In this document: positions 1 through 64,000 of the stretch, one piece after another
Layout of the letters: each line of letters starts with the position of its first letter
Position numbering within the stretch: position 1 is the first letter of the stretch
Assembly: GCF_013409935.1 (NCBI RefSeq)
Contig: NZ_JACCCO010000003.1
Span: 868,001-932,000, forward strand
Source: Streptosporangium sandarakinum
GTDB taxonomy: Bacteria; Actinomycetota; Actinomycetes; Streptosporangiales; Streptosporangiaceae
Direction of reading: 5' to 3'
Length of the DNA: 64,000 bases
Program-made: the position numbers and the translations under genes
The notes under the pieces: generated by a model
What the model was told of the DNA's origin: nothing
What the model saw: the letters and a program-made list of their open reading frames with translations, nothing else
The model's database searches: none

Positions 1-456
1 CCTGGCGGTCTCCTCGACCATGTGGATCAGCATCCAGCGCAGGGTCGCGCCGGCCGACCGGTAGTCGGGGTGCTTGCCCACGTCGTCCAGCGAATGAGCG
101 GCGATGATCTCGTTGGAGATCTGGCACTGCTGTTCGAACTCGTCGAGCAGCCGGGCGAGCGGAACCCCCTCGGCCCGCATGTCGGCGTCCTCCACGTTCT
201 CGTCGAACTGCGGATTGCCGTCGGACGGGCGGCCCAGGAAGAGGACCTCGAACCAGCAGTGCTCGGTCCAGCGCATGTGGGAGACCAGCCCGGCCACCGT
301 CATCAGCGGCGAGGCGGGCAGCACCGACCGGTACGCGTCCTCCTCCGACAGCCCCTCACATTTCCACCGGACGAGCGCGCGCTGCATGTCGAGCCAGCCG
401 ACGAGCTGGGTCCGCTCATCGGCGACGAAGGGGGGACGAACGCGAGGAAGTGTCAT
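1..456 (-). CDS. DinB/DUF664 family protein (3' end cut by window edge)
   Basis: Reading from the ATG at 456 the protein begins MTLPRVRPPFVADERTQ and stays open to base 1, so about 152 residues are seen and the C-terminus is missing. Residues 15-60 (LVGWLDMQRALVRWKCEGLS, then LMTVAGLVSHMRWTEHCWFE) match the helical-bundle start of the DinB/DUF664 family. The spaced histidines (SHMRWTEH, later LIHMVEE) are the family's likely metal ligands. In actinomycetes many members are mycothiol-dependent transferases or detoxification enzymes, but the substrate cannot be told here. It is divergent from the VOC gene at 645, with 188 nt between them. Confidence 0.85.
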   Translation of the reverse strand, partial: MTLPRVRPPFVADERTQLVGWLDMQRALVRWKCEGLSEEDAYRSVLPASPLMTVAGLVSHMRWTEHCWFEVLFLGRPSDGNPQFDENVEDADMRAEGVPLARLLDEFEQQCQISNEIIAAHSLDDVGKHPDYRSAGATLRWMLIHMVEETAR

Positions 457-644
457 GGTCGCCGACCATACTTCGATCTCCCGCGACGACGCACCACGTT
501 TTGATCGGGGGCCGATTCCCGCGCGCGCCGTACCGGGCACTCCTCGCCCGCGAGGCGCGTGTTCGGAGCCTTCGGGGTGCCTGGGCGCGCGGCGAAGAAG
601 GGAACCGACGGCTGTTTGACCTTCCAGCGGCTGGAGGCTCGACG

Positions 645-1124
645 ATGTGCCGCATGGATTCGATTCCCGCGGAGATCAGCCGCGACATCTACGGCATGCC
701 CGCCTTCGTCTCACTGACCGTCGCCGACCTCGACCGCACGGTCGACTGGTACGTGAACGGGCTGGACTTCATCTCGCTGTTCACCGTGCCCGGCCCCGGC
801 GGTGAGCCCGCGCTGGTGCACCTGCGCCGCTGGCGGTACCAGGACATCCTGGTGCGTCCCGGCAAGGCCGACGCGGGAGAGGGGTGGACGATCGGAGCGA
901 TGGCCACTCTGGAGCAGCTCGACGCGCTCGCCGAGCGGGCCCGCGCCCACGGTGGCGGTACGGTCGACGGTCCCGCCGACACCCCGTGGAACACCAGGGA
1001 CCTGCGCGTCACCGACCCGGACGGATACACCGTCGTCTACACGGCCCGGCGCGCGGATGGCGACCGCGACGCGCGCTTCAACGCGATGATGGAGGAGGAG
1101 GCCCGCCGGCAACTCGGCGGGTGA
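645..1124 (+). CDS. VOC family (glyoxalase/bleomycin-resistance fold) protein
   Basis: A protein of 159 residues with two beta-alpha-beta-beta-beta modules typical of the vicinal oxygen chelate fold: module 1 from PAFVSLTVADLDRTVDWYVN, module 2 ending in NTRDLRVTDPDGYTVVYT. ATG 645 is chosen because GGAGG lies 7 nt upstream (633-637); the same frame is open further upstream but has no ribosome site. VOC proteins include lyases, dioxygenases and resistance proteins, and nothing here fixes the reaction. A second, shorter VOC gene follows at 1241. Confidence 0.85.
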   Translation: MCRMDSIPAEISRDIYGMPAFVSLTVADLDRTVDWYVNGLDFISLFTVPGPGGEPALVHLRRWRYQDILVRPGKADAGEGWTIGAMATLEQLDALAERARAHGGGTVDGPADTPWNTRDLRVTDPDGYTVVYTARRADGDRDARFNAMMEEEARRQLGG

Positions 1125-1240
1125 GGCTGAGCATCGGCCCCCGGGGCTACCTGCCCCGCAGCCGCATAACGGCGTCCGAGGGGTTTCGGGCGCTGTCAGA
1201 ATCGGTGCCGACGACACCTCGGTCACGTACGGAGGGCGGC

Positions 1241-1582
1241 ATGGCACAGGACCTCTTCGTCGGCATCCCCGTCACCGACTACGCCGCGGCGCTGCCGTGG
1301 TACGAGCGACTCTTCGGCCGGCGGCCCTCGTTCCTGCCGAACGACGTCGAGGCGGTGTGGGAGATGGCCGAGAACCGGTACGTCTACATCGTGCAGGACC
1401 CGGAACGGGCGGGGAACGCCCTGGTGCTGTCGTTCGTCGACGACCTGGACGACCGGGTCGCCGAGATCGCGCGGCGAGGCGTCGAGCCCGCCAGGCGCGA
1501 GACGTACGACGGCGGTGTGACCAAGGTGACCTACCGGGACGCGGAAGGCAACGAGATCAGCTTCGGCGGCGTTCCGGGATGA
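1241..1582 (+). CDS. VOC family protein, short form
   Basis: A 113-residue protein starting MAQDLFVGIPVTDYAAALPW with a GGAGGG site 4 nt before the ATG. IPVTDYAAALPWYERLFG and the C-terminal VTKVTYRDAEGNEISFGG are the two halves of a single VOC domain, so the active site would probably form in a dimer. It sits 116 nt behind another VOC gene but is not similar enough by eye to be a recent duplicate. Function is unknown; small VOC proteins are often antibiotic-binding or lactoylglutathione-lyase-like. Confidence 0.85.
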   Translation: MAQDLFVGIPVTDYAAALPWYERLFGRRPSFLPNDVEAVWEMAENRYVYIVQDPERAGNALVLSFVDDLDDRVAEIARRGVEPARRETYDGGVTKVTYRDAEGNEISFGGVPG

Positions 1583-1719
1583 CGCCCCCTCGGGCCTGAT
1601 CGCGGAACGCCGGAGATCGAAGGCGTCCCTTCCGCGAGCCCGAGGCCGGAAAACTGTCGTCGCGGTGCTCTAGCCTCCCGACCAGTTGATCGAGCTGGGC
1701 TTACCGGGAGAAAACGGCT

Positions 1720-3129
1720 ATGACGTACCTTGAGCTGTCCGAGGACGGCGGCGGAGCGCACAAGTTCTACGAGGCGGCCGTGTCCGGGACGCAGGTGACG
1801 ATCACGTACGGGCGCATCGGCGAGGCGGGGCAGACCAGGGTCACCGACTTCCCGACCGCGGAGAAGGCCCAGGCCGCGGCGGCCAAGAAGATCGGCGAGA
1901 AGGTGCGCAAGGGCTACGCGCCCGCCGTGCGCGGGATGCGGCAGCGCAGGCCCGTCACCCGCAGGACCATCGTCAGCACCCGTTCCACCGCCCGGCAGGC
2001 GCCGGTCCTGTGGCGCTTCGACAGCGGTTCCGCCGCGTTCGGCATCTTCGTGGACGAGGAGCGCTGCTGGGTCGGAAACCAGCGTGGCGACGTCTACACC
2101 GTCACCCACTCCGGCACCGTGAACAGCCGTTTCCGGCTGCCGGAGGGCGTCAAGTGCATCGTGGCCGACGACTTCTGGATCTACGCGGGCTGCGACGACG
2201 GCACGGTGTACGACCTGAGCGGCAAGGTGCCGAGGGCGGCCTACGAGATCGCCGCCGACGTCGACATCTACTGGCTCGACATCCACGACGGCGTCCTCGG
2301 CGTCTCCGACCGGGCCGGACGGATCACCACGATCGACTACGAGGACGAGCTCCAGTGGGCGCGCAAGGGCCGGGGCGACTCAGCATGGATGGTCCGGTGC
2401 GACGAGGACGCGGTCTACCACGGCCACTCGGACGGCGTGGCGCGCTACGACGCCGACGGCACCCTCGTGTGGCAGACGCCGGAGGTGCGGGACGTGCTGT
2501 TCGGCTGGCAGGAGCGGGACGCGGTCTACGCCGGCACCGCCCGCCGTACCGTCCACCGGCTGGCCAAGAGCGACGGCCGAGTCGAGGCCGTCTACCGGTG
2601 CGACGGGCCCGTCTACTCCTGCGCGACCTCGCCCGGGGGCCGCTACGTCTTCGCCGGGGACAGCCACTCGTCGGTGTACTGCTTCGCCGCGTCGGGGGAG
2701 CGGCTGTGGAAGCTCGGCACCGGCTGCGGGTCGGCCTTCTCCATGCAGTTCTTCGACGAGCGCCTGTACATCGTCACCACCGACGGCTCCCTGGCGTGCA
2801 TCGACGCGAGCGAGGCGGCGATCGCCGCCGCCTGCGAGGGCAGTGTGCCCGAGCGTGTCGACGTGAAGGCGGCCGCCTCGCTCGCGGCGGTGGAGCCGTC
2901 CGCCGTGCTGGAGACGGTCACCCACCCCGGGGACGGCGTGGTCGTGGAGTGCGTGCGCGAGGGCGAGCGCCTGCGCGTCCACGTGGTCAGCCCCGGTTAC
3001 GAGTCGTGGAACGTGCAGTTCCCCAAGGCCGTCCGCGAGGCGGGCGCCCGCTACCTGGTCGAGGACGTGCGCCCCTCCGGCCGGGGCGGCTTCTACCGCG
3101 CCTACGGCGAGATCAGGCGACTGGTCTGA
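1720..3129 (+). CDS. WGR domain and beta-propeller protein
   Basis: A 469-residue protein. Residues 1-70 form a WGR domain (MTYLELSEDGGGAHKFYEAA, then ITYGRIGEAGQTRVTDF), a DNA- or nucleotide-associated module named after its Trp-Gly-Arg core; here the core reads YGRIG. Residues 90-400 contain repeated blade-like strands (VLWRFDSGSAAFGIFVDEER, VYTVTHSG, WIYAGCDDGTVYDLSGKV, VYAGTARRTVHRLA) resembling a PQQ/WD40-type propeller. No signal peptide is present, so it is cytoplasmic. A GGGAG site precedes the ATG by 9 nt. WGR plus propeller proteins are widespread but uncharacterised in actinomycetes. Confidence 0.85.
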   Translation: MTYLELSEDGGGAHKFYEAAVSGTQVTITYGRIGEAGQTRVTDFPTAEKAQAAAAKKIGEKVRKGYAPAVRGMRQRRPVTRRTIVSTRSTARQAPVLWRFDSGSAAFGIFVDEERCWVGNQRGDVYTVTHSGTVNSRFRLPEGVKCIVADDFWIYAGCDDGTVYDLSGKVPRAAYEIAADVDIYWLDIHDGVLGVSDRAGRITTIDYEDELQWARKGRGDSAWMVRCDEDAVYHGHSDGVARYDADGTLVWQTPEVRDVLFGWQERDAVYAGTARRTVHRLAKSDGRVEAVYRCDGPVYSCATSPGGRYVFAGDSHSSVYCFAASGERLWKLGTGCGSAFSMQFFDERLYIVTTDGSLACIDASEAAIAAACEGSVPERVDVKAAASLAAVEPSAVLETVTHPGDGVVVECVREGERLRVHVVSPGYESWNVQFPKAVREAGARYLVEDVRPSGRGGFYRAYGEIRRLV

Positions 3130-3246
3130 GCCCTCGTCTGCCTCCGGCTGGAGCGAGTTCGGTGGGGCCATGCGTGGAATTCGATGGCTTTCAGCCCGTC
3201 CGTCGTGCAGCCTGATCTCAGGTGAAGATCGCGGCAGGGAGGGCCG

Positions 3247-3693
3247 ATGAATCGGGGAAGCCTCCCGCCTGATCCGGCGGAGTGCGCGGCCCGGGTCGAC
3301 GCGGCCTTCGAACGAAACGACCCCCAGGTCGGAACGGTCGTGATCGAGCTGTCCCTGTGCCATTCCGACGCCGAGGTCATCGCTCCACGGGTCAGAAGAG
3401 CCCTCGCCTCCGATCGGCGGGGACTCCGCTGCCTGGGGTTGACCGCCGTGTCGCACATGGTCCGCCGTACGGGCGAGGTCGATGACACGACACTGGAGAT
3501 CGTTCGCGGGCTGCTGCGCGACCCCGCCCCTGATGTCCGCGAGCACGCCGACACCGTCCTCTCCGACGTCTGGATCTTCGTCCCGCACCCCCGGCTGCCG
3601 AACTGGTTGAGCAGGCGGCAGCGGCTTCAAGGTGTCAGATGGTGGTTCGTGACGGGGTGGACGGGCATCAGCCGATGGTTTCGGCCCCGATGA
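3247..3693 (+). CDS. HEAT-repeat-like hypothetical protein
   Basis: 148 residues. The middle part (VIAPRVRRALASDRRGLRCL, then GLLRDPAPDVREHADTVLSD) reads as two amphipathic helix pairs of the HEAT type, ending in a Trp/Arg-rich tail (VRWWFVTGWTGISRWF). AGGGAGG is centred about 8 nt upstream of the ATG. I do not recognise a named family. A scaffold or immunity-like role is possible but unsupported. Confidence 0.7.
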   Translation: MNRGSLPPDPAECAARVDAAFERNDPQVGTVVIELSLCHSDAEVIAPRVRRALASDRRGLRCLGLTAVSHMVRRTGEVDDTTLEIVRGLLRDPAPDVREHADTVLSDVWIFVPHPRLPNWLSRRQRLQGVRWWFVTGWTGISRWFRPR

Positions 3694-3777
3694 GGTGATC
3701 GCACGTCGATGGTTCCTCGTCGGTCTTCGCTCCCCGGGCCGGAGCGCGTTGTCGTCGTGGAGGGATGAGGTGGGCCT

Positions 3778-4128
3778 GTGAACGGCGGTCCCGAGGTTCC
3801 GTACATCGCGGTCCTGGTCTTCAGGACCGAGGTCGGCGGAGGCTACGCCCCTCCGCGGTTCAGCGAGGACATCGTGCTGATCCGTGCCTGCTCCCCCGAC
3901 CGGGCGCGTGCGGTGGCGGAGACGCGGGGACGGGAGGAGGAGACGTCCTACGCCAACGAATACGGCGAGACGGTCACCTGGACCTTCGTCGGCGTGGCCG
4001 ACGTGCGGGAAGCCCTGTACGACTCGCTCGACGAGAACGTGCCCCTCTACTCCAGGAGCTTCGACGACCTGGCGCGGTACAGGCAGGTCTTCTCCGCGGA
4101 CCTCGCGCCCCACGAAAGCGAGCCGTGA
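3778..4128 (+). CDS. DUF4288 domain protein
   Basis: 116 residues from GTG 3778, with GAGG 7 nt upstream. The order of strands (PYIAVLVFRTEV, EDIVLIRACSPDRARAVAET, ETVTWTFVGVADVREALYD, VPLYSRSFDDLARYRQVF) fits the DUF4288 family, small cytoplasmic proteins of unknown function often found beside immunity or hypothetical genes. It is convergent with the GNAT gene that ends at 4168. Confidence 0.7.
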   Translation: MNGGPEVPYIAVLVFRTEVGGGYAPPRFSEDIVLIRACSPDRARAVAETRGREEETSYANEYGETVTWTFVGVADVREALYDSLDENVPLYSRSFDDLARYRQVFSADLAPHESEP

Positions 4129-4167
4129 CCCCGGAGACGAGATGCTCCGGGGCGCGAGGAACCGTCG

Positions 4168-4752
4168 TCAGCTCGCCGACCCGGCCCGTTCCGCGGTCAC
4201 CTGTGCTTCGCGCGCCCGCCATTCCTCGGCCAGCACCGACCAGACCTGGATGTCGATGCGACCGCCGTCGCCCGGGTACGCCTGGCGCAGGGTGCCGTCG
4301 AGAGACATGCCCAGCCGCTTCGCCGCGTTGATGCTGCGGGTGTTGCGGGCGTTGGTCCGCCACTCCACGCGCTGGATGCCGCGTTCCTTCACCGCCCAGC
4401 CGATGATCTGTTCGATGGCGCGGGTGACCAGCCCGCGCCCCTCGGCGGCGGGCTCCAGCCAGCAGCCCGCCTCGCAGACGCCCAGTGCGGGGTCGAACGA
4501 CACGAACAGCACGCCGCCGACGAGTGTGCCCTCCAGCCAGATCCCCCAGATGCCGCCCGAGTCCCGCGACCATCTGTCGGCGTAGCGCTGCAGCAGGGCG
4601 CGGGCCCCGGCGACGTCGGAGGCCGCGAACAGCGGCGACACCCACGGCGTGATGTGCTCTCGCGCCCGGTCCAGGTGGGCGAGGAACTCCTCGGCCCTCC
4701 AGGGATCGAGCGGCCGCAGCTCGGCGTGCTCGGTGAGCGGCAGGGCGAACAT
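4168..4752 (-). CDS. GNAT N-acetyltransferase, RimJ/RimL type
   Basis: 194 residues from the ATG at 4752. Another ATG lies 18 nt upstream (4770) but has no ribosome site, whereas AGGAGG sits just before the inner ATG. The domain is typical of ribosomal-protein-type acetyltransferases: IWGIWLEGTLVGGVLFV (strand pair), CWLEPAAEGRGLVTRAIEQI (acetyl-CoA loop, Q/RxxGxG/A-like AAEGRGL) and VEWRTNARNTRSINAAKRLG. It probably acetylates an N-terminal or small-molecule amine; the substrate is unknown. Confidence 0.85.
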   Translation of the reverse strand: MFALPLTEHAELRPLDPWRAEEFLAHLDRAREHITPWVSPLFAASDVAGARALLQRYADRWSRDSGGIWGIWLEGTLVGGVLFVSFDPALGVCEAGCWLEPAAEGRGLVTRAIEQIIGWAVKERGIQRVEWRTNARNTRSINAAKRLGMSLDGTLRQAYPGDGGRIDIQVWSVLAEEWRAREAQVTAERAGSAS

Positions 4753-4881
4753 CCGGCCTCCTGGGGTCATGACGGGCGTCGGGTACGAACGCTAACGGAT
4801 CATGACCCTGGAGGACACCGGTTATGACGCCCGCCGTCCCGGTGCCCACCATCGTGCCGGACCGGTTCTCCTCCCAGGACC

Positions 4882-5244
4882 TCAGAAGGGAGGCGCCGGG
4901 GCGGGCGGCGCCGCGGGCGCGCCCGGCGGCCGGGAACCCGCCGGCAGCAGCGGCTCGCAGGCCTTCACCGCCGCCCCGTACTTCCGGGACATGACGTCGA
5001 CGCGTTCTCCCCTGATGTCGAGGTTGACCAGCCCGTCGGAGGAGAACGAGACCTCGGGGAAGCCGGGCAGCCCGTGCGAGCGCATGCACGCGGTGAACCT
5101 CCCGGTGCCGCCGGCGGGGTTCCCGGGCGAGGCGGCCGCCACCCCGCCCTTTCCCGTCGCGAGCACCGCGAGCATCACCGCGAGCGCCGCCGCGGCGAGC
5201 ACCGCGGCGGTGAGAACCCTCCTTTTGACCGTCGAGTCGAACAT
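4882..5244 (-). CDS. Small exported or membrane-anchored protein with CMRSHG motif
   Basis: 120 residues from ATG 5244, with AGGAG 6 nt upstream. Residues 9-31 are one hydrophobic segment (VLTAAVLAAAALAVMLAVLA), so the rest faces outside. The exported part has FTACMRSHGLPGFPEVSFSS and VKACEPLLPAG, the pattern of a common actinobacterial family encoded near MacA/ABC exporters and two-component systems. The two cysteines may form a disulfide. The C-terminus is proline-rich. It is divergent from the response regulator at 5356 with about 110 nt between, so it may be a regulon member of that system. Confidence 0.75.
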   Translation of the reverse strand: MFDSTVKRRVLTAAVLAAAALAVMLAVLATGKGGVAAASPGNPAGGTGRFTACMRSHGLPGFPEVSFSSDGLVNLDIRGERVDVMSRKYGAAVKACEPLLPAGSRPPGAPAAPPAPAPPF

Positions 5245-5355
5245 GATCGCTCCTTTCGGTTCCGTCGGTGCGTCCAGACAAGCCGAGGGCCGGTTATCGG
5301 ACCGCAACGGCGACGGTCACCCCGCTGTAACCGGGTGACGAGGATGCTGGAGATC

Positions 5356-6009
5356 ATGAGGGTGCTGATCGTCGAAGACCACGAGGAACTGGCCCTGACG
5401 GTGGCCACGGGGCTGCGCCGTGAGGGCATGGCCGTCGACGTCGCGCTGGACGGCCACGCCGCGCTCGACCGCGCCTCGGCCAACCACTACGACGTGGTCG
5501 TCCTCGATCGGGACCTGCCCGGCCTGCACGGCGACGAGGTGTGCAGGTCGCTGGTCGGCGCCGGTCACCCGGCGCGGGTGCTGATGCTCACCGCCGCCGG
5601 GACGATCGACGACAGGGTGACCGGGCTGGGCATCGGCGCCGACGACTACCTTCCCAAACCGTTCGCCTTCGCCGAGCTGGTCGCCCGGATCCGGGCGCTG
5701 GTCAGACGGGCCGGCCCGGTGCTCCCGCCGGTGCTCGTCCGTGGTGGCCTGCGGCTGGATCCGGCCACCCGGATCGCCACCCGTGACGGGCGCCGGCTGC
5801 CGCTGAGCCCCAAGGAGTTCGCCGTGCTGGAGCTGCTCCTGGCGGCCGGAGGCGCGGTGGTCTCCGCCGAGCAGCTGCTGGAGCGGTGCTGGGACGAGTT
5901 CGCCGACCCGTTCACGCAGACCGTGAAGGTGACGGTCAGCAGGCTGCGCCGTAAACTCGGCGACCCGCCGCTGATCGAGACGGTCCCGCAGGCCGGATAC
6001 CGGATATGA
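5356..6009 (+). CDS. OmpR/PhoB-type response regulator
   Basis: 217 residues starting MRVLIVEDHEELALTV. The receiver domain has the acidic pair E7/D8, phospho-acceptor D51 (VVVLDRDLPG), T/S and the conserved K (YLPKPF). The C-terminal winged helix begins near 125 and contains LSPKEFAVLELLL and VKVTVSRLRRKLGD. An in-frame ATG at 5344 would add four residues; I prefer 5356, which gives the family-typical start. The stop overlaps the kinase start by four bases (ATGA), so the pair is translationally coupled. It resembles CutR-like regulators of envelope stress, but the signal is unknown. Confidence 0.9.
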   Translation: MRVLIVEDHEELALTVATGLRREGMAVDVALDGHAALDRASANHYDVVVLDRDLPGLHGDEVCRSLVGAGHPARVLMLTAAGTIDDRVTGLGIGADDYLPKPFAFAELVARIRALVRRAGPVLPPVLVRGGLRLDPATRIATRDGRRLPLSPKEFAVLELLLAAGGAVVSAEQLLERCWDEFADPFTQTVKVTVSRLRRKLGDPPLIETVPQAGYRI

Positions 6010-7100
6010 GGCGGACGGTACGGCTGCGCCTGACCCTGCTCTACAGCGGCCTGTTCCTGGTGGCGGGAGCGCTGCTGGTCGCGCTCATCTACCTCCTGGT
6101 GGAGTTCTCCCCCTTCCCCGGTCCGCCGGCCGCTCCCGCGTCGCCCGGCGGACCCGTGCCGTCCGTACGGGCGCCCGGGCTGGAGCAGACCGGCCACCTG
6201 CGCCGGCTGCTGGTCAACTCCCTGATCGCACTGGTGGTCATGGCGTTCGCGGCGATGCTGCTGGGCTGGCACATGGCCGGCCGTGTGCTGCGGCCGCTGG
6301 GGGAGATGACCGCCACGGTCCGGCGCATCACGGCCGACCGGCTCGACCGGCGGCTGGCCGCGTCCGGACCGGACGACGAGCTCAAGGAGCTGGCCGACAC
6401 CTTCGATGAGCTGCTGGACCGGTTGGAGGCCGCGTTCACCGCGCAGCGGCGGTTCGTCGCCAACGCCTCCCACGAACTACGCACCCCGCTGACACTGCAG
6501 CGGGCCATGGCCGAGGTGGCACTCGCCGACCCGGCGGCCGACACGGAGTCCCTGCGGAAGGTCCTGGAACGCGTGCTGGTCGCGGGCAGGAACCAGGAGA
6601 GGCTCATCGAGGCCCTGCTCACGCTGGCCCGCAGCCAGCAGGGCCTGCAGCACCGGCAGTCCTTCGACCTGGCCGAGATCGCCGGTCGGGCCATCGGCCA
6701 CCGCGACGATCAGGGGCCTCGCGTCGAGTCCGTCCTGCGGCGGGCTCCCGGCCGCGGCGATCGCGCCCTGGTCGAGCGCCTGGTCGGCAACCTGCTGGAC
6801 AACGCTCTGCGGCACAATGTGCCCGGTGGGTGGGTGAGGGTGGAGACCGCCGTACGGTCCGGACATCCCACCCTCGGGGTCTCCAACAGCGGCCCGGTGA
6901 TCCCGGCCGACCGGCTGCCCGTGCTCCTGCAGCCCTTCCAGCGCCTGGAGGCCGGCCGGAGGGCCGGTGGTGAGGGCCTGGGGCTGGGCCTGTCGATCGT
7001 GGCCGCCATCGTCGAGGCGCACCGGGGCACGCTGGAGATCCGTCCCCTTCCGGCGGGAGGGCTCGACGTGAGCGTCACCCTCGACCGTCCCGGTGCCTGA
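6006..7100 (+). CDS. Sensor histidine kinase partner of the 5356 regulator
   Basis: 364 residues. Membrane segments are at about 12-33 and 69-91, enclosing a short proline-rich outer loop of roughly 35 residues, so the sensor part is very small. A HAMP linker follows (RVLRPLGEMTATVRRI), then the HisKA box FVANASHELRTPLT with phospho-acceptor H156, the N box GNLLDNALRHN near 261 and the G box GGEGLGLGLSIV near 321. The short extracellular loop suggests sensing in or near the membrane. It is coupled to the regulator by ATGA overlap. Confidence 0.92.
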   Translation: MRRTVRLRLTLLYSGLFLVAGALLVALIYLLVEFSPFPGPPAAPASPGGPVPSVRAPGLEQTGHLRRLLVNSLIALVVMAFAAMLLGWHMAGRVLRPLGEMTATVRRITADRLDRRLAASGPDDELKELADTFDELLDRLEAAFTAQRRFVANASHELRTPLTLQRAMAEVALADPAADTESLRKVLERVLVAGRNQERLIEALLTLARSQQGLQHRQSFDLAEIAGRAIGHRDDQGPRVESVLRRAPGRGDRALVERLVGNLLDNALRHNVPGGWVRVETAVRSGHPTLGVSNSGPVIPADRLPVLLQPFQRLEAGRRAGGEGLGLGLSIVAAIVEAHRGTLEIRPLPAGGLDVSVTLDRPGA

Positions 7101-7185
7101 GCGGACCCGTGGCGGACACGCGGCCGGCGTCACGGCCGCCCTCGGCTGACGCCGTCGACGCCGGGGCGAGCGGGGAGCCAGGAGG

Positions 7186-7863
7186 TCATCGGGGTCGGTC
7201 CCACCGGTAGCGGCGTTCCGGGCGTCCCGTGGCACCGTACTTCAGGGAGACACGGACGTGTCCCAGGGCGACGAGATGCTCCAGGTAGCGGCGGGCGCTG
7301 ACCCGGGAGATCCCCACGCGGGAGGCGCACTCCCCGGCCGACAACGTGCCGTCCGCGGCGCACAGCTCCCGCCGGACCAGCTCGGCCGTCTCCACGCTCA
7401 TGCCCTTGGGCAGAGCGGGGGAGGGCGACGGCCCGGCCCCGGCGATGACCCGGTCCACGTCGGCCTGGCTGCTGATGACCACGCTGCCCAGGTCGGACCG
7501 CCGGGAGGCGTACCGCTCCAGCCGTACGCGCAGGTCGTCGAAGTCGAACGGCTTGAGGAGGTAGCTGTTCACCCCCTGCCGGGCGGCGCCGCGGACCGCC
7601 TCGATCTCGCGCGCCGCGCTGATCACGATGATGTCGCAGTCGTGTCCCCCGGCGCGGATCCGGCCGATGACGTCCAGGCCGAAGAGGTCGGGCAGATAGA
7701 GGTCGAGCAACACGAGATCCGGGCGCAGCTCGCCGACACGGGTGAGGGCCTGCTCCCCGGTGCCGGCCGTGCCCACCACGCGGAACCCGTCGACCTTGCC
7801 GACGAATCCGCTGTTGATCCTCGCGACCATGAAGTCGTCGTCGACCACGAGCACGTCGATCAC
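7186..7863 (-). CDS. CitB/DcuR-type response regulator, likely controls tctCBA
   Basis: 225 residues. The receiver has DDD at 8-10, phospho-acceptor D54 (LVLLDLYLPD) and K in YLLKPFDF. The C-terminal part (LSAGECASRVGISRVSARRY) is the HTH of CitB/DcuR regulators, which control carboxylate uptake. Its ATG overlaps the stop of the upstream kinase gene by four bases. The pair is divergent from tctCBA, the usual arrangement for regulation of a tricarboxylate importer, so it probably activates that operon; this is inferred from position. Confidence 0.9.
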   Translation of the reverse strand: MIDVLVVDDDFMVARINSGFVGKVDGFRVVGTAGTGEQALTRVGELRPDLVLLDLYLPDLFGLDVIGRIRAGGHDCDIIVISAAREIEAVRGAARQGVNSYLLKPFDFDDLRVRLERYASRRSDLGSVVISSQADVDRVIAGAGPSPSPALPKGMSVETAELVRRELCAADGTLSAGECASRVGISRVSARRYLEHLVALGHVRVSLKYGATGRPERRYRWDRPR

Positions 7864-9500
7864 AGGGACACCTCCAGCAGTTCCCGGGGCACGCGGCCGA
7901 CGGACATCCGGGCGGTGAACATCGCCCCATCGGCGGTGTTGGTGACGGCCACCTCGCCGCCGCGCCGCCGGCAGACGAGCTGCGTGAGCGCCAGTCCGAT
8001 CCCGCGCTCGCCCCCCAGGGCGGCCTTGGTGGTGAAGCCCCGGGTGAAGACCTCCCGGGCCAGCTCAGGGGCGACGCCGGGGCCGGAGTCGCGCACCACG
8101 ATCTCGACGCTGGAGGCGTCCTGACGCAGCTCGACCTCCACCCACGCCTCCGGCTCCCCGCCCGTGGCGCACGCCGCGTCGACCGCGGCCTCGATGGCGT
8201 TGTCGACGAGGTTGCCCGTCACCGTGGCCACGTCGGCCGCGTCCACCGGGTCCAGCCGGTCCAGGGTGGTGCGGTCGGACAGCCGGAGCTCGACCCGGCG
8301 TTCGGCCGCGAGCGCGGACTTCGCCGTCAGCAGCGCGGCGACCGCGTTGTCGCGGACCCGGGTGGCCAGGGCCAGGTCGAGGGACTCGCGATGCTTCCTC
8401 AGCGCCCGGATGTACCGGACGACCTCGTCGTGCTCGTCCACCTGGATCAGGCCCGAGATGACATGGAGCTGGTTGGCGAACTCGTGGGCCTGGGCGCGCA
8501 GCAGCTCGGTGGAGCTGCGGAAGGACCCCAGCTCGCGTTCCAGCTGGGCCAGCTCGGTCCGGTCGCGCAGGGTGGTCACCGAGCCGAGGCGCCGGCCGTC
8601 CTTGACGACGCTCATCCGGTTCATGACCAGCACCCGCCCGCGGTGGATGACGATCTCGTCGCGGGCCTCCTCGCTCCCGGCCAGCACGTCGTACAGGCGT
8701 CCCTCGACGCCGAGAGCCGGCAGGGTCATCCCCACGCAGTGGCCGGGGAGATCCAGCAGCGTCCGGCCCATGTCGTTGACCAGTGTGAGCCGCAGGTGAG
8801 GGTCGAGCGCGACGACGCCTTCGGCGATGCCGTGCAGCATGGCCTCCCGATGTTCGGCGAGCCCCGCGATCTCGCGGGGCTCCATGCCGAGGGTCTGCCG
8901 TTTGATGCGCCGGGCCAGCAGCCAGGAGCCCAGCACGCCCAGCGCGCTGGCGACCCCCAGGTGGACCAGCAGATAGGACGACGCGCCGACCAGACGCTGC
9001 CAGGCGGTGGGAGCGGCGACCCCGATCATCACGGTCCCCAGATGGCGGCCGTGGTTCTTCGGCTCGGCCCCCAGCACCGGGACCTGAGCGACCAGCTCCC
9101 GGTTCCCGCCGACCGAGAGGTAGCCGGACCAGCCCCGGGTCCGGGCGGCGCCCGGGGCGCTCAGCGGCAGGGGCGTCCCGAGCAGCGTGGTGTCCGAGGA
9201 GCCGACGATCCTGCCGCCGACGTCGGCGATCGCGACGGAGGTGACACCGGACTCGGTGAGCGTGGACTGCACCAGCGGGGCGAGCACCTCGGCGGGCGCC
9301 GGCTGGTCGATCTGGTTGCGGACCAGAGGGTTCCACGACAGTTGCTCGGCCAGCGCCGTCACCCGGCGACCTTCGACCCGGTCGAAGGTCGCCTCGGACT
9401 GGGCGAACGAGATGGCGCCGACGGCGAACAGCACCACCACGACGATGACGAGCTGCAGGGCCAGCAGCTCGCCCGCCAGGGTCGGGCCACGAGATCTCAT
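7860..9500 (-). CDS. CitA/DcuS-type sensor histidine kinase
   Basis: About 546 residues. Membrane segment 1 spans about 10-32, a PAS-like extracytoplasmic sensor covers 40-170 (TSVAIADVGGRIVGSSD, typical of the CitA/DcuS citrate/C4-dicarboxylate sensor fold), and segment 2 lies near 175-197. A cytoplasmic PAS follows, then the CitA-type phospho box RAQAHEFANQLHVISGLIQ with His near 339, and an ATPase domain with TGNLVDNAIEAAVDA and GERGIGLALTQLV. An in-frame GTG at 9506 adds two residues; no clear ribosome site decides between them. It probably senses a carboxylate taken up by tctCBA. Confidence 0.92.
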   Translation of the reverse strand: MRSRGPTLAGELLALQLVIVVVVLFAVGAISFAQSEATFDRVEGRRVTALAEQLSWNPLVRNQIDQPAPAEVLAPLVQSTLTESGVTSVAIADVGGRIVGSSDTTLLGTPLPLSAPGAARTRGWSGYLSVGGNRELVAQVPVLGAEPKNHGRHLGTVMIGVAAPTAWQRLVGASSYLLVHLGVASALGVLGSWLLARRIKRQTLGMEPREIAGLAEHREAMLHGIAEGVVALDPHLRLTLVNDMGRTLLDLPGHCVGMTLPALGVEGRLYDVLAGSEEARDEIVIHRGRVLVMNRMSVVKDGRRLGSVTTLRDRTELAQLERELGSFRSSTELLRAQAHEFANQLHVISGLIQVDEHDEVVRYIRALRKHRESLDLALATRVRDNAVAALLTAKSALAAERRVELRLSDRTTLDRLDPVDAADVATVTGNLVDNAIEAAVDAACATGGEPEAWVEVELRQDASSVEIVVRDSGPGVAPELAREVFTRGFTTKAALGGERGIGLALTQLVCRRRGGEVAVTNTADGAMFTARMSVGRVPRELLEVSL

Positions 9501-9602
9501 GACCACAATGAACTCAATCTCCGCTGCTCACAGAAGGAAGACGGCCTGCTGCCCGACTTGCATAATCATGGCCCGAAACCTCTCACCAGGAAAGAGACGA
9601 TT
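9501..9602. promoter_or_regulatory. Divergent promoter region of kinase and tctC
   Basis: This 102-nt gap separates the sensor kinase from tctC. On the plus strand CATAAT at 9561-9566 is a good -10 candidate for tctC, giving a leader of about 30 nt that ends in the purine-rich site AGGAAAGAG before the GTG. I see no clear -35 or exact palindrome for the response regulator. Confidence 0.4.
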
Positions 9603-10607
9603 GTGAGAAACCGGATCAGCGTCCTCCTCGCCGCCCTGGCGGCGCTGTCGGTCCTGGCAGCCGCGGGCTGCGGCGCGACGGCGGAGAAGGGGGCCGGTAC
9701 GGCGGCGGGCGAGGGCCCGGTCACCGGACTGCGTCTCATGGTGCCGAACACCCCGGGAGGGGGGTACGACACCACCGCGCGGACGGCGGCCAAGGTCATG
9801 GAGGACGCGAAGATCGCTTCGGGTGTCCAGGTGTTCAACCTTCCCGGCGCGGGCGGCACGGTGGGCCTCCAGCGGATGATCAATGAGAAGGGCAACGGCA
9901 AGCTGGCCATGCAGATGGGCCTGGGGGTCGTCGGCGCGTCGTACACGTCCAAGTCGCAGGCGACGCTGTCCCAGACCACCCCCCTCGCCAAGCTCATCGA
10001 GGAGGCCGGCGCGATCGTCGTGTCGAAGGACTCGCCCTACCGGACGATCGGGGACCTCGTCGCCGCGTGGAAGAAGGACCCGAAGAAGGTCACGGTCGGC
10101 GGCGGCTCGTCGCCGGGAGGGCCGGACCACCTGCTGCCGATGCGGCTGGCCAAGGTCGTCGGAATCGACCCCCGGCAGGTCAACTACGTCTCCTACGACG
10201 GCGGCGGCGAACTGCTGCCGGCGATCCTCGGCGACAAGGTCGGCTTCGGCGCGAGCGGCTACAGCGAGTTCCTCGACCAGGTCACCGCCGGTCAGCTGAG
10301 GGTGCTGGCGGTGACCAGCACAGAGCCGGTCCCGGTGCTGAAGGACATCCCCACCCTCAAGGCGTCCGGCATCGACCTGGTCTTCACGAACTGGCGCGGG
10401 GTCGTGGCCCCGCCCGGCATCGGCGACGCCGACCGGCGGATGTGGATCGACGCGCTCACGCGGATGCACGACTCGCAGCAGTGGAAGACCGAGCTGACCA
10501 AGCGCGGCTGGACCGACTCCTTCGTCACCGGCGACCGGTTCGCCGCCTACCTGGCCGAGCAGGACAAGAGCGTCGCCTCCATCCTCGCAGAGCTCGGGCT
10601 GGCATGA
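9603..10607 (+). CDS. tctC: Tripartite tricarboxylate transporter substrate-binding lipoprotein
   Basis: 334 residues from GTG 9603, with AGGAAAGAG upstream. The signal peptide ends in a lipobox (SVLAAAGCG, Cys near 23), so the protein is anchored outside the membrane. The mature part shows the TctC/Bug pattern: MVPNTPGGGYDTTARTAAKV, NLPGAGGTVGLQRM, VTVGGGSSPGGPDHLLPM and VAPPGIGDADRR. Bug-type proteins bind carboxylates through water-mediated contacts. It is the first gene of tctCBA, and its stop overlaps tctB by ATGA. Confidence 0.93.
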   Translation: MRNRISVLLAALAALSVLAAAGCGATAEKGAGTAAGEGPVTGLRLMVPNTPGGGYDTTARTAAKVMEDAKIASGVQVFNLPGAGGTVGLQRMINEKGNGKLAMQMGLGVVGASYTSKSQATLSQTTPLAKLIEEAGAIVVSKDSPYRTIGDLVAAWKKDPKKVTVGGGSSPGGPDHLLPMRLAKVVGIDPRQVNYVSYDGGGELLPAILGDKVGFGASGYSEFLDQVTAGQLRVLAVTSTEPVPVLKDIPTLKASGIDLVFTNWRGVVAPPGIGDADRRMWIDALTRMHDSQQWKTELTKRGWTDSFVTGDRFAAYLAEQDKSVASILAELGLA

Positions 10608-11242
10608 GCGAGCAAGAGCCCGTCCATGGGCACGGCGCGAGCCGCGAGGGCGACCGTACGAGCGTGCGGGCGGACGAGCGGCGCTCACCGGATGAGCCGC
10701 CCTCACCGGATGAGCGGCCTTCACCGGACGAGCGGACCTCGCTCGGCGACGGGCCTCGGAGCGGGGACCGCGCGCAGTACGGCGTGTGCGCGTTCCTCGC
10801 CCTGCTGGGCGCGCTGGTGATCGTCGACGCCCTCAGCATCACCCCCCTGACCAGCAGTAACGACCCCATCGGCCCCCGTTCGGTGCCGGTGCTCCTGGGT
10901 GTGGCCCTTCTGGTGGTCGCGGTCGTGTACGGCGTGGACGTCGCGAGGGGAGGCCGCGGCGAGCCGGAGGCAGGTGAGGACGTGGACCTGTCCACCGCGA
11001 TGGACTGGCGGACGGTCCTGCTGCTGGCGGGCGCCTTCGCGGCCAACGCCGTGCTGATCGAGCCCCTCGGCTGGGTCATCAGCGGGACCGTCATGTTCTG
11101 GGGGGCAGCCTTCGCCCTGGGCAACAGGCACCACGTGCGTGGCCTGATGATCGCGGTCGTGCTGTCGCTGGTCACGTTCTATGTGTTCGCGATCGGCCTC
11201 GGGGTCAATCTGCCGGCCGGCGTGCTGCAGGGGATTCTGTGA
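10604..11242 (+). CDS. tctB: Tripartite tricarboxylate transporter small membrane subunit
   Basis: 212 residues. The first 57 are hydrophilic and contain three copies of a six-residue SPDExx repeat, unusual for this family. Four membrane segments follow (about 62-80, 92-112, 133-152 and 178-205), including [20 protein letters not shown] and [17 protein letters not shown], as expected for TctB, the four-helix partner of the large permease. The gene overlaps tctC (ATGA) and tctA (TGATG), so all three are coupled. Confidence 0.88.
10685..10738 (+). repeat. 18-bp tandem repeat, three copies, inside tctB
   Basis: Three adjacent 18-bp units (beginning tcaccggatgagc) encode [12 protein letters not shown] and SPDERT in the cytoplasmic N-terminal tail of TctB. 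The frame is kept, so copy-number change would only lengthen the tail. Confidence 0.85.
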
Positions 11243-12729
11243 TGGACAACCTCGGCCACCTGCTCGACGGGTTCGTCAACGTGCTGTCCCCGGGCAACCT
11301 GCTCATGGCGCTGCTCGGGGTGGTGGCCGGGACCGCCGTCGGGGTGCTTCCCGGCATCGGCCCGGCCATGACGGTCGCGCTGCTGCTTCCGGTGACGTAC
11401 GGCATGGACCCGACCCAGGCGTTCATCCTGTTCGCCGGCATCTACTACGGCGGCATGTACGGCGGTTCGACCACGTCCATCCTGCTCAACACGCCGGGTG
11501 AGTCGTCCTCGGTCATCACCTCGATCGAGGGCAACAAGATGGCCAAGGCCGGGAGGGCGGCGCAGGCGCTCGCGACCGCGGCCATCGGCTCGTTCGTCGC
11601 CGGCACCATTGCCACGCTGCTGCTCGTGTTCGTGACGCCGCTGGTGGTCACGTTCGCGGTCGGCCTCGGCGCACCCGAGTATTTCGCGATCATGCTGCTG
11701 GCCTTCGTCGCGGTGTCGGTGACGCTCGGCTCCTCGCGTGTGCGCGGCTTCGCCTCGCTGCTGCTGGGGCTGGTGATCGGCCTGATCGGCATCGACGGAG
11801 TCACGGGCCGGCAGCGGCTCACGCTGGGAATCCCGCAGCTCGCGGACGGCATCGACGTGGTCGTCGTCGCCGTCGGGATCTTCGCCGTGGGGGAGGCGCT
11901 GTGGGTGGCCGCGCACATGCGCCGCAAGGCCATGCCGGTCATCCCGGTCGGCCGGCCTTGGCTGGGCGCCGAGGACTGGCGCAGATCGTGGAGGCCCTGG
12001 CTACGCGGTACCGCGCTCGGGTTCCCCTTCGGGGCGCTGCCAGGCTCCGGTGCGGAGATTCCGACCTTCCTCTCGTATGCCGTGGAGAAAAGGCTCGCCA
12101 GGCGGCCCGAGGAGTTCGGCCACGGCGCCATCGAAGGCGTCGCCGGACCCGAGGCGGCCAACAACGCCTCCGCCGCGGGAACGCTGGTGCCGATGCTGGC
12201 CATCGGACTGCCGACCACGGCGACGGCCGCGGTCATGCTCGCGGCCTTCGAGTCGTACGGCATCCAGCCCGGACCGCTGCTGCTCGAACGGCAGCCGGCC
12301 CTGGTCTGGACACTGATCGCGAGCCTGTTCATCGGCAACCTGCTGCTGCTCGTCCTCAACCTGCCACTCGCACCGGCCTGGGCGAGGCTGCTGCGCGTTC
12401 CCCGGCCCTACCTGTACGCGGGCATCCTGTTCTTCGCGTCCATGGGGGCCTACGCGGTCAACTCCCAGCCGTTGGACCTCATCCTGCTGCTCCTCCTGGG
12501 GCTGCTCGGCTTCGCGATGCGGCGCTTCGGGCTGCCGGTGCTGCCGTTGATCGTCGGCGTGATCCTCGGACCGCGTGCGGAGCTCCAGGGCCGCCGGTCG
12601 CTGCAGCTGTCCGGTGGCGACCTGTCGGGCCTGGTCGGTGGCCCGCTGTCCATCGCGATCTACGCCGTTCTCGTGATCCTCCTGGCCTGGCCGCTGATCA
12701 AGCGGTTCGTCCCGGGGAGGGCGTTGTGA
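11242..12729 (+). CDS. tctA: Tripartite tricarboxylate transporter large permease
   Basis: 495 residues, normal for TctA, with about 11-12 membrane segments. Family motifs are visible: [20 protein letters not shown] and [18 protein letters not shown] near 70, and the related second half [20 protein letters not shown] with [20 protein letters not shown]. The two halves form an internal inverted duplication. The ATG overlaps the tctB stop (TGATG), with AGGGGA upstream. It forms the transport channel for the carboxylate delivered by TctC. Confidence 0.95.
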
Positions 12730-12743
12730 CGGTTCCGGTGCGA

Positions 12744-12764
12744 CGCCTTGCCCGTGGGAAGGCG
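12744..12764 (+). terminator. Stem-loop after tctA
   Basis: CGCCTTgCC and GGaAGGCG pair around a four-base loop 15 nt after the tctA stop. There is no U-tract, so termination is only likely from position. Confidence 0.35.
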
Positions 12765-12998
12765 AGCCGGAGCCGGGTGCACCGTCATGCGGACCCCTTT
12801 CCGGTGCCTCTGTGGCTCCAGGCCAGAGGAGAAATGCCCAGGTAAATATGACTTTCGACCCATAAATGAGATAGACAGGAGGAGCAACTTCCCCCGTCCG
12901 GCTCACGGCCACCGCCCAGCATCCGCCGACAGGCGCGGAAGAGTCCGCGCCCGGCGTCCGGCCGGAGCGTCCAATGACCAACCGGAAGCCGATCCGTC

Positions 12999-13136
12999 AT
13001 GAGCACACACGTCCACGTCCGCCTCAGCCATGGGCTGTCCATGAGCGAAAACGGTGAACTGGTCCGGCTGTCGCGCTGCCGGTGCGGCGCCGCATGGACC
13101 ACCGCCTACTGGGCCGAGGAAGCCGACGCGGAATAG
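12999..13136 (+). CDS. Small hypothetical protein, 45 residues
   Basis: ATG 12999 to TAG 13136 encodes MSTHVHVRLSHGLSMSENGE followed by LVRLSRCRCGAAWTTAYWAE. A GGAAG site lies about 11 nt upstream. The CRCG pair could be half of a zinc knuckle. It sits in the 430-nt space between tctA and the kinase gene, the rest of which (12765-12998) has a short AT-richer stretch with an AGGAGG but no start codon behind it. Codon bias looks coding, but the size leaves real doubt. Confidence 0.45.
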   Translation: MSTHVHVRLSHGLSMSENGELVRLSRCRCGAAWTTAYWAEEADAE

Positions 13137-13158
13137 CCCGCCCCCGGGGCGTCCCGGC

Positions 13159-15042
13159 TCAGCTGGTGATCGCCATCATCACCTCGGCGGCCGTCGGCCG
13201 GTGCCGGGGATCTTTCGCCAGGCACCGCTCCACCGCGCCGCGCAGGGCCGGGGGCAGCACCGACAGGTCCGGATGGTGGCTGACGAGCATCCGGTGGACC
13301 TGCGGCAGCGACCCGCCCTCGAAGGCGTCCCGGCCGGTGGCGCCGTAGAGCATGGTCGAGGCCCAGCTGAAGATGTCGGAGGCCGGGCCGACCCGCTCGC
13401 CGGAGATCTGCTCCGGCGACATGTACGGCAGGGTGCCCCTGAGATTGTCCGCCGAGGCCATCGCCATCCGGTCCAGCGCCCCGGCGACGCCGAAGTCGAT
13501 CACCCGGGGCCCGTCCGGACCGAGCAGGACGTTGGCCGGCTTGAAATCCCGGTGCACGATACCCGCGGCGTGGATCCCCTTGAGCGCCGCGATCGTCCCG
13601 ATCGCCAGCCGGGTCAGGCTGTCGCCGTTCCGGGGACCCTGCTCGTAGACCAGCTTGGCGAGAGAGGGCCCCGGCACGTACTCGGTGACGATGTAGACCA
13701 GGTCGTCCACGACCCCGGCGTCGAGGATCCGCGCGGTCGCGAAGGGACGCACCCGCCGGGCCATCTCCGCCTCCCGGAGGAAACGCTCACGCTGACCCGG
13801 GCCGCCGACCAGCCTGCCGTGCAGGACCTTGACCGCCACGGACTCGCCGTTCGGGCCCTTCGCCAGGTAGACGGAGCCCTGCCCGCCCGAGCCGAGCTGC
13901 CGCACCGGCAGGTACGGCCCGATCGGCGGGAACGGGACGGGCGCCGGACCGCCGGGCGCGATCCGCGGAGGCGGGGGCGTGCCGGGGGGAGGCGGCGGAG
14001 CCGGAACGTTCCGCGGGGGAGGGGGCGCGCCTCCCGAAGGCGGCGGAACCGGCGTGCTCCGCGAGGGCGGCGGAGCGCTTCGCGAAGGCGCGCTTTGCGA
14101 GGGCGTCCTTCGCGAAGGCGGAGGCACGCTTTGAGAGGGAGCGCTCTGCGAAGGCGGAGGCGCGCTTTGCGAGGGGGTGCTCTGCGGGGACGGAGCCGGG
14201 GAAGCCGCCGGGGGCGGGGGAACCACCGGAGGCGGGACGGCGGACGTCCGGGAGGCCGGCGGCTGAGGCGGCGGGGGATACGCCTGGCCAGGAGGCGAGG
14301 GGTTACGCGCCGCGTGTCCTGGGCGGCGGAGATGCCCGGAGTCGTCGGGGTGCCCGGAGTGTCCGGGACGGCCCGGAGGTTCGAAGCGTGCCGGACCCGG
14401 GGGACGGGGACCCGGCGGGGGCTGCCGGATCGCCGTGGGCGGGCGGCCGGGCGCGAAGACGGCGGGTCGCAGGAACAGCGCGTGCGCCGTGCCGCCCAGC
14501 CAGCCCACGAAGGCCCACATCGCCGTGGCCGCGACATACCGGACGCCCCCGCCGCCGGGGAGGCCCGCGGCGATGAAGTAGACCAGCAGCAGCAGGCCGT
14601 ACGCGCCCGCGGCGAGGGCCGCCGTCCGGCTGCGGAGCCGGGCGGCGGCGTGGCCGATGACGAAGGGGGTGGCGAGTCCGCAGGTGTACAGCGGAGCGAA
14701 CGCCCAGGCGAAGCTCAGCGGCGTGCTCCGCGGCGCGGGGCCACCGGGCATGCGCCCGCCGAACCCACCGGGCATGCGCCCGCCGAACCCACCGGGTACG
14801 CGCCCGCCGGGGACGCCGGGCGCGCGTCCGCCGGGACCGCCGGGCGGTCCACCGGGGCCGGCGGGCATGGGGCCGCCGGGCACTCGCCCGCCGCGGGCAC
14901 CGGCTCCACCGGGTACGGGGCCGCCGGCTTCACCGGGCAGGGGCCCACCGGGTACGGGGGCACCGGGTCCGCGCCCGCCGCCGGGTACGGGTCGGCCGGC
15001 GTCGCCGTGATGGGGAACGGAGGGGCCGCTGGCTGGGGGCAC
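13159..15042 (-). CDS. Membrane Ser/Thr protein kinase with C-terminal kinase domain
   Basis: 627 residues from GTG 15042. The order is unusual: residues 1-108 are a Gly/Pro-rich tail (repeated GGRMPGGFGGRMPGG), then three membrane segments near 111-133, 138-160 and 167-192, then about 175 Pro/Ser-rich residues, then the kinase at 377-627. Kinase motifs are complete: Gly loop GSGGQGSV, K405 (VAVKVL), HRD at 497-499 with KPANVLL, DFG at 516-518 and SPE at 542. Most bacterial kinases of this class have the kinase first and the membrane segment after it. No ribosome site is seen; TATCAT lies 7 nt before the GTG, so the mRNA may be leaderless. Confidence 0.9.
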   Translation of the reverse strand: MPPASGPSVPHHGDAGRPVPGGGRGPGAPVPGGPLPGEAGGPVPGGAGARGGRVPGGPMPAGPGGPPGGPGGRAPGVPGGRVPGGFGGRMPGGFGGRMPGGPAPRSTPLSFAWAFAPLYTCGLATPFVIGHAAARLRSRTAALAAGAYGLLLLVYFIAAGLPGGGGVRYVAATAMWAFVGWLGGTAHALFLRPAVFAPGRPPTAIRQPPPGPRPPGPARFEPPGRPGHSGHPDDSGHLRRPGHAARNPSPPGQAYPPPPQPPASRTSAVPPPVVPPPPAASPAPSPQSTPSQSAPPPSQSAPSQSVPPPSRRTPSQSAPSRSAPPPSRSTPVPPPSGGAPPPPRNVPAPPPPPGTPPPPRIAPGGPAPVPFPPIGPYLPVRQLGSGGQGSVYLAKGPNGESVAVKVLHGRLVGGPGQRERFLREAEMARRVRPFATARILDAGVVDDLVYIVTEYVPGPSLAKLVYEQGPRNGDSLTRLAIGTIAALKGIHAAGIVHRDFKPANVLLGPDGPRVIDFGVAGALDRMAMASADNLRGTLPYMSPEQISGERVGPASDIFSWASTMLYGATGRDAFEGGSLPQVHRMLVSHHPDLSVLPPALRGAVERCLAKDPRHRPTAAEVMMAITS

Positions 15043-15049
15043 CCTGTGA

Positions 15050-15055
15050 ATGATA
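15050..15055 (-). promoter_or_regulatory. -10 box of a probably leaderless kinase mRNA
   Basis: On the minus strand TATCAT is followed by seven bases and then the GTG start at 15042. This spacing places transcription start at or next to the start codon. The -35 region is not recognisable. Confidence 0.4.
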
Positions 15056-15180
15056 CGGCCCGCATTCCCGCCCCGGCTCGATACGGCGCACCCTGCCCCG
15101 CCCCACGGCCCGGATCCTCTGCCAGATCTTCACCGGCTGGAGAGCGGCGGAGCCGGGGAGGCGGAGGACACCCGGGAAAC

Positions 15181-15208
15181 AGAAAATCCCAGGCCGTCGG
15201 CCTGGGAT
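15181..15208 (-). terminator. Intrinsic terminator of tRNA-Gly/tRNA-Val cassette
   Basis: A perfect 10-bp stem (atcccaggcc / ggcctgggat) with a GTC/GAC loop at 15186-15208 is followed on the minus strand by TTTTCTGTTT. It lies 9 nt after the tRNA-Val end. Confidence 0.85.
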
Positions 15209-15216
15209 CTCTTGAG

Positions 15217-15288
15217 TGGACGATACTGGGATTGAACCAGTGACCTCTTCCGTGTCAGGGAAGCGCTCTCCCGCTGAGCTAATCGTCC
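15217..15288 (-). tRNA. tRNA-Val (anticodon GAC)
   Basis: 72 nt, with acceptor GGACGAT pairing to ATCGTCC plus A73; D-arm TAGCTCAGCGGGAGAG; anticodon loop CTGACAC giving GAC; T-arm GGTTCAATCC. CCA is not encoded. It is identical to the copy at 43584-43655. Confidence 0.97.
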
Positions 15289-15357
15289 GCGCCGGGATCG
15301 GAACATCGGGCGGTCTCCCGGAGCCGCCGCCTCGCCCCGGGGAGGGGGAGACTTCCG

Positions 15358-15429
15358 AGCGGAAGACGGGATTCGAACCCGCGACCCTCACCTTGGCAAG
15401 GTGATGCTCTACCACTGAGCCACTTCCGC
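15358..15429 (-). tRNA. tRNA-Gly (anticodon GCC)
   Basis: 72 nt, with acceptor GCGGAAG/CTTCCGC and U73, anticodon loop TTGCCAA giving GCC, and T-arm GGGTTCGAATCC. It is first in the cassette, 69 nt before tRNA-Val, and identical to the copy at 43766-43837. Confidence 0.97.
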
Positions 15430-15468
15430 GTGTTTCCGCCGGGCTTTCCGCCCCGCGGCGACGAGAGA

Positions 15469-15474
15469 ACTCTA
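15469..15474 (-). promoter_or_regulatory. -10 box of first tRNA cassette
   Basis: TAGAGT on the minus strand, 39 nt before the tRNA-Gly 5' end. The same hexamer in the same context (CTAGAGTTCT) precedes the second cassette at 43875, which supports it. The -35 is not clear. Confidence 0.6.
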
Positions 15475-15569
15475 GCGGGTTTTCCGAGTGGTTGCGTAAC
15501 CGTCACCCCGCGGGGGGGCGACCGGCGACCCGGTCCGGCGTCCGGGCCCGGTACCGTTCCCGCTCCGCC

Positions 15570-15725
15570 GGGAGCCGTCCGGCCGGGAGCCGTCCGGTGG
15601 GGAACCGTCCGGTGGAGAACGGACCGGTGAGGAACGGTCCGCGCGGGAGCCATCCGATCGGGAACCGGCCGGTGGGGAATGGCCCGCCCGGGAGCCGTTC
15701 CGCGCGGGAGCCGTTCCGGCCGGAG
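15570..15725. repeat. Degenerate 15-bp repeats between tRNA cassette and dusB
   Basis: About ten imperfect copies of a unit like ccgtccggtggggaa and variants (gggaaccggccggtg, gggagccgttccgcg) run head to tail. All reading frames through it are repetitive, and I see no gene in 15475-15765. The last 40 nt should hold the dusB promoter. Confidence 0.7.
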
Positions 15726-15765
15726 CCGATTCGTACCGACGCGCGCCGTACGGTAGAAACACGAG

Positions 15766-16887
15766 GTGGAGTCATTGAAGCTGGGAGCGCTCGAGGTCTG
15801 GCCGCCGGTGGTGCTCGCGCCCATGGCGGGGATCACGAACGCGCCGTTCCGCACACTCTGCCGCGAGCAGGGCGGCGGGCTGTTCGTCTGCGAGATGATC
15901 ACCACGCGGGCGCTGGTGGAGCGCAACGCCAAGACGCTCAAGATGATCCGGTTCGCCCCGCAGGAGAAGCCCCGGAGCATCCAGCTGTACGGGGTCGACC
16001 CGGTGACCGTCGGCCGGGCCGTCCGCATGATCGCCGACGAGGACCTGGCCGACCACGTCGACCTCAACTTCGGCTGCCCGGTGCCCAAGGTGACCCGGCG
16101 GGGCGGAGGCTCGGCGCTGCCGTACAAGCGCAACCTGCTGCGGGCCATCCTGCGCGAGGCGGTGCGCAACGCCGGGACGCTCCCGGTGACCATGAAGATG
16201 CGCAAGGGCATCGACGACGATCACCTGACCTACCTCGACGCGGGGCGGATCGCCGTGGAGGAGGGCGTCTCGGCGATCGCGCTGCACGGCCGCACCGCGA
16301 TCCAGCACTACGGCGGGACCGCCGACTGGTCGGCCATCGCCCGGCTGAAGGAGGCGGTGCCGGAGATCCCGGTGCTCGGCAACGGTGACATCTGGAGCGC
16401 CGGCGACGCGATGCGCATGATCGCCGAGACCGGGTGTGACGGCGTCGTCGTCGGCCGGGGCTGCCTGGGCCGCCCGTGGCTGTTCGCGGACCTGGCGGCG
16501 GCCTGCGAGGGCCGGGACGACCGCGCCCGGCCCACGCTGGGCGAGGTGGCCGCGACCATGGACCGGCACGCGACCCTGCTGGCCGAGGCGTTCGGCAACG
16601 AGCAGCACGCCGTGGCCGACTTCCGCAAGCACGTCGGCTGGTACCTCAAGGGCTTCGTCGTCGGCGCCGATCTGCGCCGCGGTCTGGCCACCTCCTCCAC
16701 CCTCGCCGGGCTGCGCGAGGGGCTGGCCGAGCTCGACGCCGCCCAGCCCTGGCCCGACGGGGCCGACACCCCGCGCGGCAAGACCAACCCGCGCGACCGG
16801 GTCCACCTGCCCGCCGGCTGGCTGGACGACCCCTACGAGATGGCGGTTCCCTGCGCCGACGCCGAGACCGACACCTCGGGCGGCTGA
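15766..16887 (+). CDS. dusB: tRNA-dihydrouridine synthase
   Basis: 373 residues, a flavoenzyme that reduces uridines in tRNA D-loops. FMN-binding start VVLAPMAGITNAPFRTLC, VDLNFGCPVPKVTRRGGGSA with catalytic C104, MKMRKGIDD, IALHGRTAIQHYGGTADWSA and LGNGDIWSAGDAMRM with GRGCLGRPWLF all fit the DusB group. The C-terminal helical domain (FRKHVGWYLKGF) is intact. The start is either GTG 15766 (used) or TTG 15775; neither has a strong site. Its place beside a tRNA cassette is notable but not needed for function. Confidence 0.95.
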   Translation: MESLKLGALEVWPPVVLAPMAGITNAPFRTLCREQGGGLFVCEMITTRALVERNAKTLKMIRFAPQEKPRSIQLYGVDPVTVGRAVRMIADEDLADHVDLNFGCPVPKVTRRGGGSALPYKRNLLRAILREAVRNAGTLPVTMKMRKGIDDDHLTYLDAGRIAVEEGVSAIALHGRTAIQHYGGTADWSAIARLKEAVPEIPVLGNGDIWSAGDAMRMIAETGCDGVVVGRGCLGRPWLFADLAAACEGRDDRARPTLGEVAATMDRHATLLAEAFGNEQHAVADFRKHVGWYLKGFVVGADLRRGLATSSTLAGLREGLAELDAAQPWPDGADTPRGKTNPRDRVHLPAGWLDDPYEMAVPCADAETDTSGG

Positions 16888-17010
16888 CCGCCCGTCTTTT
16901 CCGGGGTTGCCCGCCGTCACCGATCCGCCCTGCTCCGTCCCCGCCTTCCCGGAACGGCCTCGCTCCTCCCCGCCCGCCGTTCGGAGGCCGCCGCCGTTCG
17001 AAGGCCACCG

Positions 17011-17050
17011 CCGTCCGGGACGCCCGTTCGCCGTCCGGGACGCCCGTTCG
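17011..17050. repeat. 20-bp direct repeat, two copies, before the TRAP operon
   Basis: gccgtccgggacgcccgttc occurs twice without a gap, with a third partial copy starting at 17051. It lies in the 278-nt stretch after dusB, which holds no gene. Confidence 0.85.
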
Positions 17051-17165
17051 CCGTGCGGGGCGGGCGAAGGACGTGATCGTAATGTGATCTTCTCTTGACT
17101 GGCCGCCGTCGGCTTCCCGGGTATCCACTGTCAGTGACCCGGCGGCTCACGGCTGGAGACGGCGT

Positions 17166-19103
17166 TTGACGGAGACCACGCCCACGGGGACCGGTACGGC
17201 GGACGACCTGATCGCCGAATTCGACGCCGAGCGGCCGGCCCGGCGCCTGACCGGCCGCCTGGCCGCGGCCGTCACGGTCGTCGCGCTCTGCCTGTCGCTC
17301 TACGTGCTGTACCAGGTGTTCCGTCCCGGGCAGGTCCTGCCGTACCGGATGCTCTTCCTCGCGGTCGTGCTGCCGCTGACCTTCGTCTGCTACCGGCCGG
17401 GGCGGCGCGGCGGGGCCCGCCCGGGGGTCGCCGACTGGGCGCTCGCCGCGCTGTCCCTCGCGGCCTGCCTGTACCCGCTGATCGTGTTCGGCGACTTCAT
17501 CCGGCGGGCCGCCGACCCCACGACCCTCGACGTGGCGGTGGGCGCGGTCATCGTGCTGCTGGTGCTGGAGGCGTGCCGGCGCACCGTCGGATGGATCCTG
17601 CCGGCCGTCTGCCTGGTCTTCCTGGCCTACGCCTACTACGGCGGCTACCTGCCCATCGACTGGGTCGTCGGGCACCGCGGCTACGACATCGACCGGATCA
17701 TCGTCGCCTCCGTGATGGGCACCGACGGCGTGTACGGCGTGCCGCTGGACGTGGCGGCCACCTACATCATCCTGTTCACGATCTACGGGGCGGTCCTCGA
17801 CCACTCCGGCGCGGGCAGGTTCTTCGTGGACGTCTCCCTGGCCGCCTTCCGCCGCTCCCGCTCGGCGCCGGGCCGTACGGTCACCCTCGCCGGGTTCCTG
17901 CTCGGCACGGTCAGCGGCTCGGGCGTCGCGACGACGGTGAGCGTGGGCAGCGTCGCCTGGCCGATCCTGCGCCGGGCGGGCTACCCGCCGGAGCAGGGCG
18001 GGGGAGTGCTCGCCGCGGCGGGCATCGGCGCGATCCTGTCGCCGCCCACGCTGGGCGCGGCGGCGTTCATCATCGCCGAGTACCTCCGGGTGAGCTACCT
18101 GACGGTGCTGGTCTACGCGACGATCCCCACGCTCCTGTACTACCTGGGCATCTTCCTGGCCATCGAGATCGACGCCCGCAGGTACGGCACGCGGACGGTC
18201 GAGGTGGACGCGCCCCGCCTGTGGCCGCTGCTGCGCCGCTTCGGCTACCACTTCAGCTCGCTGTTCGTGATCGTGGTGCTGATGGCGCTGGGCCAGTCGC
18301 CGTTCCGCGCGGTCGTCTACGCCACACTGCTGGCCTTCGCGCTGTCCTTCCTGGACCGCGACCACCGGCTGACCCCGCGCCGGGCGGCCGACGCGCTGGC
18401 CGCCGGCACCACGGGGGTGCTGCCGGTCGCGGCCACCTGCGCCACGGCCGGGCTGATCGTCGCCGTCGTCACCCTGACCGGCCTGGGCCTCAAGGCCGGC
18501 TCGCTGATCGTCGGCGCCTCCGGCGGGCAGCTCCTCCTCACCGCCCTGCTGTGCGCGCTGGCGGTGCTGATCCTGGGTCTGGCCGTGCCGGTGACCGCGT
18601 CGTTCGTCATCGCGGCGGTGATCATCGGGCCCGCGTTGACCGGCCTCGGGGTCACCCCGGCCGAGGCGTACATGTTCATCTTCTACTACGCGGTGCTGTC
18701 GGAGGTCAGCCCGCCCACGGCGCTGTCGGCCTTCGCGGCCTCGGCGATCACCGGCGGCAACGCGCACCGGACCATGCTGGCCACCTGGAAGTACACCCTG
18801 CCGGCGTTCCTGGTCCCGTTCGCGTTCGTGCTGACCCCGGCCGGCTCGGCGCTGCTCGCCCAGGGAGGGGCCGGGGAGATCCTGGCCGCCGCGGCGGTCT
18901 CGGCGCTCGCCGTGGCCGCGCTGGCCGCCGCCACCGGCGGCTGGCTGGCCGGTCCCGCCGGGCCGGCCGAGCGGGCGCTGTGCGGGGTGGCCGCCGTACT
19001 GCTGCTGTTCCTGTCGCCCCTCCCGGCCCTGGCCGGGGCGGGCGTCCTCGTCCTCGCCATCGCACTGCATCTCGTCACACGAGCCCGGGAGAGACGATCA
19101 TGA
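17166..19103 (+). CDS. TAXI-type TRAP transporter fused permease
   Basis: 645 residues from TTG 17166, with GGAGAC upstream. The protein fuses the small and large TRAP membrane subunits: segments in the first 170 residues correspond to the DctQ part, followed by the DctM part with LAGFLLGTVSGSGVATTVSV, LAAAGIGAILSPPTLGAAAF and AVLSEVSPPTALSAFAASAI. A second set of hydrophobic segments at the C-terminus (590-635) gives roughly 17-18 in total. It works with the binding protein encoded next, to import an organic acid using a cation gradient. The stop overlaps the next start (ATGA). Confidence 0.93.
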   Translation: MTETTPTGTGTADDLIAEFDAERPARRLTGRLAAAVTVVALCLSLYVLYQVFRPGQVLPYRMLFLAVVLPLTFVCYRPGRRGGARPGVADWALAALSLAACLYPLIVFGDFIRRAADPTTLDVAVGAVIVLLVLEACRRTVGWILPAVCLVFLAYAYYGGYLPIDWVVGHRGYDIDRIIVASVMGTDGVYGVPLDVAATYIILFTIYGAVLDHSGAGRFFVDVSLAAFRRSRSAPGRTVTLAGFLLGTVSGSGVATTVSVGSVAWPILRRAGYPPEQGGGVLAAAGIGAILSPPTLGAAAFIIAEYLRVSYLTVLVYATIPTLLYYLGIFLAIEIDARRYGTRTVEVDAPRLWPLLRRFGYHFSSLFVIVVLMALGQSPFRAVVYATLLAFALSFLDRDHRLTPRRAADALAAGTTGVLPVAATCATAGLIVAVVTLTGLGLKAGSLIVGASGGQLLLTALLCALAVLILGLAVPVTASFVIAAVIIGPALTGLGVTPAEAYMFIFYYAVLSEVSPPTALSAFAASAITGGNAHRTMLATWKYTLPAFLVPFAFVLTPAGSALLAQGGAGEILAAAAVSALAVAALAAATGGWLAGPAGPAERALCGVAAVLLLFLSPLPALAGAGVLVLAIALHLVTRARERRS

Positions 19104-20077
19104 CCTTCAAACGCGTGGCGGCCGCGCTGGCCGCCGGGGCGCTGGCGCTGACGCTCGGCGGCTGCGGCGGCGACCGGTCGGCCGAGCGGGGGACGGGCGG
19201 GACCACCGCCCGGGGCGGGCGGCTGTCGATCGCCACCGGCAACACCACCGGCGTCTACTACGTCCTGGGCGGCGGCCTGGCCGACCAGATCGGCAAGAAC
19301 CTCCCCGGCTACCAGGCGACGGCCGAGGCGACCGGCGCCTCGGTGGAGAACATCCGGCGGGTGGTCAAGGGCGACTCCGACATCGCCTTCAGCCTCGCCG
19401 ACTCGGCGGCCGACGCGGTGGCGGGCAAGGGGGCGTTCACCTCCCCCCAGCCGATCCGCGCGATCGCCCGCCTGTACGACAACTACACGCAGGTCGTGGC
19501 CACCACCGACTCCGGCGTGAGGTCCGTCGCCGACCTCAGGGGCAAGCGGGTCTCCACCGGCTCGCCCAACTCCGGCACCGAGGTCATCGCGCTGCGCATG
19601 CTCAAGGCGGCGGGCCTCGACCCCGAGGCGGACGTCACCCGCCAGTCGCTGGGCCTGCCCGAGAGCGTGCAGGGCATCAAGGACGGCACCCTCGACGCCC
19701 TGGTGTGGTCCGGCGGGCTGCCCACCCCCGGCGTCACCGACCTGCTGACCAGCATGAAGGACGAGGTCGCCTTCATCCCGCTGGACTCCGTGCTGGAGCC
19801 GATGCGGGCCGAGCACGGCCCGGTCTACGCCGCGGGCACCATCGCCAAGGACGTCTACGCCACCCCGGCCGACGTGCCCACGATCGTCGTGCCGAACCTC
19901 CTCGTCGTGAACGAGAAGATGGACGCCGGGCTCGCGGGCGACCTGGCCGGGCTGCTGTTCGACCACAAGGCCGAGCTGGAGAGGGTCCACCCGGCGGCCA
20001 GGGACATCACCCGGGAGAACGCCCCGAAGACCGACCCCGTGCCGCTGCACGACGGCGCGAAGAAGTACTACGGCTGA
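19100..20077 (+). CDS. TAXI family TRAP solute-binding lipoprotein
   Basis: 325 residues. The signal sequence ends in a lipobox (ALTLGGCGG, Cys near 22). The mature domain has the TAXI signature: LSIATGNTTGVYYVLGGGLA, ATGASVENIRRVVKGDSDIA, LRGKRVSTGSPNSGTEVIAL and DALVWSGGLPTPGVTDL. TAXI proteins bind glutamate or other carboxylates in characterised cases; the ligand here is unknown. The binding protein follows the permease in the operon and is coupled by ATGA. Confidence 0.93.
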   Translation: MTFKRVAAALAAGALALTLGGCGGDRSAERGTGGTTARGGRLSIATGNTTGVYYVLGGGLADQIGKNLPGYQATAEATGASVENIRRVVKGDSDIAFSLADSAADAVAGKGAFTSPQPIRAIARLYDNYTQVVATTDSGVRSVADLRGKRVSTGSPNSGTEVIALRMLKAAGLDPEADVTRQSLGLPESVQGIKDGTLDALVWSGGLPTPGVTDLLTSMKDEVAFIPLDSVLEPMRAEHGPVYAAGTIAKDVYATPADVPTIVVPNLLVVNEKMDAGLAGDLAGLLFDHKAELERVHPAARDITRENAPKTDPVPLHDGAKKYYG

Positions 20078-20120
20078 CCGGTCCGCGGTACGGCGGTCCA
20101 CCCGGCCCGGCGCCGGCGCG

Positions 20121-22376
20121 TCAGCTCGGCCGGGTCAGGTCGCGGCGCAGCTCCTCGGCGGTGACGGAGCCGGTCGCCTCCAGCAGCGACCGGGGCGTGC
20201 CCTCGAACACGACGGTGCCGCCCTGGTCGCCGCCGCCGGGCCCGAGGTCGACGACCCAGTCGGCGCTCTTGACCACGTCGAGGTCGTGCTCGATGACGAT
20301 GACGGTGTTTCCCGCGTCCACCAGCCCGTCGATGATCGTGATCAGCCGCTCCACGTCCGCCATGTGCAGGCCGGTGGTGGGCTCGTCCATCACGTAGACG
20401 CCGCCGCTCCGGCTGAGCTCCCCGGCGAGCTTGATCCGCTGGCACTCGCCGCCGGACAGGGTGCTGAGCGGCTGGCCGAGCCTGAGGTAGCCCAGTCCCA
20501 CCTCCTCGATCGAGCGCAGCACCCGCCGCGGCTTCGGCTCGGTGAAGAACTCCGCGGCCTCGCTAACCGTCATCTCCAGCACGTCCGAGATCGACCTGCC
20601 GCGCAGGGTGTGCCGCAGCACCTCCTCCTGGAAGCGCCGCCCGCGGCAGGTCTCGCACACCGACGTGACGCCGTCCATGAAGGCCAGGTCGACGTGGATC
20701 ACGCCGAGCCCCTGGCACGCCGGGCAGGCGCCTTCGGAGTTGAAGCTGAACAGCGCCGGGCTCGCCCCGCTCGCGGCGGCGAACAGCTTGCGGATCTCGG
20801 TCATCAGGCCGGTGTAGGTGGCCGGGGTGGAGCGGATCGACGTGCCGACCGCCGACTGGTCGACGACCACCGCCCGCGGGTGCGCGGCCAGGAACGCCTC
20901 GTTGACCAGGCTGCTCTTGCCGGACCCGGCGACCCCGGTGACGACGGTGAGCACCCCGGCGGGGAAGGAGACCGTGACGTCCCGCAGGTTGTTCACGTTC
21001 GCGCCGGTGACGGTCAGCTCTCCGGACGGCGTGCGGAAGCCCTCCTTGAGCGGCCGGACGCGGCGCAGGTGCCGTCCGGTGAGGGTGTCCGCCTCGCGCA
21101 GGCCCGCGACGCCGCCCTCGTAGACGATCTCGCCGCCGTGCGTCCCGGCGCGCGGGCCGACGTCCACCACGTGGTCGGCGATCTCGATGACGTCGCGGTC
21201 GTGCTCCACGACGAGGACGGTGTTGCCCTTGTCCCGCAGCGCGCGCAGCAGCGCGCTCATGTTCGCCACGTCGCGCGGGTGCAGCCCGATGGTGGGCTCG
21301 TCGAAGACGTACGTCATGTCGGTCAGGCTGCTGCCGAGGTGCTTGACCATCTTGATCCGCTGTGACTCGCCGCCGGAGAGGGTCGCGGTGGGCCGGTCCA
21401 GGGTGAGGTAGCCCAGACCGATGCCGACCATGTGCCGCAGCCGGTCCAGGAGGGGCGGGACCACCGCCGCCGCGACCGGGCCGTCGATCCCCTGGACGAT
21501 CCCGACGAGGTGGCGGATCTCCAGCGCGGACAGTTCGGCGATGTTGCGGCCGTCGATCCGGCAGGCCAGCGCCGCCGGGTTGAGCCGGGCTCCCCGGCAC
21601 GCCGGGCACGGCCGGGTGGAGGTGAACGTCATCACCTCCGCCCGCCGGGACGTCTGCTCGCCGTCCCGGTTGACGTAGAGGCGGTCGAACTTGACGACCA
21701 GTCCCTCGAACTTCTGCGGGACCGTGCCGCCCCGCGTCTCGAAGGAGACCGTCGTCCCGCCGCCGTGCAGGAACAGGTCCCACTCCTCGGGGGTGTAACC
21801 GGTCAGCGGCTTGTCGTTGTCGAACAGGCCGGAGGAGGCGTAGGTCTTCCAGTACCACGTGCCGACCCCGAAGCCCGGCAGCAGGATCGCGCCCTCGTTG
21901 AGGGACCTCGTCCGGTCCAGCGCCCGGTCCAGGTCCAGCGCCACCTTCCGGCCGACGCCCTCGCACTCCGGGCACATCCCGGCCGGGTCGTTGAAGGAGA
22001 ACGCGTTGGAGTAGCCCGCGGGCGGCGTGCCGACGCGGGAGTACAGCAGGCGCAGCAGGGTGTGGATGTCGGTGACCGTCCCGACGGTGGAGCGGGAGTT
22101 GCCGCCGATGCGCTGCTGGCCGATGACGACGGCGGCCGACAGGCCCTCGATGTGGTCGGCGTCCGGCCTGCCGTACTTCGGCAGGCGGTTGCGGACGAAC
22201 GGGGGGAAGGTCTCGTTGAGCTGCCGCTGCGACTCCGCGGCGATCGTGCCGAACACGAGAGACGACTTGCCCGACCCCGAGACGCCGGTGAAGACCGTGA
22301 TCCGCTGCTTCGGGATCTTCAGGGAGACGTTCCTCAGGTTGTTCTGCCGGGCGCCGGTGATCTCGATGTGACTCAT
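20121..22376 (-). CDS. UvrA-like ABC protein lacking the long insertions (UvrA2-like)
   Basis: 751 residues, against about 950 for housekeeping UvrA. Two ATPase halves are complete: Walker A TGVSGSGKSSLV (30-41) and TGVAGSGKSSLV, signatures LSGGESQRIK and LSGGECQRIK, Walker B VFDEPTIGLHPRD and VMDEPTTGLHMAD. Zinc ligands appear as CPECEGVG, CPACRGARL, CPACQGLG and CETCRGRR. Such short UvrA relatives often lack the UvrB-binding region and are linked to drug or DNA-damage tolerance rather than standard excision repair. Divergent from the WYL regulator by 62 nt. Confidence 0.9.
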   Translation of the reverse strand: MSHIEITGARQNNLRNVSLKIPKQRITVFTGVSGSGKSSLVFGTIAAESQRQLNETFPPFVRNRLPKYGRPDADHIEGLSAAVVIGQQRIGGNSRSTVGTVTDIHTLLRLLYSRVGTPPAGYSNAFSFNDPAGMCPECEGVGRKVALDLDRALDRTRSLNEGAILLPGFGVGTWYWKTYASSGLFDNDKPLTGYTPEEWDLFLHGGGTTVSFETRGGTVPQKFEGLVVKFDRLYVNRDGEQTSRRAEVMTFTSTRPCPACRGARLNPAALACRIDGRNIAELSALEIRHLVGIVQGIDGPVAAAVVPPLLDRLRHMVGIGLGYLTLDRPTATLSGGESQRIKMVKHLGSSLTDMTYVFDEPTIGLHPRDVANMSALLRALRDKGNTVLVVEHDRDVIEIADHVVDVGPRAGTHGGEIVYEGGVAGLREADTLTGRHLRRVRPLKEGFRTPSGELTVTGANVNNLRDVTVSFPAGVLTVVTGVAGSGKSSLVNEAFLAAHPRAVVVDQSAVGTSIRSTPATYTGLMTEIRKLFAAASGASPALFSFNSEGACPACQGLGVIHVDLAFMDGVTSVCETCRGRRFQEEVLRHTLRGRSISDVLEMTVSEAAEFFTEPKPRRVLRSIEEVGLGYLRLGQPLSTLSGGECQRIKLAGELSRSGGVYVMDEPTTGLHMADVERLITIIDGLVDAGNTVIVIEHDLDVVKSADWVVDLGPGGGDQGGTVVFEGTPRSLLEATGSVTAEELRRDLTRPS

Positions 22377-22383
22377 GCGGGTG

Positions 22384-22389
22384 ACGCTA
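22384..22389 (-). promoter_or_regulatory. -10 box of probably leaderless UvrA-like mRNA
   Basis: TAGCGT on the minus strand, seven bases before ATG 22376. There is no ribosome site upstream of this ATG, consistent with a leaderless transcript. The element lies in the short gap shared with the WYL regulator gene. Confidence 0.5.
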
Positions 22390-22438
22390 CGAGGAGTCGC
22401 GGTCAGGTTCCGGCCGCGATCGGTGGGATCGTGAAGAC

Positions 22439-23419
22439 ATGAGCGACACCACGGGACGGACGCTCCGGCTGCTGTCACTGCTCCAGGCGCACCGGGAGTG
22501 GCCCGGGGCCGAGCTCGCCGAGCGGCTGGGGGTCAGCCCGCGCACGCTGCGCCGCGACGTGGACCGGCTGCGGGAGCTGGGGTATCCCGTCCACTCCGTC
22601 AGCGGCCCGGCCGGGGGATACCGGCTGGAGGCCGGGACCGCGATGCCGCCGCTGCTGCTCGACGACGAGGAGGCGGTGGCCATCGCGGTGGGCCTGCGGA
22701 CCGCGGCGGCCGGCACGGTGGCCGGGATCGAGGAGACCTCGGCCCGCGCCCTGGCCAAGCTGGAGCAGGTCCTGCCCTCCCGGCTGCGCCGCCGGGTGAA
22801 CACCCTGCACACCCAGACCGTGGCGCTGCCCGGCGCGCTGCCCCGCCCCTGGCCGGCCGTCGACGCCGAGACGCTGGCGGTCCTGGCGCAGGCCGCCCGC
22901 GACCGCGAGCGCCTGCGCTTCGGCTACCGGGACCGCGACGGCGCCGAGAGCGCCCGCCTGGCCGAGCCGTACCGGCTGGTGTCCGCCGGGCGGCGCTGGT
23001 ACCTCGTCGCCTGGGACACCGGGCGGGAGGACTGGCGGACCTTCCGGGTGGACCGGATGACCGCCCCGCGGGCGGTCGGCGTCCGCTTCGCCCCGCGGGA
23101 GCCGCCCGAGGGCCACATCGAGCGCTCCATCGTCGCCCCGATCAGCCGCCACCGGGCGGTGGTCACCCTGCACGCGCCCCTGGAGGTCGCCGCCGACCGG
23201 ATATGGCCCTCCGATCACGTGCGGCTGGAGGCGGTCGACGAGCGCACCTGCCTGCTGCGCACCGGGGGCGACTCGCTGGAGTGGCTGGCCCTGACCATCG
23301 GCCTGCTGGATCTGGACTTCACCGTCCACGAGCCGCCCGAGCTCGCCGACCGGATGCGGCGGCTGGCCGGCCGGCTACGCGCCGATCAGGGTTCGACCGA
23401 GCCGCCGGAGCGCCAGTAG
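22439..23419 (+). CDS. HTH plus WYL domain transcriptional regulator
   Basis: 326 residues. The N-terminal winged helix reads LLQAHREWPGAELAERLGVS then PRTLRRDVDRLRELGYPV. A WYL domain occupies about 140-220 (RERLRFGYRDRDGAESARLA, then PYRLVSAGRRWYLVAWDTG), with a WCX-type C-terminus. WYL domains bind nucleotides or single-stranded DNA and often sense DNA damage, so control of the divergent UvrA-like gene is plausible. The 3' end overlaps the convergent DUF2087 gene by 34 nt. Confidence 0.9.
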   Translation: MSDTTGRTLRLLSLLQAHREWPGAELAERLGVSPRTLRRDVDRLRELGYPVHSVSGPAGGYRLEAGTAMPPLLLDDEEAVAIAVGLRTAAAGTVAGIEETSARALAKLEQVLPSRLRRRVNTLHTQTVALPGALPRPWPAVDAETLAVLAQAARDRERLRFGYRDRDGAESARLAEPYRLVSAGRRWYLVAWDTGREDWRTFRVDRMTAPRAVGVRFAPREPPEGHIERSIVAPISRHRAVVTLHAPLEVAADRIWPSDHVRLEAVDERTCLLRTGGDSLEWLALTIGLLDLDFTVHEPPELADRMRRLAGRLRADQGSTEPPERQ

Positions 23420-23901
23420 ACGTTGTTCTCCCTGCTCAGCATCCCCTCGTCGACCAGGTAGCGGCGCAGCGCCGCGAAGTCGTCGTGGAAGGCGCGCAGC
23501 GCGACGTCCACCTCCTTCTCCGGGTAGCGGACCCCCGGCTCGAAGACCTGGGCGATGTAGTCGAGCACGATGAGCTGCTTGTCGCGCTTGGTGGGGATCG
23601 CCCGCAGCCGCCCGTCCACCAGGAACGACCGCAGCACCTTCTCCTCGGGCGAGGACGGCTCGGCGGGCTTGGCCGTGGTGTGCAGCAGCTCACGGAACCG
23701 CTCCCTGCGCACCGTCCACCCGCCGTCGTCGTCCCGTACGGCCAGCCCGCCGCGTTCCAGCCGGTCCAGCGCCCGCCGTAACGCCTCCTTGCCGAGGCCC
23801 GAATCCTCGGGTTCGCCGTTCAGCGTCAGCGCCGCCAGCGTCCGCAGCGTGTCCTCCTGGTAGAGCAGGCCCAGCACCTGCCTGATCGCTTCGTCGTTCA
23901 T
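23386..23901 (-). CDS. DUF2087 domain protein
   Basis: 171 residues. The first 70 form a possible winged helix (EALRRALDRLERGGLAVRDD); the second half carries the DUF2087 pattern: KVLRSFLVDGRLRAIPTKRD, KQLIVLDYIAQVFEPGVRYP, EKEVDVALRAFHDDFAALRR, YLVDEGMLSREN. DUF2087 is found in small regulators of unknown signal. It lies downstream of, and in the same direction as, the helicase gene, 142 nt apart. Confidence 0.88.
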   Translation of the reverse strand: MNDEAIRQVLGLLYQEDTLRTLAALTLNGEPEDSGLGKEALRRALDRLERGGLAVRDDDGGWTVRRERFRELLHTTAKPAEPSSPEEKVLRSFLVDGRLRAIPTKRDKQLIVLDYIAQVFEPGVRYPEKEVDVALRAFHDDFAALRRYLVDEGMLSRENNVYWRSGGSVEP

Positions 23902-24043
23902 GTCCCCTATTCTGTCGGCCCCGCCGGGTTCCTCCGGCCGCGCCGGAACGGCCGGCGGGACCGCGCGGGGGACGGCGGCGGACCCGCCCCGGGGACCGGG
24001 AGCACGCCGCCGTCCGGAAGCCGCAGGGGTCGGCCAGAGACGA

Positions 24044-26539
24044 TCAGAGACGGTTCAGGCCGGTGACGTGGATGACGGCGCGGCCCTCCTCGTCGGAGGC
24101 GGCGAGGTCCACCTGCGCGTCGATGCCCCAGTCGCCGTCGCCCGCCGGGTCGGCGACGACCTGGCGGACCCGCCAGAGCTCCTTCTCCTCCTCGATGCGC
24201 AGCAGCGCCGGGCCGCGGGCGTCGGGGCCGGTGCCGACCTCCTCGTGCTCGTCGTAGTAGGCGTCGAGGGCGGCCGGCCAGTCGACGTCGGGAGCCAGCT
24301 CGGCCAGCTCCTCCTCCCTCTCCAGGGCGATCAGCTCGATCAGGCGGAACATCGCGTTGCGGACCAGCACCCGGAAGGCGCGCGGGTTGGCGGTGACCGG
24401 ACGCGGCCTGGTCTCGATCTCCTCCTCGGCCTCCCGCTCCGGGTCGGGGTTGGCCAGCTTCTCCCACTCGTCGATCAGGCTGGAGTCGACCTGGCGGACC
24501 AGCTCGCCGAGCCACTCGATGAGGTCGACGAGGTCCTCGGTCTTGAGGTGCTCGGGGATGGTGCGCGACAGCGTGCGGTAGGCGTCGGCGAGGTAGCGCA
24601 GGACCGTGCCCTCGGAGCGGGACAGGTCGTAGTACTGGACGTACTCGGCGAAGGTCATCGCCCGCTCGTACATGTCGCGCACGACGCTCTTCGGGCTGAC
24701 CGTGTAGTCGCCGACCCAGGGGTGGCCCCGGCGGTAGGTCTCGTAGGCGCCCAGCAGCTCGTCGGCCAGCGGCATCGGGTAGGCGACCTCGGCCAGCAGC
24801 TCCATCCGCTCCTCGTACTCGATGCCGTCGGCCTTCATCTGCGCCACGGCCTCACCCCGGGCCTTGTTGAGCTGCGCCGACAGGATCTGACGGGGGTCGT
24901 CGAGGATGGACTCGATGACCGAGACCGCCTCCAGCGCGTAGGTCGGCGACTCGGTGTCCAGCAGGTCCAGGGCGGCCAGCGCGAAGGTGGACAGCGCCTG
25001 GTTCAGCGCGAAGTCCTCCTGCAGATCGACGGTCAGACGCGCCCTGCGGCCCTGCTCGTCGGGCTCGGCGAGCTGCTCGACCACGCCGCCGGCCAGCAGC
25101 GACCGGTAGATCGCGATGGCCTGGCTGATGTGCCGCCGCTGCCACTTGCGGTCCTCGTGGTTGTCGGTGAGCAGGTGCTTCATCGCCGCGAAGCAGTCAC
25201 CGGGGCGGTTGATCACCGCGAGCAGCATCGCGTTGGTGACCTTGAAGCGGGAGCCGAGCGGCTCAGGCTCGGCCTGCTGCAGCTTCTCGAACGTCTCCTC
25301 GCTCCAGCCGACGAAGCCCTCCGGCGGCTTCTTGCGGGCGTAGCCGCGCCGCTTCTTCGGGTCGTCACCGATCTTGGCGAGCGCCTTCTCGTTCTCGATG
25401 ACGTGGTCGGGGGCCTGGCAGACGACGTAGCCGATCGTGTCGAAGCCCGCCCGGCCGGCCCGCCCGGCGATCTGGTGGAACTCCCGGGCGCGCAGCCGGC
25501 GCACCTTGGTGCCGTCGTACTTGCTCAGCGCGGTGAACAGCACGGTCCTGATCGGCACGTTGACGCCGACGCCGAGGGTGTCGGTGCCGCAGATGACCTT
25601 CAGCAGGCCCGCCTGGGCGAGCCGCTCCACCAGCCGGCGGTACTTCGGCAGCATCCCGGCGTGGTGGACGCCGATGCCGTGCCGTACCAGGCGGGACAGG
25701 GCGCGGCCGAAGCGGGTGGTGAAGCGGAAGTTGCCGATCAGCGCGGCGATGGCCTCCTTCTCGGCCTTGCTGCACATGTTGATGCTCATCAGCGCCTGAG
25801 CCCGCTCCATGGCCGAGGCCTGGGTGAAGTGGACGACGTAGACCGGGGCCTGGCCGGTCGCGAGCATCTCCTCCAGCGTCTCGTGCAGGGGGGTGAGGCG
25901 GTAGGAGTAGACCAGCGGGACCGGACGCTCGGCGTTCTTGACCACCGCGGTGGACCTGCCGGTGCGCCGGGTGAGGTCCTCCTCGAACATGCTGACGTCG
26001 CCCAGCGTCGCCGACATCAGGATGAACTGCACGTGCGGCAGCTCCAGCAGCGGCACCTGCCAGGCCCAGCCCCGGTCGGGCTCGGCGTAGAAGTGGAACT
26101 CGTCCATCACGACCTGGCCGATGTCGGCCTGGGCGCCGTCGCGCAGCGCGACGTTGGCGAGGATCTCGGCGGTGCAGCAGATGATCGGCGCGCCGGGGTT
26201 GACGCTGGCGTCGCCGGTCATCATGCCGACGTTCTCGGTGCCGAACAGCGCGCACAGGTCGAAGAACTTCTCCGACACCAGCGCCTTGATCGGGGCGGTG
26301 TAGAAGGTGCGCACGTCCCGGGTGAGCGCGGTGAAGTGGGCACCGGCCGCCACCAGGCTCTTTCCCGATCCGGTGGGCGTGGCCAGGATCAGGTTGTTGC
26401 CGGAGACGACCTCGATCAGCGCCTCCTCCTGGGCGGGATAGAGGGTGAGCCCCCGCTCGGAGTTCCACGCGACGAACGCGTCGAAGATGGTGTCGGGGTC
26501 GGCGTCTATCTCTTCTGGCAGGCGATCTACAAGGCTCAC
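24044..26539 (-). CDS. Ski2-like DEAD/DEAH-box helicase with DUF3516 C-terminus
   Basis: 831 residues. Helicase motifs: I at 53-61 (ATPTGSGKS), Ia YTAPIKALVSEKFF, II VVMDEFHFY (DEFH), III LMSATLGD, IV-V region VICGTDTLGVGVNVPI and VI HQIAGRAGRAGFDT. The last 400 residues are the DUF3516 region seen in actinobacterial Ski2/Mtr4-like helicases, probably used for RNA processing or decay. The start is GTG 26539 without a clear ribosome site. The antisense strand has a long open frame, an effect of base composition. Confidence 0.93.
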   Translation of the reverse strand: MSLVDRLPEEIDADPDTIFDAFVAWNSERGLTLYPAQEEALIEVVSGNNLILATPTGSGKSLVAAGAHFTALTRDVRTFYTAPIKALVSEKFFDLCALFGTENVGMMTGDASVNPGAPIICCTAEILANVALRDGAQADIGQVVMDEFHFYAEPDRGWAWQVPLLELPHVQFILMSATLGDVSMFEEDLTRRTGRSTAVVKNAERPVPLVYSYRLTPLHETLEEMLATGQAPVYVVHFTQASAMERAQALMSINMCSKAEKEAIAALIGNFRFTTRFGRALSRLVRHGIGVHHAGMLPKYRRLVERLAQAGLLKVICGTDTLGVGVNVPIRTVLFTALSKYDGTKVRRLRAREFHQIAGRAGRAGFDTIGYVVCQAPDHVIENEKALAKIGDDPKKRRGYARKKPPEGFVGWSEETFEKLQQAEPEPLGSRFKVTNAMLLAVINRPGDCFAAMKHLLTDNHEDRKWQRRHISQAIAIYRSLLAGGVVEQLAEPDEQGRRARLTVDLQEDFALNQALSTFALAALDLLDTESPTYALEAVSVIESILDDPRQILSAQLNKARGEAVAQMKADGIEYEERMELLAEVAYPMPLADELLGAYETYRRGHPWVGDYTVSPKSVVRDMYERAMTFAEYVQYYDLSRSEGTVLRYLADAYRTLSRTIPEHLKTEDLVDLIEWLGELVRQVDSSLIDEWEKLANPDPEREAEEEIETRPRPVTANPRAFRVLVRNAMFRLIELIALEREEELAELAPDVDWPAALDAYYDEHEEVGTGPDARGPALLRIEEEKELWRVRQVVADPAGDGDWGIDAQVDLAASDEEGRAVIHVTGLNRL

Positions 26540-26637
26540 GGTTCAATACTGCCGAAGAACCGGTGGTGGTCGGACCAGCGGGGGCGGCGGATCGGGTCAC
26601 GTTTCGAGCGGAGGCGCGGCCGTACGGACTCCGCGGA

Positions 26638-28026
26638 TCACCGCGAGACCGTGGGATCCCGGGGAGCGGGCACCGCGTTCCGGCGGGCGGGCGCGGCCGT
26701 ACGGCCGAGCGGCAGGGCCGCGAGGAGCAGTCCCGCGCCGACCAGCGGCGCCGGTCCCGGGACGAAGCCGAACGCGGTGAACAGGAGCAGGCCCGCGGCG
26801 GCCAGCCCGGCCGCCGCCGCGATCCGCGCCGTCCCCCCGGTGTACGGCGCGGCCGGCCGGGGCGCCTCGAACCGGGCGAAGGCCCGCAGCAGCGGCCACA
26901 GCGCCAGGACGAGCAGCAGCAGCCAGTGGGGCCAGCCCGACAGCCAGGCCGGGCCGCCCGGCTCCGGGGTGGAGATCCCCAGGCCCACCACGACCACCGC
27001 GGTGACGACGCACAACGCGCTCATGTGCCACAGGTAGACGGTCATCATCCGCGCACCGGTCCAGGTGAGCACCCGGGACACCGCCGGGCAGCGGGCGAAC
27101 GCCATCACGCACGGCCGCAGGGCCAGGGCCAGCCCGACCTGCCCGACGCCCACCGCCAGCAGCGCCAGGGTGGGCGGCGCCATGTTGGAGACGGCCGCGC
27201 CCGGCATCCCGATCATGCTGCCCGGGTAGGGGCCGGCAGCCACCAGCACCGCGGCCGCGCCGTACCCGGCCAGGGCGATCAGCCAGGGGCGGCGGGGGCG
27301 ACCGGCGGCGTACCGCAGGCCGAGCTGGTGGATCGCCGGCCAGACGAACACGACGTTGAGGAACCCGACGGCCTCCAGGCCGCCGGTGAAGCGGACGAGG
27401 TCCACCACGACGGCCCCCGCCGCCAGCGCCGCGGGCACCCGGAGCCCGTACGCCGCGTCCAGCCTGACCAGCAGCGGGGTCAGCGCCACCACGACCACGT
27501 ACACCGCCAGGAACCACAGCAGCTGCCCGGCCAGCCGCGCGGCCGTCAGCACCGGCTGCTCCGGCAGGCCGGCGGCGAGCAGCAGGTGGGGCAGCGGCAG
27601 CCAGACCACGGCCAGCGGCACCACCGGCAGCACCAGGCGGCGCAGCCGGGCGGCGACCCAGGCGGGGGCCGGCAGGCCGCGCCGCGCCGCGCGTCCGAAG
27701 GAGATCGCGCCGGCCGCACCCCCGGCGAAGAAGATCAGCGGCATCACCTGGCTGACCCAGGTGACCAGCCACATGTTCCCGGCCGACAGCGCGTTGCCGG
27801 TGGCGATCCGGCCGTCGGCGAAGGACAGCACCGGCATGCTCCAGTGCTGCAGCACCACCAGCGCCATGCCGAGCAGGCGCAGCACGTCGATGAACAGGTC
27901 ACGGCCGGGCTCCGCGCCGGGCGCGGGACGACCGGGCGGTCCGGCCACCGGGCGCGGGAGCGGCACCGCCACCGGGGCGGTCCGCGGCGCCGTACGGCCT
28001 GCGGGGCGGGGGATCACGGCGGTCAA
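26638..28026 (-). CDS. Membrane acyltransferase, acyltransferase-3 family
   Basis: 462 residues from TTG 28026, chosen because GAGG lies 7 nt upstream; the frame is open to 28164 but that extension is low-complexity. Ten or more hydrophobic segments follow a proline-rich head. The family pattern is clear: RDLFIDVLRLLGMALVVLQH near the start (catalytic His of RxxH type), VSQVMPLIFFAGGAAGAISF and MMTVYLWHMSALCVVTAVVV. Such enzymes O-acylate cell-surface sugars or secondary metabolites. No glycan genes lie next to it. Confidence 0.88.
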   Translation of the reverse strand: MTAVIPRPAGRTAPRTAPVAVPLPRPVAGPPGRPAPGAEPGRDLFIDVLRLLGMALVVLQHWSMPVLSFADGRIATGNALSAGNMWLVTWVSQVMPLIFFAGGAAGAISFGRAARRGLPAPAWVAARLRRLVLPVVPLAVVWLPLPHLLLAAGLPEQPVLTAARLAGQLLWFLAVYVVVVALTPLLVRLDAAYGLRVPAALAAGAVVVDLVRFTGGLEAVGFLNVVFVWPAIHQLGLRYAAGRPRRPWLIALAGYGAAAVLVAAGPYPGSMIGMPGAAVSNMAPPTLALLAVGVGQVGLALALRPCVMAFARCPAVSRVLTWTGARMMTVYLWHMSALCVVTAVVVVGLGISTPEPGGPAWLSGWPHWLLLLVLALWPLLRAFARFEAPRPAAPYTGGTARIAAAAGLAAAGLLLFTAFGFVPGPAPLVGAGLLLAALPLGRTAAPARRNAVPAPRDPTVSR

Positions 28027-28214
28027 GGGAGGGCCTCGATTCCTCGGAGAAGGGGGATGCCCCGACCCTCCCGCGCGGCCCCCGCCCCGCGCAGTGACGC
28101 CCGCAGCAGTCTTCGGGTGCGGGCCGCCTCCGCGCCGGGGGTAGGGCAGACCCCACCCCCGCACACCTGTTCACCGGGTCGATCGGCGCAGTCCGCGCCC
28201 ATACGGTTGACCGC

Positions 28215-29462
28215 ATGAGATCCCTCCTGCGCCGGGTCGGCGTCGACACCCGCTACCTGCTCGCCGGCTTCCCCGTTTCGATCGTCTTCTTCTCCCTCAT
28301 GGTCACGGGCTTCGCCGCGGGGGTGGGCACCGCGGTGGTGTGGATCGGCGTGCCGATCCTCGCGACGACGCTGCTGGCGGCGCGCGGGCTGGCCGACACC
28401 GAGCGGCGGATGCTGCCGGAGGTGCTCGGCCGCCCGCTGGCCCGGCCCCGCTACCGGCCCGCCCCGGAGGGCGCCGGCCGGTTCCGCCGGATCGCCAACC
28501 CGCTGACCAACGGCCAGTCGTGGCTGGACCTGCTCTACGGCATCGTGTCCTTCCCCATCGCGATCGTGACCTTCGTCTTCGCGGTGACCTGGTGGGCCGG
28601 AACCATCATCGGCCTGACCTACCCGCTCTACGGGTGGGTCCTCGCCGCCATCCCGGGCAACCAGGGGCTGCCCGAGCTGCTCGGGCTGGGCGACGCCGTC
28701 TGGGTGGAGGTCGCGTTCAACACCGGCATCGGCGTGCTGTTCGCCCTCACCCTGCCGGTCGTCCTGCGCGGCTGCGCGCTGGTCCGGGCCGGGCTGGGCC
28801 GGGCGATGCTGGTCAGCGTCGCCGAGCTGCACGAGCGCATCGACGACCTGGCGGAGGGGCGGGCCGCGGCGGTGTCGGCGGAGGCCAACGCGCTGCGGCG
28901 ACTGGAACGCGACATCCACGACGGGCCGCAGCAGCGCCTGGTCTCCCTGGCCATGGACCTGTCGCGGGCGCAGCGCCAGCTCAAGCGCGACCCGAAGGCG
29001 GTCGAGGAGATGCTCGGCCAGGCCATCACCTCCACCCGTGAGACCCTCGACGAGCTGCGCGCCCTGTCGCGCGGCATCGCGCCGCCGATCCTCACCGACC
29101 GGGGCCTCGCCCCGGCGCTGGCGGCGCTGGCCGGCCGCTGCACGATCCCCGTCGAGCTGGACGTCCAGGTGGCCGGGCGCTTCGCCGCCGCGATCGAGAA
29201 CACCGTCTACTTCGTGGTCGCCGAGTCCCTGGCCAACGCCGCCAAGCACAGCCACGCCACCGTGTGCACGGTCACGCTGGCGCGGACCGGTGGCGTCCTG
29301 ATGCTCACGATCGGGGATGATGGGGTCGGCGGCGCGCACGTCGCCAAGGGACACGGCCTGTCCGGCCTCGCCGACCGCCTGAAGGCGGTGGACGGGGAAC
29401 TGACGGTGGACTCACCGGTGGGCGGGCCAACGGTGATCGTGGCGGAGGTTCCGTGCGGGTAG
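28215..29462 (+). CDS. NarL-type sensor histidine kinase
   Basis: 415 residues. An N-terminal sensor region has four hydrophobic segments (about 15-55, 105-135 and 165-190). The phospho box RLERDIHDGPQQRLVSLAMD (H235) and the C-terminal ATPase with VVAESLANAAKHSHA and GHGLSGLADRL are those of the HisKA_3 class. Its stop lies 10 nt inside the regulator gene, so the two are coupled. It is divergent from the acyltransferase. Confidence 0.92.
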   Translation: MRSLLRRVGVDTRYLLAGFPVSIVFFSLMVTGFAAGVGTAVVWIGVPILATTLLAARGLADTERRMLPEVLGRPLARPRYRPAPEGAGRFRRIANPLTNGQSWLDLLYGIVSFPIAIVTFVFAVTWWAGTIIGLTYPLYGWVLAAIPGNQGLPELLGLGDAVWVEVAFNTGIGVLFALTLPVVLRGCALVRAGLGRAMLVSVAELHERIDDLAEGRAAAVSAEANALRRLERDIHDGPQQRLVSLAMDLSRAQRQLKRDPKAVEEMLGQAITSTRETLDELRALSRGIAPPILTDRGLAPALAALAGRCTIPVELDVQVAGRFAAAIENTVYFVVAESLANAAKHSHATVCTVTLARTGGVLMLTIGDDGVGGAHVAKGHGLSGLADRLKAVDGELTVDSPVGGPTVIVAEVPCG

Positions 29463-30100
29463 TCGTGGCCGATGACGCGGTCCTCATCAGAGAGGGCCTG
29501 ATCCGGCTGCTGGAGGAGTTCGGGTGCGAGGTCGTCGCCGCCGTGGGGGACGGCGACGCCCTCGTGCGGGCCGTCGTCGAGCATCGGCCGGACGTCTCGG
29601 TGGTGGACGTCCGGATGCCGCCCGGCTTCACCGACGAGGGGCTGCGGGCGGCGGTCGAGGCGCGCCGACGGGTGCCCGGCGCGCCGGTCCTGATCCTGTC
29701 GCAGTACGTCGAGGTGTCCTACGCCGACGACCTCCTCGCCGACGCCAGGGGAGCGGTGGGATACCTGCTCAAGGACCGCGTCGTGGACGTGGACGACTTC
29801 ATGGGCGGCCTGCGCGCGGTGTCGTCCGGCGGGACGGTCTTCGACCCGCAGGTCGTGTCCCAGCTGATGGTACGGCGCCGCCGCGACGACCCGCTCGCCT
29901 CCCTCACCCCCCGTGAGCGCGAGGTGCTGTCCCTGATGGCGGAGGGGAGATCCAACCCCGCCATCGGACGGCAACTCGTGATCAGCGAGGGGGCGGTGGA
30001 GAAGCACATCCGCAACATCTTCGCCAAGCTCGGGCTGTACGCCGAGGACAGCGACCAGCACCGCCGAGTTCTGGCGGTCCTGGCCTACCTGCGCTCCTGA
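29453..30100 (+). CDS. NarL/LuxR-type response regulator
   Basis: 215 residues from GTG 29453. The receiver has D7/D8 and phospho-acceptor D52 (VSVVDVRMPP), and K in YLLKDRVVDV. The C-terminal HTH is LTPREREVLSLMAEGRSNPA then IGRQLVISEGAVEKHIRNIF. It is the partner of the kinase it overlaps. The 3' end overlaps the convergent membrane-protein gene by 16 nt. The regulon is unknown. Confidence 0.93.
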   Translation: MRVVVADDAVLIREGLIRLLEEFGCEVVAAVGDGDALVRAVVEHRPDVSVVDVRMPPGFTDEGLRAAVEARRRVPGAPVLILSQYVEVSYADDLLADARGAVGYLLKDRVVDVDDFMGGLRAVSSGGTVFDPQVVSQLMVRRRRDDPLASLTPREREVLSLMAEGRSNPAIGRQLVISEGAVEKHIRNIFAKLGLYAEDSDQHRRVLAVLAYLRS

Positions 30101-31860
30101 CCGGGCTCCGGCCGTACGGCCCGCCGCCGCGCGGTACGGGCGCCGGTGCCTGTGGGAGACCGGCCGGTCAGCGCGTCCCGGATCGCCGCCAGGAGGTAAC
30201 GGGCGCCGAGGAAGCCGGTGGCGGCATCGGTGGCGGCCCCGAGGGAGCCGTCGGGGGATGCGCCGTCCGCACCACCCGCGCCGTCCGCGCCGTCCGCGCT
30301 GCTCGCACCACCCGCGCCGCCGGGTCGCGGGCGCTCCGGCGGACCTCCGTTGACGGTCAACCGGACGATCACCGCCGGGAGCGGCCACCGTCCCCCGTCG
30401 ACCTGTGCCCGGAGCCATCCGCGGGCGGCGGCCGGGTCCAGCCGCCACCAGGTCCACAGCAGGCCGAAGTCGCCGTCGGGCACCTCGTCCAGGGGCCTCG
30501 CGGCCAGCCCCGCTGCCCTGAGCGCGAGGTGGTCCGCCAGCGTCCGCCGGGCGGCCTCCAGGGTCCTGGCTCCGGGGCCTCCATGACTCCGGGGCGTCCG
30601 GGGCGGAGTGAGGACGTCGTCGTCGGGCTCGTCGTCCTCGGGCTCGTTCCGGGACTCGTCACCTTCGGGCCCGTCACCCTCGGGTCCGCGGTCCTCGGGT
30701 CCGCGGTCCTTCCCGTCTTCCCGGTGCCGGGTCTCCCCGCCCGCCTGATGCCGGGACTCCCCGTCTTCCCGGTGCCGGGTCTCCCCGCCCGCCTGATGCC
30801 GGGACTCCCCGTCTTCCGGACGCGGGGTCTCATCGCCTCCCGGCCGCCGGGCGCCGAGCGCCGCGCGGCCCGCGGTGGTGACGATCTCCAGGAACCACAC
30901 CAGGAAGGCCGAGGACAGTGAGATCCAGACCGCGGCCCAGAACAGGTCGCGCTGCTGCGCCGCCTGCACATGCGGGCGGACCGCCAGCGCCTCGACGTCC
31001 AGGGTCTTCTTGCCCGTCCAGGTCCAGTCCGAGGGGCTGCGGGGGTTGAAGGCCACGTCGGTGAGCCGTTCCCCGAGCCGCTGGGCGACGACGACCTGGT
31101 ACGACGGCTCCTCGCCGGGAGCGCCCTCGGCGAAGAGCCACTCAGTCTTCCCCGGCAGGTCGTCGTCGCGGTCGAGCGCCATCAGGTTGAAGTACGGCAG
31201 GAACTCCTGGCCGAGCACGGGCGGGCGGATCAGATATTGGGCGGCGGTGTTCTCCACCGGAGCCCTGGCGACGGGGATGTCGATCAGCAGCGTTCCGCGA
31301 CCCGAGTTCTGCACGCCGATGTCGGGGACCTCCCCGGAGAGCACCAGTCCGTCGCCGTAGCGGCCAGGGACGTCCTTCTCGCCGCCCTTTCCTATCCCGA
31401 TGTCGGCTTTTATCGGGGTGCCGGAGTATTTGTCGCACACGGTGGCCACGGCGTCGTCCAGGTCGTCGCAGGTCACCCTGAGCTCGGGCACCCTCAGCCG
31501 GCCGTCGGCGTCCCGCGGGGCGATGTTCCCGTCGAGGAACAGCGCCCATCTCCCCCGCTCGGGGGAGTCACCCCAGTAGATCTTCAGCTCGATGTCCAGC
31601 TTGCGGGCGGCGGGCTGCCCGGAGGCGGGCGGGGACACGTTGAGCGTCGCCTCCGAGATCGCCCCCTCCCGCGAGGCGAAGAAGAGCACCCTGCCGGCTT
31701 TGCCCTTCTCCGGGGCGATGGGCGGGTCCTGGCTGGCCCGGTCGTAGAGCCGGTAGCCGATGACGCCGAACGCGATGATCATGATGAGCATCGGCGTGGC
31801 GAGCGCCACGTCCGCGAGGCCGGGGGCGCCTCGCCGGGGAGGGGGGTCGTCTCTGGTCAT
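30085..31860 (-). CDS. Two-pass membrane protein with external domain and repeat linker
   Basis: 591 residues. Membrane segments at about 15-37 (VALATPMLIMIIAFGVIGYR) and about 315-338 enclose an external domain of about 280 residues with beta-rich text (LFFASREGAISEATLNVSPP; RGTLLIDIPVARAPVENTA). After the second segment comes a charged linker with two exact 16-residue repeats, then a cytoplasmic part containing LLWTWWRLDPAAARGWLRAQ. I do not recognise a named family. It lies directly downstream of the exported TNT-domain gene in the same orientation, 293 nt apart; the intervening 31861-32153 holds only GC-rich sequence. Confidence 0.8.
   Translation of the reverse strand: MTRDDPPPRRGAPGLADVALATPMLIMIIAFGVIGYRLYDRASQDPPIAPEKGKAGRVLFFASREGAISEATLNVSPPASGQPAARKLDIELKIYWGDSPERGRWALFLDGNIAPRDADGRLRVPELRVTCDDLDDAVATVCDKYSGTPIKADIGIGKGGEKDVPGRYGDGLVLSGEVPDIGVQNSGRGTLLIDIPVARAPVENTAAQYLIRPPVLGQEFLPYFNLMALDRDDDLPGKTEWLFAEGAPGEEPSYQVVVAQRLGERLTDVAFNPRSPSDWTWTGKKTLDVEALAVRPHVQAAQQRDLFWAAVWISLSSAFLVWFLEIVTTAGRAALGARRPGGDETPRPEDGESRHQAGGETRHREDGESRHQAGGETRHREDGKDRGPEDRGPEGDGPEGDESRNEPEDDEPDDDVLTPPRTPRSHGGPGARTLEAARRTLADHLALRAAGLAARPLDEVPDGDFGLLWTWWRLDPAAARGWLRAQVDGGRWPLPAVIVRLTVNGGPPERPRPGGAGGASSADGADGAGGADGASPDGSLGAATDAATGFLGARYLLAAIRDALTGRSPTGTGARTARRRAVRPEPGQERR
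30721..30816 (-). repeat. 48-bp exact tandem repeat, two copies
   Basis: Two exact adjacent copies (30721-30768 and 30769-30816) encode a 16-residue unit (ESRHQAGGETRHREDG) in the cytoplasmic linker of the two-pass membrane protein. The frame is kept. Confidence 0.95.
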
Positions 31861-32153
31861 TCCGCCTTCCGGCGGTCATGACGGCTCCGGCGGGGCCGGG
31901 CGGACCGGATCTCGCGAGCCGGGGACCCGGGCGCCGTCGCTCACCGGCGCGCGTCCGTGAACCGGGAACGCGAGCAATATATCGCCGGGAGCCCGCCCGC
32001 GCCATGGCCGCCGGCACGGCCGGACCCCGGCGGCCGGGACCGCCGCGTCCCGGTCGTCCCGGCCCGCCCGGCTCCCGCGGTTCCGCCGCCCGCCGGTCCT
32101 TCGCCCGGTCGATCTTCCATGCCTCCGTGGAGCCGCCTCGTCCGGCTCCGGGG

Positions 32154-33197
32154 TCACATCGGCACGTGGAACCGCTCCAGGTACTTGTTGTCGACCAGCC
32201 AGCTCACCGGCAGCTCCGCCGGTTCCTGCGGCGCCTCGGGGATGTACTTGCTGAGCAGGTGGTACTGGACGCCCCCGCCCCGCATCTGGAACGCCGGGCT
32301 CGCCGGGCCCGCGTCCACCCGGAACGGCTTCAGCACCCGGTAGGCGTGGTAGCCGCACGGGTACTCCGGCGCCGCCGGGAAGGTGTTGAGGTTGCTCGGG
32401 GGCAGGGCGCGCCCGACGTAGGAACCACCGAATGGCGCGAGGAAGGAGCCGCCCTCGCCGCCGAAGCGGTCGAGCTTCCGGCCGGCGGGCAGCGTCACGG
32501 TCGTGAACAGCGGCCTGCCGTTGGGGAATCCGCCGGAGGTGGCGTAGCCGAAGTACGGCGGGTAGCGGTACAGGCCGGTCGTCCCGTCCTGGTAGCGGAA
32601 GAGGAACTTCCACGGCGGCAGCCCGCCCAGCGGGACGTAGCCGCGCAGGATGCTGCCGAGCAGTCCCCTCCTGGGCAGGTACACCGGCCCCAGCTCCGGC
32701 TTGTCGGCGATGTACGGCGGGCCGCAGAGCTGCCGCGGTTGCGGGCCGGGCTTCGTGCCGGCGGCGATGGTGTTCCCGGTGCCGGTGGCGTTAGCGCCGG
32801 TGTCGGCGGCGCCGGCCGGTGGCGTCCGGACGGCCTCCGGCAGCGGCGCCGGCACGGTCACGGGCGCCCGGTCCGTCCGCGGCGCGGCAGCCTCGGCCGG
32901 GGCGGCGGGCGGGACGGCCGCGATCGCGGCCGGGGACATGGCCCCCGTGGCCGGCACGGGACGCGGCGCCGCGACCGGGTCCGCGCACGGGACGCCGGTG
33001 GCCGACCCGGTCGTCCCGCCCACCGGTGCGGGCCGGCCGGTCGCGGGCGGGCAGTACGCCCCGCCGGGCGCGGGGGCGGGCGCCGTGCCGGAGCGGGTGC
33101 CGGTCTGGGCCGCCGCGGCGCCGCCGGACACCGTGGCGAAGGCGCCCAGAGTGCTCAGGGCGGCTGCCAGCAGCGCGCGTCGTGGTGAGTACCGCAC
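32154..33197 (-). CDS. Exported TNT-domain protein, probable NAD(P) glycohydrolase
   Basis: 347 residues from GTG 33197, with GGGAGG five bases upstream (a longer frame to 33440 lacks such a site). A Sec signal peptide (RYSPRR then ALLAAALSTLGAFATVSGGA) is followed by about 120 Pro/Ala/Thr-rich residues and, from about 200, a domain matching the tuberculosis necrotizing toxin fold: KLDRFGGEGGSFLAPFGGSY (240-260), GRALPPSNLNTFP (262-274, R263) and RGGGVQYHLLSKYIPEA (306-322, Q311). In CpnT this fold hydrolyses NAD+. Four cysteines (49, 71, 158, 281) may form disulfides outside the cell. No immunity-factor gene is evident beside it. Target and role are unknown. Confidence 0.82.
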   Translation of the reverse strand: MRYSPRRALLAAALSTLGAFATVSGGAAAAQTGTRSGTAPAPAPGGAYCPPATGRPAPVGGTTGSATGVPCADPVAAPRPVPATGAMSPAAIAAVPPAAPAEAAAPRTDRAPVTVPAPLPEAVRTPPAGAADTGANATGTGNTIAAGTKPGPQPRQLCGPPYIADKPELGPVYLPRRGLLGSILRGYVPLGGLPPWKFLFRYQDGTTGLYRYPPYFGYATSGGFPNGRPLFTTVTLPAGRKLDRFGGEGGSFLAPFGGSYVGRALPPSNLNTFPAAPEYPCGYHAYRVLKPFRVDAGPASPAFQMRGGGVQYHLLSKYIPEAPQEPAELPVSWLVDNKYLERFHVPM

Positions 33198-33435
33198 GAT
33201 TCCTCCCGAGGAATTGCGCATGGCTGAATGGCGGCTTCGCGCCGCATCAGCGGATGAGCGGGGAAGGCGCGCGGAATACGGCCGTTCTCCCATGACTTTT
33301 CCCGGGCCGGGCCGTCCGGAGGCGGCGGCCTCGGTGCCCGCCGCCGTCCGTTCCGGACGGACGGCCGATCCGGGGCTTACCCGGCCATTCGTCAGGGGCA
33401 GTGCGCGAGAGTTAATCGAATGACAAAAGTGGGGC
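33198..33435. promoter_or_regulatory. Upstream region of the TNT gene with inverted repeat
   Basis: No gene is seen. On the minus strand CATTCG and CGAATG form an inverted repeat (about 33390-33420) with a 25-26-nt spacer, followed by a GC-rich stem region near 33360-33385. The next 50 nt upstream are the most AT-rich DNA in this part of the window. Promoter position is not certain. Confidence 0.35.
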
Positions 33436-33486
33436 GACAAAAAGGGCTTCAGTCCGCATCGCTAATCAGTTTCTGAAAAAAGCCCT
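33436..33486 (-). terminator. Intrinsic terminator after the GlcG/HbpS gene
   Basis: On the minus strand AGGGCTT and CAG pair with CTG and AAGCCCT across a 20-base loop (33443-33486), followed directly by TTTTTGT. It lies 15 nt after the stop of the gene ending at 33502. Confidence 0.6.
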
Positions 33487-33501
33487 GGGGGCTATTAATG
33501 G

Positions 33502-33927
33502 CTATATATCCCTTTTTTGGAATAGCTGGACGCCGTCCCAGAGCGCGGCGGCGGCCTCGGCGCACGCCACGTCCTGGGCGACGGTGCCGCCGCTGACGCC
33601 GACCGCCCCGGCCACCCGCCGCTCCTCGCCGGGGTGGCGCAGCGGCACGCCGCCGCCGAAGCAGACGTACCTGTCCCCGGGGAGGCCGTACAGCTCCCCG
33701 CCGGGCCGGACCAGGCGGGCCAGGTCGGCGGTGGTCATCCGGTGCGCCACCGCGGTGTACGCCTTGCCCGGGGCCAGCGTCACCCCGGCGATCTCCGCCC
33801 CGTCCATGCGCTGGAAGGCCACCAGGTGGCCGCCCGCGTCCACCACGGCCACCGAGACCAGGGCGCCCTCGCGCCCGGCCTGCCGAACCGACGCCTCACA
33901 CATCCGCAGCGCGAGTTCGATGTTCAC
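33502..33927 (-). CDS. GlcG/HbpS family protein
   Basis: 141 residues from GTG 33927, with AGGAG four bases upstream. LVSVAVVDAGGHLVAFQRMD, GAEIAGVTLAPGKAYTAVAH and VAGAVGVSGGTVAQDVACAE are the core of the GlcG/HbpS (DUF336) family. Members include the heme-binding HbpS of Streptomyces and proteins linked to glycolate or diol use. No signal peptide is visible, unlike secreted HbpS. It is divergent from the kinase-like gene at 34060. Confidence 0.9.
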   Translation of the reverse strand: MNIELALRMCEASVRQAGREGALVSVAVVDAGGHLVAFQRMDGAEIAGVTLAPGKAYTAVAHRMTTADLARLVRPGGELYGLPGDRYVCFGGGVPLRHPGEERRVAGAVGVSGGTVAQDVACAEAAAALWDGVQLFQKRDI

Positions 33928-34059
33928 CGGGCTCCTTCGGCCATGGCACCCTTTTGCGGGACAATTCGGTTTGTATCCGCCGTCGCCCGGCGGTGCAAGA
34001 TCCCATACGGGATTCGAAGTCTTCGCCGCGCGGCCCCCGCGCACCGCCAGGGAGGACCC

Positions 34060-35196
34060 ATGCGCGACGGCCGCCCGCCGTACCCGGACGCCGCACCGGC
34101 CGTTCCGGCCGTCCCGGACGCCCCGGCCGGTCTCCTCGCGTCGCGTCCGGGCGGATCGGCGCGGGTCCCCGGCTCGCCGTACCCGGACGGGCCGACGCGG
34201 GTCCACGACCTGTCGGCCGGCGGCGGGGCGCTGGCCGCCGCGCACCGGGCCGCCCGCGAGGCGGCGCGGCTCCACGGGACGCCCCGCGCCGGGATCACGC
34301 TGATCAACGTGTCGGAGAACGCCACCTTCCGGCTGGACGACCCGGACACCGGGGACCGGTCGATCCTGCGGGTGCACCGCTCCGGCTACCACTCCGTCGC
34401 GGCGATCCGCTCCGAGCTGGCCTGGCTGGAGGCGCTCCGCGAGGAGGCGGGGGTCCGCACCCCCCGGGTGCTTCCCGCCCTCGACGGCTCCAGGGTGCTG
34501 ACCGTCCCGGGCGAGCCGCCCCGCGCCTGCGTGCGGTTCGAGTTCCTGCCCGGCGCCGAGCCGCCGCGGGACCGCCTGGTGGCCGGGTTCGAGCGGCTCG
34601 GCGCGGTCACCGCGCGGATGCACCGGCACGCGCGCGCCTGGCGGCGCCCGGCGGGCTTCACCCGCTTCCACTGGGACCACGCCGCCGCGCTGGGCGCCGA
34701 GTCGCGCTGGGGCCGCTGGCAGGACGGCCCCGGCGTGGACGCCGAGGAGCGCGCCGTGCTGGGGCGGCTCGACGCGGAGCTGCGCCGCAGGCTGCGCCGG
34801 TTCGGCCGGGGCCCGGACCGCTACGGCCTGATCCACGCCGACCTGCGCCTGGCCAACCTGCTGGTGACCGGCGACGGGCCGCCCAGCGTCATCGACTTCG
34901 ACGACTGCGGTTTCGGCTGGTACCTGTACGACCTGGCCGCCGCGCTCAGCTTCATCGAGCACGACCCGCTGGTCCCCGAGATGATCGCCTCCTGGCTGCG
35001 CGGCTACCGGGGCGTGCTGCGCCTGCCGGCCGGGGACGAGGCGGAGATCTGGACCTTCGTCATGTTCCGCCGCCTGCTACTGGTCGCCTGGATCGGCACC
35101 CACTCCGGGGTGGACATCGCCGCCGAGCTGGGCGCGGGCTACACGCGGGGGACCTGCGAGCTGGCCGAGCGCTACCTCGGCGGCGCGCCCGGCTGA
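34060..35196 (+). CDS. APH-family phosphotransferase (homoserine-kinase-II-like)
   Basis: 378 residues from ATG 34060, with GGAGGA at 34051. After about 60 Pro-rich residues comes a protein-kinase-like fold: INVSENATFRLDDPDTGDRS, ILRVHRSGYHSVAAIRSELA, catalytic loop YGLIHADLRLANLLVTGDG (HxDxxxxN) and metal-binding VIDFDDCGFGWYLYDLAAAL. Relatives phosphorylate small molecules such as homoserine, choline or aminoglycosides. The substrate is unknown, and the neighbour genes give no pathway. Confidence 0.88.
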   Translation: MRDGRPPYPDAAPAVPAVPDAPAGLLASRPGGSARVPGSPYPDGPTRVHDLSAGGGALAAAHRAAREAARLHGTPRAGITLINVSENATFRLDDPDTGDRSILRVHRSGYHSVAAIRSELAWLEALREEAGVRTPRVLPALDGSRVLTVPGEPPRACVRFEFLPGAEPPRDRLVAGFERLGAVTARMHRHARAWRRPAGFTRFHWDHAAALGAESRWGRWQDGPGVDAEERAVLGRLDAELRRRLRRFGRGPDRYGLIHADLRLANLLVTGDGPPSVIDFDDCGFGWYLYDLAAALSFIEHDPLVPEMIASWLRGYRGVLRLPAGDEAEIWTFVMFRRLLLVAWIGTHSGVDIAAELGAGYTRGTCELAERYLGGAPG

Positions 35197-35284
35197 CCGC
35201 GCCCGGCCGGCCGACGCCGACCACCGCCGGTTCCGGCGGCCGGTCACGGTCCGCCCCGCCGCGAAGGGCCGGGCCGCCGGGCCG

Positions 35285-37159
35285 TCAGCCCGCCAGCTCC
35301 CGGCGGATGTCCTCGTCGTCCGGAGCCAGTTCGAGGGCGCGCCGCAGGTCGGCGGACGCCTCCCCGGTACGGCCCGCGGCGCGCAGCGCCATCGCCCGGT
35401 TGTACAGCAGCGCGGGGTCGTCCCCCGACTCCAGCGCGCGGGTGAAGTCGGCGACCGCGCCCGCGGGGTCGCCGGTCTCGAACGCCAGCGCCCCCCGTCC
35501 GGCCCACGCCGCCGCCAGCGACGGCGCCCGCTCCAGGGCGCCGTCGAACGCGGCCCGCGCCCGGTCCGGCCGCCCCCCGGCCGCCTCGATCTGCCCCAGC
35601 GCGCACAGCAGGTACGGATTGCCCGCGTCGATCGCGAGCCCGGCCTCGACGTCGGCACGTGCCCCGTCGTACTCGCCGAGCGCGGCCAGCAGCCCGGCCC
35701 GGTTGGCCAGCGCGTCCACGAACCCCGGGTCCAGCTCCAGCGCGTGGTCCAGGTCGGCGAGGGCGCCGCGGTGGTCGCCGGCGGCGAAGCGGATCTCGGC
35801 ACGGTTGTAGTAGGGCTCGGGGAACGGCGGGCCGGCCCGCATCGCCGTCTCGTAGTCGGCGACCGCCTCCTCCGCCCGGCCCAGCCGGTGCAGCAGGTTG
35901 CCCCGGTCGATGTAGTAGTCGGGGTAGCCGGGGTCGGCCGCGATCACCGCGTCGAGGTCCTTGAGCGCCTCCTTCGGGCGGCCCAGGAGTACGGCGAGCT
36001 GGGCCCGGTTGGCCAGCAGCACCAGCCGGTGGATCGGGTGCCCGTCCGGCCCGAGGTCGCGCTCGGCCAGCTCGACGGCCTCCTGGACCAGCTCCAGGGC
36101 CCTGGCCGGGCGGCCGAGCCGTACCTCCACCAGGGCCCGGCCGTTGAGGTCGAAGCCGAGTTTGAAAGCCCGCTCGCGCGGGTCGGGCAGCAGCGTGGAG
36201 ATGGCGATCGCCTGGTTGACCCAGGCCAGCGCGGCCTCCGGGTCGCGGCGCGCCGGGTCGTGGTGGCGGACCTTCAGCATCGCGGTGGAGTAGGCGGCGG
36301 CCGCGTGGACGGTGGGGGAGACGCTCTCGCGCCTGGCCCGGTCGAACAGGGCCTCGGCCTCCTCCTCGCGGTTCAGCGCGCCGAGCGCGGTCGCGGTGCT
36401 GTGCAGGAAGCGCCACCAGACGTCCGGCTCGGCGGCCGGGTCGGCCAGCGCCAGCGCGCGGGCGCCCAGCTCGGCCACCGCGTCGTGGCAGCCGGCGTCC
36501 AGGCACCACTGGACCGCGAACCGCAGCGCCTCCACCGCCCGGCGCGGGTCGGTGCCGCGCTCGCGGTGGTAGGGGATCGCGCCGAGCCGGGCGCCGACGG
36601 TGCCCTCCCGTTCCAGCTCGTCGGCGCGGGCGTCGTGCTCGGCGGGGGTGAGGGTCTCCTCGGCCTCCGCGGGGTCCCCGGCCTCGCCGGGCTCCGCGGG
36701 CCCGGCGTGCTCGCCGGTCATGACGGCCAGCAGCCCGGGGTCGATCCGCCGCCGCAGCACCGCCAGCAGTTCCCGGTCGGTGGGGTCGGCCAGGTGGACG
36801 TTCTCCACGACGAGCGTGCGCGGCCCGGTCTCCGCCAGGTGTTCGCGGACGAACTCGGCGAACCCGTTGGCCAGCCGCAGCGTGCGCCGGGGCGCGTGGA
36901 CCAGGATCCGCTCGGCCCGCGGCAGGTGGGCGGCGAGCGACCGGCGCCTCTCCGGGATCAGCCCGCCCATGTCGGGCGCCATGGCCCGCAGCTCGATGTC
37001 GTAGCGGGCGACCAGCTCCGGCCGGGCGGCGGGCACCAGCGCGGCGACGATCGCGCCCCCGGCGGTGTACGGCCCGCGCAGGCGCCGGTCGGCGTCGACG
37101 GGCGGAAGGAGCAATGGGGGGAGCGGCGCGTTCCCCGGCGGTGACTGTCCCCGGCTCAC
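35285..37159 (-). CDS. TPR protein with degenerate ATPase-like N-terminus
   Basis: 624 residues from GTG 37159, with AGGAG five bases upstream. Residues 20-145 look like a STAND/AAA-type ATPase: TLVVENVHLADPTDRELLAV resembles Walker B and its sensor, but I find no GxxxxGKS loop, so ATP binding is doubtful. Residues 185-624 are a long run of tetratricopeptide-like helices (PYYNRAEIRFAAGDHRGALA, ALANRAGLLAALGEYDGARA, LLYNRAMALRAAGRTGEASA). Likely a scaffold; partners are unknown. It is in line with and downstream of the urease-like/agmatine operon, but 287 nt separate them. Confidence 0.85.
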   Translation of the reverse strand: MSRGQSPPGNAPLPPLLLPPVDADRRLRGPYTAGGAIVAALVPAARPELVARYDIELRAMAPDMGGLIPERRRSLAAHLPRAERILVHAPRRTLRLANGFAEFVREHLAETGPRTLVVENVHLADPTDRELLAVLRRRIDPGLLAVMTGEHAGPAEPGEAGDPAEAEETLTPAEHDARADELEREGTVGARLGAIPYHRERGTDPRRAVEALRFAVQWCLDAGCHDAVAELGARALALADPAAEPDVWWRFLHSTATALGALNREEEAEALFDRARRESVSPTVHAAAAYSTAMLKVRHHDPARRDPEAALAWVNQAIAISTLLPDPRERAFKLGFDLNGRALVEVRLGRPARALELVQEAVELAERDLGPDGHPIHRLVLLANRAQLAVLLGRPKEALKDLDAVIAADPGYPDYYIDRGNLLHRLGRAEEAVADYETAMRAGPPFPEPYYNRAEIRFAAGDHRGALADLDHALELDPGFVDALANRAGLLAALGEYDGARADVEAGLAIDAGNPYLLCALGQIEAAGGRPDRARAAFDGALERAPSLAAAWAGRGALAFETGDPAGAVADFTRALESGDDPALLYNRAMALRAAGRTGEASADLRRALELAPDDEDIRRELAG

Positions 37160-37182
37160 CGTTCTCCTCTGCGCGTTCTCCA

Positions 37183-37214
37183 GGAACCGGCACCCATCGC
37201 TGAGCACCGGTTCC
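37183..37214. promoter_or_regulatory. 8-bp inverted repeat upstream of the TPR gene
   Basis: GGAACCGG and CCGGTTCC are separated by 16 nt, 24 nt upstream of the TPR start. It could be an operator or a leader hairpin. Confidence 0.4.
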
Positions 37215-37298
37215 GCATTTTCCGGATTTTCCTGGCGTCAGCCTACGTGCTTGGGGCTGGCGGCCCCCGTCAGCGCCACTGTGCCGGGCTTGTGAACA

Positions 37299-37472
37299 AT
37301 GATGGGTTTCATTGCGCGGGCCTTCCTCGATGACAAGAACAAACCGCAAGTATTCGCACTGATCACCGAGGCTGACAAGATCTTTTTCTTATGGTGGCCG
37401 GATCAGGACACCCCCTGGACAAAAGACCCGTGGAAGGTTCCACCGCTCACGGCCGCGGCTGCTGCTGGGTGA
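37299..37472 (+). CDS. Candidate small ORF (57 residues) with a TTA codon
   Basis: ATG 37299 to TGA 37472 encodes MMGFIARAFLDDKNKPQVFA, then LITEADKIFFLWWPDQDTPW and a proline-rich tail. The text looks protein-like, with hydrophobic core and Trp pairs, but third-position GC is well below that of neighbours, one leucine is TTA, and no ribosome site precedes the ATG. The last 26 nt overlap the agmatine deiminase gene on the other strand. It may be a true small gene, a remnant, or chance. Confidence 0.35.
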   Translation: MMGFIARAFLDDKNKPQVFALITEADKIFFLWWPDQDTPWTKDPWKVPPLTAAAAAG

Positions 37473-38448
37473 TGCAGTGGATCCCGCCGCCGAGGGCGAA
37501 GATGGGCCGGGCGTCCACGGTCTCGATGGCGCGCCCGGGGAAGAGCCGGGCGAACACCTCCGCCGCCGCGGCGTCGCGCGGGTCGCCGAACGAGCACAGC
37601 AGCGCCAGGCCGTTGGCCAGGTAGTGGTTGATGTACGAGTAGTCGACGAGCTCGCCGTCCACCTCGCGGGTCTCCGGGGCGGGCAGCTCGACGACCTCCA
37701 GCGCCCGGCCCCGGGCGTCGGTCGCCGACCGCAGGATCCGCAGGTTCTCCCGGGTCACCTCGTGGTCGGGATGGTCCGGGTCGGACTGGACGTGGCAGAG
37801 CACCAGGCCGGGACGGGCGAAGCAGGCCAGCAGGTCCACGTGGCCGCTGGTGCCGTACCGGCCGTAGTCGGCGGTCAGGCCGCGCGGCAGCCAGATCACC
37901 TTCCGCGCGCCGATCCGGTCGCGCAGCTCGGCCTCGACCCGCTCCCGGGTCCAGCCGGGGTTGCGCCTCTCGCCGAGCTGGACGGTCTCGGTGACGATGA
38001 CCGTGCCCTCCCCGTCGACGTGGATGCCGCCGCCCTCGTTGACCATCTCCGAACGGAACCGCGTCGCGCCCGCGCGCTCCAGCACGGCCGCCGCCACCAG
38101 GTCGTCCTTGGCGTGGGCGTGCCAGCCCCAGCCGTTGAACGTCCAGTCCACCCCGGCCAGGCCGCCGGCGCCGTCCACCAGGAAGGTCGGGCCGTTGTCG
38201 CGCATCCAGCAGTCGTCCAGCGGCTGCTCCATCACCTCGACCTCCGGGGCCAGCCATCGGGCGGCGGACTCCCGCTCGCCGGGATCGACGACCATCGTGA
38301 CAGGCTCGTAGCGGACGATCGTGTTGGCCACGGCCGACCAGGCGCGGTGGGCGGCCTCGGCGCCGGCGTCGAGGGTGTAGCCGGGCACCGGCCAGGACAT
38401 CCAGGTGCGCTCGTGCGGGTGCCATTCCGGCGGCATGAAGAACAACAC
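37447..38448 (-). CDS. aguA: Agmatine deiminase (peptidyl-arginine-deiminase family)
   Basis: 333 residues from GTG 38448, with GGAG four bases upstream. The enzyme converts agmatine to N-carbamoylputrescine and ammonia. Family motifs: MPPEWHPHERTWMSWPVPG, DDCWMRDNGPTFLVD (substrate Asp pair), SEMVNEGGGIHVDGEGTVIV (catalytic Glu/His region), YGRYGTSGHVDLLACFARPG and the C-terminal nucleophile GGGIHCITQQQP (C325). It is the third gene of an apparent operon with ureAB and ureC-like genes. No AguB (N-carbamoylputrescine amidase) is encoded in the window. Confidence 0.94.
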   Translation of the reverse strand: MLFFMPPEWHPHERTWMSWPVPGYTLDAGAEAAHRAWSAVANTIVRYEPVTMVVDPGERESAARWLAPEVEVMEQPLDDCWMRDNGPTFLVDGAGGLAGVDWTFNGWGWHAHAKDDLVAAAVLERAGATRFRSEMVNEGGGIHVDGEGTVIVTETVQLGERRNPGWTRERVEAELRDRIGARKVIWLPRGLTADYGRYGTSGHVDLLACFARPGLVLCHVQSDPDHPDHEVTRENLRILRSATDARGRALEVVELPAPETREVDGELVDYSYINHYLANGLALLCSFGDPRDAAAAEVFARLFPGRAIETVDARPIFALGGGIHCITQQQPRP

Positions 38449-38534
38449 GGGACTCCTTCTGTGGTGGGGCCGGGCCGCCGGAGGCCGCGGGCCGTCCGGC
38501 GGCCTCCGGGGCCGGGGGTCGTGGGATGAGGCGT

Positions 38535-38562
38535 CCGGGCCGTCCCGGACGGGACGGCCCGG
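38535..38562. other. 12-bp perfect hairpin between ureC-like and aguA
   Basis: CCGGGCCGTCCC and GGGACGGCCCGG pair around GGAC in the 145-nt gap between the two genes. It has no U-tract. It may attenuate or stabilise the upstream part of the message. Nearby, aagtacagg plus about eight following bases is directly repeated at 38580 and 38599, duplicating the end of ureC. Confidence 0.6.
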
Positions 38563-38593
38563 AGACGGGACGGTCGGGGGAAGTACAGGGCGG

Positions 38594-40243
38594 TCAGAGG
38601 AAGTACAGGCGGCTCAGGGAGACGGACTCGGCGGGCTCCGAGCGCACCGGCTCGCCGTCGAGGGTGACCAGGCCGGCCGCGTCCACCCGCACCTCGCCGA
38701 GGCGCGCGTTGCGCACCAGGTCGGCGGGGCCGATGCCGCGGGTGCCGCGCACGGCGACCCGGCGGCGGCGGGTGGTCATGCGGTCGTCGCCGGCCTCGAC
38801 GGCGGCCCGGCTGACGAACGCCACCGACAGGTCGGCGGCGGTCGCGCCGTGCGCGCCGAACTGCGGGCCCAGCACCAGCGGCTCGCAGATGTCGGTGGAG
38901 GCGTTCGGGTCGCCGGTGACGCCGTAGGCGGGGAAACCGGCCTTCAGCACGAGCTGCGGCTTGGCGCCGAAGTGGTCGGGCCGCCACAGCACGATGTCGG
39001 CCAGCTTGCCCGGCTCCAGCGAGCCGACCTCGTGCGCCAGGCCGTGCGCGATGGCCGGGTTGATCGTCAGCTTGGCGAGGTAGCGCAGCACCCGCTCGTT
39101 GTCGTGCCGCTCCGGGGCGCCCAGCTCGGCCTTCATCTTCCCCGCCATGGCGAACGTCCGGCGCACCGTCTCACCGGCCCGGCCCATGCCCTGGGCGTCG
39201 GAGGAGGTGATGCCGATGACCCCGAGGTCGTGCAGCACGTCCTCGGCCCCCATCGTGCCGGCCCGGATCCGGTCCCTGGCCAGCGCGGCGTCCCCGGGCA
39301 GCTCGGGCCGCAGGCCGTGCACCGAGACGATCATCCCGTGGTGCTCGGCGACCGCGTCGCGGCCGAAGGGCAGCGTCGGATTGGTGGAGGAGCCGATGAC
39401 GTTGGGAACGCCGGCCAGCCGCAGCACGTTCGGCACGTGGCCGCCGCCGCAGCCCTCGATGTGGAAGGCGTGGATCGTGCGGCCGTCGAGCACGGCCAGG
39501 GTGTCCTCCACCGACAGGCACTCGTTCAGCCCGTCGGTGTGCAGGGCCACCTGCACGTCGTGCTCCTCGGCGACCCGCAGCGCGGTGTCCAGCGCCCGGG
39601 TGTGCGCCCCCATGTCCTCGTGCACCTTGAAGCCGCTCGCGCCGCCCTCGGCGAGGGCCTCCACCAGCGGGGCCGCGCCGGAGGACGAGCCGCGCGCCAG
39701 GAACCCGATGTTCACCGGCCAGGCGTCGAAGGCGTTGAACGCGTGGCGCAGCGCCCAGGGCGAGTTCACCCCGACGCCCCAGACCGGTCCGAACTCCTGG
39801 CCGATGATCGTGGTGACGCCGGAGGCCAGGGACGCCTCCATGATGCGCGGACTGAGCAGGTGCACGTGGGTGTCGATCGCCCCGGCCGTGGCGATCAGCC
39901 CCTCGCCGGACACGATCGCGGTGCCGGTGCCGACCACCACGTCCACGCCGTCGAGGGTGTCGGGGTTGCCCGCCCGGCCGATCGCGTGGATCCGCCCCTC
40001 CCGGACGCCGATCGAGGCGGTCCGCACGCCGAGGAACGGGTCCAGGATCAGAACGTTGCTGATCACCAGGTCGCAGGTGTCGCGTACCGAGGCGGCCTTG
40101 AGGTGCAGCCCGTCGCGCGCCGTCTTGGCGAACCCGGCGATGAACTCGTCCCCGGGCCGGTGGGCGTCGTGCTCGACCTCCACCACCAGGCCGGAGTCGC
40201 CCAGCCTGACCCGGTCGCCCCTGCGCGGGCCGTACACGCTCAC
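38594..40243 (-). CDS. ureC: Urease alpha-subunit-like metallohydrolase, altered flap
   Basis: 549 residues, slightly shorter than urease alpha (about 570). Every nickel-ligand position is kept: H126/H128 (GAIDTHVH), carbamylated K206 with H208 (GFKVHEDMG), H235 (VALHTDGLNE), H261 (AFHIEGCGGGH) and D349 (SSDAQGMGR). The mobile flap differs: the usual MVCHHL reads IVSVHGL, so the Cys is V308, the catalytic His is kept (H309) and the next His is G310. Start GTG 40243 overlaps the UreAB stop (GTGA). No UreD, E, F or G accessory gene is in the window. Urease is possible, but a related ureido substrate fits the neighbouring agmatine deiminase. Confidence 0.88.
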   Translation of the reverse strand: MSVYGPRRGDRVRLGDSGLVVEVEHDAHRPGDEFIAGFAKTARDGLHLKAASVRDTCDLVISNVLILDPFLGVRTASIGVREGRIHAIGRAGNPDTLDGVDVVVGTGTAIVSGEGLIATAGAIDTHVHLLSPRIMEASLASGVTTIIGQEFGPVWGVGVNSPWALRHAFNAFDAWPVNIGFLARGSSSGAAPLVEALAEGGASGFKVHEDMGAHTRALDTALRVAEEHDVQVALHTDGLNECLSVEDTLAVLDGRTIHAFHIEGCGGGHVPNVLRLAGVPNVIGSSTNPTLPFGRDAVAEHHGMIVSVHGLRPELPGDAALARDRIRAGTMGAEDVLHDLGVIGITSSDAQGMGRAGETVRRTFAMAGKMKAELGAPERHDNERVLRYLAKLTINPAIAHGLAHEVGSLEPGKLADIVLWRPDHFGAKPQLVLKAGFPAYGVTGDPNASTDICEPLVLGPQFGAHGATAADLSVAFVSRAAVEAGDDRMTTRRRRVAVRGTRGIGPADLVRNARLGEVRVDAAGLVTLDGEPVRSEPAESVSLSRLYFL

Positions 40244-41004
40244 CTGCCGCCCTCCTCGTCCGCTCCCGGAGATCCCGCTGTTCCCGCCGGTCCCGGACGT
40301 ACGGCGCCGTCCGCGGCCGGCCCCTCGCCGCCGAGATACCCGCAGGCCCGCGCCTTGTCCATGGCCCGCTCGAAGGCGCCGGGCGCGTCCAGCGGCCCGT
40401 CCACCAGCCCGGCGAACCCGATCGCCACCCGCGCGCCGCCGATGGGCACCAGCCGGACCGTACGGCCCTCGCCCGGGTCGAAGCGCACGGTCGAGCCCGC
40501 GGGCACGGCCAGGCGCCGCCCGTAGGCCGCCGCCCGGTCGAACCGCAGCCGCGGGTTGACCTCGAAGAAGTGGAAGTGCGAGGTGACGCTGATCGGCACG
40601 GTCGCGGTGTTGACCACCTCGACCTCGACGGCGTCCTCCTCCGCCACGGGCTCCCGGGGCGCCTCGACGACCGCGCCGGGGGCCTCGTCCCCGAGGGAGC
40701 CGCCGCCGAACGGGTCCGTCACCACGGCCAGCCGGGTGCCGTCGTCGAAGACCGCCTCGACCATCACCTCGGTGACGACGTCGGCCACCCCGGGCAGCAC
40801 GTCGTCCGGGCCCAGCACGGCGCGGCCCGCCGCGACGGCCTCGGCCAGCCGGGCGCCGTCGCGGGCGGCCTCGCAGACCGTGTCGGCGACCAGCGCGGTG
40901 GCCTCCGGCACGTTGAGCCGCAGGCCCCTGGCCCTCCTCGCCCGCGCCAGCTCCGCCGCGCCGAACAGCAGGAGCCGGTCGCGTTCCGTCGGTGTCAGCC
41001 GCAC
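40240..41004 (-). CDS. ureAB: Urease gamma-beta fusion-like subunit
   Basis: 254 residues from GTG 41004, with AGGAG upstream. Residues 1-100 are the gamma part (RLTPTERDRLLLFGAAELAR, then RARGLRLNVPEATALVADTV); after an acidic linker, residues 120-225 are the beta part (TATVPISVTSHFHFFEVNPR, LRFDRAAAYGRRLAVPAGST and RLVPIGGARVAIGFAGLVDG). Gamma-beta fusions are known in some bacteria. The C-terminal 30 residues are Gly/Pro-rich. It is the first gene of the operon, with two palindromic sites just before its start. Confidence 0.9.
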   Translation of the reverse strand: MRLTPTERDRLLLFGAAELARARRARGLRLNVPEATALVADTVCEAARDGARLAEAVAAGRAVLGPDDVLPGVADVVTEVMVEAVFDDGTRLAVVTDPFGGGSLGDEAPGAVVEAPREPVAEEDAVEVEVVNTATVPISVTSHFHFFEVNPRLRFDRAAAYGRRLAVPAGSTVRFDPGEGRTVRLVPIGGARVAIGFAGLVDGPLDAPGAFERAMDKARACGYLGGEGPAADGAVRPGPAGTAGSPGADEEGGR

Positions 41005-41014
41005 GCGATCTCCT

Positions 41015-41049
41015 TTAGAACGGATTTCAAACTTAGAACGGCATTCTAA
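41015..41049. promoter_or_regulatory. Two tandem TetR-type operator candidates
   Basis: Site 2 (41033-41049) is a perfect palindrome TTAGAA-CGGCA-TTCTAA. Site 1 (41015-41031) is TTAGAA-CGGAT-TTCAAA, degenerate in one arm; the sites are 18 bp apart. Site 2 overlaps a possible -35 of tetR (TTAGAA, 16 nt before TACGGT at 41055-41060, which is 8 nt before the ATG) and a possible -10 of the urease-like operon (TAGAAT on the minus strand). Site 1 lies at the ureAB ribosome site. Confidence 0.75.
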
Positions 41050-41068
41050 ACAGGTACGGTGATGAGTC

Positions 41069-41662
41069 ATGACTGCGAAGCCGGCGCGCCCCGACGTGCG
41101 AGCCCACGTGCTGCGGGCGGCACTGCAGGCGATCGACGAGGTGGGGCCGGAGCGGCTGCGGGTCCGCGACATCGCCGAGCGGGCCGGCATGAGCAGCGGC
41201 CACGTCATGTACTACTTCGGCAGGCGCGACCGGCTGCTCGTCTCGACCCTCCTGCTCAGCGAGGACGAGCTGGCCGAGCGCTGCACGGCCGAGCTCGCGG
41301 CCGTCGCCGACCCGCGCGAGGCGGTCCGGCGACTGGTGGAGCTGTATCTCCCCGGCGGCGCGGGCGACGTCCGCTGGCGGCTGTGGGCCCAGGTCGTCGC
41401 CCAGCCGCCCCGGGACGAGGAGACACTGACCAGGATCGCCTCCTTCACCGGCACCTGGGTCCGCGAGCTGGCCGCCCTCGCGGTCCGGGGAGCGGGAGAG
41501 GGGACGTTCCGCCCGCTGGACGACCCGGAGGACTTCGCCGGACGGATCTGCCGGATCATGGACAGCCTCGCGGGAGACGTGTTACTCGGGCTGCCCGGCC
41601 GTGACGCCGGGTGGGCTCACGAGCAGGCCATGCGGGCGATCTCCCGGGAACTGCTGCCCTGA
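41069..41662 (+). CDS. TetR/AcrR-family regulator of the urease-like operon
   Basis: 197 residues. The N-terminal HTH reads VRDIAERAGMSSGHVMYYFG, typical of TetR proteins; the C-terminal ligand domain is helical, with TetR_C6-like text (DVRWRLWAQVVAQPPRDEE). It is divergent from ureAB, with paired palindromes in the 64-nt gap, so it probably represses both itself and the operon. The ligand may be a polyamine or ureido compound. The 3' end overlaps the convergent MFS gene by 81 nt. Confidence 0.9.
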   Translation: MTAKPARPDVRAHVLRAALQAIDEVGPERLRVRDIAERAGMSSGHVMYYFGRRDRLLVSTLLLSEDELAERCTAELAAVADPREAVRRLVELYLPGGAGDVRWRLWAQVVAQPPRDEETLTRIASFTGTWVRELAALAVRGAGEGTFRPLDDPEDFAGRICRIMDSLAGDVLLGLPGRDAGWAHEQAMRAISRELLP

Positions 41663-42877
41663 GCGCGGGCCCGACAGCAGGTAGGCCAGGGCGGCCAGGA
41701 GCTGCACCCCGGCCCCGGTCAGCAGGGCCGCCGGCACCGAGTGCTCGGCGAGCGGCCCGGCGACCGCCGAGCCGACCGCGAAGGCGCTGATCTTCAGGCT
41801 CGCCGCCGTGGTGAAGACCTGCCCGCGCAGCCGCTCGGGCGCGTCGCGGTGCCGTACCGCGAGCACCGCGATGAGCTGCGGCCCCTGGCCGAGACCGGCC
41901 AGCACCGCGGCGACCACCGCCGTCGCCGGGGAGCCGGCCGCGGCGGCCAGCGCCGAGCCCGCGGCGATCGGCAGCGTGCCCAGCAGGATGACCCGGTCCG
42001 GCACGGCGGGCGGACGGCGGGCCAGGACCATGTTGGCCACCAGCGCACTCGCGGCCAGCGCGGACAGCAGCAGCGTGCCGTAGCCGCTCTCCCCGGTGAG
42101 CCGGGTGCCGAGCAGCGGCGCGCAGACCGTCAGCACGCCCGCCCCGGCGAAGGACACCGTCGTGGTGAGGGTGGCCCGCCGCAGCCGGGGGTGCCGGGTG
42201 ATCGCCGACAGCCCCGCCGTCAGGTCGCGCCACAGCGGCTCGCGCTCCGCGCCCCGCTCCGGCCGCTCCCGCACATCCCCGGCCTCGGAAACCCCCTTCG
42301 CGTCCCCCCGCGCGGAGGGGCGGGCCGGGAGCGTCCAGGCCGCCGGTACGGCCAGCAGCACCAGCCCGATCGACACCGCGACCGCCGCCGGCGCCCCGGC
42401 GGCCGTGGCCAGCGCCCCGGCCAGCGCGGGCCCGCCCAGGCTCGCCACGTTGTACGTCAGGCCGTCCAGCGCGCTGCCCCGCCGCAGATCCGCCTCCCCG
42501 GCGACCAGCGGCAGCTGGGCCGTCCAGCCGCCGGTCAGCGCGGGCCCCAGCACCCCGGCGAGCACCGCGACGCCGACCAGCGCCGGTGTCGGGACGTGTC
42601 CCAGGGCCAGCAGGATGACCAGGAGCCCGGCGGCGTAGGCCGCCAGCGCCCCCGCCAGCATGCGGCCCGGCCGCGGGGAGCGGTCCAGCAGGGCGCCGAA
42701 GACCGGGCCGCCCACCGCCGAGGAGATCGTCAGCCCGGCGAGCAACGACGACGCGACGGTCACCGAGCCGGTCGCGGAGAGCCCCAGGAGCAGCAGCGCG
42801 GGCCCCGACGTGTCGTCGCCGGTCCGGGCCGCGACCGTGCCCGCCAGGTAACCCGCGAGTCTGTAACGGCTTTTCAT
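41582..42877 (-). CDS. MFS transporter
   Basis: 431 residues with about 12 hydrophobic segments split by a charged loop near 195-215 (ARPSARGDAKGVSEAGDVRE). GGPVFGALLDRSPRPGRMLA after segment 2 is the MFS loop 2-3 motif (GxLaDrxGRr-like). Likely a drug/proton exporter of the actinobacterial type. It is divergent from a CGNR regulator with only 23 nt between and an inverted repeat across the gap, so that regulator probably controls it. Confidence 0.9.
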   Translation of the reverse strand: MKSRYRLAGYLAGTVAARTGDDTSGPALLLLGLSATGSVTVASSLLAGLTISSAVGGPVFGALLDRSPRPGRMLAGALAAYAAGLLVILLALGHVPTPALVGVAVLAGVLGPALTGGWTAQLPLVAGEADLRRGSALDGLTYNVASLGGPALAGALATAAGAPAAVAVSIGLVLLAVPAAWTLPARPSARGDAKGVSEAGDVRERPERGAEREPLWRDLTAGLSAITRHPRLRRATLTTTVSFAGAGVLTVCAPLLGTRLTGESGYGTLLLSALAASALVANMVLARRPPAVPDRVILLGTLPIAAGSALAAAAGSPATAVVAAVLAGLGQGPQLIAVLAVRHRDAPERLRGQVFTTAASLKISAFAVGSAVAGPLAEHSVPAALLTGAGVQLLAALAYLLSGPRSGQQFPGDRPHGLLVSPPGVTAGQPE

Positions 42878-42894
42878 CTACAAGACGTTACATT
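42862..42894. promoter_or_regulatory. Divergent promoters and operator candidate of MFS/CGNR pair
   Basis: TGTAACG (42862-42868) and CGTTACA (42886-42892) form an inverted repeat with a 17-nt spacer. TACATT (42889-42894) ends six bases before GTG 42901, the layout of a leaderless promoter. On the other strand TAATGT (42890-42895) could serve the MFS gene, so the two -10 boxes overlap and share one arm of the repeat. Confidence 0.55.
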
Positions 42895-42900
42895 AGGGGT

Positions 42901-43602
42901 GTGCTCAGATCCACGAGGAACACGGCCGACCGGGCCGCAGAGCTGGTCGCGCTGCTGCTGGACGCCCCGACCGTCGAGAGCGTGGGCGAGGTGATCCGCG
43001 CGTACGGCGAGCGGGGGCCGGGCGTCCCCGGCCTCACCGGCGGCGACGTCGCCGCCATGCGGGAGGCCGCGGCCCGGCTGCGCGAGGTCTTCGCCGCCGC
43101 CGACCTCGGCGAGGCGGCCGGGCTGCTCAACCGGATCCTCGCCGGGTCCGCCCGGCCGCCCCGGCTGACCACCCACGACGGCGCCGCCGACTGGCACCTG
43201 CACGCCGACGGCGAGGACGACGCGCCCTGGGCCGAGTGGTTCCTGGTCTCCTCCGCCATGGCGCTGGCCATGCTGCTCGCCGAGCACCGGCGGGTGCCCG
43301 GAGGCATCTGCGCCGCGCCCGGATGCGACCGCCCCTTCGCCGACTCCTCCCCGGGCAGCCCCCGGCGCTTCTGCTCCTCCCGCTGCGCCACCCGGGCCCG
43401 CGTGGCCGGGCACCGCACCCGCCGCGCCGTACGGCCGGCCGGCCCCGGCGAGCGGCGCGAGACGGAGGCCCACCCGCCGGGGGAGCCGCCGGAGCCGGTG
43501 GACGTCCGCGGGCCGCGGCCCCGGAAAACAGAAGATCCCCGGAAAACAGAAGATCCCGGGCCGCCGGCCCGGGATCTCTTGAGTGGACGATACTGGGATT
43601 GA
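42901..43602 (+). CDS. CGNR zinc-finger (ABATE-type) regulator
   Basis: 233 residues. The N-terminal ABATE-like domain (NTADRAAELVALLLDAPTVE) is followed by a zinc finger near 135-170 (ICAAPGCDRPFADSSPGSPR, then RFCSSRCATRARVAGHR); the name-giving CGNR reads CATR here. The last 25 residues (KTEDPRKTEDP, then ARDLLSGRYWD) are encoded by sequence that on the other strand is the tRNA terminator and the first 19 nt of tRNA-Val. That tail may be fortuitous. It probably regulates the MFS gene. Confidence 0.82.
   Translation: MLRSTRNTADRAAELVALLLDAPTVESVGEVIRAYGERGPGVPGLTGGDVAAMREAAARLREVFAAADLGEAAGLLNRILAGSARPPRLTTHDGAADWHLHADGEDDAPWAEWFLVSSAMALAMLLAEHRRVPGGICAAPGCDRPFADSSPGSPRRFCSSRCATRARVAGHRTRRAVRPAGPGERRETEAHPPGEPPEPVDVRGPRPRKTEDPRKTEDPGPPARDLLSGRYWD
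43538..43577 (-). terminator. Intrinsic terminator of second tRNA cassette
   Basis: A perfect 12-bp stem (agatcccgggcc / ggcccgggatct, loop GCC) at 43551-43577 is followed on the minus strand by TCTGTTTTCC. The U-rich part with its flank (ggaaaacagaagatccc) is directly repeated at 43522 and 43540. It lies inside the 3' end of the CGNR gene. Confidence 0.8.
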
Positions 43603-43655
43603 ACCAGTGACCTCTTCCGTGTCAGGGAAGCGCTCTCCCGCTGAGCTAATCGTCC
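43584..43655 (-). tRNA. tRNA-Val (anticodon GAC), second copy
   Basis: 72 nt, identical to 15217-15288, with anticodon loop CTGACAC. It is last of three tRNAs read on the minus strand. Confidence 0.97.
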
Positions 43656-43668
43656 GCGTCGAAGCCAG

Positions 43669-43739
43669 AGGTGGAGACGGGATTTGAACCCGTGTACACG
43701 GCTTTGCAGGCCGTTGCCTCGCCTCTCGGCCACTCCACC
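43669..43739 (-). tRNA. tRNA-Cys (anticodon GCA)
   Basis: 71 nt; acceptor GGTGGAG/CTCCACC with U73; anticodon loop CTGCAAA giving GCA; T-arm GGGTTCAAATCC. It lies between the Gly and Val genes. The first cassette at 15 kb has no Cys gene in this place. Confidence 0.97.
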
Positions 43740-43765
43740 GAGTGAGGGCGCGCGGCCCCCTTCCG

Positions 43766-43837
43766 AGCGGAAGACGGGATTCGAACCCGCGACCCTCACC
43801 TTGGCAAGGTGATGCTCTACCACTGAGCCACTTCCGC
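43766..43837 (-). tRNA. tRNA-Gly (anticodon GCC), second copy
   Basis: 72 nt, identical to 15358-15429, with anticodon loop TTGCCAA. It is first of the cassette. Confidence 0.97.
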
Positions 43838-43874
43838 GTGCGATTCCGGGGCGACGCCCGGTCTCACGGGTAGA

Positions 43875-43880
43875 ACTCTA
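43875..43880 (-). promoter_or_regulatory. -10 box of second tRNA cassette
   Basis: TAGAGT on the minus strand in the context CTAGAGTTCT, 37 nt before tRNA-Gly. The same element precedes the first cassette. It faces away from hutH. Confidence 0.6.
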
Positions 43881-44046
43881 GCGAATGGCGGCCGACTCCC
43901 CAAACCGGAACGCGCCGGGGCCCCGGGAAGAGGGCCTTCCGGCCCCCTGAATGAGGCACTCCGGCGAGTGGTGAAAGGCGGTGAACCGGGCGACGATGGC
44001 GGGGCGGCCACACCGCCTGTAAGGGTCTAACATCACATACACCAGT

Positions 44047-44052
44047 TACAAT
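44047..44052 (+). promoter_or_regulatory. -10 candidate of hutH
   Basis: TACAAT lies 21 nt before the hutH ATG in an AT-richer stretch. TGTAA (44018-44022) and TTACA (44046-44050) are a weak inverted repeat around it, possibly an operator. Confidence 0.4.
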
Positions 44053-44073
44053 CCACCGCGAGAGAGTGACACC

Positions 44074-45621
44074 ATGCGCGACAACGAGGTCGTGAACGTC
44101 GGGACGGAGCCGCTGAGCTTCGACGACGTCGTCAAAGTGGCCCGGTACGGGGCGACGGTGCGCCTGACCGACGACGCCGTGGCGGCCGTGGCCGCGGCCC
44201 GCACCCGGGTGGACGAGCTGGCCGAGAGCCCTGTCCCGGCCTACGGCGTCTCCACCGGCTTCGGCGCCCTCGCCACCCGGCACATCGAGCCCTCGCTGCG
44301 CGCCCGGCTCCAGCGCTCCCTGATCCGCTCGCACGCCGCCGGGTCGGGGCCCGAGGTGGAGACCGAGGTCACCCGGGCGCTGATGCTGCTGCGCCTGCGC
44401 ACCCTGGCCACCGGCCACACCGGCGTGCGCCCGAAGACCGCCAAGACGCTCCAGGGCCTGCTCAACGCCGGCATCACCCCCGTGGTCCACGAGTACGGCA
44501 GCCTCGGCTGCTCCGGCGACCTGGCCCCGCTCTCCCACGTGGCGCTCACGATCATGGGCGAGGGCGTCGTCCGCGACGCCTCCGGGCAGCTGACGGACGC
44601 CGCCGAGGCGCTGAAGCAGGCGGGCATCGAGCCGGTGGAGCTGGCCGCCAAGGAGGGCCTCGCCCTGGTCAACGGCACCGACGGCATGCTCGGCATGCTG
44701 ATCCTGGCCATGGACGACCTCGCCCGGCTGTTCCGCGTCGCCGACATCGGCGCCGCCATGAGCATCGAGGCGCTGCTCGGCACCGACCGTGTCTTCGCCG
44801 CCGACCTCCAGGCCCTGCGCCCGCACCCCGGCCAGGCGGCCAGCGCCGCCAACCTCCGCGCGCTGCTGGCCGACTCGCAGATCATGGACTCCCACCGGGA
44901 CGGCACCTGCACCCGCGTCCAGGACGCCTACTCCCTGCGCTGCGCCCCGCAGGTCGCCGGGGCCGCGCGTGACACCCTGGCGCACGCCGCGTCGGTCGCC
45001 GCCCGGGAGTTGGCCTCGGCGATCGACAACCCGGCGGTCCTGGCCGACGGCCGGGTGGAGTCCAACGGCAACTTCCACGGCGCCCCCGTCGGCTACGTGC
45101 TGGACTTCCTGGCCATCGCCGCCGCGGACATGGCGAGCATCTCCGAGCGCCGCACCGACCGCATGCTGGACGTCGCCCGCAGCCACGGCCTGCCGGCCTT
45201 CCTGGCCGACGACCCCGGCGTGGACTCCGGCCACATGATCGCCCAGTACACCCAGGCGGCGATCGTCTCCGAGCTCAAGCGCCTGGCCGTGCCCGCGAGC
45301 GTGGACTCCATCCCCAGCTCCGCGATGCAGGAGGACCACGTCTCCATGGGCTGGTCGGCCGCCCGCAAGCTGCGCCGGTCGGTGGACGGCCTCACCCGGG
45401 TGCTGGCGGTGGAGATCCTCACCGCCGCCCGCGCGCTGGACCTGCGGGCGCCCCTGCGACCCGCCCCCGCCACGGCCGCCGTGGTGGCCTGCCTGCGCCA
45501 GGCGGTCTCCGGCCCCGGGCCCGACCGCTTCCTCGCGCCGGAGATCGAGTCGACGGTCCGGCTCGTGGCCGACAACTCGGTCGTCGCGGCGGCCGAGGCG
45601 GTCATCGGCCCCCTGTCCTGA
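44074..45621 (+). CDS. hutH: Histidine ammonia-lyase
   Basis: 515 residues, normal length. The enzyme removes ammonia from histidine to give urocanate. The prosthetic MIO group forms from a tripeptide in YGSLGCSGDLAPLSH; here it is Cys146-Ser147-Gly148 instead of the more common Ala-Ser-Gly. Other signatures: VPAYGVSTGFGALATRHI (catalytic Tyr), LVNGTDGML, RVQDAYSLRCAPQVAGAARD and SNGNFHGAPVGYVLDF. No other hut gene is adjacent, so the rest of histidine degradation must be elsewhere. Confidence 0.95.
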   Translation: MRDNEVVNVGTEPLSFDDVVKVARYGATVRLTDDAVAAVAAARTRVDELAESPVPAYGVSTGFGALATRHIEPSLRARLQRSLIRSHAAGSGPEVETEVTRALMLLRLRTLATGHTGVRPKTAKTLQGLLNAGITPVVHEYGSLGCSGDLAPLSHVALTIMGEGVVRDASGQLTDAAEALKQAGIEPVELAAKEGLALVNGTDGMLGMLILAMDDLARLFRVADIGAAMSIEALLGTDRVFAADLQALRPHPGQAASAANLRALLADSQIMDSHRDGTCTRVQDAYSLRCAPQVAGAARDTLAHAASVAARELASAIDNPAVLADGRVESNGNFHGAPVGYVLDFLAIAAADMASISERRTDRMLDVARSHGLPAFLADDPGVDSGHMIAQYTQAAIVSELKRLAVPASVDSIPSSAMQEDHVSMGWSAARKLRRSVDGLTRVLAVEILTAARALDLRAPLRPAPATAAVVACLRQAVSGPGPDRFLAPEIESTVRLVADNSVVAAAEAVIGPLS

Positions 45622-45624
45622 GCC

Positions 45625-45648
45625 CCGCCGCCCCGGGACGGGCGGCGG
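45625..45648. terminator. Stem-loop between convergent hutH and the RidA fusion gene
   Basis: CCGCCGCCC and GGGCGGCGG pair around a six-base loop four bases after the hutH stop. There is no U-tract. The stem could act for either strand. Confidence 0.45.
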
Positions 45649-45756
45649 ACGGCGCCCCGGAGCCGTCCGGCGGCCGGGCGCCCCGGGCCGCCGCCTCCGC
45701 GCGCGGCCGGAGGCGTCCGCCCGGACCGCCGTACCCCGTGTGGTCCCGCGGGCCGG

Positions 45757-47007
45757 TCACCGCTCCGCGGGCAGGGCGGCGATCACCTCCACCTCGATCA
45801 ACAGCCCCGGCCGGAACAGCCGCGACACCTCCACGGTGGTGCTGGCCGGGGGCTCGCCGGTGATGTACCGGCCACGGACGGCCGCGTACTCCAGCAGCCG
45901 CGACATGTCGGTCAGGTGGGTCCGGATGTGGGTGACGTCGTCGAACGTGCAGCCCTGATCGGCGAGGATCCGCGCCAGCAGCTCCATCACGTGCTCCGAC
46001 TGGCGGGTCATGTCGTCCTCGCCGACCACCCGTCCCTCCCCGTCCAGCGCCACCTGCCCGGAGACGAACAGCAGCCCCGCCGCCTTCGTCGCGTGCGAGT
46101 AGCGGCCGTTGGTGGCCGGGACCGACGCCGGGTTCACCTTGGCCACGCCCCGGCTCCGCGCCGGCTCCCCGGCGGTCCCGGCCCGCTCCTCCGTACGGCC
46201 GGCCGCCCGCAGGTGACCGAAGACCGCCGTCAGGTCCGCGCCGCCCAGCCCCGCCGCGGCCGCCTCCAGCAGCCTGTCCCGGGCCGCCGCCGCGATCGTC
46301 CCCGCCCCGGGGGAGGCCAGCGTCAGGTCCTTGGCGGCCAGCCCGAGGGCGTAGCGCGTCCCGGGCGGGCCGTTCTCGACCGCCGGCCGCACCCGCTCGA
46401 CGAGCCCGCCCAGCGGGGTGCCGCCCAGCACGTCCAGCAACGCGCCGGCGTCCACGCCGCCGGCCTCCGCGCGGGCCAGGGTCTCGGCCAACAGCACCTG
46501 GGCCGGGACCAGGGCGCTCATCACCGCCACCTTGAGCGCGGCCCCGGCGCCCGGCCCGCCCGCCTCCCGGACCCGGCCGAACACCTCCAGCACCTCGCGG
46601 CAGCGCGCCAGGTCCTCCGGCGCGCCACCGGCCAGCACGGTCAGCGTGCCGTCCCGCGCGGGCTCCACGCTGCCCAGCACCGGCGCGTCCACCAGGCCCA
46701 CCTTCGCGGGAAGCAGTTCGCGGAGCCCGGCCACCGCCTCCGGCCCGATCGTGGACATCTCCACCACCAGCGTCCCCGGGCGCAGGCCGGGGAGCGCCTC
46801 GGTGAGCACCCGCCGGACCGCCTCGGGATCGCTGAGCATGGTGATCACCAGTTCCGCCTCCGCCACCGCCGCGGCGGGGGAGCCGGCGACGGTCGCGCCC
46901 TCCGGCGCACGGGGGGTGCGATTCCACACGGTGACCTTGTATCCGGCCGCGACGAGGCGGCCGGTCATCGGGGCGCCCATGCGCCCCAGACCGAGGAAAG
47001 CAATCAT
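45757..47007 (-). CDS. NAD(P)-dependent beta-hydroxyacid dehydrogenase-like / RidA fusion
   Basis: 416 residues in one uninterrupted frame. Residues 1-270 form a HIBADH/imine-reductase-like enzyme: GLGRMGAPM nucleotide loop, VVEMSTIGPEAVAGL, VDAPVLGSVEPARDGTLTVL, probable catalytic K159 (GAALKVAV) and LGLAAKDLTLA. Residues 289-412 are a YjgF/RidA domain (NGRYSHATKAAGLLFVSGQV, VMELLARILADQGCTFDDVT). The Arg that RidA uses to bind the imine carboxylate (PARS in RidA) is Ser here (PASTTVEVSRL), so it is a non-canonical Rid. Reduction of an imine plus its handling in one chain is a plausible role. It is divergent from the LysR gene. Confidence 0.88.
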   Translation of the reverse strand: MIAFLGLGRMGAPMTGRLVAAGYKVTVWNRTPRAPEGATVAGSPAAAVAEAELVITMLSDPEAVRRVLTEALPGLRPGTLVVEMSTIGPEAVAGLRELLPAKVGLVDAPVLGSVEPARDGTLTVLAGGAPEDLARCREVLEVFGRVREAGGPGAGAALKVAVMSALVPAQVLLAETLARAEAGGVDAGALLDVLGGTPLGGLVERVRPAVENGPPGTRYALGLAAKDLTLASPGAGTIAAAARDRLLEAAAAGLGGADLTAVFGHLRAAGRTEERAGTAGEPARSRGVAKVNPASVPATNGRYSHATKAAGLLFVSGQVALDGEGRVVGEDDMTRQSEHVMELLARILADQGCTFDDVTHIRTHLTDMSRLLEYAAVRGRYITGEPPASTTVEVSRLFRPGLLIEVEVIAALPAER

Positions 47008-47080
47008 GCGGGCCACCGTACGGAGACCCGTGCCATTCCACCAGCGACTACATTTCATGTCATCCATGCGTAGGAGGAAT

Positions 47081-47977
47081 GTGTACGACACCGACGCGCT
47101 GCGCCTGCTGGACGCCGTGGCGGCCACCGGCTCGTTCACCGCGGCCGCGGCCCGGCTCAACTACACCCAGTCGGCGGTCTCCCGGCGGATCGCCGCCCTG
47201 GAGGCGCGGGCGGGCGGACCGCTGTTCGACCGCCTCGCCCGGGGGGTACGGCTGACCCCGGCCGGGCAGGCGCTGCACCACCACGCCCGGGTGGTGCTGA
47301 ACCGGCTGGCCCGCGCCGAGGAGGAGCTGGCCGGCATCCACGGCGGGCACCGGGGCACGCTGCGCGTCGGCGCGTTCGCCACCGCCAACGTCGCGCTGGT
47401 CCCCGGCGCGCTGCGCGCCTTCGCCGACCGCTTCCCCGACGTGGCCCTCACCCCCGTCGAGGGCCCCAGCGGCGGTCTGCTGCGCCGGATGCGCGAGGGC
47501 GAGCTGGACGTCGCGGTGGTCAGCGACTATCCGGCCGGCCTGCCGTACGACGAGGACGTGGAGCTCGCCGAGCTGGTGGAGGAGGAACTGCTGGTCGCGC
47601 TGCCCCGCGGGCACCGGCTGGCCGGGGGAGCCGGGGGAGAGGTCGTCGACCTGCGCGAGCTGCGCGAGGAGACCTGGATCGAGGCGCCGTCGCCCGGCGG
47701 GACGACCATGCTCGCCCAGGCGTGCGCCCGCGCCGGGTTCGCCCCCCGCGCCACGGTCAGGATCGCCGAGTGGACCGGCAAGTTCGGGTACGTCGCGGCG
47801 GGGCTCGGCATCACCCTGGTGCCCGCCCTGGCCGCGCCCGCCGTACCGGCGGGCCTGGTGCTGCGCTCCCTCGGCGAGTCGGCCCCGCGCCGGACGGTCT
47901 CCACCGCCCTGCCCCGCACGCCCCTGCCCGCGGCCCGCGCACTGGTGCGCCTGCTCGCCGAGGCGGCGGGACAATAG
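47081..47977 (+). CDS. LysR-family regulator
   Basis: 298 residues. The N-terminal HTH (LLDAVAATGSFTAAAARLNY then TQSAVSRRIAALEARAG) and a periplasmic-binding-type effector domain (RGTLRVGAFATANVALVPGA; GELDVAVVSD) are complete. Start GTG 47081 gives the family-normal N-terminus, with AGGAGG three bases upstream; ATGs at 47066 and 47057 are alternatives. It is divergent from the oxidoreductase-RidA fusion, 73 nt away, which it probably controls. Confidence 0.9.
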   Translation: MYDTDALRLLDAVAATGSFTAAAARLNYTQSAVSRRIAALEARAGGPLFDRLARGVRLTPAGQALHHHARVVLNRLARAEEELAGIHGGHRGTLRVGAFATANVALVPGALRAFADRFPDVALTPVEGPSGGLLRRMREGELDVAVVSDYPAGLPYDEDVELAELVEEELLVALPRGHRLAGGAGGEVVDLRELREETWIEAPSPGGTTMLAQACARAGFAPRATVRIAEWTGKFGYVAAGLGITLVPALAAPAVPAGLVLRSLGESAPRRTVSTALPRTPLPAARALVRLLAEAAGQ

Positions 47978-47981
47978 CCGT

Positions 47982-49001
47982 ATGCACGACTCGTTCGCCC
48001 ACGCCGGGGGGTTCCTGGCCACCCGGCTCCGCGACGTCACCACCGACGTGTCCGCGCTCGACGGCGAGGGCTGGTGGGCCGTCGTGCTCGACTACGAGGG
48101 CAAGGTCACCTGCGCGCGGTTCGACGACGTCCGCCGCGCGCCGCTGCCCGCGCCCCGCCGCCCCTGGCGCGGCCCCGGCCCCTCGGCCTGGCGCAGCTCC
48201 CTCGACCAGGCCGCCTACGAGGAGGGGGTGCGCCGCATCCGCGCCCGCATCGAGCGCGGCGACGTCTACCAGGCCAACCTGTGCCGGGTGCTGACCGCGC
48301 CGCTGCCCGGGGACGCGGACCCGCTGGCGCTGGCCGTACGGCTGGCCGAGGGCAACCCCGCCCCGTACGCCGCCACGGTGTGCCTGCCCGGCCGCGACGT
48401 GGTGTCGGCCTCCCCGGAGCTCTACCTATCGCGGGACGGCGACGTGGTCGAGTCCAGGCCGATCAAGGGGACCGGGGCCACCGCGGACGACCTGCTGGAG
48501 AAGGACCGCGCCGAGAACGTGATGATCGTCGACCTGGTCCGCAACGACCTGGGCCGGGTCGCCGAGGTCGGCTCGGTCACCGTGCCGGCCCTGTGCGAGG
48601 TCGAGGAGCACCCCGGCCTGGTGCACCTGGTCTCCACGGTCCGGGCCCGGCTCGCCCCCGGGTACGGCTGGCCGGAGCTGCTGGCGGCGACGTTTCCGCC
48701 CGGTTCGGTGACCGGCGCGCCGAAATCCACCGCGCTCGGTGTCATCGATGAACTCGAACCCGAGCCGCGCGGGCCATACTGTGGTGCCGTGGGCTGGGTC
48801 GACGCCGACCGGGACCGGGCGTCGCTGGCCGTGGGCATCCGCACTTTCTGGATCTCCTCCGGTGAGATCCGCTTCGGCACCGGCGCGGGTATCACCTGGG
48901 GCAGCGATCCACGACGCGAATGGCACGAGACCGAGCTGAAGGCCGCGCGGCTGGTCGCGCTCGCCTCCACATCCGGTTCGGCAGGTTCAGGAGGAAACTG
49001 A
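47982..49001 (+). CDS. pabB: Aminodeoxychorismate synthase component I
   Basis: 339 residues, a compact chorismate-binding enzyme. YEEGVRRIRARIERGDVYQA, NLCRVLT, SASPELYL, RPIKGTG (K162, the Lys of PabB-type enzymes where anthranilate synthase has Ala), ENVMIVDLVRNDLG and FPPGSVTGAPK are all present. With PabC it makes p-aminobenzoate for folate. No glutamine amidotransferase (PabA) is adjacent, so one must come from elsewhere or ammonia is used. TGATG overlap with pabC. Confidence 0.92.
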   Translation: MHDSFAHAGGFLATRLRDVTTDVSALDGEGWWAVVLDYEGKVTCARFDDVRRAPLPAPRRPWRGPGPSAWRSSLDQAAYEEGVRRIRARIERGDVYQANLCRVLTAPLPGDADPLALAVRLAEGNPAPYAATVCLPGRDVVSASPELYLSRDGDVVESRPIKGTGATADDLLEKDRAENVMIVDLVRNDLGRVAEVGSVTVPALCEVEEHPGLVHLVSTVRARLAPGYGWPELLAATFPPGSVTGAPKSTALGVIDELEPEPRGPYCGAVGWVDADRDRASLAVGIRTFWISSGEIRFGTGAGITWGSDPRREWHETELKAARLVALASTSGSAGSGGN

Positions 49002-49831
49002 TGAACACCCCCATATGGCTCAACGGGAAACTCGTTCCGGCGGACGGCGCCACGGTGTCGGTCTTCGACCACGGCCTGATGGTCGGCGACGGCGTGTTCG
49101 AGACGATCAAATGCGTGAACGGCGTCTCCTTCGCGCTCACCCGCCACCTCGACCGGCTCCGGCTCTCCGCGCGGCGCATGGACCTGCCCGAGCCCGACAC
49201 CGACGCGATCGCCGAGGGCGTGCGGGCGTGCCTCGCCGAGGCCCCGGCCTGGCCGCTCGGCCGGATCCGCGTCACCTACACCAGCGGCCCCGGGCCGCTC
49301 GGCTCCGACCGCGGCGACCAGGGCTGCACCACCGTGGTGATCGTCGGTGAGCAGAAGCCCTTCCCGGCCACCGCCGACGTCACCGTCGTGCCCTGGCCGC
49401 GCAACGAGCGCGGCGCGCTCGCCGGGGTGAAGAGCACCTCCTACGGCGACAACGCCAAGGCCCTCTCCTACGCCAAGGCGCGGGGCGGCGGCGAGGCGAT
49501 CTTCGCCAACCTCGCCGGGAACCTCTGCGAGGGCACCGGGAGCAACGTCTTCATCGTGCGCGACGGGCGGCTGGTCACCCCCACCCTGGCCTCCGGCTGC
49601 CTGGCCGGGGTCACCCGGGCGCTCACCCTGGAGTGGTGCGGCGGCACCGAGGAGGACGTCCCGCTGTCGGCCCTCTACGAGGCCGAGGAGGCGTTCCTGA
49701 CCTCCACCACCCGCGACATCCAGCCCATCCGCGCGGTCGACCAGACCGTGCTCCCGGTCGCGCCGGGCCCGATCACCGCCAAGGCGATGCGGGTCTTCGC
49801 CGAGCGGGGCGCCGCCGACCTCGACCCGTGA
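49001..49831 (+). CDS. pabC: Aminodeoxychorismate lyase (class IV PLP enzyme)
   Basis: 276 residues, with AGGAGGA seven bases before the ATG. Class IV aminotransferase motifs: FDHGLMVGDGVFETIK, RHLDRLRLSARRM, PLP-binding GVKSTSYGDNAKA (K144), EAIFANLAGNLCEGTGSNVF and LTSTTRDIQPI. In fold type IV this position gives the lyase that releases pyruvate and p-aminobenzoate, matching the coupled pabB. A branched-chain aminotransferase is the alternative but is less likely by context. Confidence 0.9.
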   Translation: MNTPIWLNGKLVPADGATVSVFDHGLMVGDGVFETIKCVNGVSFALTRHLDRLRLSARRMDLPEPDTDAIAEGVRACLAEAPAWPLGRIRVTYTSGPGPLGSDRGDQGCTTVVIVGEQKPFPATADVTVVPWPRNERGALAGVKSTSYGDNAKALSYAKARGGGEAIFANLAGNLCEGTGSNVFIVRDGRLVTPTLASGCLAGVTRALTLEWCGGTEEDVPLSALYEAEEAFLTSTTRDIQPIRAVDQTVLPVAPGPITAKAMRVFAERGAADLDP

Positions 49832-49832
49832 T

Positions 49833-49917
49833 CCGCAGCCGGGCCGCTTCCGCAGCCGGGCCGCTTCCGCAGCCGGGCCGCTTCCGCAGCCGGGCCGCTT
49901 CCGCAGCCGGGCCGCTT
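49833..49917. repeat. 17-bp tandem repeat, five exact copies
   Basis: ccgcagccgggccgctt occurs five times in a row (starts at 49833, 49850, 49867, 49884 and 49901), beginning 1 nt after the pabC stop. It lies in the 178-nt gap between convergent genes. Each unit can form a small GC-rich hairpin. Confidence 0.97.
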
Positions 49918-50009
49918 CCGGCGGCCCGGCCGTGACGCGCCCGCGGGCCGGAGGCTCCGCCCCGGGGATGCCGCCGGCCGTACGGCGGCATCTCCGGGAC
50001 CGGTCGCGG

Positions 50010-51416
50010 TCACTCCGCGTATGACACCTGGGTCTGGGCGTTCAGCTCCGCCGGCCTGACCTTCCTCGCCGGGTCGGTCAGCGGGTCGTCGACGCGGAGC
50101 ACGTCCAGGCCCCGGGTCATGTCGCTGGAGTAGATGTGGCCGTTGTAGTAGTAGGCCGACCACGAGCCGCCCTCCCGGCCGTCGCCGAGGGGGCCGCGCT
50201 CGAAGAAACCGATCTCCCTCGGCCGCGCCGCGTCGGTGAAGTCCCAGATCGACACCCCGCCCTGGTACCACGACTGGACCATGACGTCCCGGCCGGGGAC
50301 CGGCAGCAGCGATCCGTTGTGTACGACGCAGTTCTCCCCGGGCCGCTGCTCGCGGGGGATCTTGAAGTAGGAGCGGAGCCGGAGGCTCCGGCCGCCGACG
50401 ACGTCGTACACGGCGGCGGCGCCGCGGGTCGCCGGGGTGCCGGCGTCGCAGGTGGCGACGGCGCCGCCGCCCAGCTCGTCGCCGAAGACCACCTTGTCGG
50501 CGGCGTTGTCGAAGGTGGCCGAGTGCCACAGCGCGAAGTTCTTCTCGTCGCGCACCCGCTGGAGCACCTTCGGGCGGACGCGGTCGGAGATGTCCAGCAG
50601 GAACCCGTCGCCGAAGCAGGCCGCCGCCGCCAGGTCCTTCTCCGGGTAGACCGTGATGTCGTGGCAGCCCGCAGGGTGATCCACGTCTTCGACGCCGGAG
50701 ATCCGGGGCCGCGCGACCACCTTGGCCGCCGCCGGCCTCCCGACCGGCACCTCCACCACCGAGAACCTGTCGTGCGGCGCCGGGCAGGTCCGGGAGTCCG
50801 GCTCGGGGCCGGGGGAGGAGACGTAGAGGTAAACGGTCCCCGGGTCGTCCCCGGGCACGAGCGTATGGGTGTGGGAGCCGCACTCGGTGCGGACCGCCGA
50901 GACGAAGACGGGACGGGCCTTGTCGGTGATGTCGAAGATCCGGATGCCCTCCCACCCCTCGCCGACCCGGGTCGCGCCCGGGTCGGTGTCGCACCGCGGT
51001 CCGCGGCGGGGGGAGTCGATCGACAGGAACAGCAGGTTCCCGTGCACCGACACGTCGTTCTGCGCGCCGGGGCACAGCACCCGGCTGACCACCGCGGGCC
51101 TTTCCGGGTCCGCGATGTCGTAGACGGTGAAGCCTTCGTAGTTGCCGGCGAACGCGTGGTCACCCTGGAAGGCCAGGTCGGTGCCCCAGGAATGGGGGCC
51201 GTCGAACGGCGCCGCGGGCGGGACGTTGGCCACGTGGGTGACGTTGGGACTGTGCGTCACGTCCCCGGCGGCCGGGCCGCCAGAGGTCTGAGCCGGCGAG
51301 GCGGCCGGGGACCTCCCGGGATTCGCGGACCGCGCGTGCTCCGCGGGTTCGGGGCCGGCGGCGCATCCCGCCGCGAGCAGGAGAGCGGTCAGTCCCAGCA
51401 CCACGGTCGATCGCAC
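50010..51416 (-). CDS. LVIVD-repeat lipoprotein (probable beta-propeller)
   Basis: 468 residues from GTG 51416. The signal peptide ends in the lipobox LLLAAGCAAG (Cys near 18), then a 45-residue Pro/Ala linker. Repeats of the LVIVD type (FTVYDIADPERPAVVSRVLC; IRIFDITDKARPVFVSAVRT; VSIWDFTDAARPREIGFFER) suggest an extracellular propeller. HSWGTDLAFQGDHAF and CGSHTHTLVPGDD may bind metal. Function is unknown; such proteins are common on actinomycete surfaces. Confidence 0.88.
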   Translation of the reverse strand: MRSTVVLGLTALLLAAGCAAGPEPAEHARSANPGRSPAASPAQTSGGPAAGDVTHSPNVTHVANVPPAAPFDGPHSWGTDLAFQGDHAFAGNYEGFTVYDIADPERPAVVSRVLCPGAQNDVSVHGNLLFLSIDSPRRGPRCDTDPGATRVGEGWEGIRIFDITDKARPVFVSAVRTECGSHTHTLVPGDDPGTVYLYVSSPGPEPDSRTCPAPHDRFSVVEVPVGRPAAAKVVARPRISGVEDVDHPAGCHDITVYPEKDLAAAACFGDGFLLDISDRVRPKVLQRVRDEKNFALWHSATFDNAADKVVFGDELGGGAVATCDAGTPATRGAAAVYDVVGGRSLRLRSYFKIPREQRPGENCVVHNGSLLPVPGRDVMVQSWYQGGVSIWDFTDAARPREIGFFERGPLGDGREGGSWSAYYYNGHIYSSDMTRGLDVLRVDDPLTDPARKVRPAELNAQTQVSYAE

Positions 51417-51571
51417 GGGATCCCCATCAGGTCGGCGGCCTTTGCCCCATTATGGAAGCCGGATGCCGTGCGTGGAGATCCGAACGGAAGCCGCGCGTCA
51501 CATGCCGTACGCGGGGCCCGACGCGCCCGCCGTCGTCGCGGCGGGCGTCGGATGGCGTCGGGTGAAGAGGT

Positions 51572-51988
51572 TCAGGAGCTCCAGAGCATGTTGCTGAGCT
51601 CGGCGTCGAGATCCATGAAGTCGGCCTCCCGGCCGGCTGGCACGAGTTCGTAGGTGCGGTGCAGGAACTCCGTCAGCGGAGCCAGCGGCACCTCGAACAG
51701 GGCCTGCCCGAACGGGGACGTGAGGCTGATGTGCAGGGTGCGCTCGCCGTCTGCGCGCGCGGGCCACACCTGGACGTCGCCGTCGCCGACGCGCCGCACG
51801 ATGCCCACGGTCAGCAACTCGCGGGCGAAGATCCACTCGACCGGTTCGTCGTTTCCCACATGGAATGCCATTCTGATCGCATACGGGTCATCGGCCGTGT
51901 AGCTGAGACCGGCGAGCAGGGGGACGGTGGTACGGTCGGGGACCACAAGCCGAAGGCCAAGCTCGGCGGAGACGGTGGAGCTGTTCAT
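51572..51988 (-). CDS. ssgB: SsgA-like sporulation and cell-division regulator, SsgB type
   Basis: 138 residues, the size of SsgB. MNSSTVSAELGLRLVVPDRT, ADDPYAIRMAFHVGNDEPVE, WIFARELLTVGIVRRVGDGD, VQVWPARADGERTLHISLTS and MDLDAELSNML follow the SsgB pattern along the whole length. In Streptomyces SsgB places FtsZ at future septa with SsgA. Its presence indicates a sporulating actinomycete. Upstream is a 515-nt region without a large gene, with AT-richer promoter DNA. Confidence 0.92.
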   Translation of the reverse strand: MNSSTVSAELGLRLVVPDRTTVPLLAGLSYTADDPYAIRMAFHVGNDEPVEWIFARELLTVGIVRRVGDGDVQVWPARADGERTLHISLTSPFGQALFEVPLAPLTEFLHRTYELVPAGREADFMDLDAELSNMLWSS

Positions 51989-52060
51989 CGTCAGCCAAAC
52001 CTTTTTCGTCGTAGGTCCCCTCTGCGGGGCTTTCACTGCTCTGGCGGACTGTGTCCCGAG

Positions 52061-52210
52061 CTATGACACGGAACAAAGAAACCTGTAGGAAAGATTCCGC
52101 CTCCAGGCCCTTCTGTAACACACATCACAGCGCGACATTTGGGCCTCTACCTGGCTAAACATCTCCAACAGGGCCATATTTACAAGGGTTTTGCGTATCG
52201 TTTTGGTCAC
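52061..52210 (-). CDS. Candidate 49-residue ORF upstream of ssgB
   Basis: GTG 52210 to TAG 52061 with GGGGAG upstream encodes a basic peptide (VTKTIRKTLVNMALLEMFSQ, then VEAQMSRCDVCYRRAWRRNL) with a CxxC pair. Base composition is much lower in GC than nearby genes, so it may be noncoding leader DNA of ssgB. It ends 72 nt before the ssgB ATG. Confidence 0.3.
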   Translation of the reverse strand: MTKTIRKTLVNMALLEMFSQVEAQMSRCDVCYRRAWRRNLSYRFLCSVS

Positions 52211-52349
52211 CGTCGACTCCCCGGCGGGGCGTCTCGGGCATAGGGGGTCAGCCTGGGCTGGTTCAGTGCTTCTTCGGACTAGGACGATGCTATGACACCG
52301 TAGCCCCCCGGTGGACGCATCCTCCGATCTTTGGGCGGTCATCGTGTCG
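52211..52349. other. Intergenic stretch without recognised gene
   Basis: No coding frame with a start site and normal codon use was found. With the neighbouring repeat and promoter it separates ssgB from tRNA-Val. It probably holds the promoter of the small ORF or ssgB on the minus strand. Confidence 0.4.
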
Positions 52350-52461
52350 CCTTCGCGGTCGCCCGGCGCCCCCCGGGGCTCGCTTCGCGAGAACGCGGGA
52401 GTGCTCCTTCGTGGTCGCCCGGCACCCCTGGGGCTCGCTTCGCGAGAACGCCGGGAGTGCT
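52350..52461. repeat. 56-bp tandem repeat upstream of tRNA-Val(CAC)
   Basis: Two copies (52350-52405 and 52406-52461) differ by two substitutions and two single-base indels. Each contains the hairpin CTCGC-TTC-GCGAG. The second copy ends directly before TATGGT (52463-52468), a -10 candidate 35 nt before the tRNA. Confidence 0.9.
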
Positions 52462-52503
52462 GTATGGTTTTCCACGTCGGCACCGCAAGGCGCCGGACAG
52501 GGC

Positions 52504-52575
52504 GGGCGATTAGCTCAGCGGGAGAGCGCTTCGTTCACACCGAAGAGGTCACTGGTTCGATCCCAGTATCGCCCA
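52504..52575 (+). tRNA. tRNA-Val (anticodon CAC)
   Basis: 72 nt; acceptor GGGCGAT/ATCGCCC with A73; anticodon loop TTCACAC giving CAC; T-arm GGTTCGATCC. It reads GUG, complementing the two GAC copies in the window. Confidence 0.97.
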
Positions 52576-52583
52576 CCGGCTCA

Positions 52584-52622
52584 GAGGCCGCTTCCCAGAC
52601 GGGAAGCGGCCTCTTTGATTTT
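52584..52622 (+). terminator. Intrinsic terminator of tRNA-Val(CAC)
   Basis: A 13-bp perfect stem (GAGGCCGCTTCCC / GGGAAGCGGCCTC, loop AGAC) at 52584-52613 is followed by TTTGATTTT. It begins 9 nt after the tRNA. Confidence 0.92.
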
Positions 52623-52844
52623 CTGCGTGACCGGCTGAGCGACCACGCCCCGCCGTCACCCCTCGGGAAGATGTGATCCATCGCCTCGGCGCCCTTCAGC
52701 GGCACCGGCCGGAGGCGCGGGCGTCCTGGCCACCGCCGGGGGATGCGGACGGCCTCCGGCACTCGCCGGAGCCGAGGGCGTCGCCGTACCGGCCCGGTGT
52801 CAGGGCCGGCGACGGTTCGCTGACACGCGAGCGGATCCGCCCGG

Positions 52845-52860
52845 TGTCGCAATCGCGACA
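52845..52860. promoter_or_regulatory. Operator candidate upstream of the subtilase
   Basis: TGTCGC-AATC-GCGACA is a perfect inverted repeat about 95 nt before the ATG, and a further GCGACACC half-site lies near 52878. The rest of 52623-52955 has no recognisable gene. Confidence 0.45.
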
Positions 52861-52955
52861 TGGCGGACAAACGGCACGCGCGACACCTGGCGCACCAGGC
52901 ATCCCATCACCCACTCTCGTGCTCACTAGTTGTTGCTACGAGAGGTTTCACCCCC

Positions 52956-55900
52956 ATGCACTGGTCCGCCCATGTGACGGTGGCAGGAGTCACCACCGCC
53001 GCCCTGTTGAGCCCCCCGGTACCCGCGGCCGCGGCCGAGCCCGCCGGCGGGAGCGTCCACCGGGTCACGCTGATCACCGGGGACGTGGTGACCGTCAGGC
53101 AGGCCGAACAGGGCAGGCACACGGTCGAGGTGAAGCCGGGGCCGGGCCGTGAGCGGATGGCGTTCCACACCACCGAGGAGAACGGCGAGCTGCGGGTCCT
53201 GCCCAAGGACATCATCCCCTTCCTGGCGGCCAAGCGGCTGGACCCGAGCCTGTTCTCGGTCACCCGGCTGATCGCCCAGGGGTACGACGACGCGAAGACG
53301 GACAAGCTGCCGCTGCTGTTCCTCTACGACGGCTCCGCGCCGAAGAGCGCGACCGCGCCCGAGCTGGAGAGCGTGAACGGCCGGGTCGTCGCCGCCGACA
53401 AGCGCACGATCGGTCAGCTGTGGAAGAAGTCGCTCGACGAGCAGCGGGCCACGCTGTCGCAGGGCGTGACGCAGATCTGGCTGGACGCCAAGGTCAAGGC
53501 CACGCTCGACCACAGTGTGCCGCAGGTGGGCGCGCCGGAGGCGTGGCAGGCCGGGTTCGACGGCAAGGGCGTCAAGGTCGCCGTGCTGGACAGCGGCGTC
53601 GACGCCACCCACCCCGACCTGGCCGGACGCGTCAAGCAGACCAAGGTGTTCACCGACGAGCCGAGCGTCCAGGACGGCAACGGGCACGGCACCCACGTGG
53701 CCGCCACCATCGCGGGCGGCGACGGCAGGAAGGGCGTCGCCCCCGGCGCCGAGCTGATGGTCGGCAAGGTGCTCGGCGACGATGGCTCGGGCACCCTGTC
53801 CAGCGCCATCGAGGGCATGGAGTGGGCCGTCGCCGAAGGCGCGTCGGTGATCAACATGAGCTTCGGCGGCGGCGCCACGGACGGCACCGACCCGCTCAGC
53901 GTCGCCGTCGACACCCTCACCGAGCGCACCGGCGCCCTGTTCGTGGTCGCGGCGGGCAACGACGGCTCGGCCTACTCCATCGGCACTCCCGGCGCGGCGA
54001 CCTCGGCGCTGACCGTCGGCGCGGTCGACGGCAAGGACGTGCTCGCGGAGTTCTCCAGCCGGGGCCCGCGCCTGGACGACGCGCCCAAGCCCGACCTCAC
54101 CGCCCCCGGCGTGGCCATCGTCGCGGCCCGCGCCACGGGCACCGCCATGGGCGATCCGGTCGACGAGCGTTACACGGCCGCGTCCGGCACCTCGATGGCC
54201 ACGCCGCACGTGGCCGGGGCCGCCGCGATCGTCAAGCAGCGCCACCCCGACTGGACGGCGAAGCAGATCAAGGACGCGCTGGTCGGCTCGGCCAAGCCCA
54301 TCGCCGGCCAGCAGATCGACGACGCCGGCGCCGGCCGCCTGGACGTGGCCCGCGCGGTGCGTCAGGGCGTGACCGCGACCGGCGTGGTCGACCTCGGCAG
54401 GCACCAGCAGGACGAGGGCGCGGCCACGGCCGAGGGCACCATCACCTACGCCAACGGCACGGCCGCCCCGGTCACGCTGGAGCTGGCCGCCACCCTCGAC
54501 AAGGCCGAGCTCAGCGCGAGGACCGTGACGGTCCCGGCGGGCGGCACCGCCGACGTCAAGGTCAAGGTGGACCTGGCCGGGCTCTCCTTCGGCCGGTACG
54601 GCGGGCTGGTCACCGCCACGGCGGGCGCGGAGCAGGTGCACACCACGCTGGCGCTGACCTGGAAGGGACCGCAGCACAAGGTCCGCTTCACCGCCATCGA
54701 CGCTGCGGGCAAGCCGACCGGCGCCGACACGCTGTCGATGTTCGGCGCGTCGCAGCAGGACGACCTGTTCACCTGGCTGCCCGAGGAGGGGCTGACCGTG
54801 GAGGTGTCCGAGGGCACCTACATGACGCAGTCGCTCAACCTGGGCGGCGGCTGGGGCCGGACGCACCCGCGTGACGGCATGGTCGTCATCCCCGAGCTCA
54901 AGGTCGACCGCGACCTGGACGTGGTGCTCGACTTCCGCAAGACCACCCCGGTGACCATCAAGACCAGGGAACCCGCCGAGCAGGTGGGCATCTACACCTA
55001 CTTCACCTATCGCGCGTTCGGCTCGCGCAAGATCTCCCAGGGCGTCATGAACTTCGACGTCATCGAGGGCCTCAACGTCTCACCGACCCAGCCCGTGCGT
55101 GACGGCTCGTTCGAGTTCGCCTCGCGCTGGCAGCTCGTCGCGCCGAAGCTCACCGCCCGCGTGCCCGGCTCGGGGGAGCCGTACCCGATGGGGTTCCTGG
55201 GCGGGTCGCCGGGCGTGGAGGGGCGGCACATGTGGCGGCTCGCCGACGGGGCGGCCGGGTCCAAGGGCAAGGCCGCGGTCATCCGCAGCGAGGACATCGA
55301 CTGGGCCGACCCGTCCGGGGCCGCGATCAAGGCGGGAGCGGTCGCCGTGATCCTGGTGCTGTCCCCCGACGACGCGATCGGGCGTGGCTGGAGGCCGGTC
55401 GGCGCCGACCTGCCGATCCCGGCGCTGGTGGTCGCCGGCGACGACGGTCAGCGGATGCTGGCGCGGATGAAGAAGGGCAACGCCAAGCTGGAGGTCACGG
55501 GGCTGATGGACTCGCCCTACCTCTACGACGTCATGCAGGTCTCCGACGGCCGCGTGCCGGACAAGATCGTGCATGAGGTGAACGACGGCAACACCGCGCG
55601 TGTTGACACGACATATGCCGACAACGGGGGCTTCGGCTGGGCCAAGGAGCAGCGCTTCGGCTGGCGTCCCTGGCAGTCGTACTCGCTGGGCCAGCAGATG
55701 GAGACCCAGCGGATCGTGAAGACCCCGCTGCGCCGTACCGAGTACGTCAGCGCCAACGGCTCCTTCTGGCAGCACCTCGTCAACCACCAGTACGTCTGGG
55801 ACGAGATGGGCCGGCTGCTCGACGGCATGACCGAGCAGCCGCGCACCTACCGGCCCGGCGCGCGGACCAGCGAGAGCTGGCACGCCCCGGTGGTCCGCCC

Positions 55901-56489
55901 GGCGATCCCCGGCTGGCTCAAGCCGTCCACCCGGGAGGGCGACACGATGGAGATCCGCATCCCCGAGTTCGTGGACTCCTCCGGGCACGTCTCCCGCGCG
56001 GGCGTCGACAACGACACCGCCTCGGCCCGGTTCTTCCGCGACGGCACGCTGGTGGCCGAGCGCGACGCCGCCTGGGGCGCGTTCCCCGCGTCGCCGCGGG
56101 AGGCCGCCTACCGGCTGGAACTGTCCACCAAGCGCACCTCGGAGGAGTGGACCACGGCGACCGCGACCGAGACGGCCTGGACGTTCCGCTCCAAGCCGGG
56201 CGACCGCGTGCTGCCGCTGCTGCAGGTCGACTATGACGTGCGCCCGGAGCGCCCCGGTCTGGTGGGCTTCGCCGTACGGCATCAGGAGGGCGTGAGCGGG
56301 GCTCGCGCGAAGGACCTGAAGCTGGAGCTGTCGTACGACGACGGCGCGACGTGGCGCGGGCAGCCGGTGATCGCGCTCGGCGGCGGACGCTACGACGCGA
56401 TCGTCCTGCGCCCGCACCCGTCGCTGCGGGTCACCGCCACCGACTCGGCCGGCAACACGGTCAAGCAGACGGTGATCAGAGCCTACTGA
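52956..56489 (+). CDS. Secreted S8 subtilisin-like serine protease
   Basis: 1177 residues from ATG 52956, which gives a signal peptide (HVTVAGVTTAALLSPPVPAA). The propeptide region is followed by the catalytic domain at about 190-450 with D212 (AVLDSGVDATHPDL), H244 (GNGHGTHVAATIAG), oxyanion Asn in VVAAGNDGS and S413 (ASGTSMATPHVAGAA). The last 700 residues include a protease-associated-like part (AVAVILVLSPDDAIGRGWRP) and beta-rich domains, probably substrate-binding. An upstream in-frame ATG at 52860 would spoil the signal peptide. It is convergent with the regulator gene ending 4 nt away. Confidence 0.93.
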   Translation: MHWSAHVTVAGVTTAALLSPPVPAAAAEPAGGSVHRVTLITGDVVTVRQAEQGRHTVEVKPGPGRERMAFHTTEENGELRVLPKDIIPFLAAKRLDPSLFSVTRLIAQGYDDAKTDKLPLLFLYDGSAPKSATAPELESVNGRVVAADKRTIGQLWKKSLDEQRATLSQGVTQIWLDAKVKATLDHSVPQVGAPEAWQAGFDGKGVKVAVLDSGVDATHPDLAGRVKQTKVFTDEPSVQDGNGHGTHVAATIAGGDGRKGVAPGAELMVGKVLGDDGSGTLSSAIEGMEWAVAEGASVINMSFGGGATDGTDPLSVAVDTLTERTGALFVVAAGNDGSAYSIGTPGAATSALTVGAVDGKDVLAEFSSRGPRLDDAPKPDLTAPGVAIVAARATGTAMGDPVDERYTAASGTSMATPHVAGAAAIVKQRHPDWTAKQIKDALVGSAKPIAGQQIDDAGAGRLDVARAVRQGVTATGVVDLGRHQQDEGAATAEGTITYANGTAAPVTLELAATLDKAELSARTVTVPAGGTADVKVKVDLAGLSFGRYGGLVTATAGAEQVHTTLALTWKGPQHKVRFTAIDAAGKPTGADTLSMFGASQQDDLFTWLPEEGLTVEVSEGTYMTQSLNLGGGWGRTHPRDGMVVIPELKVDRDLDVVLDFRKTTPVTIKTREPAEQVGIYTYFTYRAFGSRKISQGVMNFDVIEGLNVSPTQPVRDGSFEFASRWQLVAPKLTARVPGSGEPYPMGFLGGSPGVEGRHMWRLADGAAGSKGKAAVIRSEDIDWADPSGAAIKAGAVAVILVLSPDDAIGRGWRPVGADLPIPALVVAGDDGQRMLARMKKGNAKLEVTGLMDSPYLYDVMQVSDGRVPDKIVHEVNDGNTARVDTTYADNGGFGWAKEQRFGWRPWQSYSLGQQMETQRIVKTPLRRTEYVSANGSFWQHLVNHQYVWDEMGRLLDGMTEQPRTYRPGARTSESWHAPVVRPAIPGWLKPSTREGDTMEIRIPEFVDSSGHVSRAGVDNDTASARFFRDGTLVAERDAAWGAFPASPREAAYRLELSTKRTSEEWTTATATETAWTFRSKPGDRVLPLLQVDYDVRPERPGLVGFAVRHQEGVSGARAKDLKLELSYDDGATWRGQPVIALGGGRYDAIVLRPHPSLRVTATDSAGNTVKQTVIRAY

Positions 56490-56493
56490 TCGG

Positions 56494-57456
56494 TCAGAGC
56501 CAGTTCTCGCGGGCGGCGTGCCAGGCCAGTTGCATCCGGGTCTGCGCACCCGCCCGCTCCATCAGGTAGGCGATCCTGCGCTGCACCGTGCGCTGCGAGA
56601 TCTTGAGCTGGGTGGCGATCGACTTGTCCGGGACACCCGCGACCAGCAGCGACAGCAGGTAGAGATGGTCGGCGTCGAGCGGACTGCCCGGGCTGGTGAG
56701 GCTGACCGGCGTGGCCCGCTCCCACAGGCTCTCGAACAGGGCCTTGAGGGCGTCGAGCAGGCTGCTGGGCCTGATCAGCGCGGCGGTGAGCTGGGTCAGG
56801 CCGTCGGTGTGCTGGATGAGCGGGAGCACCCCGAGCTCGCCGTCCGCGATGATCATCCGCACCGGCAGGACGGGCAGCGCGCGAGCCTGCTCTCCCAGCG
56901 TGATGCCGTCGGCGAGGTTGACCAGCATGCCGGGTTCCTCCAGCAACGCCCCCTCGTAGATGACGCGGTAGCCGACGCCGCGCCGCAGCGCCGCGAGCTC
57001 CTCGCTGTTCTCCTGCGAGCTCATCGCCACGTGCCCGGCCCGGCAGAGGCTGAGCACCTCGTGCCGGGCGCCGTCCTGCAGCAGCCGGAGCTGCTCGCGC
57101 AGCGCCGTGCGGCTGGTGATCACCTCGATGAGCTGCGCCGCCTCGCGGCGCCGCGCGTGTGCGAGGTACTCCCCCGTGAGCTGCTCCATGGCCTGCCGCG
57201 CCCGGTCGACCTCGGCCTGCCGCCGGTGCAGCCGGGCCGCGAGCGCGACGTCGGGAGCGACCGCCGTGAACCGGCCGGGATCTCCCGGCACGGCTCGCGC
57301 CAGCCCCTTGGCCAGCAGCGAGCCGAGCGCCTGCCGCGCGACCTCGGCCGCCACGCCCAGTTCCTCGGCCAGGGCGTCGGGCTCGACCTCGGTGGTCCTG
57401 ACCAGCAGCCGGTAGGCGGCTTCCTCCTCCGCGCCCAGCCCCGCCGCGCTCAGCAT
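56494..57456 (-). CDS. TrmB-like/LuxR-type HTH regulator
   Basis: 320 residues. The N-terminal winged-helix part (AEEEAAYRLLVRTTEVEPDA) and coiled-coil (RLHRRQAEVDRARQAMEQL) resemble TrmB-type sensors; a central PLD-like domain and the C-terminal LuxR helix-turn-helix (LLSLLVAGVPDKSIATQLKI then SQRTVQRRIAYLMERAGA) follow. Actinomycetes have many such orphan regulators, some beside subtilases. It is convergent with the protease gene and divergent from the catalase. Confidence 0.9.
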   Translation of the reverse strand: MLSAAGLGAEEEAAYRLLVRTTEVEPDALAEELGVAAEVARQALGSLLAKGLARAVPGDPGRFTAVAPDVALAARLHRRQAEVDRARQAMEQLTGEYLAHARRREAAQLIEVITSRTALREQLRLLQDGARHEVLSLCRAGHVAMSSQENSEELAALRRGVGYRVIYEGALLEEPGMLVNLADGITLGEQARALPVLPVRMIIADGELGVLPLIQHTDGLTQLTAALIRPSSLLDALKALFESLWERATPVSLTSPGSPLDADHLYLLSLLVAGVPDKSIATQLKISQRTVQRRIAYLMERAGAQTRMQLAWHAARENWL

Positions 57457-57573
57457 GTGCCGCCCACGACCCGATCCAGATTCACCCGGCCATTGTAGGG
57501 AGGAGCCGCCAGGTGATGATCGGGTCGGTGACGGCGGCGTCCCCGGCCGGGTGGCTTGGGGCCCCGCCCGGAC

Positions 57574-57598
57574 GTTTCACTCGCTTACCCGCGGGTAA
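57574..57598 (+). promoter_or_regulatory. SigB/SigF/SigH-type stress promoter of catalase
   Basis: GTTT (57574-57577) and GGGTAA (57593-57598) are separated by 15 nt, fitting the actinobacterial general-stress consensus GTTT-N14-16-GGGTA. The -10 element is one half of the perfect palindrome CTTACCCGCGGGTAAG (57584-57599), which could also be an operator. The catalase start lies 43 nt downstream. Confidence 0.75.
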
Positions 57599-57640
57599 GG
57601 CGCGCTGACCTGCTGTTATCGCTCGGGGAGGAACTGCCGC

Positions 57641-59902
<2,262 letters not shown>

Positions 59903-60029
59903 CGCCCCGCACCCGGCGACGAGGGCGTGACGGCCCCCGCCGTCCGCCGGACGTCACCGGGAACGCCCCGTCAGGGCCACGGCCCGCCGCCGGACGCGTC
60001 GGCGGCGGGCCGCGGCCCTGTGGAGCGGG

Positions 60030-60365
60030 TCAGCTCGTGCAGGACGCCTTGGCCGAGACGTACGCGCGGACGGCGTTCCCGTTGGTGGCCGTCACCGTGA
60101 GCCTGTCGCGGCTGAAGGCGTCGGAGTCGGTGTCCAGGCTGGTGGTGACCGACACCCCGGCGCCGGCGGTGACGCTGATCGTGCCGGTCAGCATCGTGGG
60201 CGCGTACGAGGGGCACATGACGAGGAACGACCTGGTGGCGCCGGGTTCGACCCAGACCGCGTTGGCCGCGGAGCCCGTCTGCGCGGAGGCCGGGGCCGCG
60301 ACGGCCGTCCCGCCCGCCACGACGGCGGCCGCCAGCACGGCTCCGGTCACGATTTTCTTGATCAT
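60030..60365 (-). CDS. Small secreted beta-rich protein
   Basis: 111 residues with a clear Sec signal (IVTGAVLAAAVVAGGTAVAA, cleavage near PASA-QT). The mature 80 residues (WVEPGATRSFLVMCPSYAPT, ISVTAGAGVSVTTSLD) contain two cysteines that may pair, and alternate as beta strands. AAAGGA precedes the ATG. I do not recognise the family. It may be an inhibitor or surface protein. Confidence 0.75.
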   Translation of the reverse strand: MIKKIVTGAVLAAAVVAGGTAVAAPASAQTGSAANAVWVEPGATRSFLVMCPSYAPTMLTGTISVTAGAGVSVTTSLDTDSDAFSRDRLTVTATNGNAVRAYVSAKASCTS

Positions 60366-60404
60366 GGTGGTGTCCTTTCGTGTGAGGTCTCACTGGGGGT
60401 TTCC

Positions 60405-60525
60405 GGTCCCTTCCGGGACCGCCTCTCCGGGGAGGCGAGGTACGGTGCCCGGCCCGGAAGGGCCGGGGAGGTGCCGCTCCCGCCCGATGAACCGGGGGGC
60501 GCGGTGCCCGGCCCGGACGGGCCGG
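60405..60525. repeat. Three strong hairpins, two from a direct repeat
   Basis: GGTCCC-TTCC-GGGACC (60405-60420), then CCGGCCC-GGAA-GGGCCGG (60449-60466) and CCGGCCC-GGAC-GGGCCGG (60508-60525), the last two inside a direct repeat beginning cggtgcccggcccgga. They lie between the monooxygenase end and the secreted-protein start and may act as a terminator on the minus strand, though without a U-tract. Confidence 0.6.
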
Positions 60526-60590
60526 TGGTGGGCGGCCCGCCGGGATTCGCCGGGCCGGGGCGGTCGGCGGGATCTCGCCGCGCCGGGCCG

Positions 60591-62072
60591 TCAGCGGCCG
60601 GTCGGGATCTCCTCCCGGGCGGCGGGCCGGTGCCCGGCCGGGACGCCGCCGGGCCGCGGCCGGAGCACCCGGGCCAGGACGCCCGGTGACAGCAGCAGCC
60701 GCGGCGGCTCCTGCAGGTTGGCGACGCTCAGGAAGGCGTTCCCGACCACCGGGTCCGCCTCGGCGGCCACGTGGAGGCGGGCGAGGTAGCCGTTCAGCAG
60801 CCGCAGGCGCGCGGTGCGGCGCCCCTCGACGGACGGGAACCGCAGGTCGCCGCCGGCCGACATGTCCCACGGCACGTCGATGATCCGCGCGGCGTGCCGG
60901 AAGAAGCGGCGGGCCAGGCCGTCGAGCCCGCCGTCCGCCAGGCATTCGCGCAGCGCCACGGCCTCGCAGGCCGCCACGGTCATGCCCTGCCCGTAGGTGG
61001 GGTTGAACTGGCACAGGGCGTCGCCGGACACCACGTAGCCCTCGGGGAGGCGGTCCAGCCGCTCATACCGGCGGCGGACGCTCACCGGGACGCGCATCGG
61101 CCGCGGCGCCCCGAGCGGTTCCAGCCGCCGCAGCAGATCGTGCAGGTCGGGGACCGGGAGCCGGGCGGCGAACCGGTGGTATCCCTCCGGGTCGGTGGGC
61201 GGGACGTCGTCGCCCATGCCGTACAGGGTGACCAGCCAGCGGTCGCCCTCCGCGCTGAGCGCGACCCCGCCCCTGGGGACGGCCGCGCCGTGCCCCACGA
61301 TGAGGGCGACGGCGTCGGAGTCGCCCGGCCGGCGGCGGTACTCGCGCGAGACGTACATCAGCCGGGAGTCGACGCGCTCCTCCGGCACCGGCCCGTACCC
61401 CAGCCGGCGCAGCCACTCGGCGCCCCGGTTGCCCCGGCCCGTGGCGTTCACCACGAGGTCCGCCGGCATGTCCTGCGGCCGGTGGCCGGGACGCAGCAGC
61501 CGTACCCCGGTGACCGCGCCGCCGGCGCCGGTGATCGGCTCGACCACCTCGCAGCCGCCGAGGATCGTCACGCCCGCGAGGGCCTCGACCCGGGACCGCA
61601 GGGACCGTTCGAGCCGCGGCCGGCTCACCGACAGCCCGCGCAGCCGCGAGGGCGCGGGACGCAGCAGCCGGCCGTCGTTGTACCAGCGGACGTCGCCCTG
61701 GAGGTCGCAGGCTACGGCGCCCGCCGCGACCAGGTCCGCGGTCAGCCCGGGTAACAGCTCCTCCAGCACCTCGCAGCCCCGGGACAGCATCCCGTGCGCG
61801 TGATGGCCCTGGGGCACGCCCCGCCGCGGGACGCCCTCGCCGGGCAGCGCGTCCCGGTCGACCACCGTGACCCGGCCGAACGTCTCGCTCAGCACCCGGG
61901 CCGCCAGCAGCCCGCCCATCCCCGCTCCGGCGACGACGGCGTGGCCGGAGAGCCCGGGGCGTCCCGGGCGTTCAGAGCGTCCGCCGCGCGCGCCGTGTCC
62001 GGGAGGCTCCGCGCGTCCGGCGTGTCCGTTGTCCCCGGCGCGCTCGGACGGCCGGTGACCGGTGTCCTCCAT
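60591..62072 (-). CDS. FAD-dependent monooxygenase/oxidoreductase
   Basis: 493 residues. After a Gly/Arg-rich head of 43 residues comes the FAD-binding GxGxxG (VVAGAGMGGLLAARVL) with RVTVVDRDALP, then GVPQGHHAHGML, VSRPRLERSLRSRVEAL, LVVNATGRGNRG and the second FAD motif VVSGDALCQFNPTYGQGMTV. This fits the squalene-epoxidase/geranylgeranyl-reductase-like group used in tailoring or lipid oxidation. SARP-like repeats lie 100 nt upstream, so it may belong to a specialised-metabolite or signalling regulon. Confidence 0.9.
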   Translation of the reverse strand: MEDTGHRPSERAGDNGHAGRAEPPGHGARGGRSERPGRPGLSGHAVVAGAGMGGLLAARVLSETFGRVTVVDRDALPGEGVPRRGVPQGHHAHGMLSRGCEVLEELLPGLTADLVAAGAVACDLQGDVRWYNDGRLLRPAPSRLRGLSVSRPRLERSLRSRVEALAGVTILGGCEVVEPITGAGGAVTGVRLLRPGHRPQDMPADLVVNATGRGNRGAEWLRRLGYGPVPEERVDSRLMYVSREYRRRPGDSDAVALIVGHGAAVPRGGVALSAEGDRWLVTLYGMGDDVPPTDPEGYHRFAARLPVPDLHDLLRRLEPLGAPRPMRVPVSVRRRYERLDRLPEGYVVSGDALCQFNPTYGQGMTVAACEAVALRECLADGGLDGLARRFFRHAARIIDVPWDMSAGGDLRFPSVEGRRTARLRLLNGYLARLHVAAEADPVVGNAFLSVANLQEPPRLLLSPGVLARVLRPRPGGVPAGHRPAAREEIPTGR

Positions 62073-62173
62073 GGTGTCCCACCCCTCGTCGTCCGGCCGC
62101 CCCGCGGGGCGGCGCCGTGCTCATGACAACGAGGATGCGCACGGCCGCTGGGAGGCCACCGGGAGACGGCTTC

Positions 62174-62224
62174 CCCGGCGATCACCCAGCGGCCGCCCAG
62201 CGACCTCCCAGCGGTTTCCCAGCG
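62174..62224. promoter_or_regulatory. SARP-type 11-bp-spaced heptamer repeats
   Basis: CCCAGCG starts at 62185, 62196, 62207 and 62218, exactly 11 bp apart; CCCGGCG at 62174 is a fifth copy with one change. A copy on the other strand (CGCTGGG) lies at 62146. SARP regulators bind such heptamers at 11-bp steps. On the minus strand the array sits about 100 nt before the monooxygenase start. The rest of 62073-62382 has no gene. Confidence 0.8.
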
Positions 62225-62382
62225 ACGGCGGCTCCGATGGGAGGACCCCGGCCCGCGGTCACGCCCCTCGGAGAGGATCCCGGTCGGTGACCGCGGCCCC
62301 GGAGAGGACCCGGCCCGGTCGTACGGACGTCCCCGGCCGCCCGCGCGGGACCGTACGGACGAAGCCGTACGGCCGGCCGCCG

Positions 62383-64000
62383 TCACGGGCGGCGGCGGCC
62401 GGTCAGGTCGGCGATCAGGGCGGTGAGCAGGGAGCTCGCCTCCTGCCGGGACAGCGCGCGGCCGCGGGCCGCGTGACGTTCGTACTCCTCCGGCGGCAGC
62501 GCCTCGCGGACCGCGGCGGCCTCACGCGGCCCGTCCAGCGGGTCCATCAGCTCCGGGGAGACACCGGCCCGGGCTCCGATGGCCTGCACCGCGCCCATCA
62601 GCAGGGCCGCCTGCTCGGCCCGCCCGGCCAGCACCAGCGCGCGGGCCGTACTGTGCACGGTCACCAGCCAGAAGGAGATGTCCCCGTAGCGGTCCATCGC
62701 GGCCAGCACGTCCCCCGCGACGGCCAGGGCCCGGAGGCCGTCCCCGCGGTCGCAGGCGGTCTTCATGTCGCACCAGGCGGCGCCGTCCGCAGCCCAGTCG
62801 TGGCCGCTGGCGCGGGCGGCGGCGATGGCCTCCCGGAAGGCCGCGTCGGCGCCCGGCAGGTCCCCCAGGACCCGCAGCACCATGCCCTGGACCATGAGCG
62901 TCTCGGCCTCCAGCCAGACCTGGGCGGTGCCCCGGGCCATCTCGACGGCCGCGCGGGCCGACGACGCGGCGTCGAGCGGAACCCCGGTCAGCAGGCCCAG
63001 GTAGGCGGCGTAGGAGGCGGCGCCCGCCTCCGTCACCGGGTCACCGGCCTCGCGGGCCTCCTCCACGGCCCTGCTCGCCGACAGGTGCCCCGCCCCCGGA
63101 TACCCGGCCAGGTAGTTCAGCGCCGCCTCGGCGAACCGGGCCGGCGCCCGGAGGCCCGCGCCCGCCCGGGGGGCCCGGACGAACCCCTCCGCCAGCCAGG
63201 CCAGCCCCTCCGCGACATGGCCCCGGCGGAACCAGAACCAGAAGAGCGCGCTGCCCAGCCGCAGCACGTATTCGCCCTCGCCGTCCGCCAGCGCCGACGT
63301 GAACGCGGCCCGGAACTCCGGCTGGTCGCGGCTCAGCGCGTCGAGCAGCTCCGCCCCCTGCGGGCCACGGAGGTGGCGTTCGGCGTTCTCGGCCCTGGCC
63401 AGGACCCAGGCGCGGTGGCGCTCCTCGGCGTCGCCCAGCTCGGCGGGTGAGAGCGCGCCCGTGGCGTACCGGCGCAGCGTCTCCAGCATCCGGTAACGGC
63501 GCGGCGCCGTTCCGGGTACGGCGGTGACCAGCGACTTGCGGACCAGCGCCGACAGCGGCCCCAGGACGGGGGCGACCTCCCCGACGGCGGCGGCCGCGTC
63601 GAGGTCGAAGCCGGAGGCGAACACGCCGAGCCGGTAGAACAGCCGGCGTTCGTCCGGCTCCAGCAGCTGGTCGCTCCAGGCGACCGTGTCCAGCAGCGTC
63701 CGGTGGCGGTCCGGGCGGTCGGCCGAGCCGCCCACCAGCAGGGTGAAGCGGTCCTCCAGGGCGTCGGCGATCTGGCCGACGGACAGCATCCGGCACTGCG
63801 CGGCGGCGAGCTCGACGGCCAGCGGGATGCCGTCGAGCCCCTCGCACAGGGCGGCGATCCGCTCCCGGTCGCCCGGCTCGGGCGTCCAGCCGGGCTGGGC
63901 GGCGGTCGCGCGGTGCAGGAACAGCTCCACGGCCTCGGTGGCGGCGGGCAGGGGCGGCACCTCGTAGATCGCCTCACCGGTGATGCCCAGCGGCTCGCGG
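62383..64000 (-). CDS. AfsR/LAL-like ATPase regulator, C-terminal part (5' end outside window)
   Basis: About 539 codons are seen; the gene enters at base 64000 and its start and Walker A are not in the window. At the edge the frame reads REPLGITGEAIYEVPPLP, the STAND ATPase strand seen in AfsR and BTAD-type regulators, followed by LCEGLDGIPLAVELAAAQCR (NB-ARC GLPLA-like), LLDTVAWSDQLLEPDERRLF and a long TPR-like region (AFREAIAAARASG). Whether an N-terminal SARP DNA-binding domain exists cannot be seen here. It is transcribed towards the monooxygenase and its heptamer repeats. Confidence 0.85.
   Translation of the reverse strand, partial: REPLGITGEAIYEVPPLPAATEAVELFLHRATAAQPGWTPEPGDRERIAALCEGLDGIPLAVELAAAQCRMLSVGQIADALEDRFTLLVGGSADRPDRHRTLLDTVAWSDQLLEPDERRLFYRLGVFASGFDLDAAAAVGEVAPVLGPLSALVRKSLVTAVPGTAPRRYRMLETLRRYATGALSPAELGDAEERHRAWVLARAENAERHLRGPQGAELLDALSRDQPEFRAAFTSALADGEGEYVLRLGSALFWFWFRRGHVAEGLAWLAEGFVRAPRAGAGLRAPARFAEAALNYLAGYPGAGHLSASRAVEEAREAGDPVTEAGAASYAAYLGLLTGVPLDAASSARAAVEMARGTAQVWLEAETLMVQGMVLRVLGDLPGADAAFREAIAAARASGHDWAADGAAWCDMKTACDRGDGLRALAVAGDVLAAMDRYGDISFWLVTVHSTARALVLAGRAEQAALLMGAVQAIGARAGVSPELMDPLDGPREAAAVREALPPEEYERHAARGRALSRQEASSLLTALIADLTGRRRP

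Follow-up and report, generated by a model that had tools for sequence, protein, structure and literature searches.

In many soil actinobacteria, a urease look-alike encoded beside the agmatine deiminase gene aguA probably makes putrescine rather than degrading urea. We analysed a window of 64,000 nucleotides from Streptosporangium sandarakinum, in which a urease-like pair, ureAB-ureC2, forms an operon with aguA. The genes likely encode two consecutive steps, with the predicted complex UreABC2 hydrolysing N-carbamoylputrescine and replacing AguB. In the proposed route, AguA would convert agmatine to N-carbamoylputrescine and ammonia. UreABC2, a putative two-metal hydrolase of urease fold whose pocket is altered, would then attack the ureido carbonyl of N-carbamoylputrescine to yield putrescine, ammonia and CO2 via carbamate, as a non-orthologous replacement for AguB. 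This reading of the "urease" follows from the finding that relatives keep different next-step hydrolases beside aguA.

The ureAB gene (40240..41004, minus strand) encodes a fused urease gamma-beta subunit with Pfam matches to PF00547 and PF00699. It starts with GTG at 41004, with AAAGGAG upstream, and its open reading frame, scanned from 41073, scored 327 bits against NF009671 (cut-off 243). It overlaps by 4 bases with ureC2 (38594..40243, minus strand), which encodes a UreC-like large subunit of 549 residues (PF00449 and PF01979, Amidohydro_1). The third gene, aguA (37447..38448, minus strand), lies 145 bp downstream of ureC2 and encodes an agmatine deiminase homologue matching PF04371 (PAD_porph) with 372 bits. 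These profile matches confirmed the genes and coordinates of the urease-like pair joined to agmatine deiminase that an earlier note on this DNA had described, and its observation that ureD, ureE, ureF and ureG are missing beside the operon also held. A TetR/BetI-type gene (41069..41662, plus strand; PF00440 and PF13977) is divergent from ureAB across a gap of 64 bp, and its product is the probable regulator of the operon. Most of the examined relatives of the window have this gene next to the operon, and most Streptomyces loci have a TetR gene downstream of aguA. The same genome also carries, away from this operon, a normal urease cluster, with UreD and UreG on the same contig (C1), and a third urease-like pair.

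We then compared UreC2 with known ureases. The urease fold and homology to the gamma, beta and alpha subunits were supported by Pfam and by matches to solved ureases (E down to 1e-152). UreC2 scored 719 bits against the broader subfamily model NF009686 (cut-off 354) and 603 bits against the urease-alpha equivalog TIGR01792, below its cut-off of 680. It is 48% identical to the normal UreC of its own genome and belongs to a separate clade, apart from normal UreC and UreC3 (SH-aLRT 100). The positions that correspond to the urease metal ligands, carbamylated Lys, two catalytic His, Arg and Asp were invariant in 67 of 67 aligned sequences, in agreement with the earlier claim that the alpha-like subunit keeps every nickel-ligand position, and these positions were likewise invariant in all 80 of the best named loci. 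UreABC2 shares fold, subunits, metal-ligand and catalytic positions with bacterial nickel urease (UreABC with UreD/E/F/G; for example PDB 4z42/6yl3, 1fwj and 4ubp), but its gamma and beta subunits are fused, and its operon includes aguA and lacks accessory genes. Within UreC2 the consistent changes against normal UreC are Gln-Glu for Gly-Gly at residues 149-150, Cys for Ala at 265, Gly for Ala at 352 and a short deletion, seen as a four-column gap in the alignment (three columns for some normal UreC). In place of the conserved urease pocket residues Gly166, Ala170 and Ala366 (S. pasteurii numbering), UreC2 carried Glu150, Val154 and Gly352, and IVSVHGL in place of the MVCHH flap; some normal UreC in the same alignment also differ at Ala170 and in the flap.

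Residue 150 (codon 39794..39796, minus strand) separated the UreC clades. It was acidic in 44/44 UreC2 sequences (43 Glu and 1 Asp, a count that excludes the outlier L052, which carries Asn) and Gly in 13/13 normal UreC and 9/9 UreC3. We propose that Glu150 may hold the terminal ammonium group of the substrate. The flap had been regarded as the distinguishing sign of this protein. It does read IVSVHGL at residues 305-311 (39311..39331, minus strand), including the catalytic-type His309, compared with TMVCHHL in the genome's own urease. It is no fixed hallmark, as the best 80 named loci carry IVSVHDL (60), IVSVHGL (9), IVSAHGL (8) or IVAVHGL (3). Because its wording varies among loci that all keep aguA, the flap was dropped as key evidence. 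Ureases tolerate change of the flap Cys.

The window AguA scored 305 bits against the agmatine deiminase equivalog TIGR03380, below the cut-off of 381.8. Its closest solved proteins are the agmatine deiminases 3h7c and 1vkp, and its GGGIHCITQQQ aligned with the same motif of 3h7c, so that the C-terminal Cys motif (GG-IHCITQQ), presumably catalytic, is present. In a first tree of 92 PAD rows, 74 fell in the AguA clade; the 18 rows outside, which were not counted, comprised three near UreC2 (L184, L185 and L187), one beside a C-N hydrolase (L225_0) and 14 without a partner. With 15 further PAD loci included, the extended tree held 108 rows, 83 of them in the AguA clade. The added loci shifted G451 to the amidase group, joined G363 to the C-N hydrolase group and contributed seven new AguA-clade rows without a nearby partner, all from genomes with UreC2 elsewhere. 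Support for the clade was 99 in the first tree, which had 74 rows in it; in the extended tree it was 92 with 83 rows and 83 with 82. The PAD tree took 16 of the 80 named loci; it omitted the additional PAD gene of some ten Streptomyces-type genomes and one short L225 piece.

Linkage of ureC2 to aguA is beyond chance. The aguA gene follows ureC2 in all 80 best named loci, which come from seven genera and from one record that lacks a genus name. Among 394 genomes sampled from the class, with coordinates compared by eye, 40 of the 41 loci at >=84% identity again showed the pairing. The usual Streptomyces order is leuB-ilvE-ureAB-ureC-aguA-tetR, with all six genes in 55 of the 80 best named loci; two loci (L209 and L214) have the order aguA-ureAB-ureC. 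The earlier suggestion that this clade always sits beside aguA thus stands for the close relatives and was dropped for UreC2 as a whole, since 15 of 18 distant loci (56-77% identity) showed no agmatine deiminase beside them. These distant loci suggest that the clade may have other substrates. One of the 15, G384, is ambiguous, since its ureC and a fragment of an AguA resembling that of G355 each lie at a contig end. At E 1e-50, 8 of 58 UreC2 genomes lacked a PAD_porph gene, namely G032 and seven with distant UreC2.

Further evidence came from the enzymes that stand beside aguA in other genomes. Neighbours of the 83 AguA-clade rows were UreABC (28, mostly selected for having UreC2), an amidase (23) and an AguB-like C-N hydrolase (20), and 12 rows had none nearby, their genomes having a C-N hydrolase (5) or UreC2 (7) elsewhere. 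AguB, the N-carbamoylputrescine amidohydrolase of the nitrilase family, is a Cys-Glu-Lys nitrilase. Its reaction and its step in the pathway are those proposed for UreABC2, a predicted metal hydrolase to which it is unrelated in fold and chemistry. By sequence, the C-N hydrolase is the AguB counterpart, as its nearest NCBIfam model is N-carbamoylputrescine amidase (219 bits, below the cut-off of 410) and its nearest solved protein is the N-carbamoylputrescine amidohydrolase 5h8i. The amidase (PF01425, NF005127/PRK06565) of other Actinobacteria is found in the same place beside aguA and, unlike UreABC2, belongs to the amidase-signature family; its second-step role is putative. In aguA neighbourhoods, where it was surveyed, it accounted for 22 of 74 rows in the first tree and one more in the extended tree.

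Among the 394 class genomes, UreC2 occurred in 58, the AguB-like C-N hydrolase in 34 and both in none, counts that take no account of phylogeny; none of 40 tested relatives carrying UreC2 had the AguB-like hydrolase. UreC2 is therefore both linked to aguA and exclusive with an AguB-like second-step enzyme. The C-N hydrolase is present, at 65-67% identity, in three Streptomyces-type genomes that have aguA and no UreC2 (G381, G464 and G150), and two of them (G381 and G464) keep leuB-ilvE-aguA without ureABC; since the three form one AguA clade, they represent one event. An AguB gene elsewhere had been named as grounds for refutation. The window's own genome gave no match to the AguB model over the cut-off (best 99.7 bits, cut-off 410), but because this strict model passes in 0/394 class genomes, its silence was dropped as proof and only a search with the actinobacterial AguB-like protein is informative; this too found no such hydrolase at E 1e-30 in that genome. 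Putrescine carbamoyltransferase was also rejected as a hidden second step, with 0 of 58 UreC2 genomes over the model's cut-off and weaker carbamoyltransferase matches in all 58. A clue to the product is a putrescine oxidase homologue next to seven aguA loci, the first six of which pair aguA with an amidase or a C-N hydrolase. PotA-, PotC- and PotD-like proteins are encoded beside UreC2 in L188, and a PotD-like protein in L194. On comparative evidence, the best-supported reading is thus the one proposed in the earlier note, that N-carbamoylputrescine is hydrolysed by a different route from that of AguB; it is carried by the replacement and exclusion pattern and not by the variable flap.

UreABC2 might instead be a second, ordinary urease that hydrolyses urea and is matured by the accessories of the normal cluster, with aguA nearby only through common nitrogen regulation. 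Every metal-ligand and catalytic position is conserved, a UreD match is present in 40 of 58 UreC2 genomes (39 over the cut-off), and SCO5525-5526 are listed as urea-utilising genes in the available part of PMC3293853. We consider this unlikely. AguA makes no urea, the pocket changes are lineage-specific, and an AguB-like hydrolase or amidase in the same position, the former never with UreC2, would be left unexplained. Moreover, in a survey covering UreD and UreG, both were absent from 16 of the 58 genomes, so maturation of UreABC2 may differ from that of normal urease.

It is also quite improbable that the substrates of AguA and UreABC2 are a guanidino compound other than agmatine and the corresponding ureido product, with the same chemistry on a different side chain. 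The sub-threshold score of the window AguA, the several PAD_porph paralogues in these genomes and the occurrence of UreC2 without any PAD gene fit such a pair, but the best solved relatives of AguA are agmatine deiminases, and a different, model-grade AguA lies near UreC2 in G140 and G355 (518 and 552 bits, cut-off 382). AguA-clade neighbours also include homologues of N-carbamoylputrescine amidohydrolase and of putrescine oxidase.

Very improbable is a regulatory or moonlighting UreABC2 that does not act on small ureides in this route, with the second step left to an unlinked nitrilase of the SCO6414 type, a protein that the available part of PMC3293853 places among the S. coelicolor homologues for the pathway. 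Of 32 Streptomyces-type UreC2 genomes, 30 do encode nitrilases that are 31-35% identical to the AguB-like protein, but none was found at E 1e-30 in any of the eight UreC2 genomes of the window's family, its own included, and both the invariant catalytic positions (80/80) and the replacement pattern between UreC2 and the AguB-like hydrolase argue against it.

Urease is regarded as a nearly single-substrate enzyme, and soil and genome surveys take its alpha gene as a marker of urea utilisation. Should UreABC2 hydrolyse N-carbamoylputrescine, ureC2 would carry a wrong annotation in a great many Streptomyces-type genomes, the agmatine deiminase route would have a further solution for its second step, and the evolution of urease specificity and nickel maturation could be tested on a natural variant. 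Streptomyces clusters of only ure(AB)C, the same gene pair as in the window (SCO5525-5526; with aguA, SCO5525-5527 in S. coelicolor), are already in print (PMC2492869 and PMC5489568); in the available parts of these papers they are taken to be urease, and neither agmatine deiminase nor a different substrate is brought up, and in the portions of the literature on these clusters that were available, a function on N-carbamoylputrescine was not found proposed. The locus tags in the available part of PMC4991794 denote other genes.

The iron urease UreA2B2 of Helicobacter mustelae is said to need no nickel accessory proteins. UreA2B2, probably PDB 3qga, acts on urea and appeared here among the solved-urease matches. 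More speculatively, UreABC2 might found an ex-urease branch for mono-substituted ureas, with N-carbamoylputrescine as the first substrate and a metal centre assembled without UreDEFG, perhaps around a metal that is not nickel, and UreC3 might likewise use purine ureides; we rate this as less likely than not. The UreC3 sister branch sits near genes reading as urate oxidase.

On its minus strand the window carries, in order, ureAB (40240-41004), ureC (38594-40243, overlapping ureAB by four bases; its product, UreC2, belongs to a clade apart from normal UreC) and aguA (37447-38448), an agmatine deiminase homologue of the PAD_porph family. The start at 41004 given in the earlier note is a GTG codon with a good ribosome site upstream, and a TetR/BetI-type regulator gene (41069-41662) diverges from the operon. 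This regulator gene shares its last 81 bases (window 41582-41662) with the 3' end of a convergent MFS transporter gene. The 7.65 Mb genome holds one PAD_porph gene and three UreC genes, encoding a normal UreC, UreC2 and a third urease-like alpha subunit, UreC3; the normal urease lies on contig C1 with UreA, UreB, UreG and UreD. Between its ureA and ureB we observed a 323-aa reading frame (L001:2321-3292) with a His-rich tail, which by eye appears to resemble a CbiX-like chelatase or nickel-handling protein.

We assessed the linkage of UreC2 to aguA in the best 80 named loci of at least 535 relatives, which are not a random draw. By title, 70 were Streptomyces, and the others were Streptosporangium, Planobispora, Planomonospora, Thermoactinospora, Nonomuraea, Microtetraspora and one unnamed actinobacterium; the closest named match was Streptosporangium pseudovulgare, whose UreC was 100% identical across the match. 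The results showed that aguA lay downstream of UreC2 on the same strand in 80/80 and ureAB upstream in 79/80, the remaining contig being cut. Among 394 genomes of the class, UreC2 (E 1e-190 or better) was present in 58 (59 loci) and a PAD_porph gene (E 1e-50) in 106. At 84% identity or more, aguA adjoined UreC2 in 40/41 loci (coordinates compared by eye); the sole exception, G032 (L049), had a P450 gene downstream and no PAD_porph gene at E 1e-50. The urease-like pair joined to aguA is real, widely conserved and meaningful. The expectation that UreC2 always sits with aguA held for these close loci and failed for 15 of the 18 distant ones (56-77% identity). Two of the 18 (G140 and G355) had a nearby AguA that scored 518 and 552 bits on the model for agmatine deiminase, over its cut-off of 381.8, and was oriented opposite to UreC2, and G343 had a PAD paralogue nearby; the other 15 showed none nearby, including G384, whose locus is cut by contig ends. 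Seven of the 18 genomes had no PAD_porph gene at E 1e-50.

To identify the partners of aguA elsewhere, we took the PAD neighbourhoods of each of the 56 genomes that had PAD but no UreC2. When 92 PAD proteins were placed in one tree, the window AguA fell inside a clade of 74 (SH-aLRT 99). Within 3.5 kb of these genes lay UreABC in 28 rows, a PF01425 amidase in 22 and an AguB-like C-N hydrolase in 19; of the rest, three Streptomyces-type rows had no nearby partner, and two (L204, L208) were at contig ends, with a C-N hydrolase on another contig. Because 26 of the UreABC rows (the Streptomyces and Streptosporangium parts of the clade) were selected via UreC2, their count is uninformative. The other two, L209 and L214 of family f29, had the order aguA-ureAB-ureC; this is a separate pairing, since in the tree their AguA groups within the types that have a C-N hydrolase or an amidase, and their UreC is 54-55% identical to that of the window. 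The C-N hydrolase was nearest to the N-carbamoylputrescine amidase model (219 bits, under the 410 cut-off) and, among solved proteins, to N-carbamoylputrescine amidohydrolase 5h8i; as far as sequence says, it would be the AguB of these bacteria. The amidase matched NF005127 (1037 bits; cut-off 575), with 6te4 as its closest solved structure. It lay beside aguA at L173:4728-6428 and 22 other loci in many Actinobacteria, and is probably a further AguB replacement. A putrescine oxidase homologue, named by comparing the L166 protein with solved structures, adjoined aguA in L166, L167, L171, L220, L229, L236 and L252.

Adding 16 PAD rows enlarged the AguA clade to 83 rows, lowered its support to 92 (to 83 when the long row L240 was dropped), and brought one more amidase and one more C-N hydrolase. 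Seven added rows (G137, G250, G318, G325, G343, G361, G437) had none of the three partners nearby, and all seven genomes had UreC2 elsewhere. Every one of the 83 rows came from a genome with at least one of UreC2/UreABC, C-N hydrolase and amidase; the unlinked rows therefore point to UreC2 or C-N hydrolase acting in trans.

We investigated whether UreC2 and the C-N hydrolase (E 1e-60) occur together. Among the 394 genomes, 34 had the hydrolase, 58 had UreC2 and none had both. The 106 PAD-positive genomes comprised 50 with UreC2, 26 with the hydrolase and 30 with neither (Fisher p 1.7e-9 for exclusion, a value that ignores kinship). Of those 30, 22 had an amidase beside aguA, two were the f29 pairings, below the UreC2 threshold, and six (G155, G196, G210, G369, G393, G423) had only out-of-clade PAD paralogues, G393 and G423 being Streptomyces-type genomes of family f17, whose genus g48 we took to be Streptomyces on the basis of sequence identity and of gene order. 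The amidase was scored from the neighbourhoods of aguA. In G462 an amidase adjoins aguA and the C-N hydrolase gene is 80 kb distant, which shows that these two enzymes can occur in one genome.

The Streptomyces order was leuB-ilvE-ureAB-ureC-aguA-tetR, with all six genes in 55/80 best named loci. G381 and G464 read leuB-ilvE-aguA, with ureABC missing and ilvE less than 200 bases from aguA, and the contig of G150 terminates at aguA. UreC2 was absent from these three genomes, and each had a C-N hydrolase (65-67% identity), either 2 Mb off or on a different contig. Their AguA proteins form one clade, so we counted the replacement as one event. No C-N hydrolase was found in the 40 genomes of f17 and the window's family, f1, with UreC2; 30 of them had nitrilases sharing 31-35% identity with it (lowest E 9.7e-35), and ten had no nitrilase at E 1e-30. 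The earlier note proposed that UreABC2 hydrolyses N-carbamoylputrescine. Linkage to aguA (80/80 and 40/41) and the 0/394 genomes with both enzymes favour this proposal, which on comparative grounds is quite probably the best explanation.

We aligned 67 sequences (45 UreC2-like, 13 normal UreC, 9 UreC3). All 67 keep His126, His128, Lys206, His208, His235, His261, His309, Arg325, Arg327 and Asp349, which we take to be the urease metal ligands, carbamylated lysine, two catalytic histidines, arginine and aspartate. With the outlier L052 omitted, Phe38, Gln149, Glu150 (43 Glu, 1 Asp), Cys265 and Gly352 were fixed or nearly so in 44 UreC2, whereas the 13 normal UreC had other residues. In UreC2 a short deletion following residue 160 also removes four columns (three when compared with some normal UreC), the N terminus is shorter, and positions 77, 238 and 294 carry near-fixed substitutions. 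Presumably, position 150 lies four residues ahead of Ala170 in urease numbering and 352 is Ala366. Ala170 and Ala366 of urease hold urea through backbone oxygens. The shorter loop, Ala-to-Gly change and new acidic residue would fit a urea with an aminoalkyl chain. In G105, a second UreC2-like gene (L052:6814-11677; 72% identity) lacks the signature, with Gln-Asn where Gln-Glu is expected and Ala retained at 352; of the two proteins beside it, one matches nothing in Pfam and the other has a weak hit to B12-binding.

Searches for maturation proteins covered UreD and UreG. Each was matched in 40/58 UreC2 genomes (UreG at 1e-10), with 39 and 38 above cut-off, respectively; in G182 (f17), UreG was missing and the UreD match stayed below threshold. 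Both were missing in 16/58 (G007, G137, G250, G304, G311, G318, G319, G331, G337, G349, G355, G361, G384, G390, G396, G437), most of them with the distant UreC2 type. In G007, where the ureABC-aguA operon is complete, a search at E 1e-60 found no second UreC. Draft gaps may account for single cases but hardly for all sixteen, whose rated completeness was 100% for G319 and 95-99% for the rest. These sixteen genomes suggest, rather than show, that UreC2 may be independent of urease accessory proteins.

Streptomyces clusters of ure(AB)C alone are already in print, in PMC2492869 and PMC5489568. In PMC3293853, ureABC is given as SCO5525-5526, and SCO5527 appears as an arginine decarboxylase pathway homologue; the paper also lists SCO6414, which we took to be its AguB candidate. 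According to PMC3534580, an Arthrobacter grew on agmatine, its pathway being predicted as incomplete. Among the papers listed on urease with agmatine, agmatine deiminase or carbamoylputrescine and on Streptomyces urease paralogues, with subscription journals mostly outside the scope, none was seen, from titles, abstract openings and passages, to propose the hydrolysis of N-carbamoylputrescine by UreC2.

Other contexts were also found. PotA-, PotC- and PotD-like proteins lie beside UreC2 in L188, where the PotA-like protein alone passes its polyamine model (356.4 vs 355.6), and a PotD-like protein, below cut-off, adjoins UreC2 in L194; these neighbours point towards polyamines even without aguA. 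A member of one Amidohydro_3 cluster lies next to UreC2 in several of the distant loci and next to UreC3 in some loci. In the window's own genome, the UreC3 pair (fused UreAB3 and UreC3; L005:8031-13330, C1 about 1102030-1107330) is followed by an Amidohydro_3 protein, and nearby genes look by eye like urate oxidase and hydroxyisourate hydrolase. UreC3 adjoins a same-cluster regulator in four other genomes, the one scanned being of PucR type. UreC3 shares the deletion and Gly352 with UreC2, has Gly at 150, carries the flap MTVHRQN and misses two residues around the GGGH motif; its substrate may be a purine ureide.
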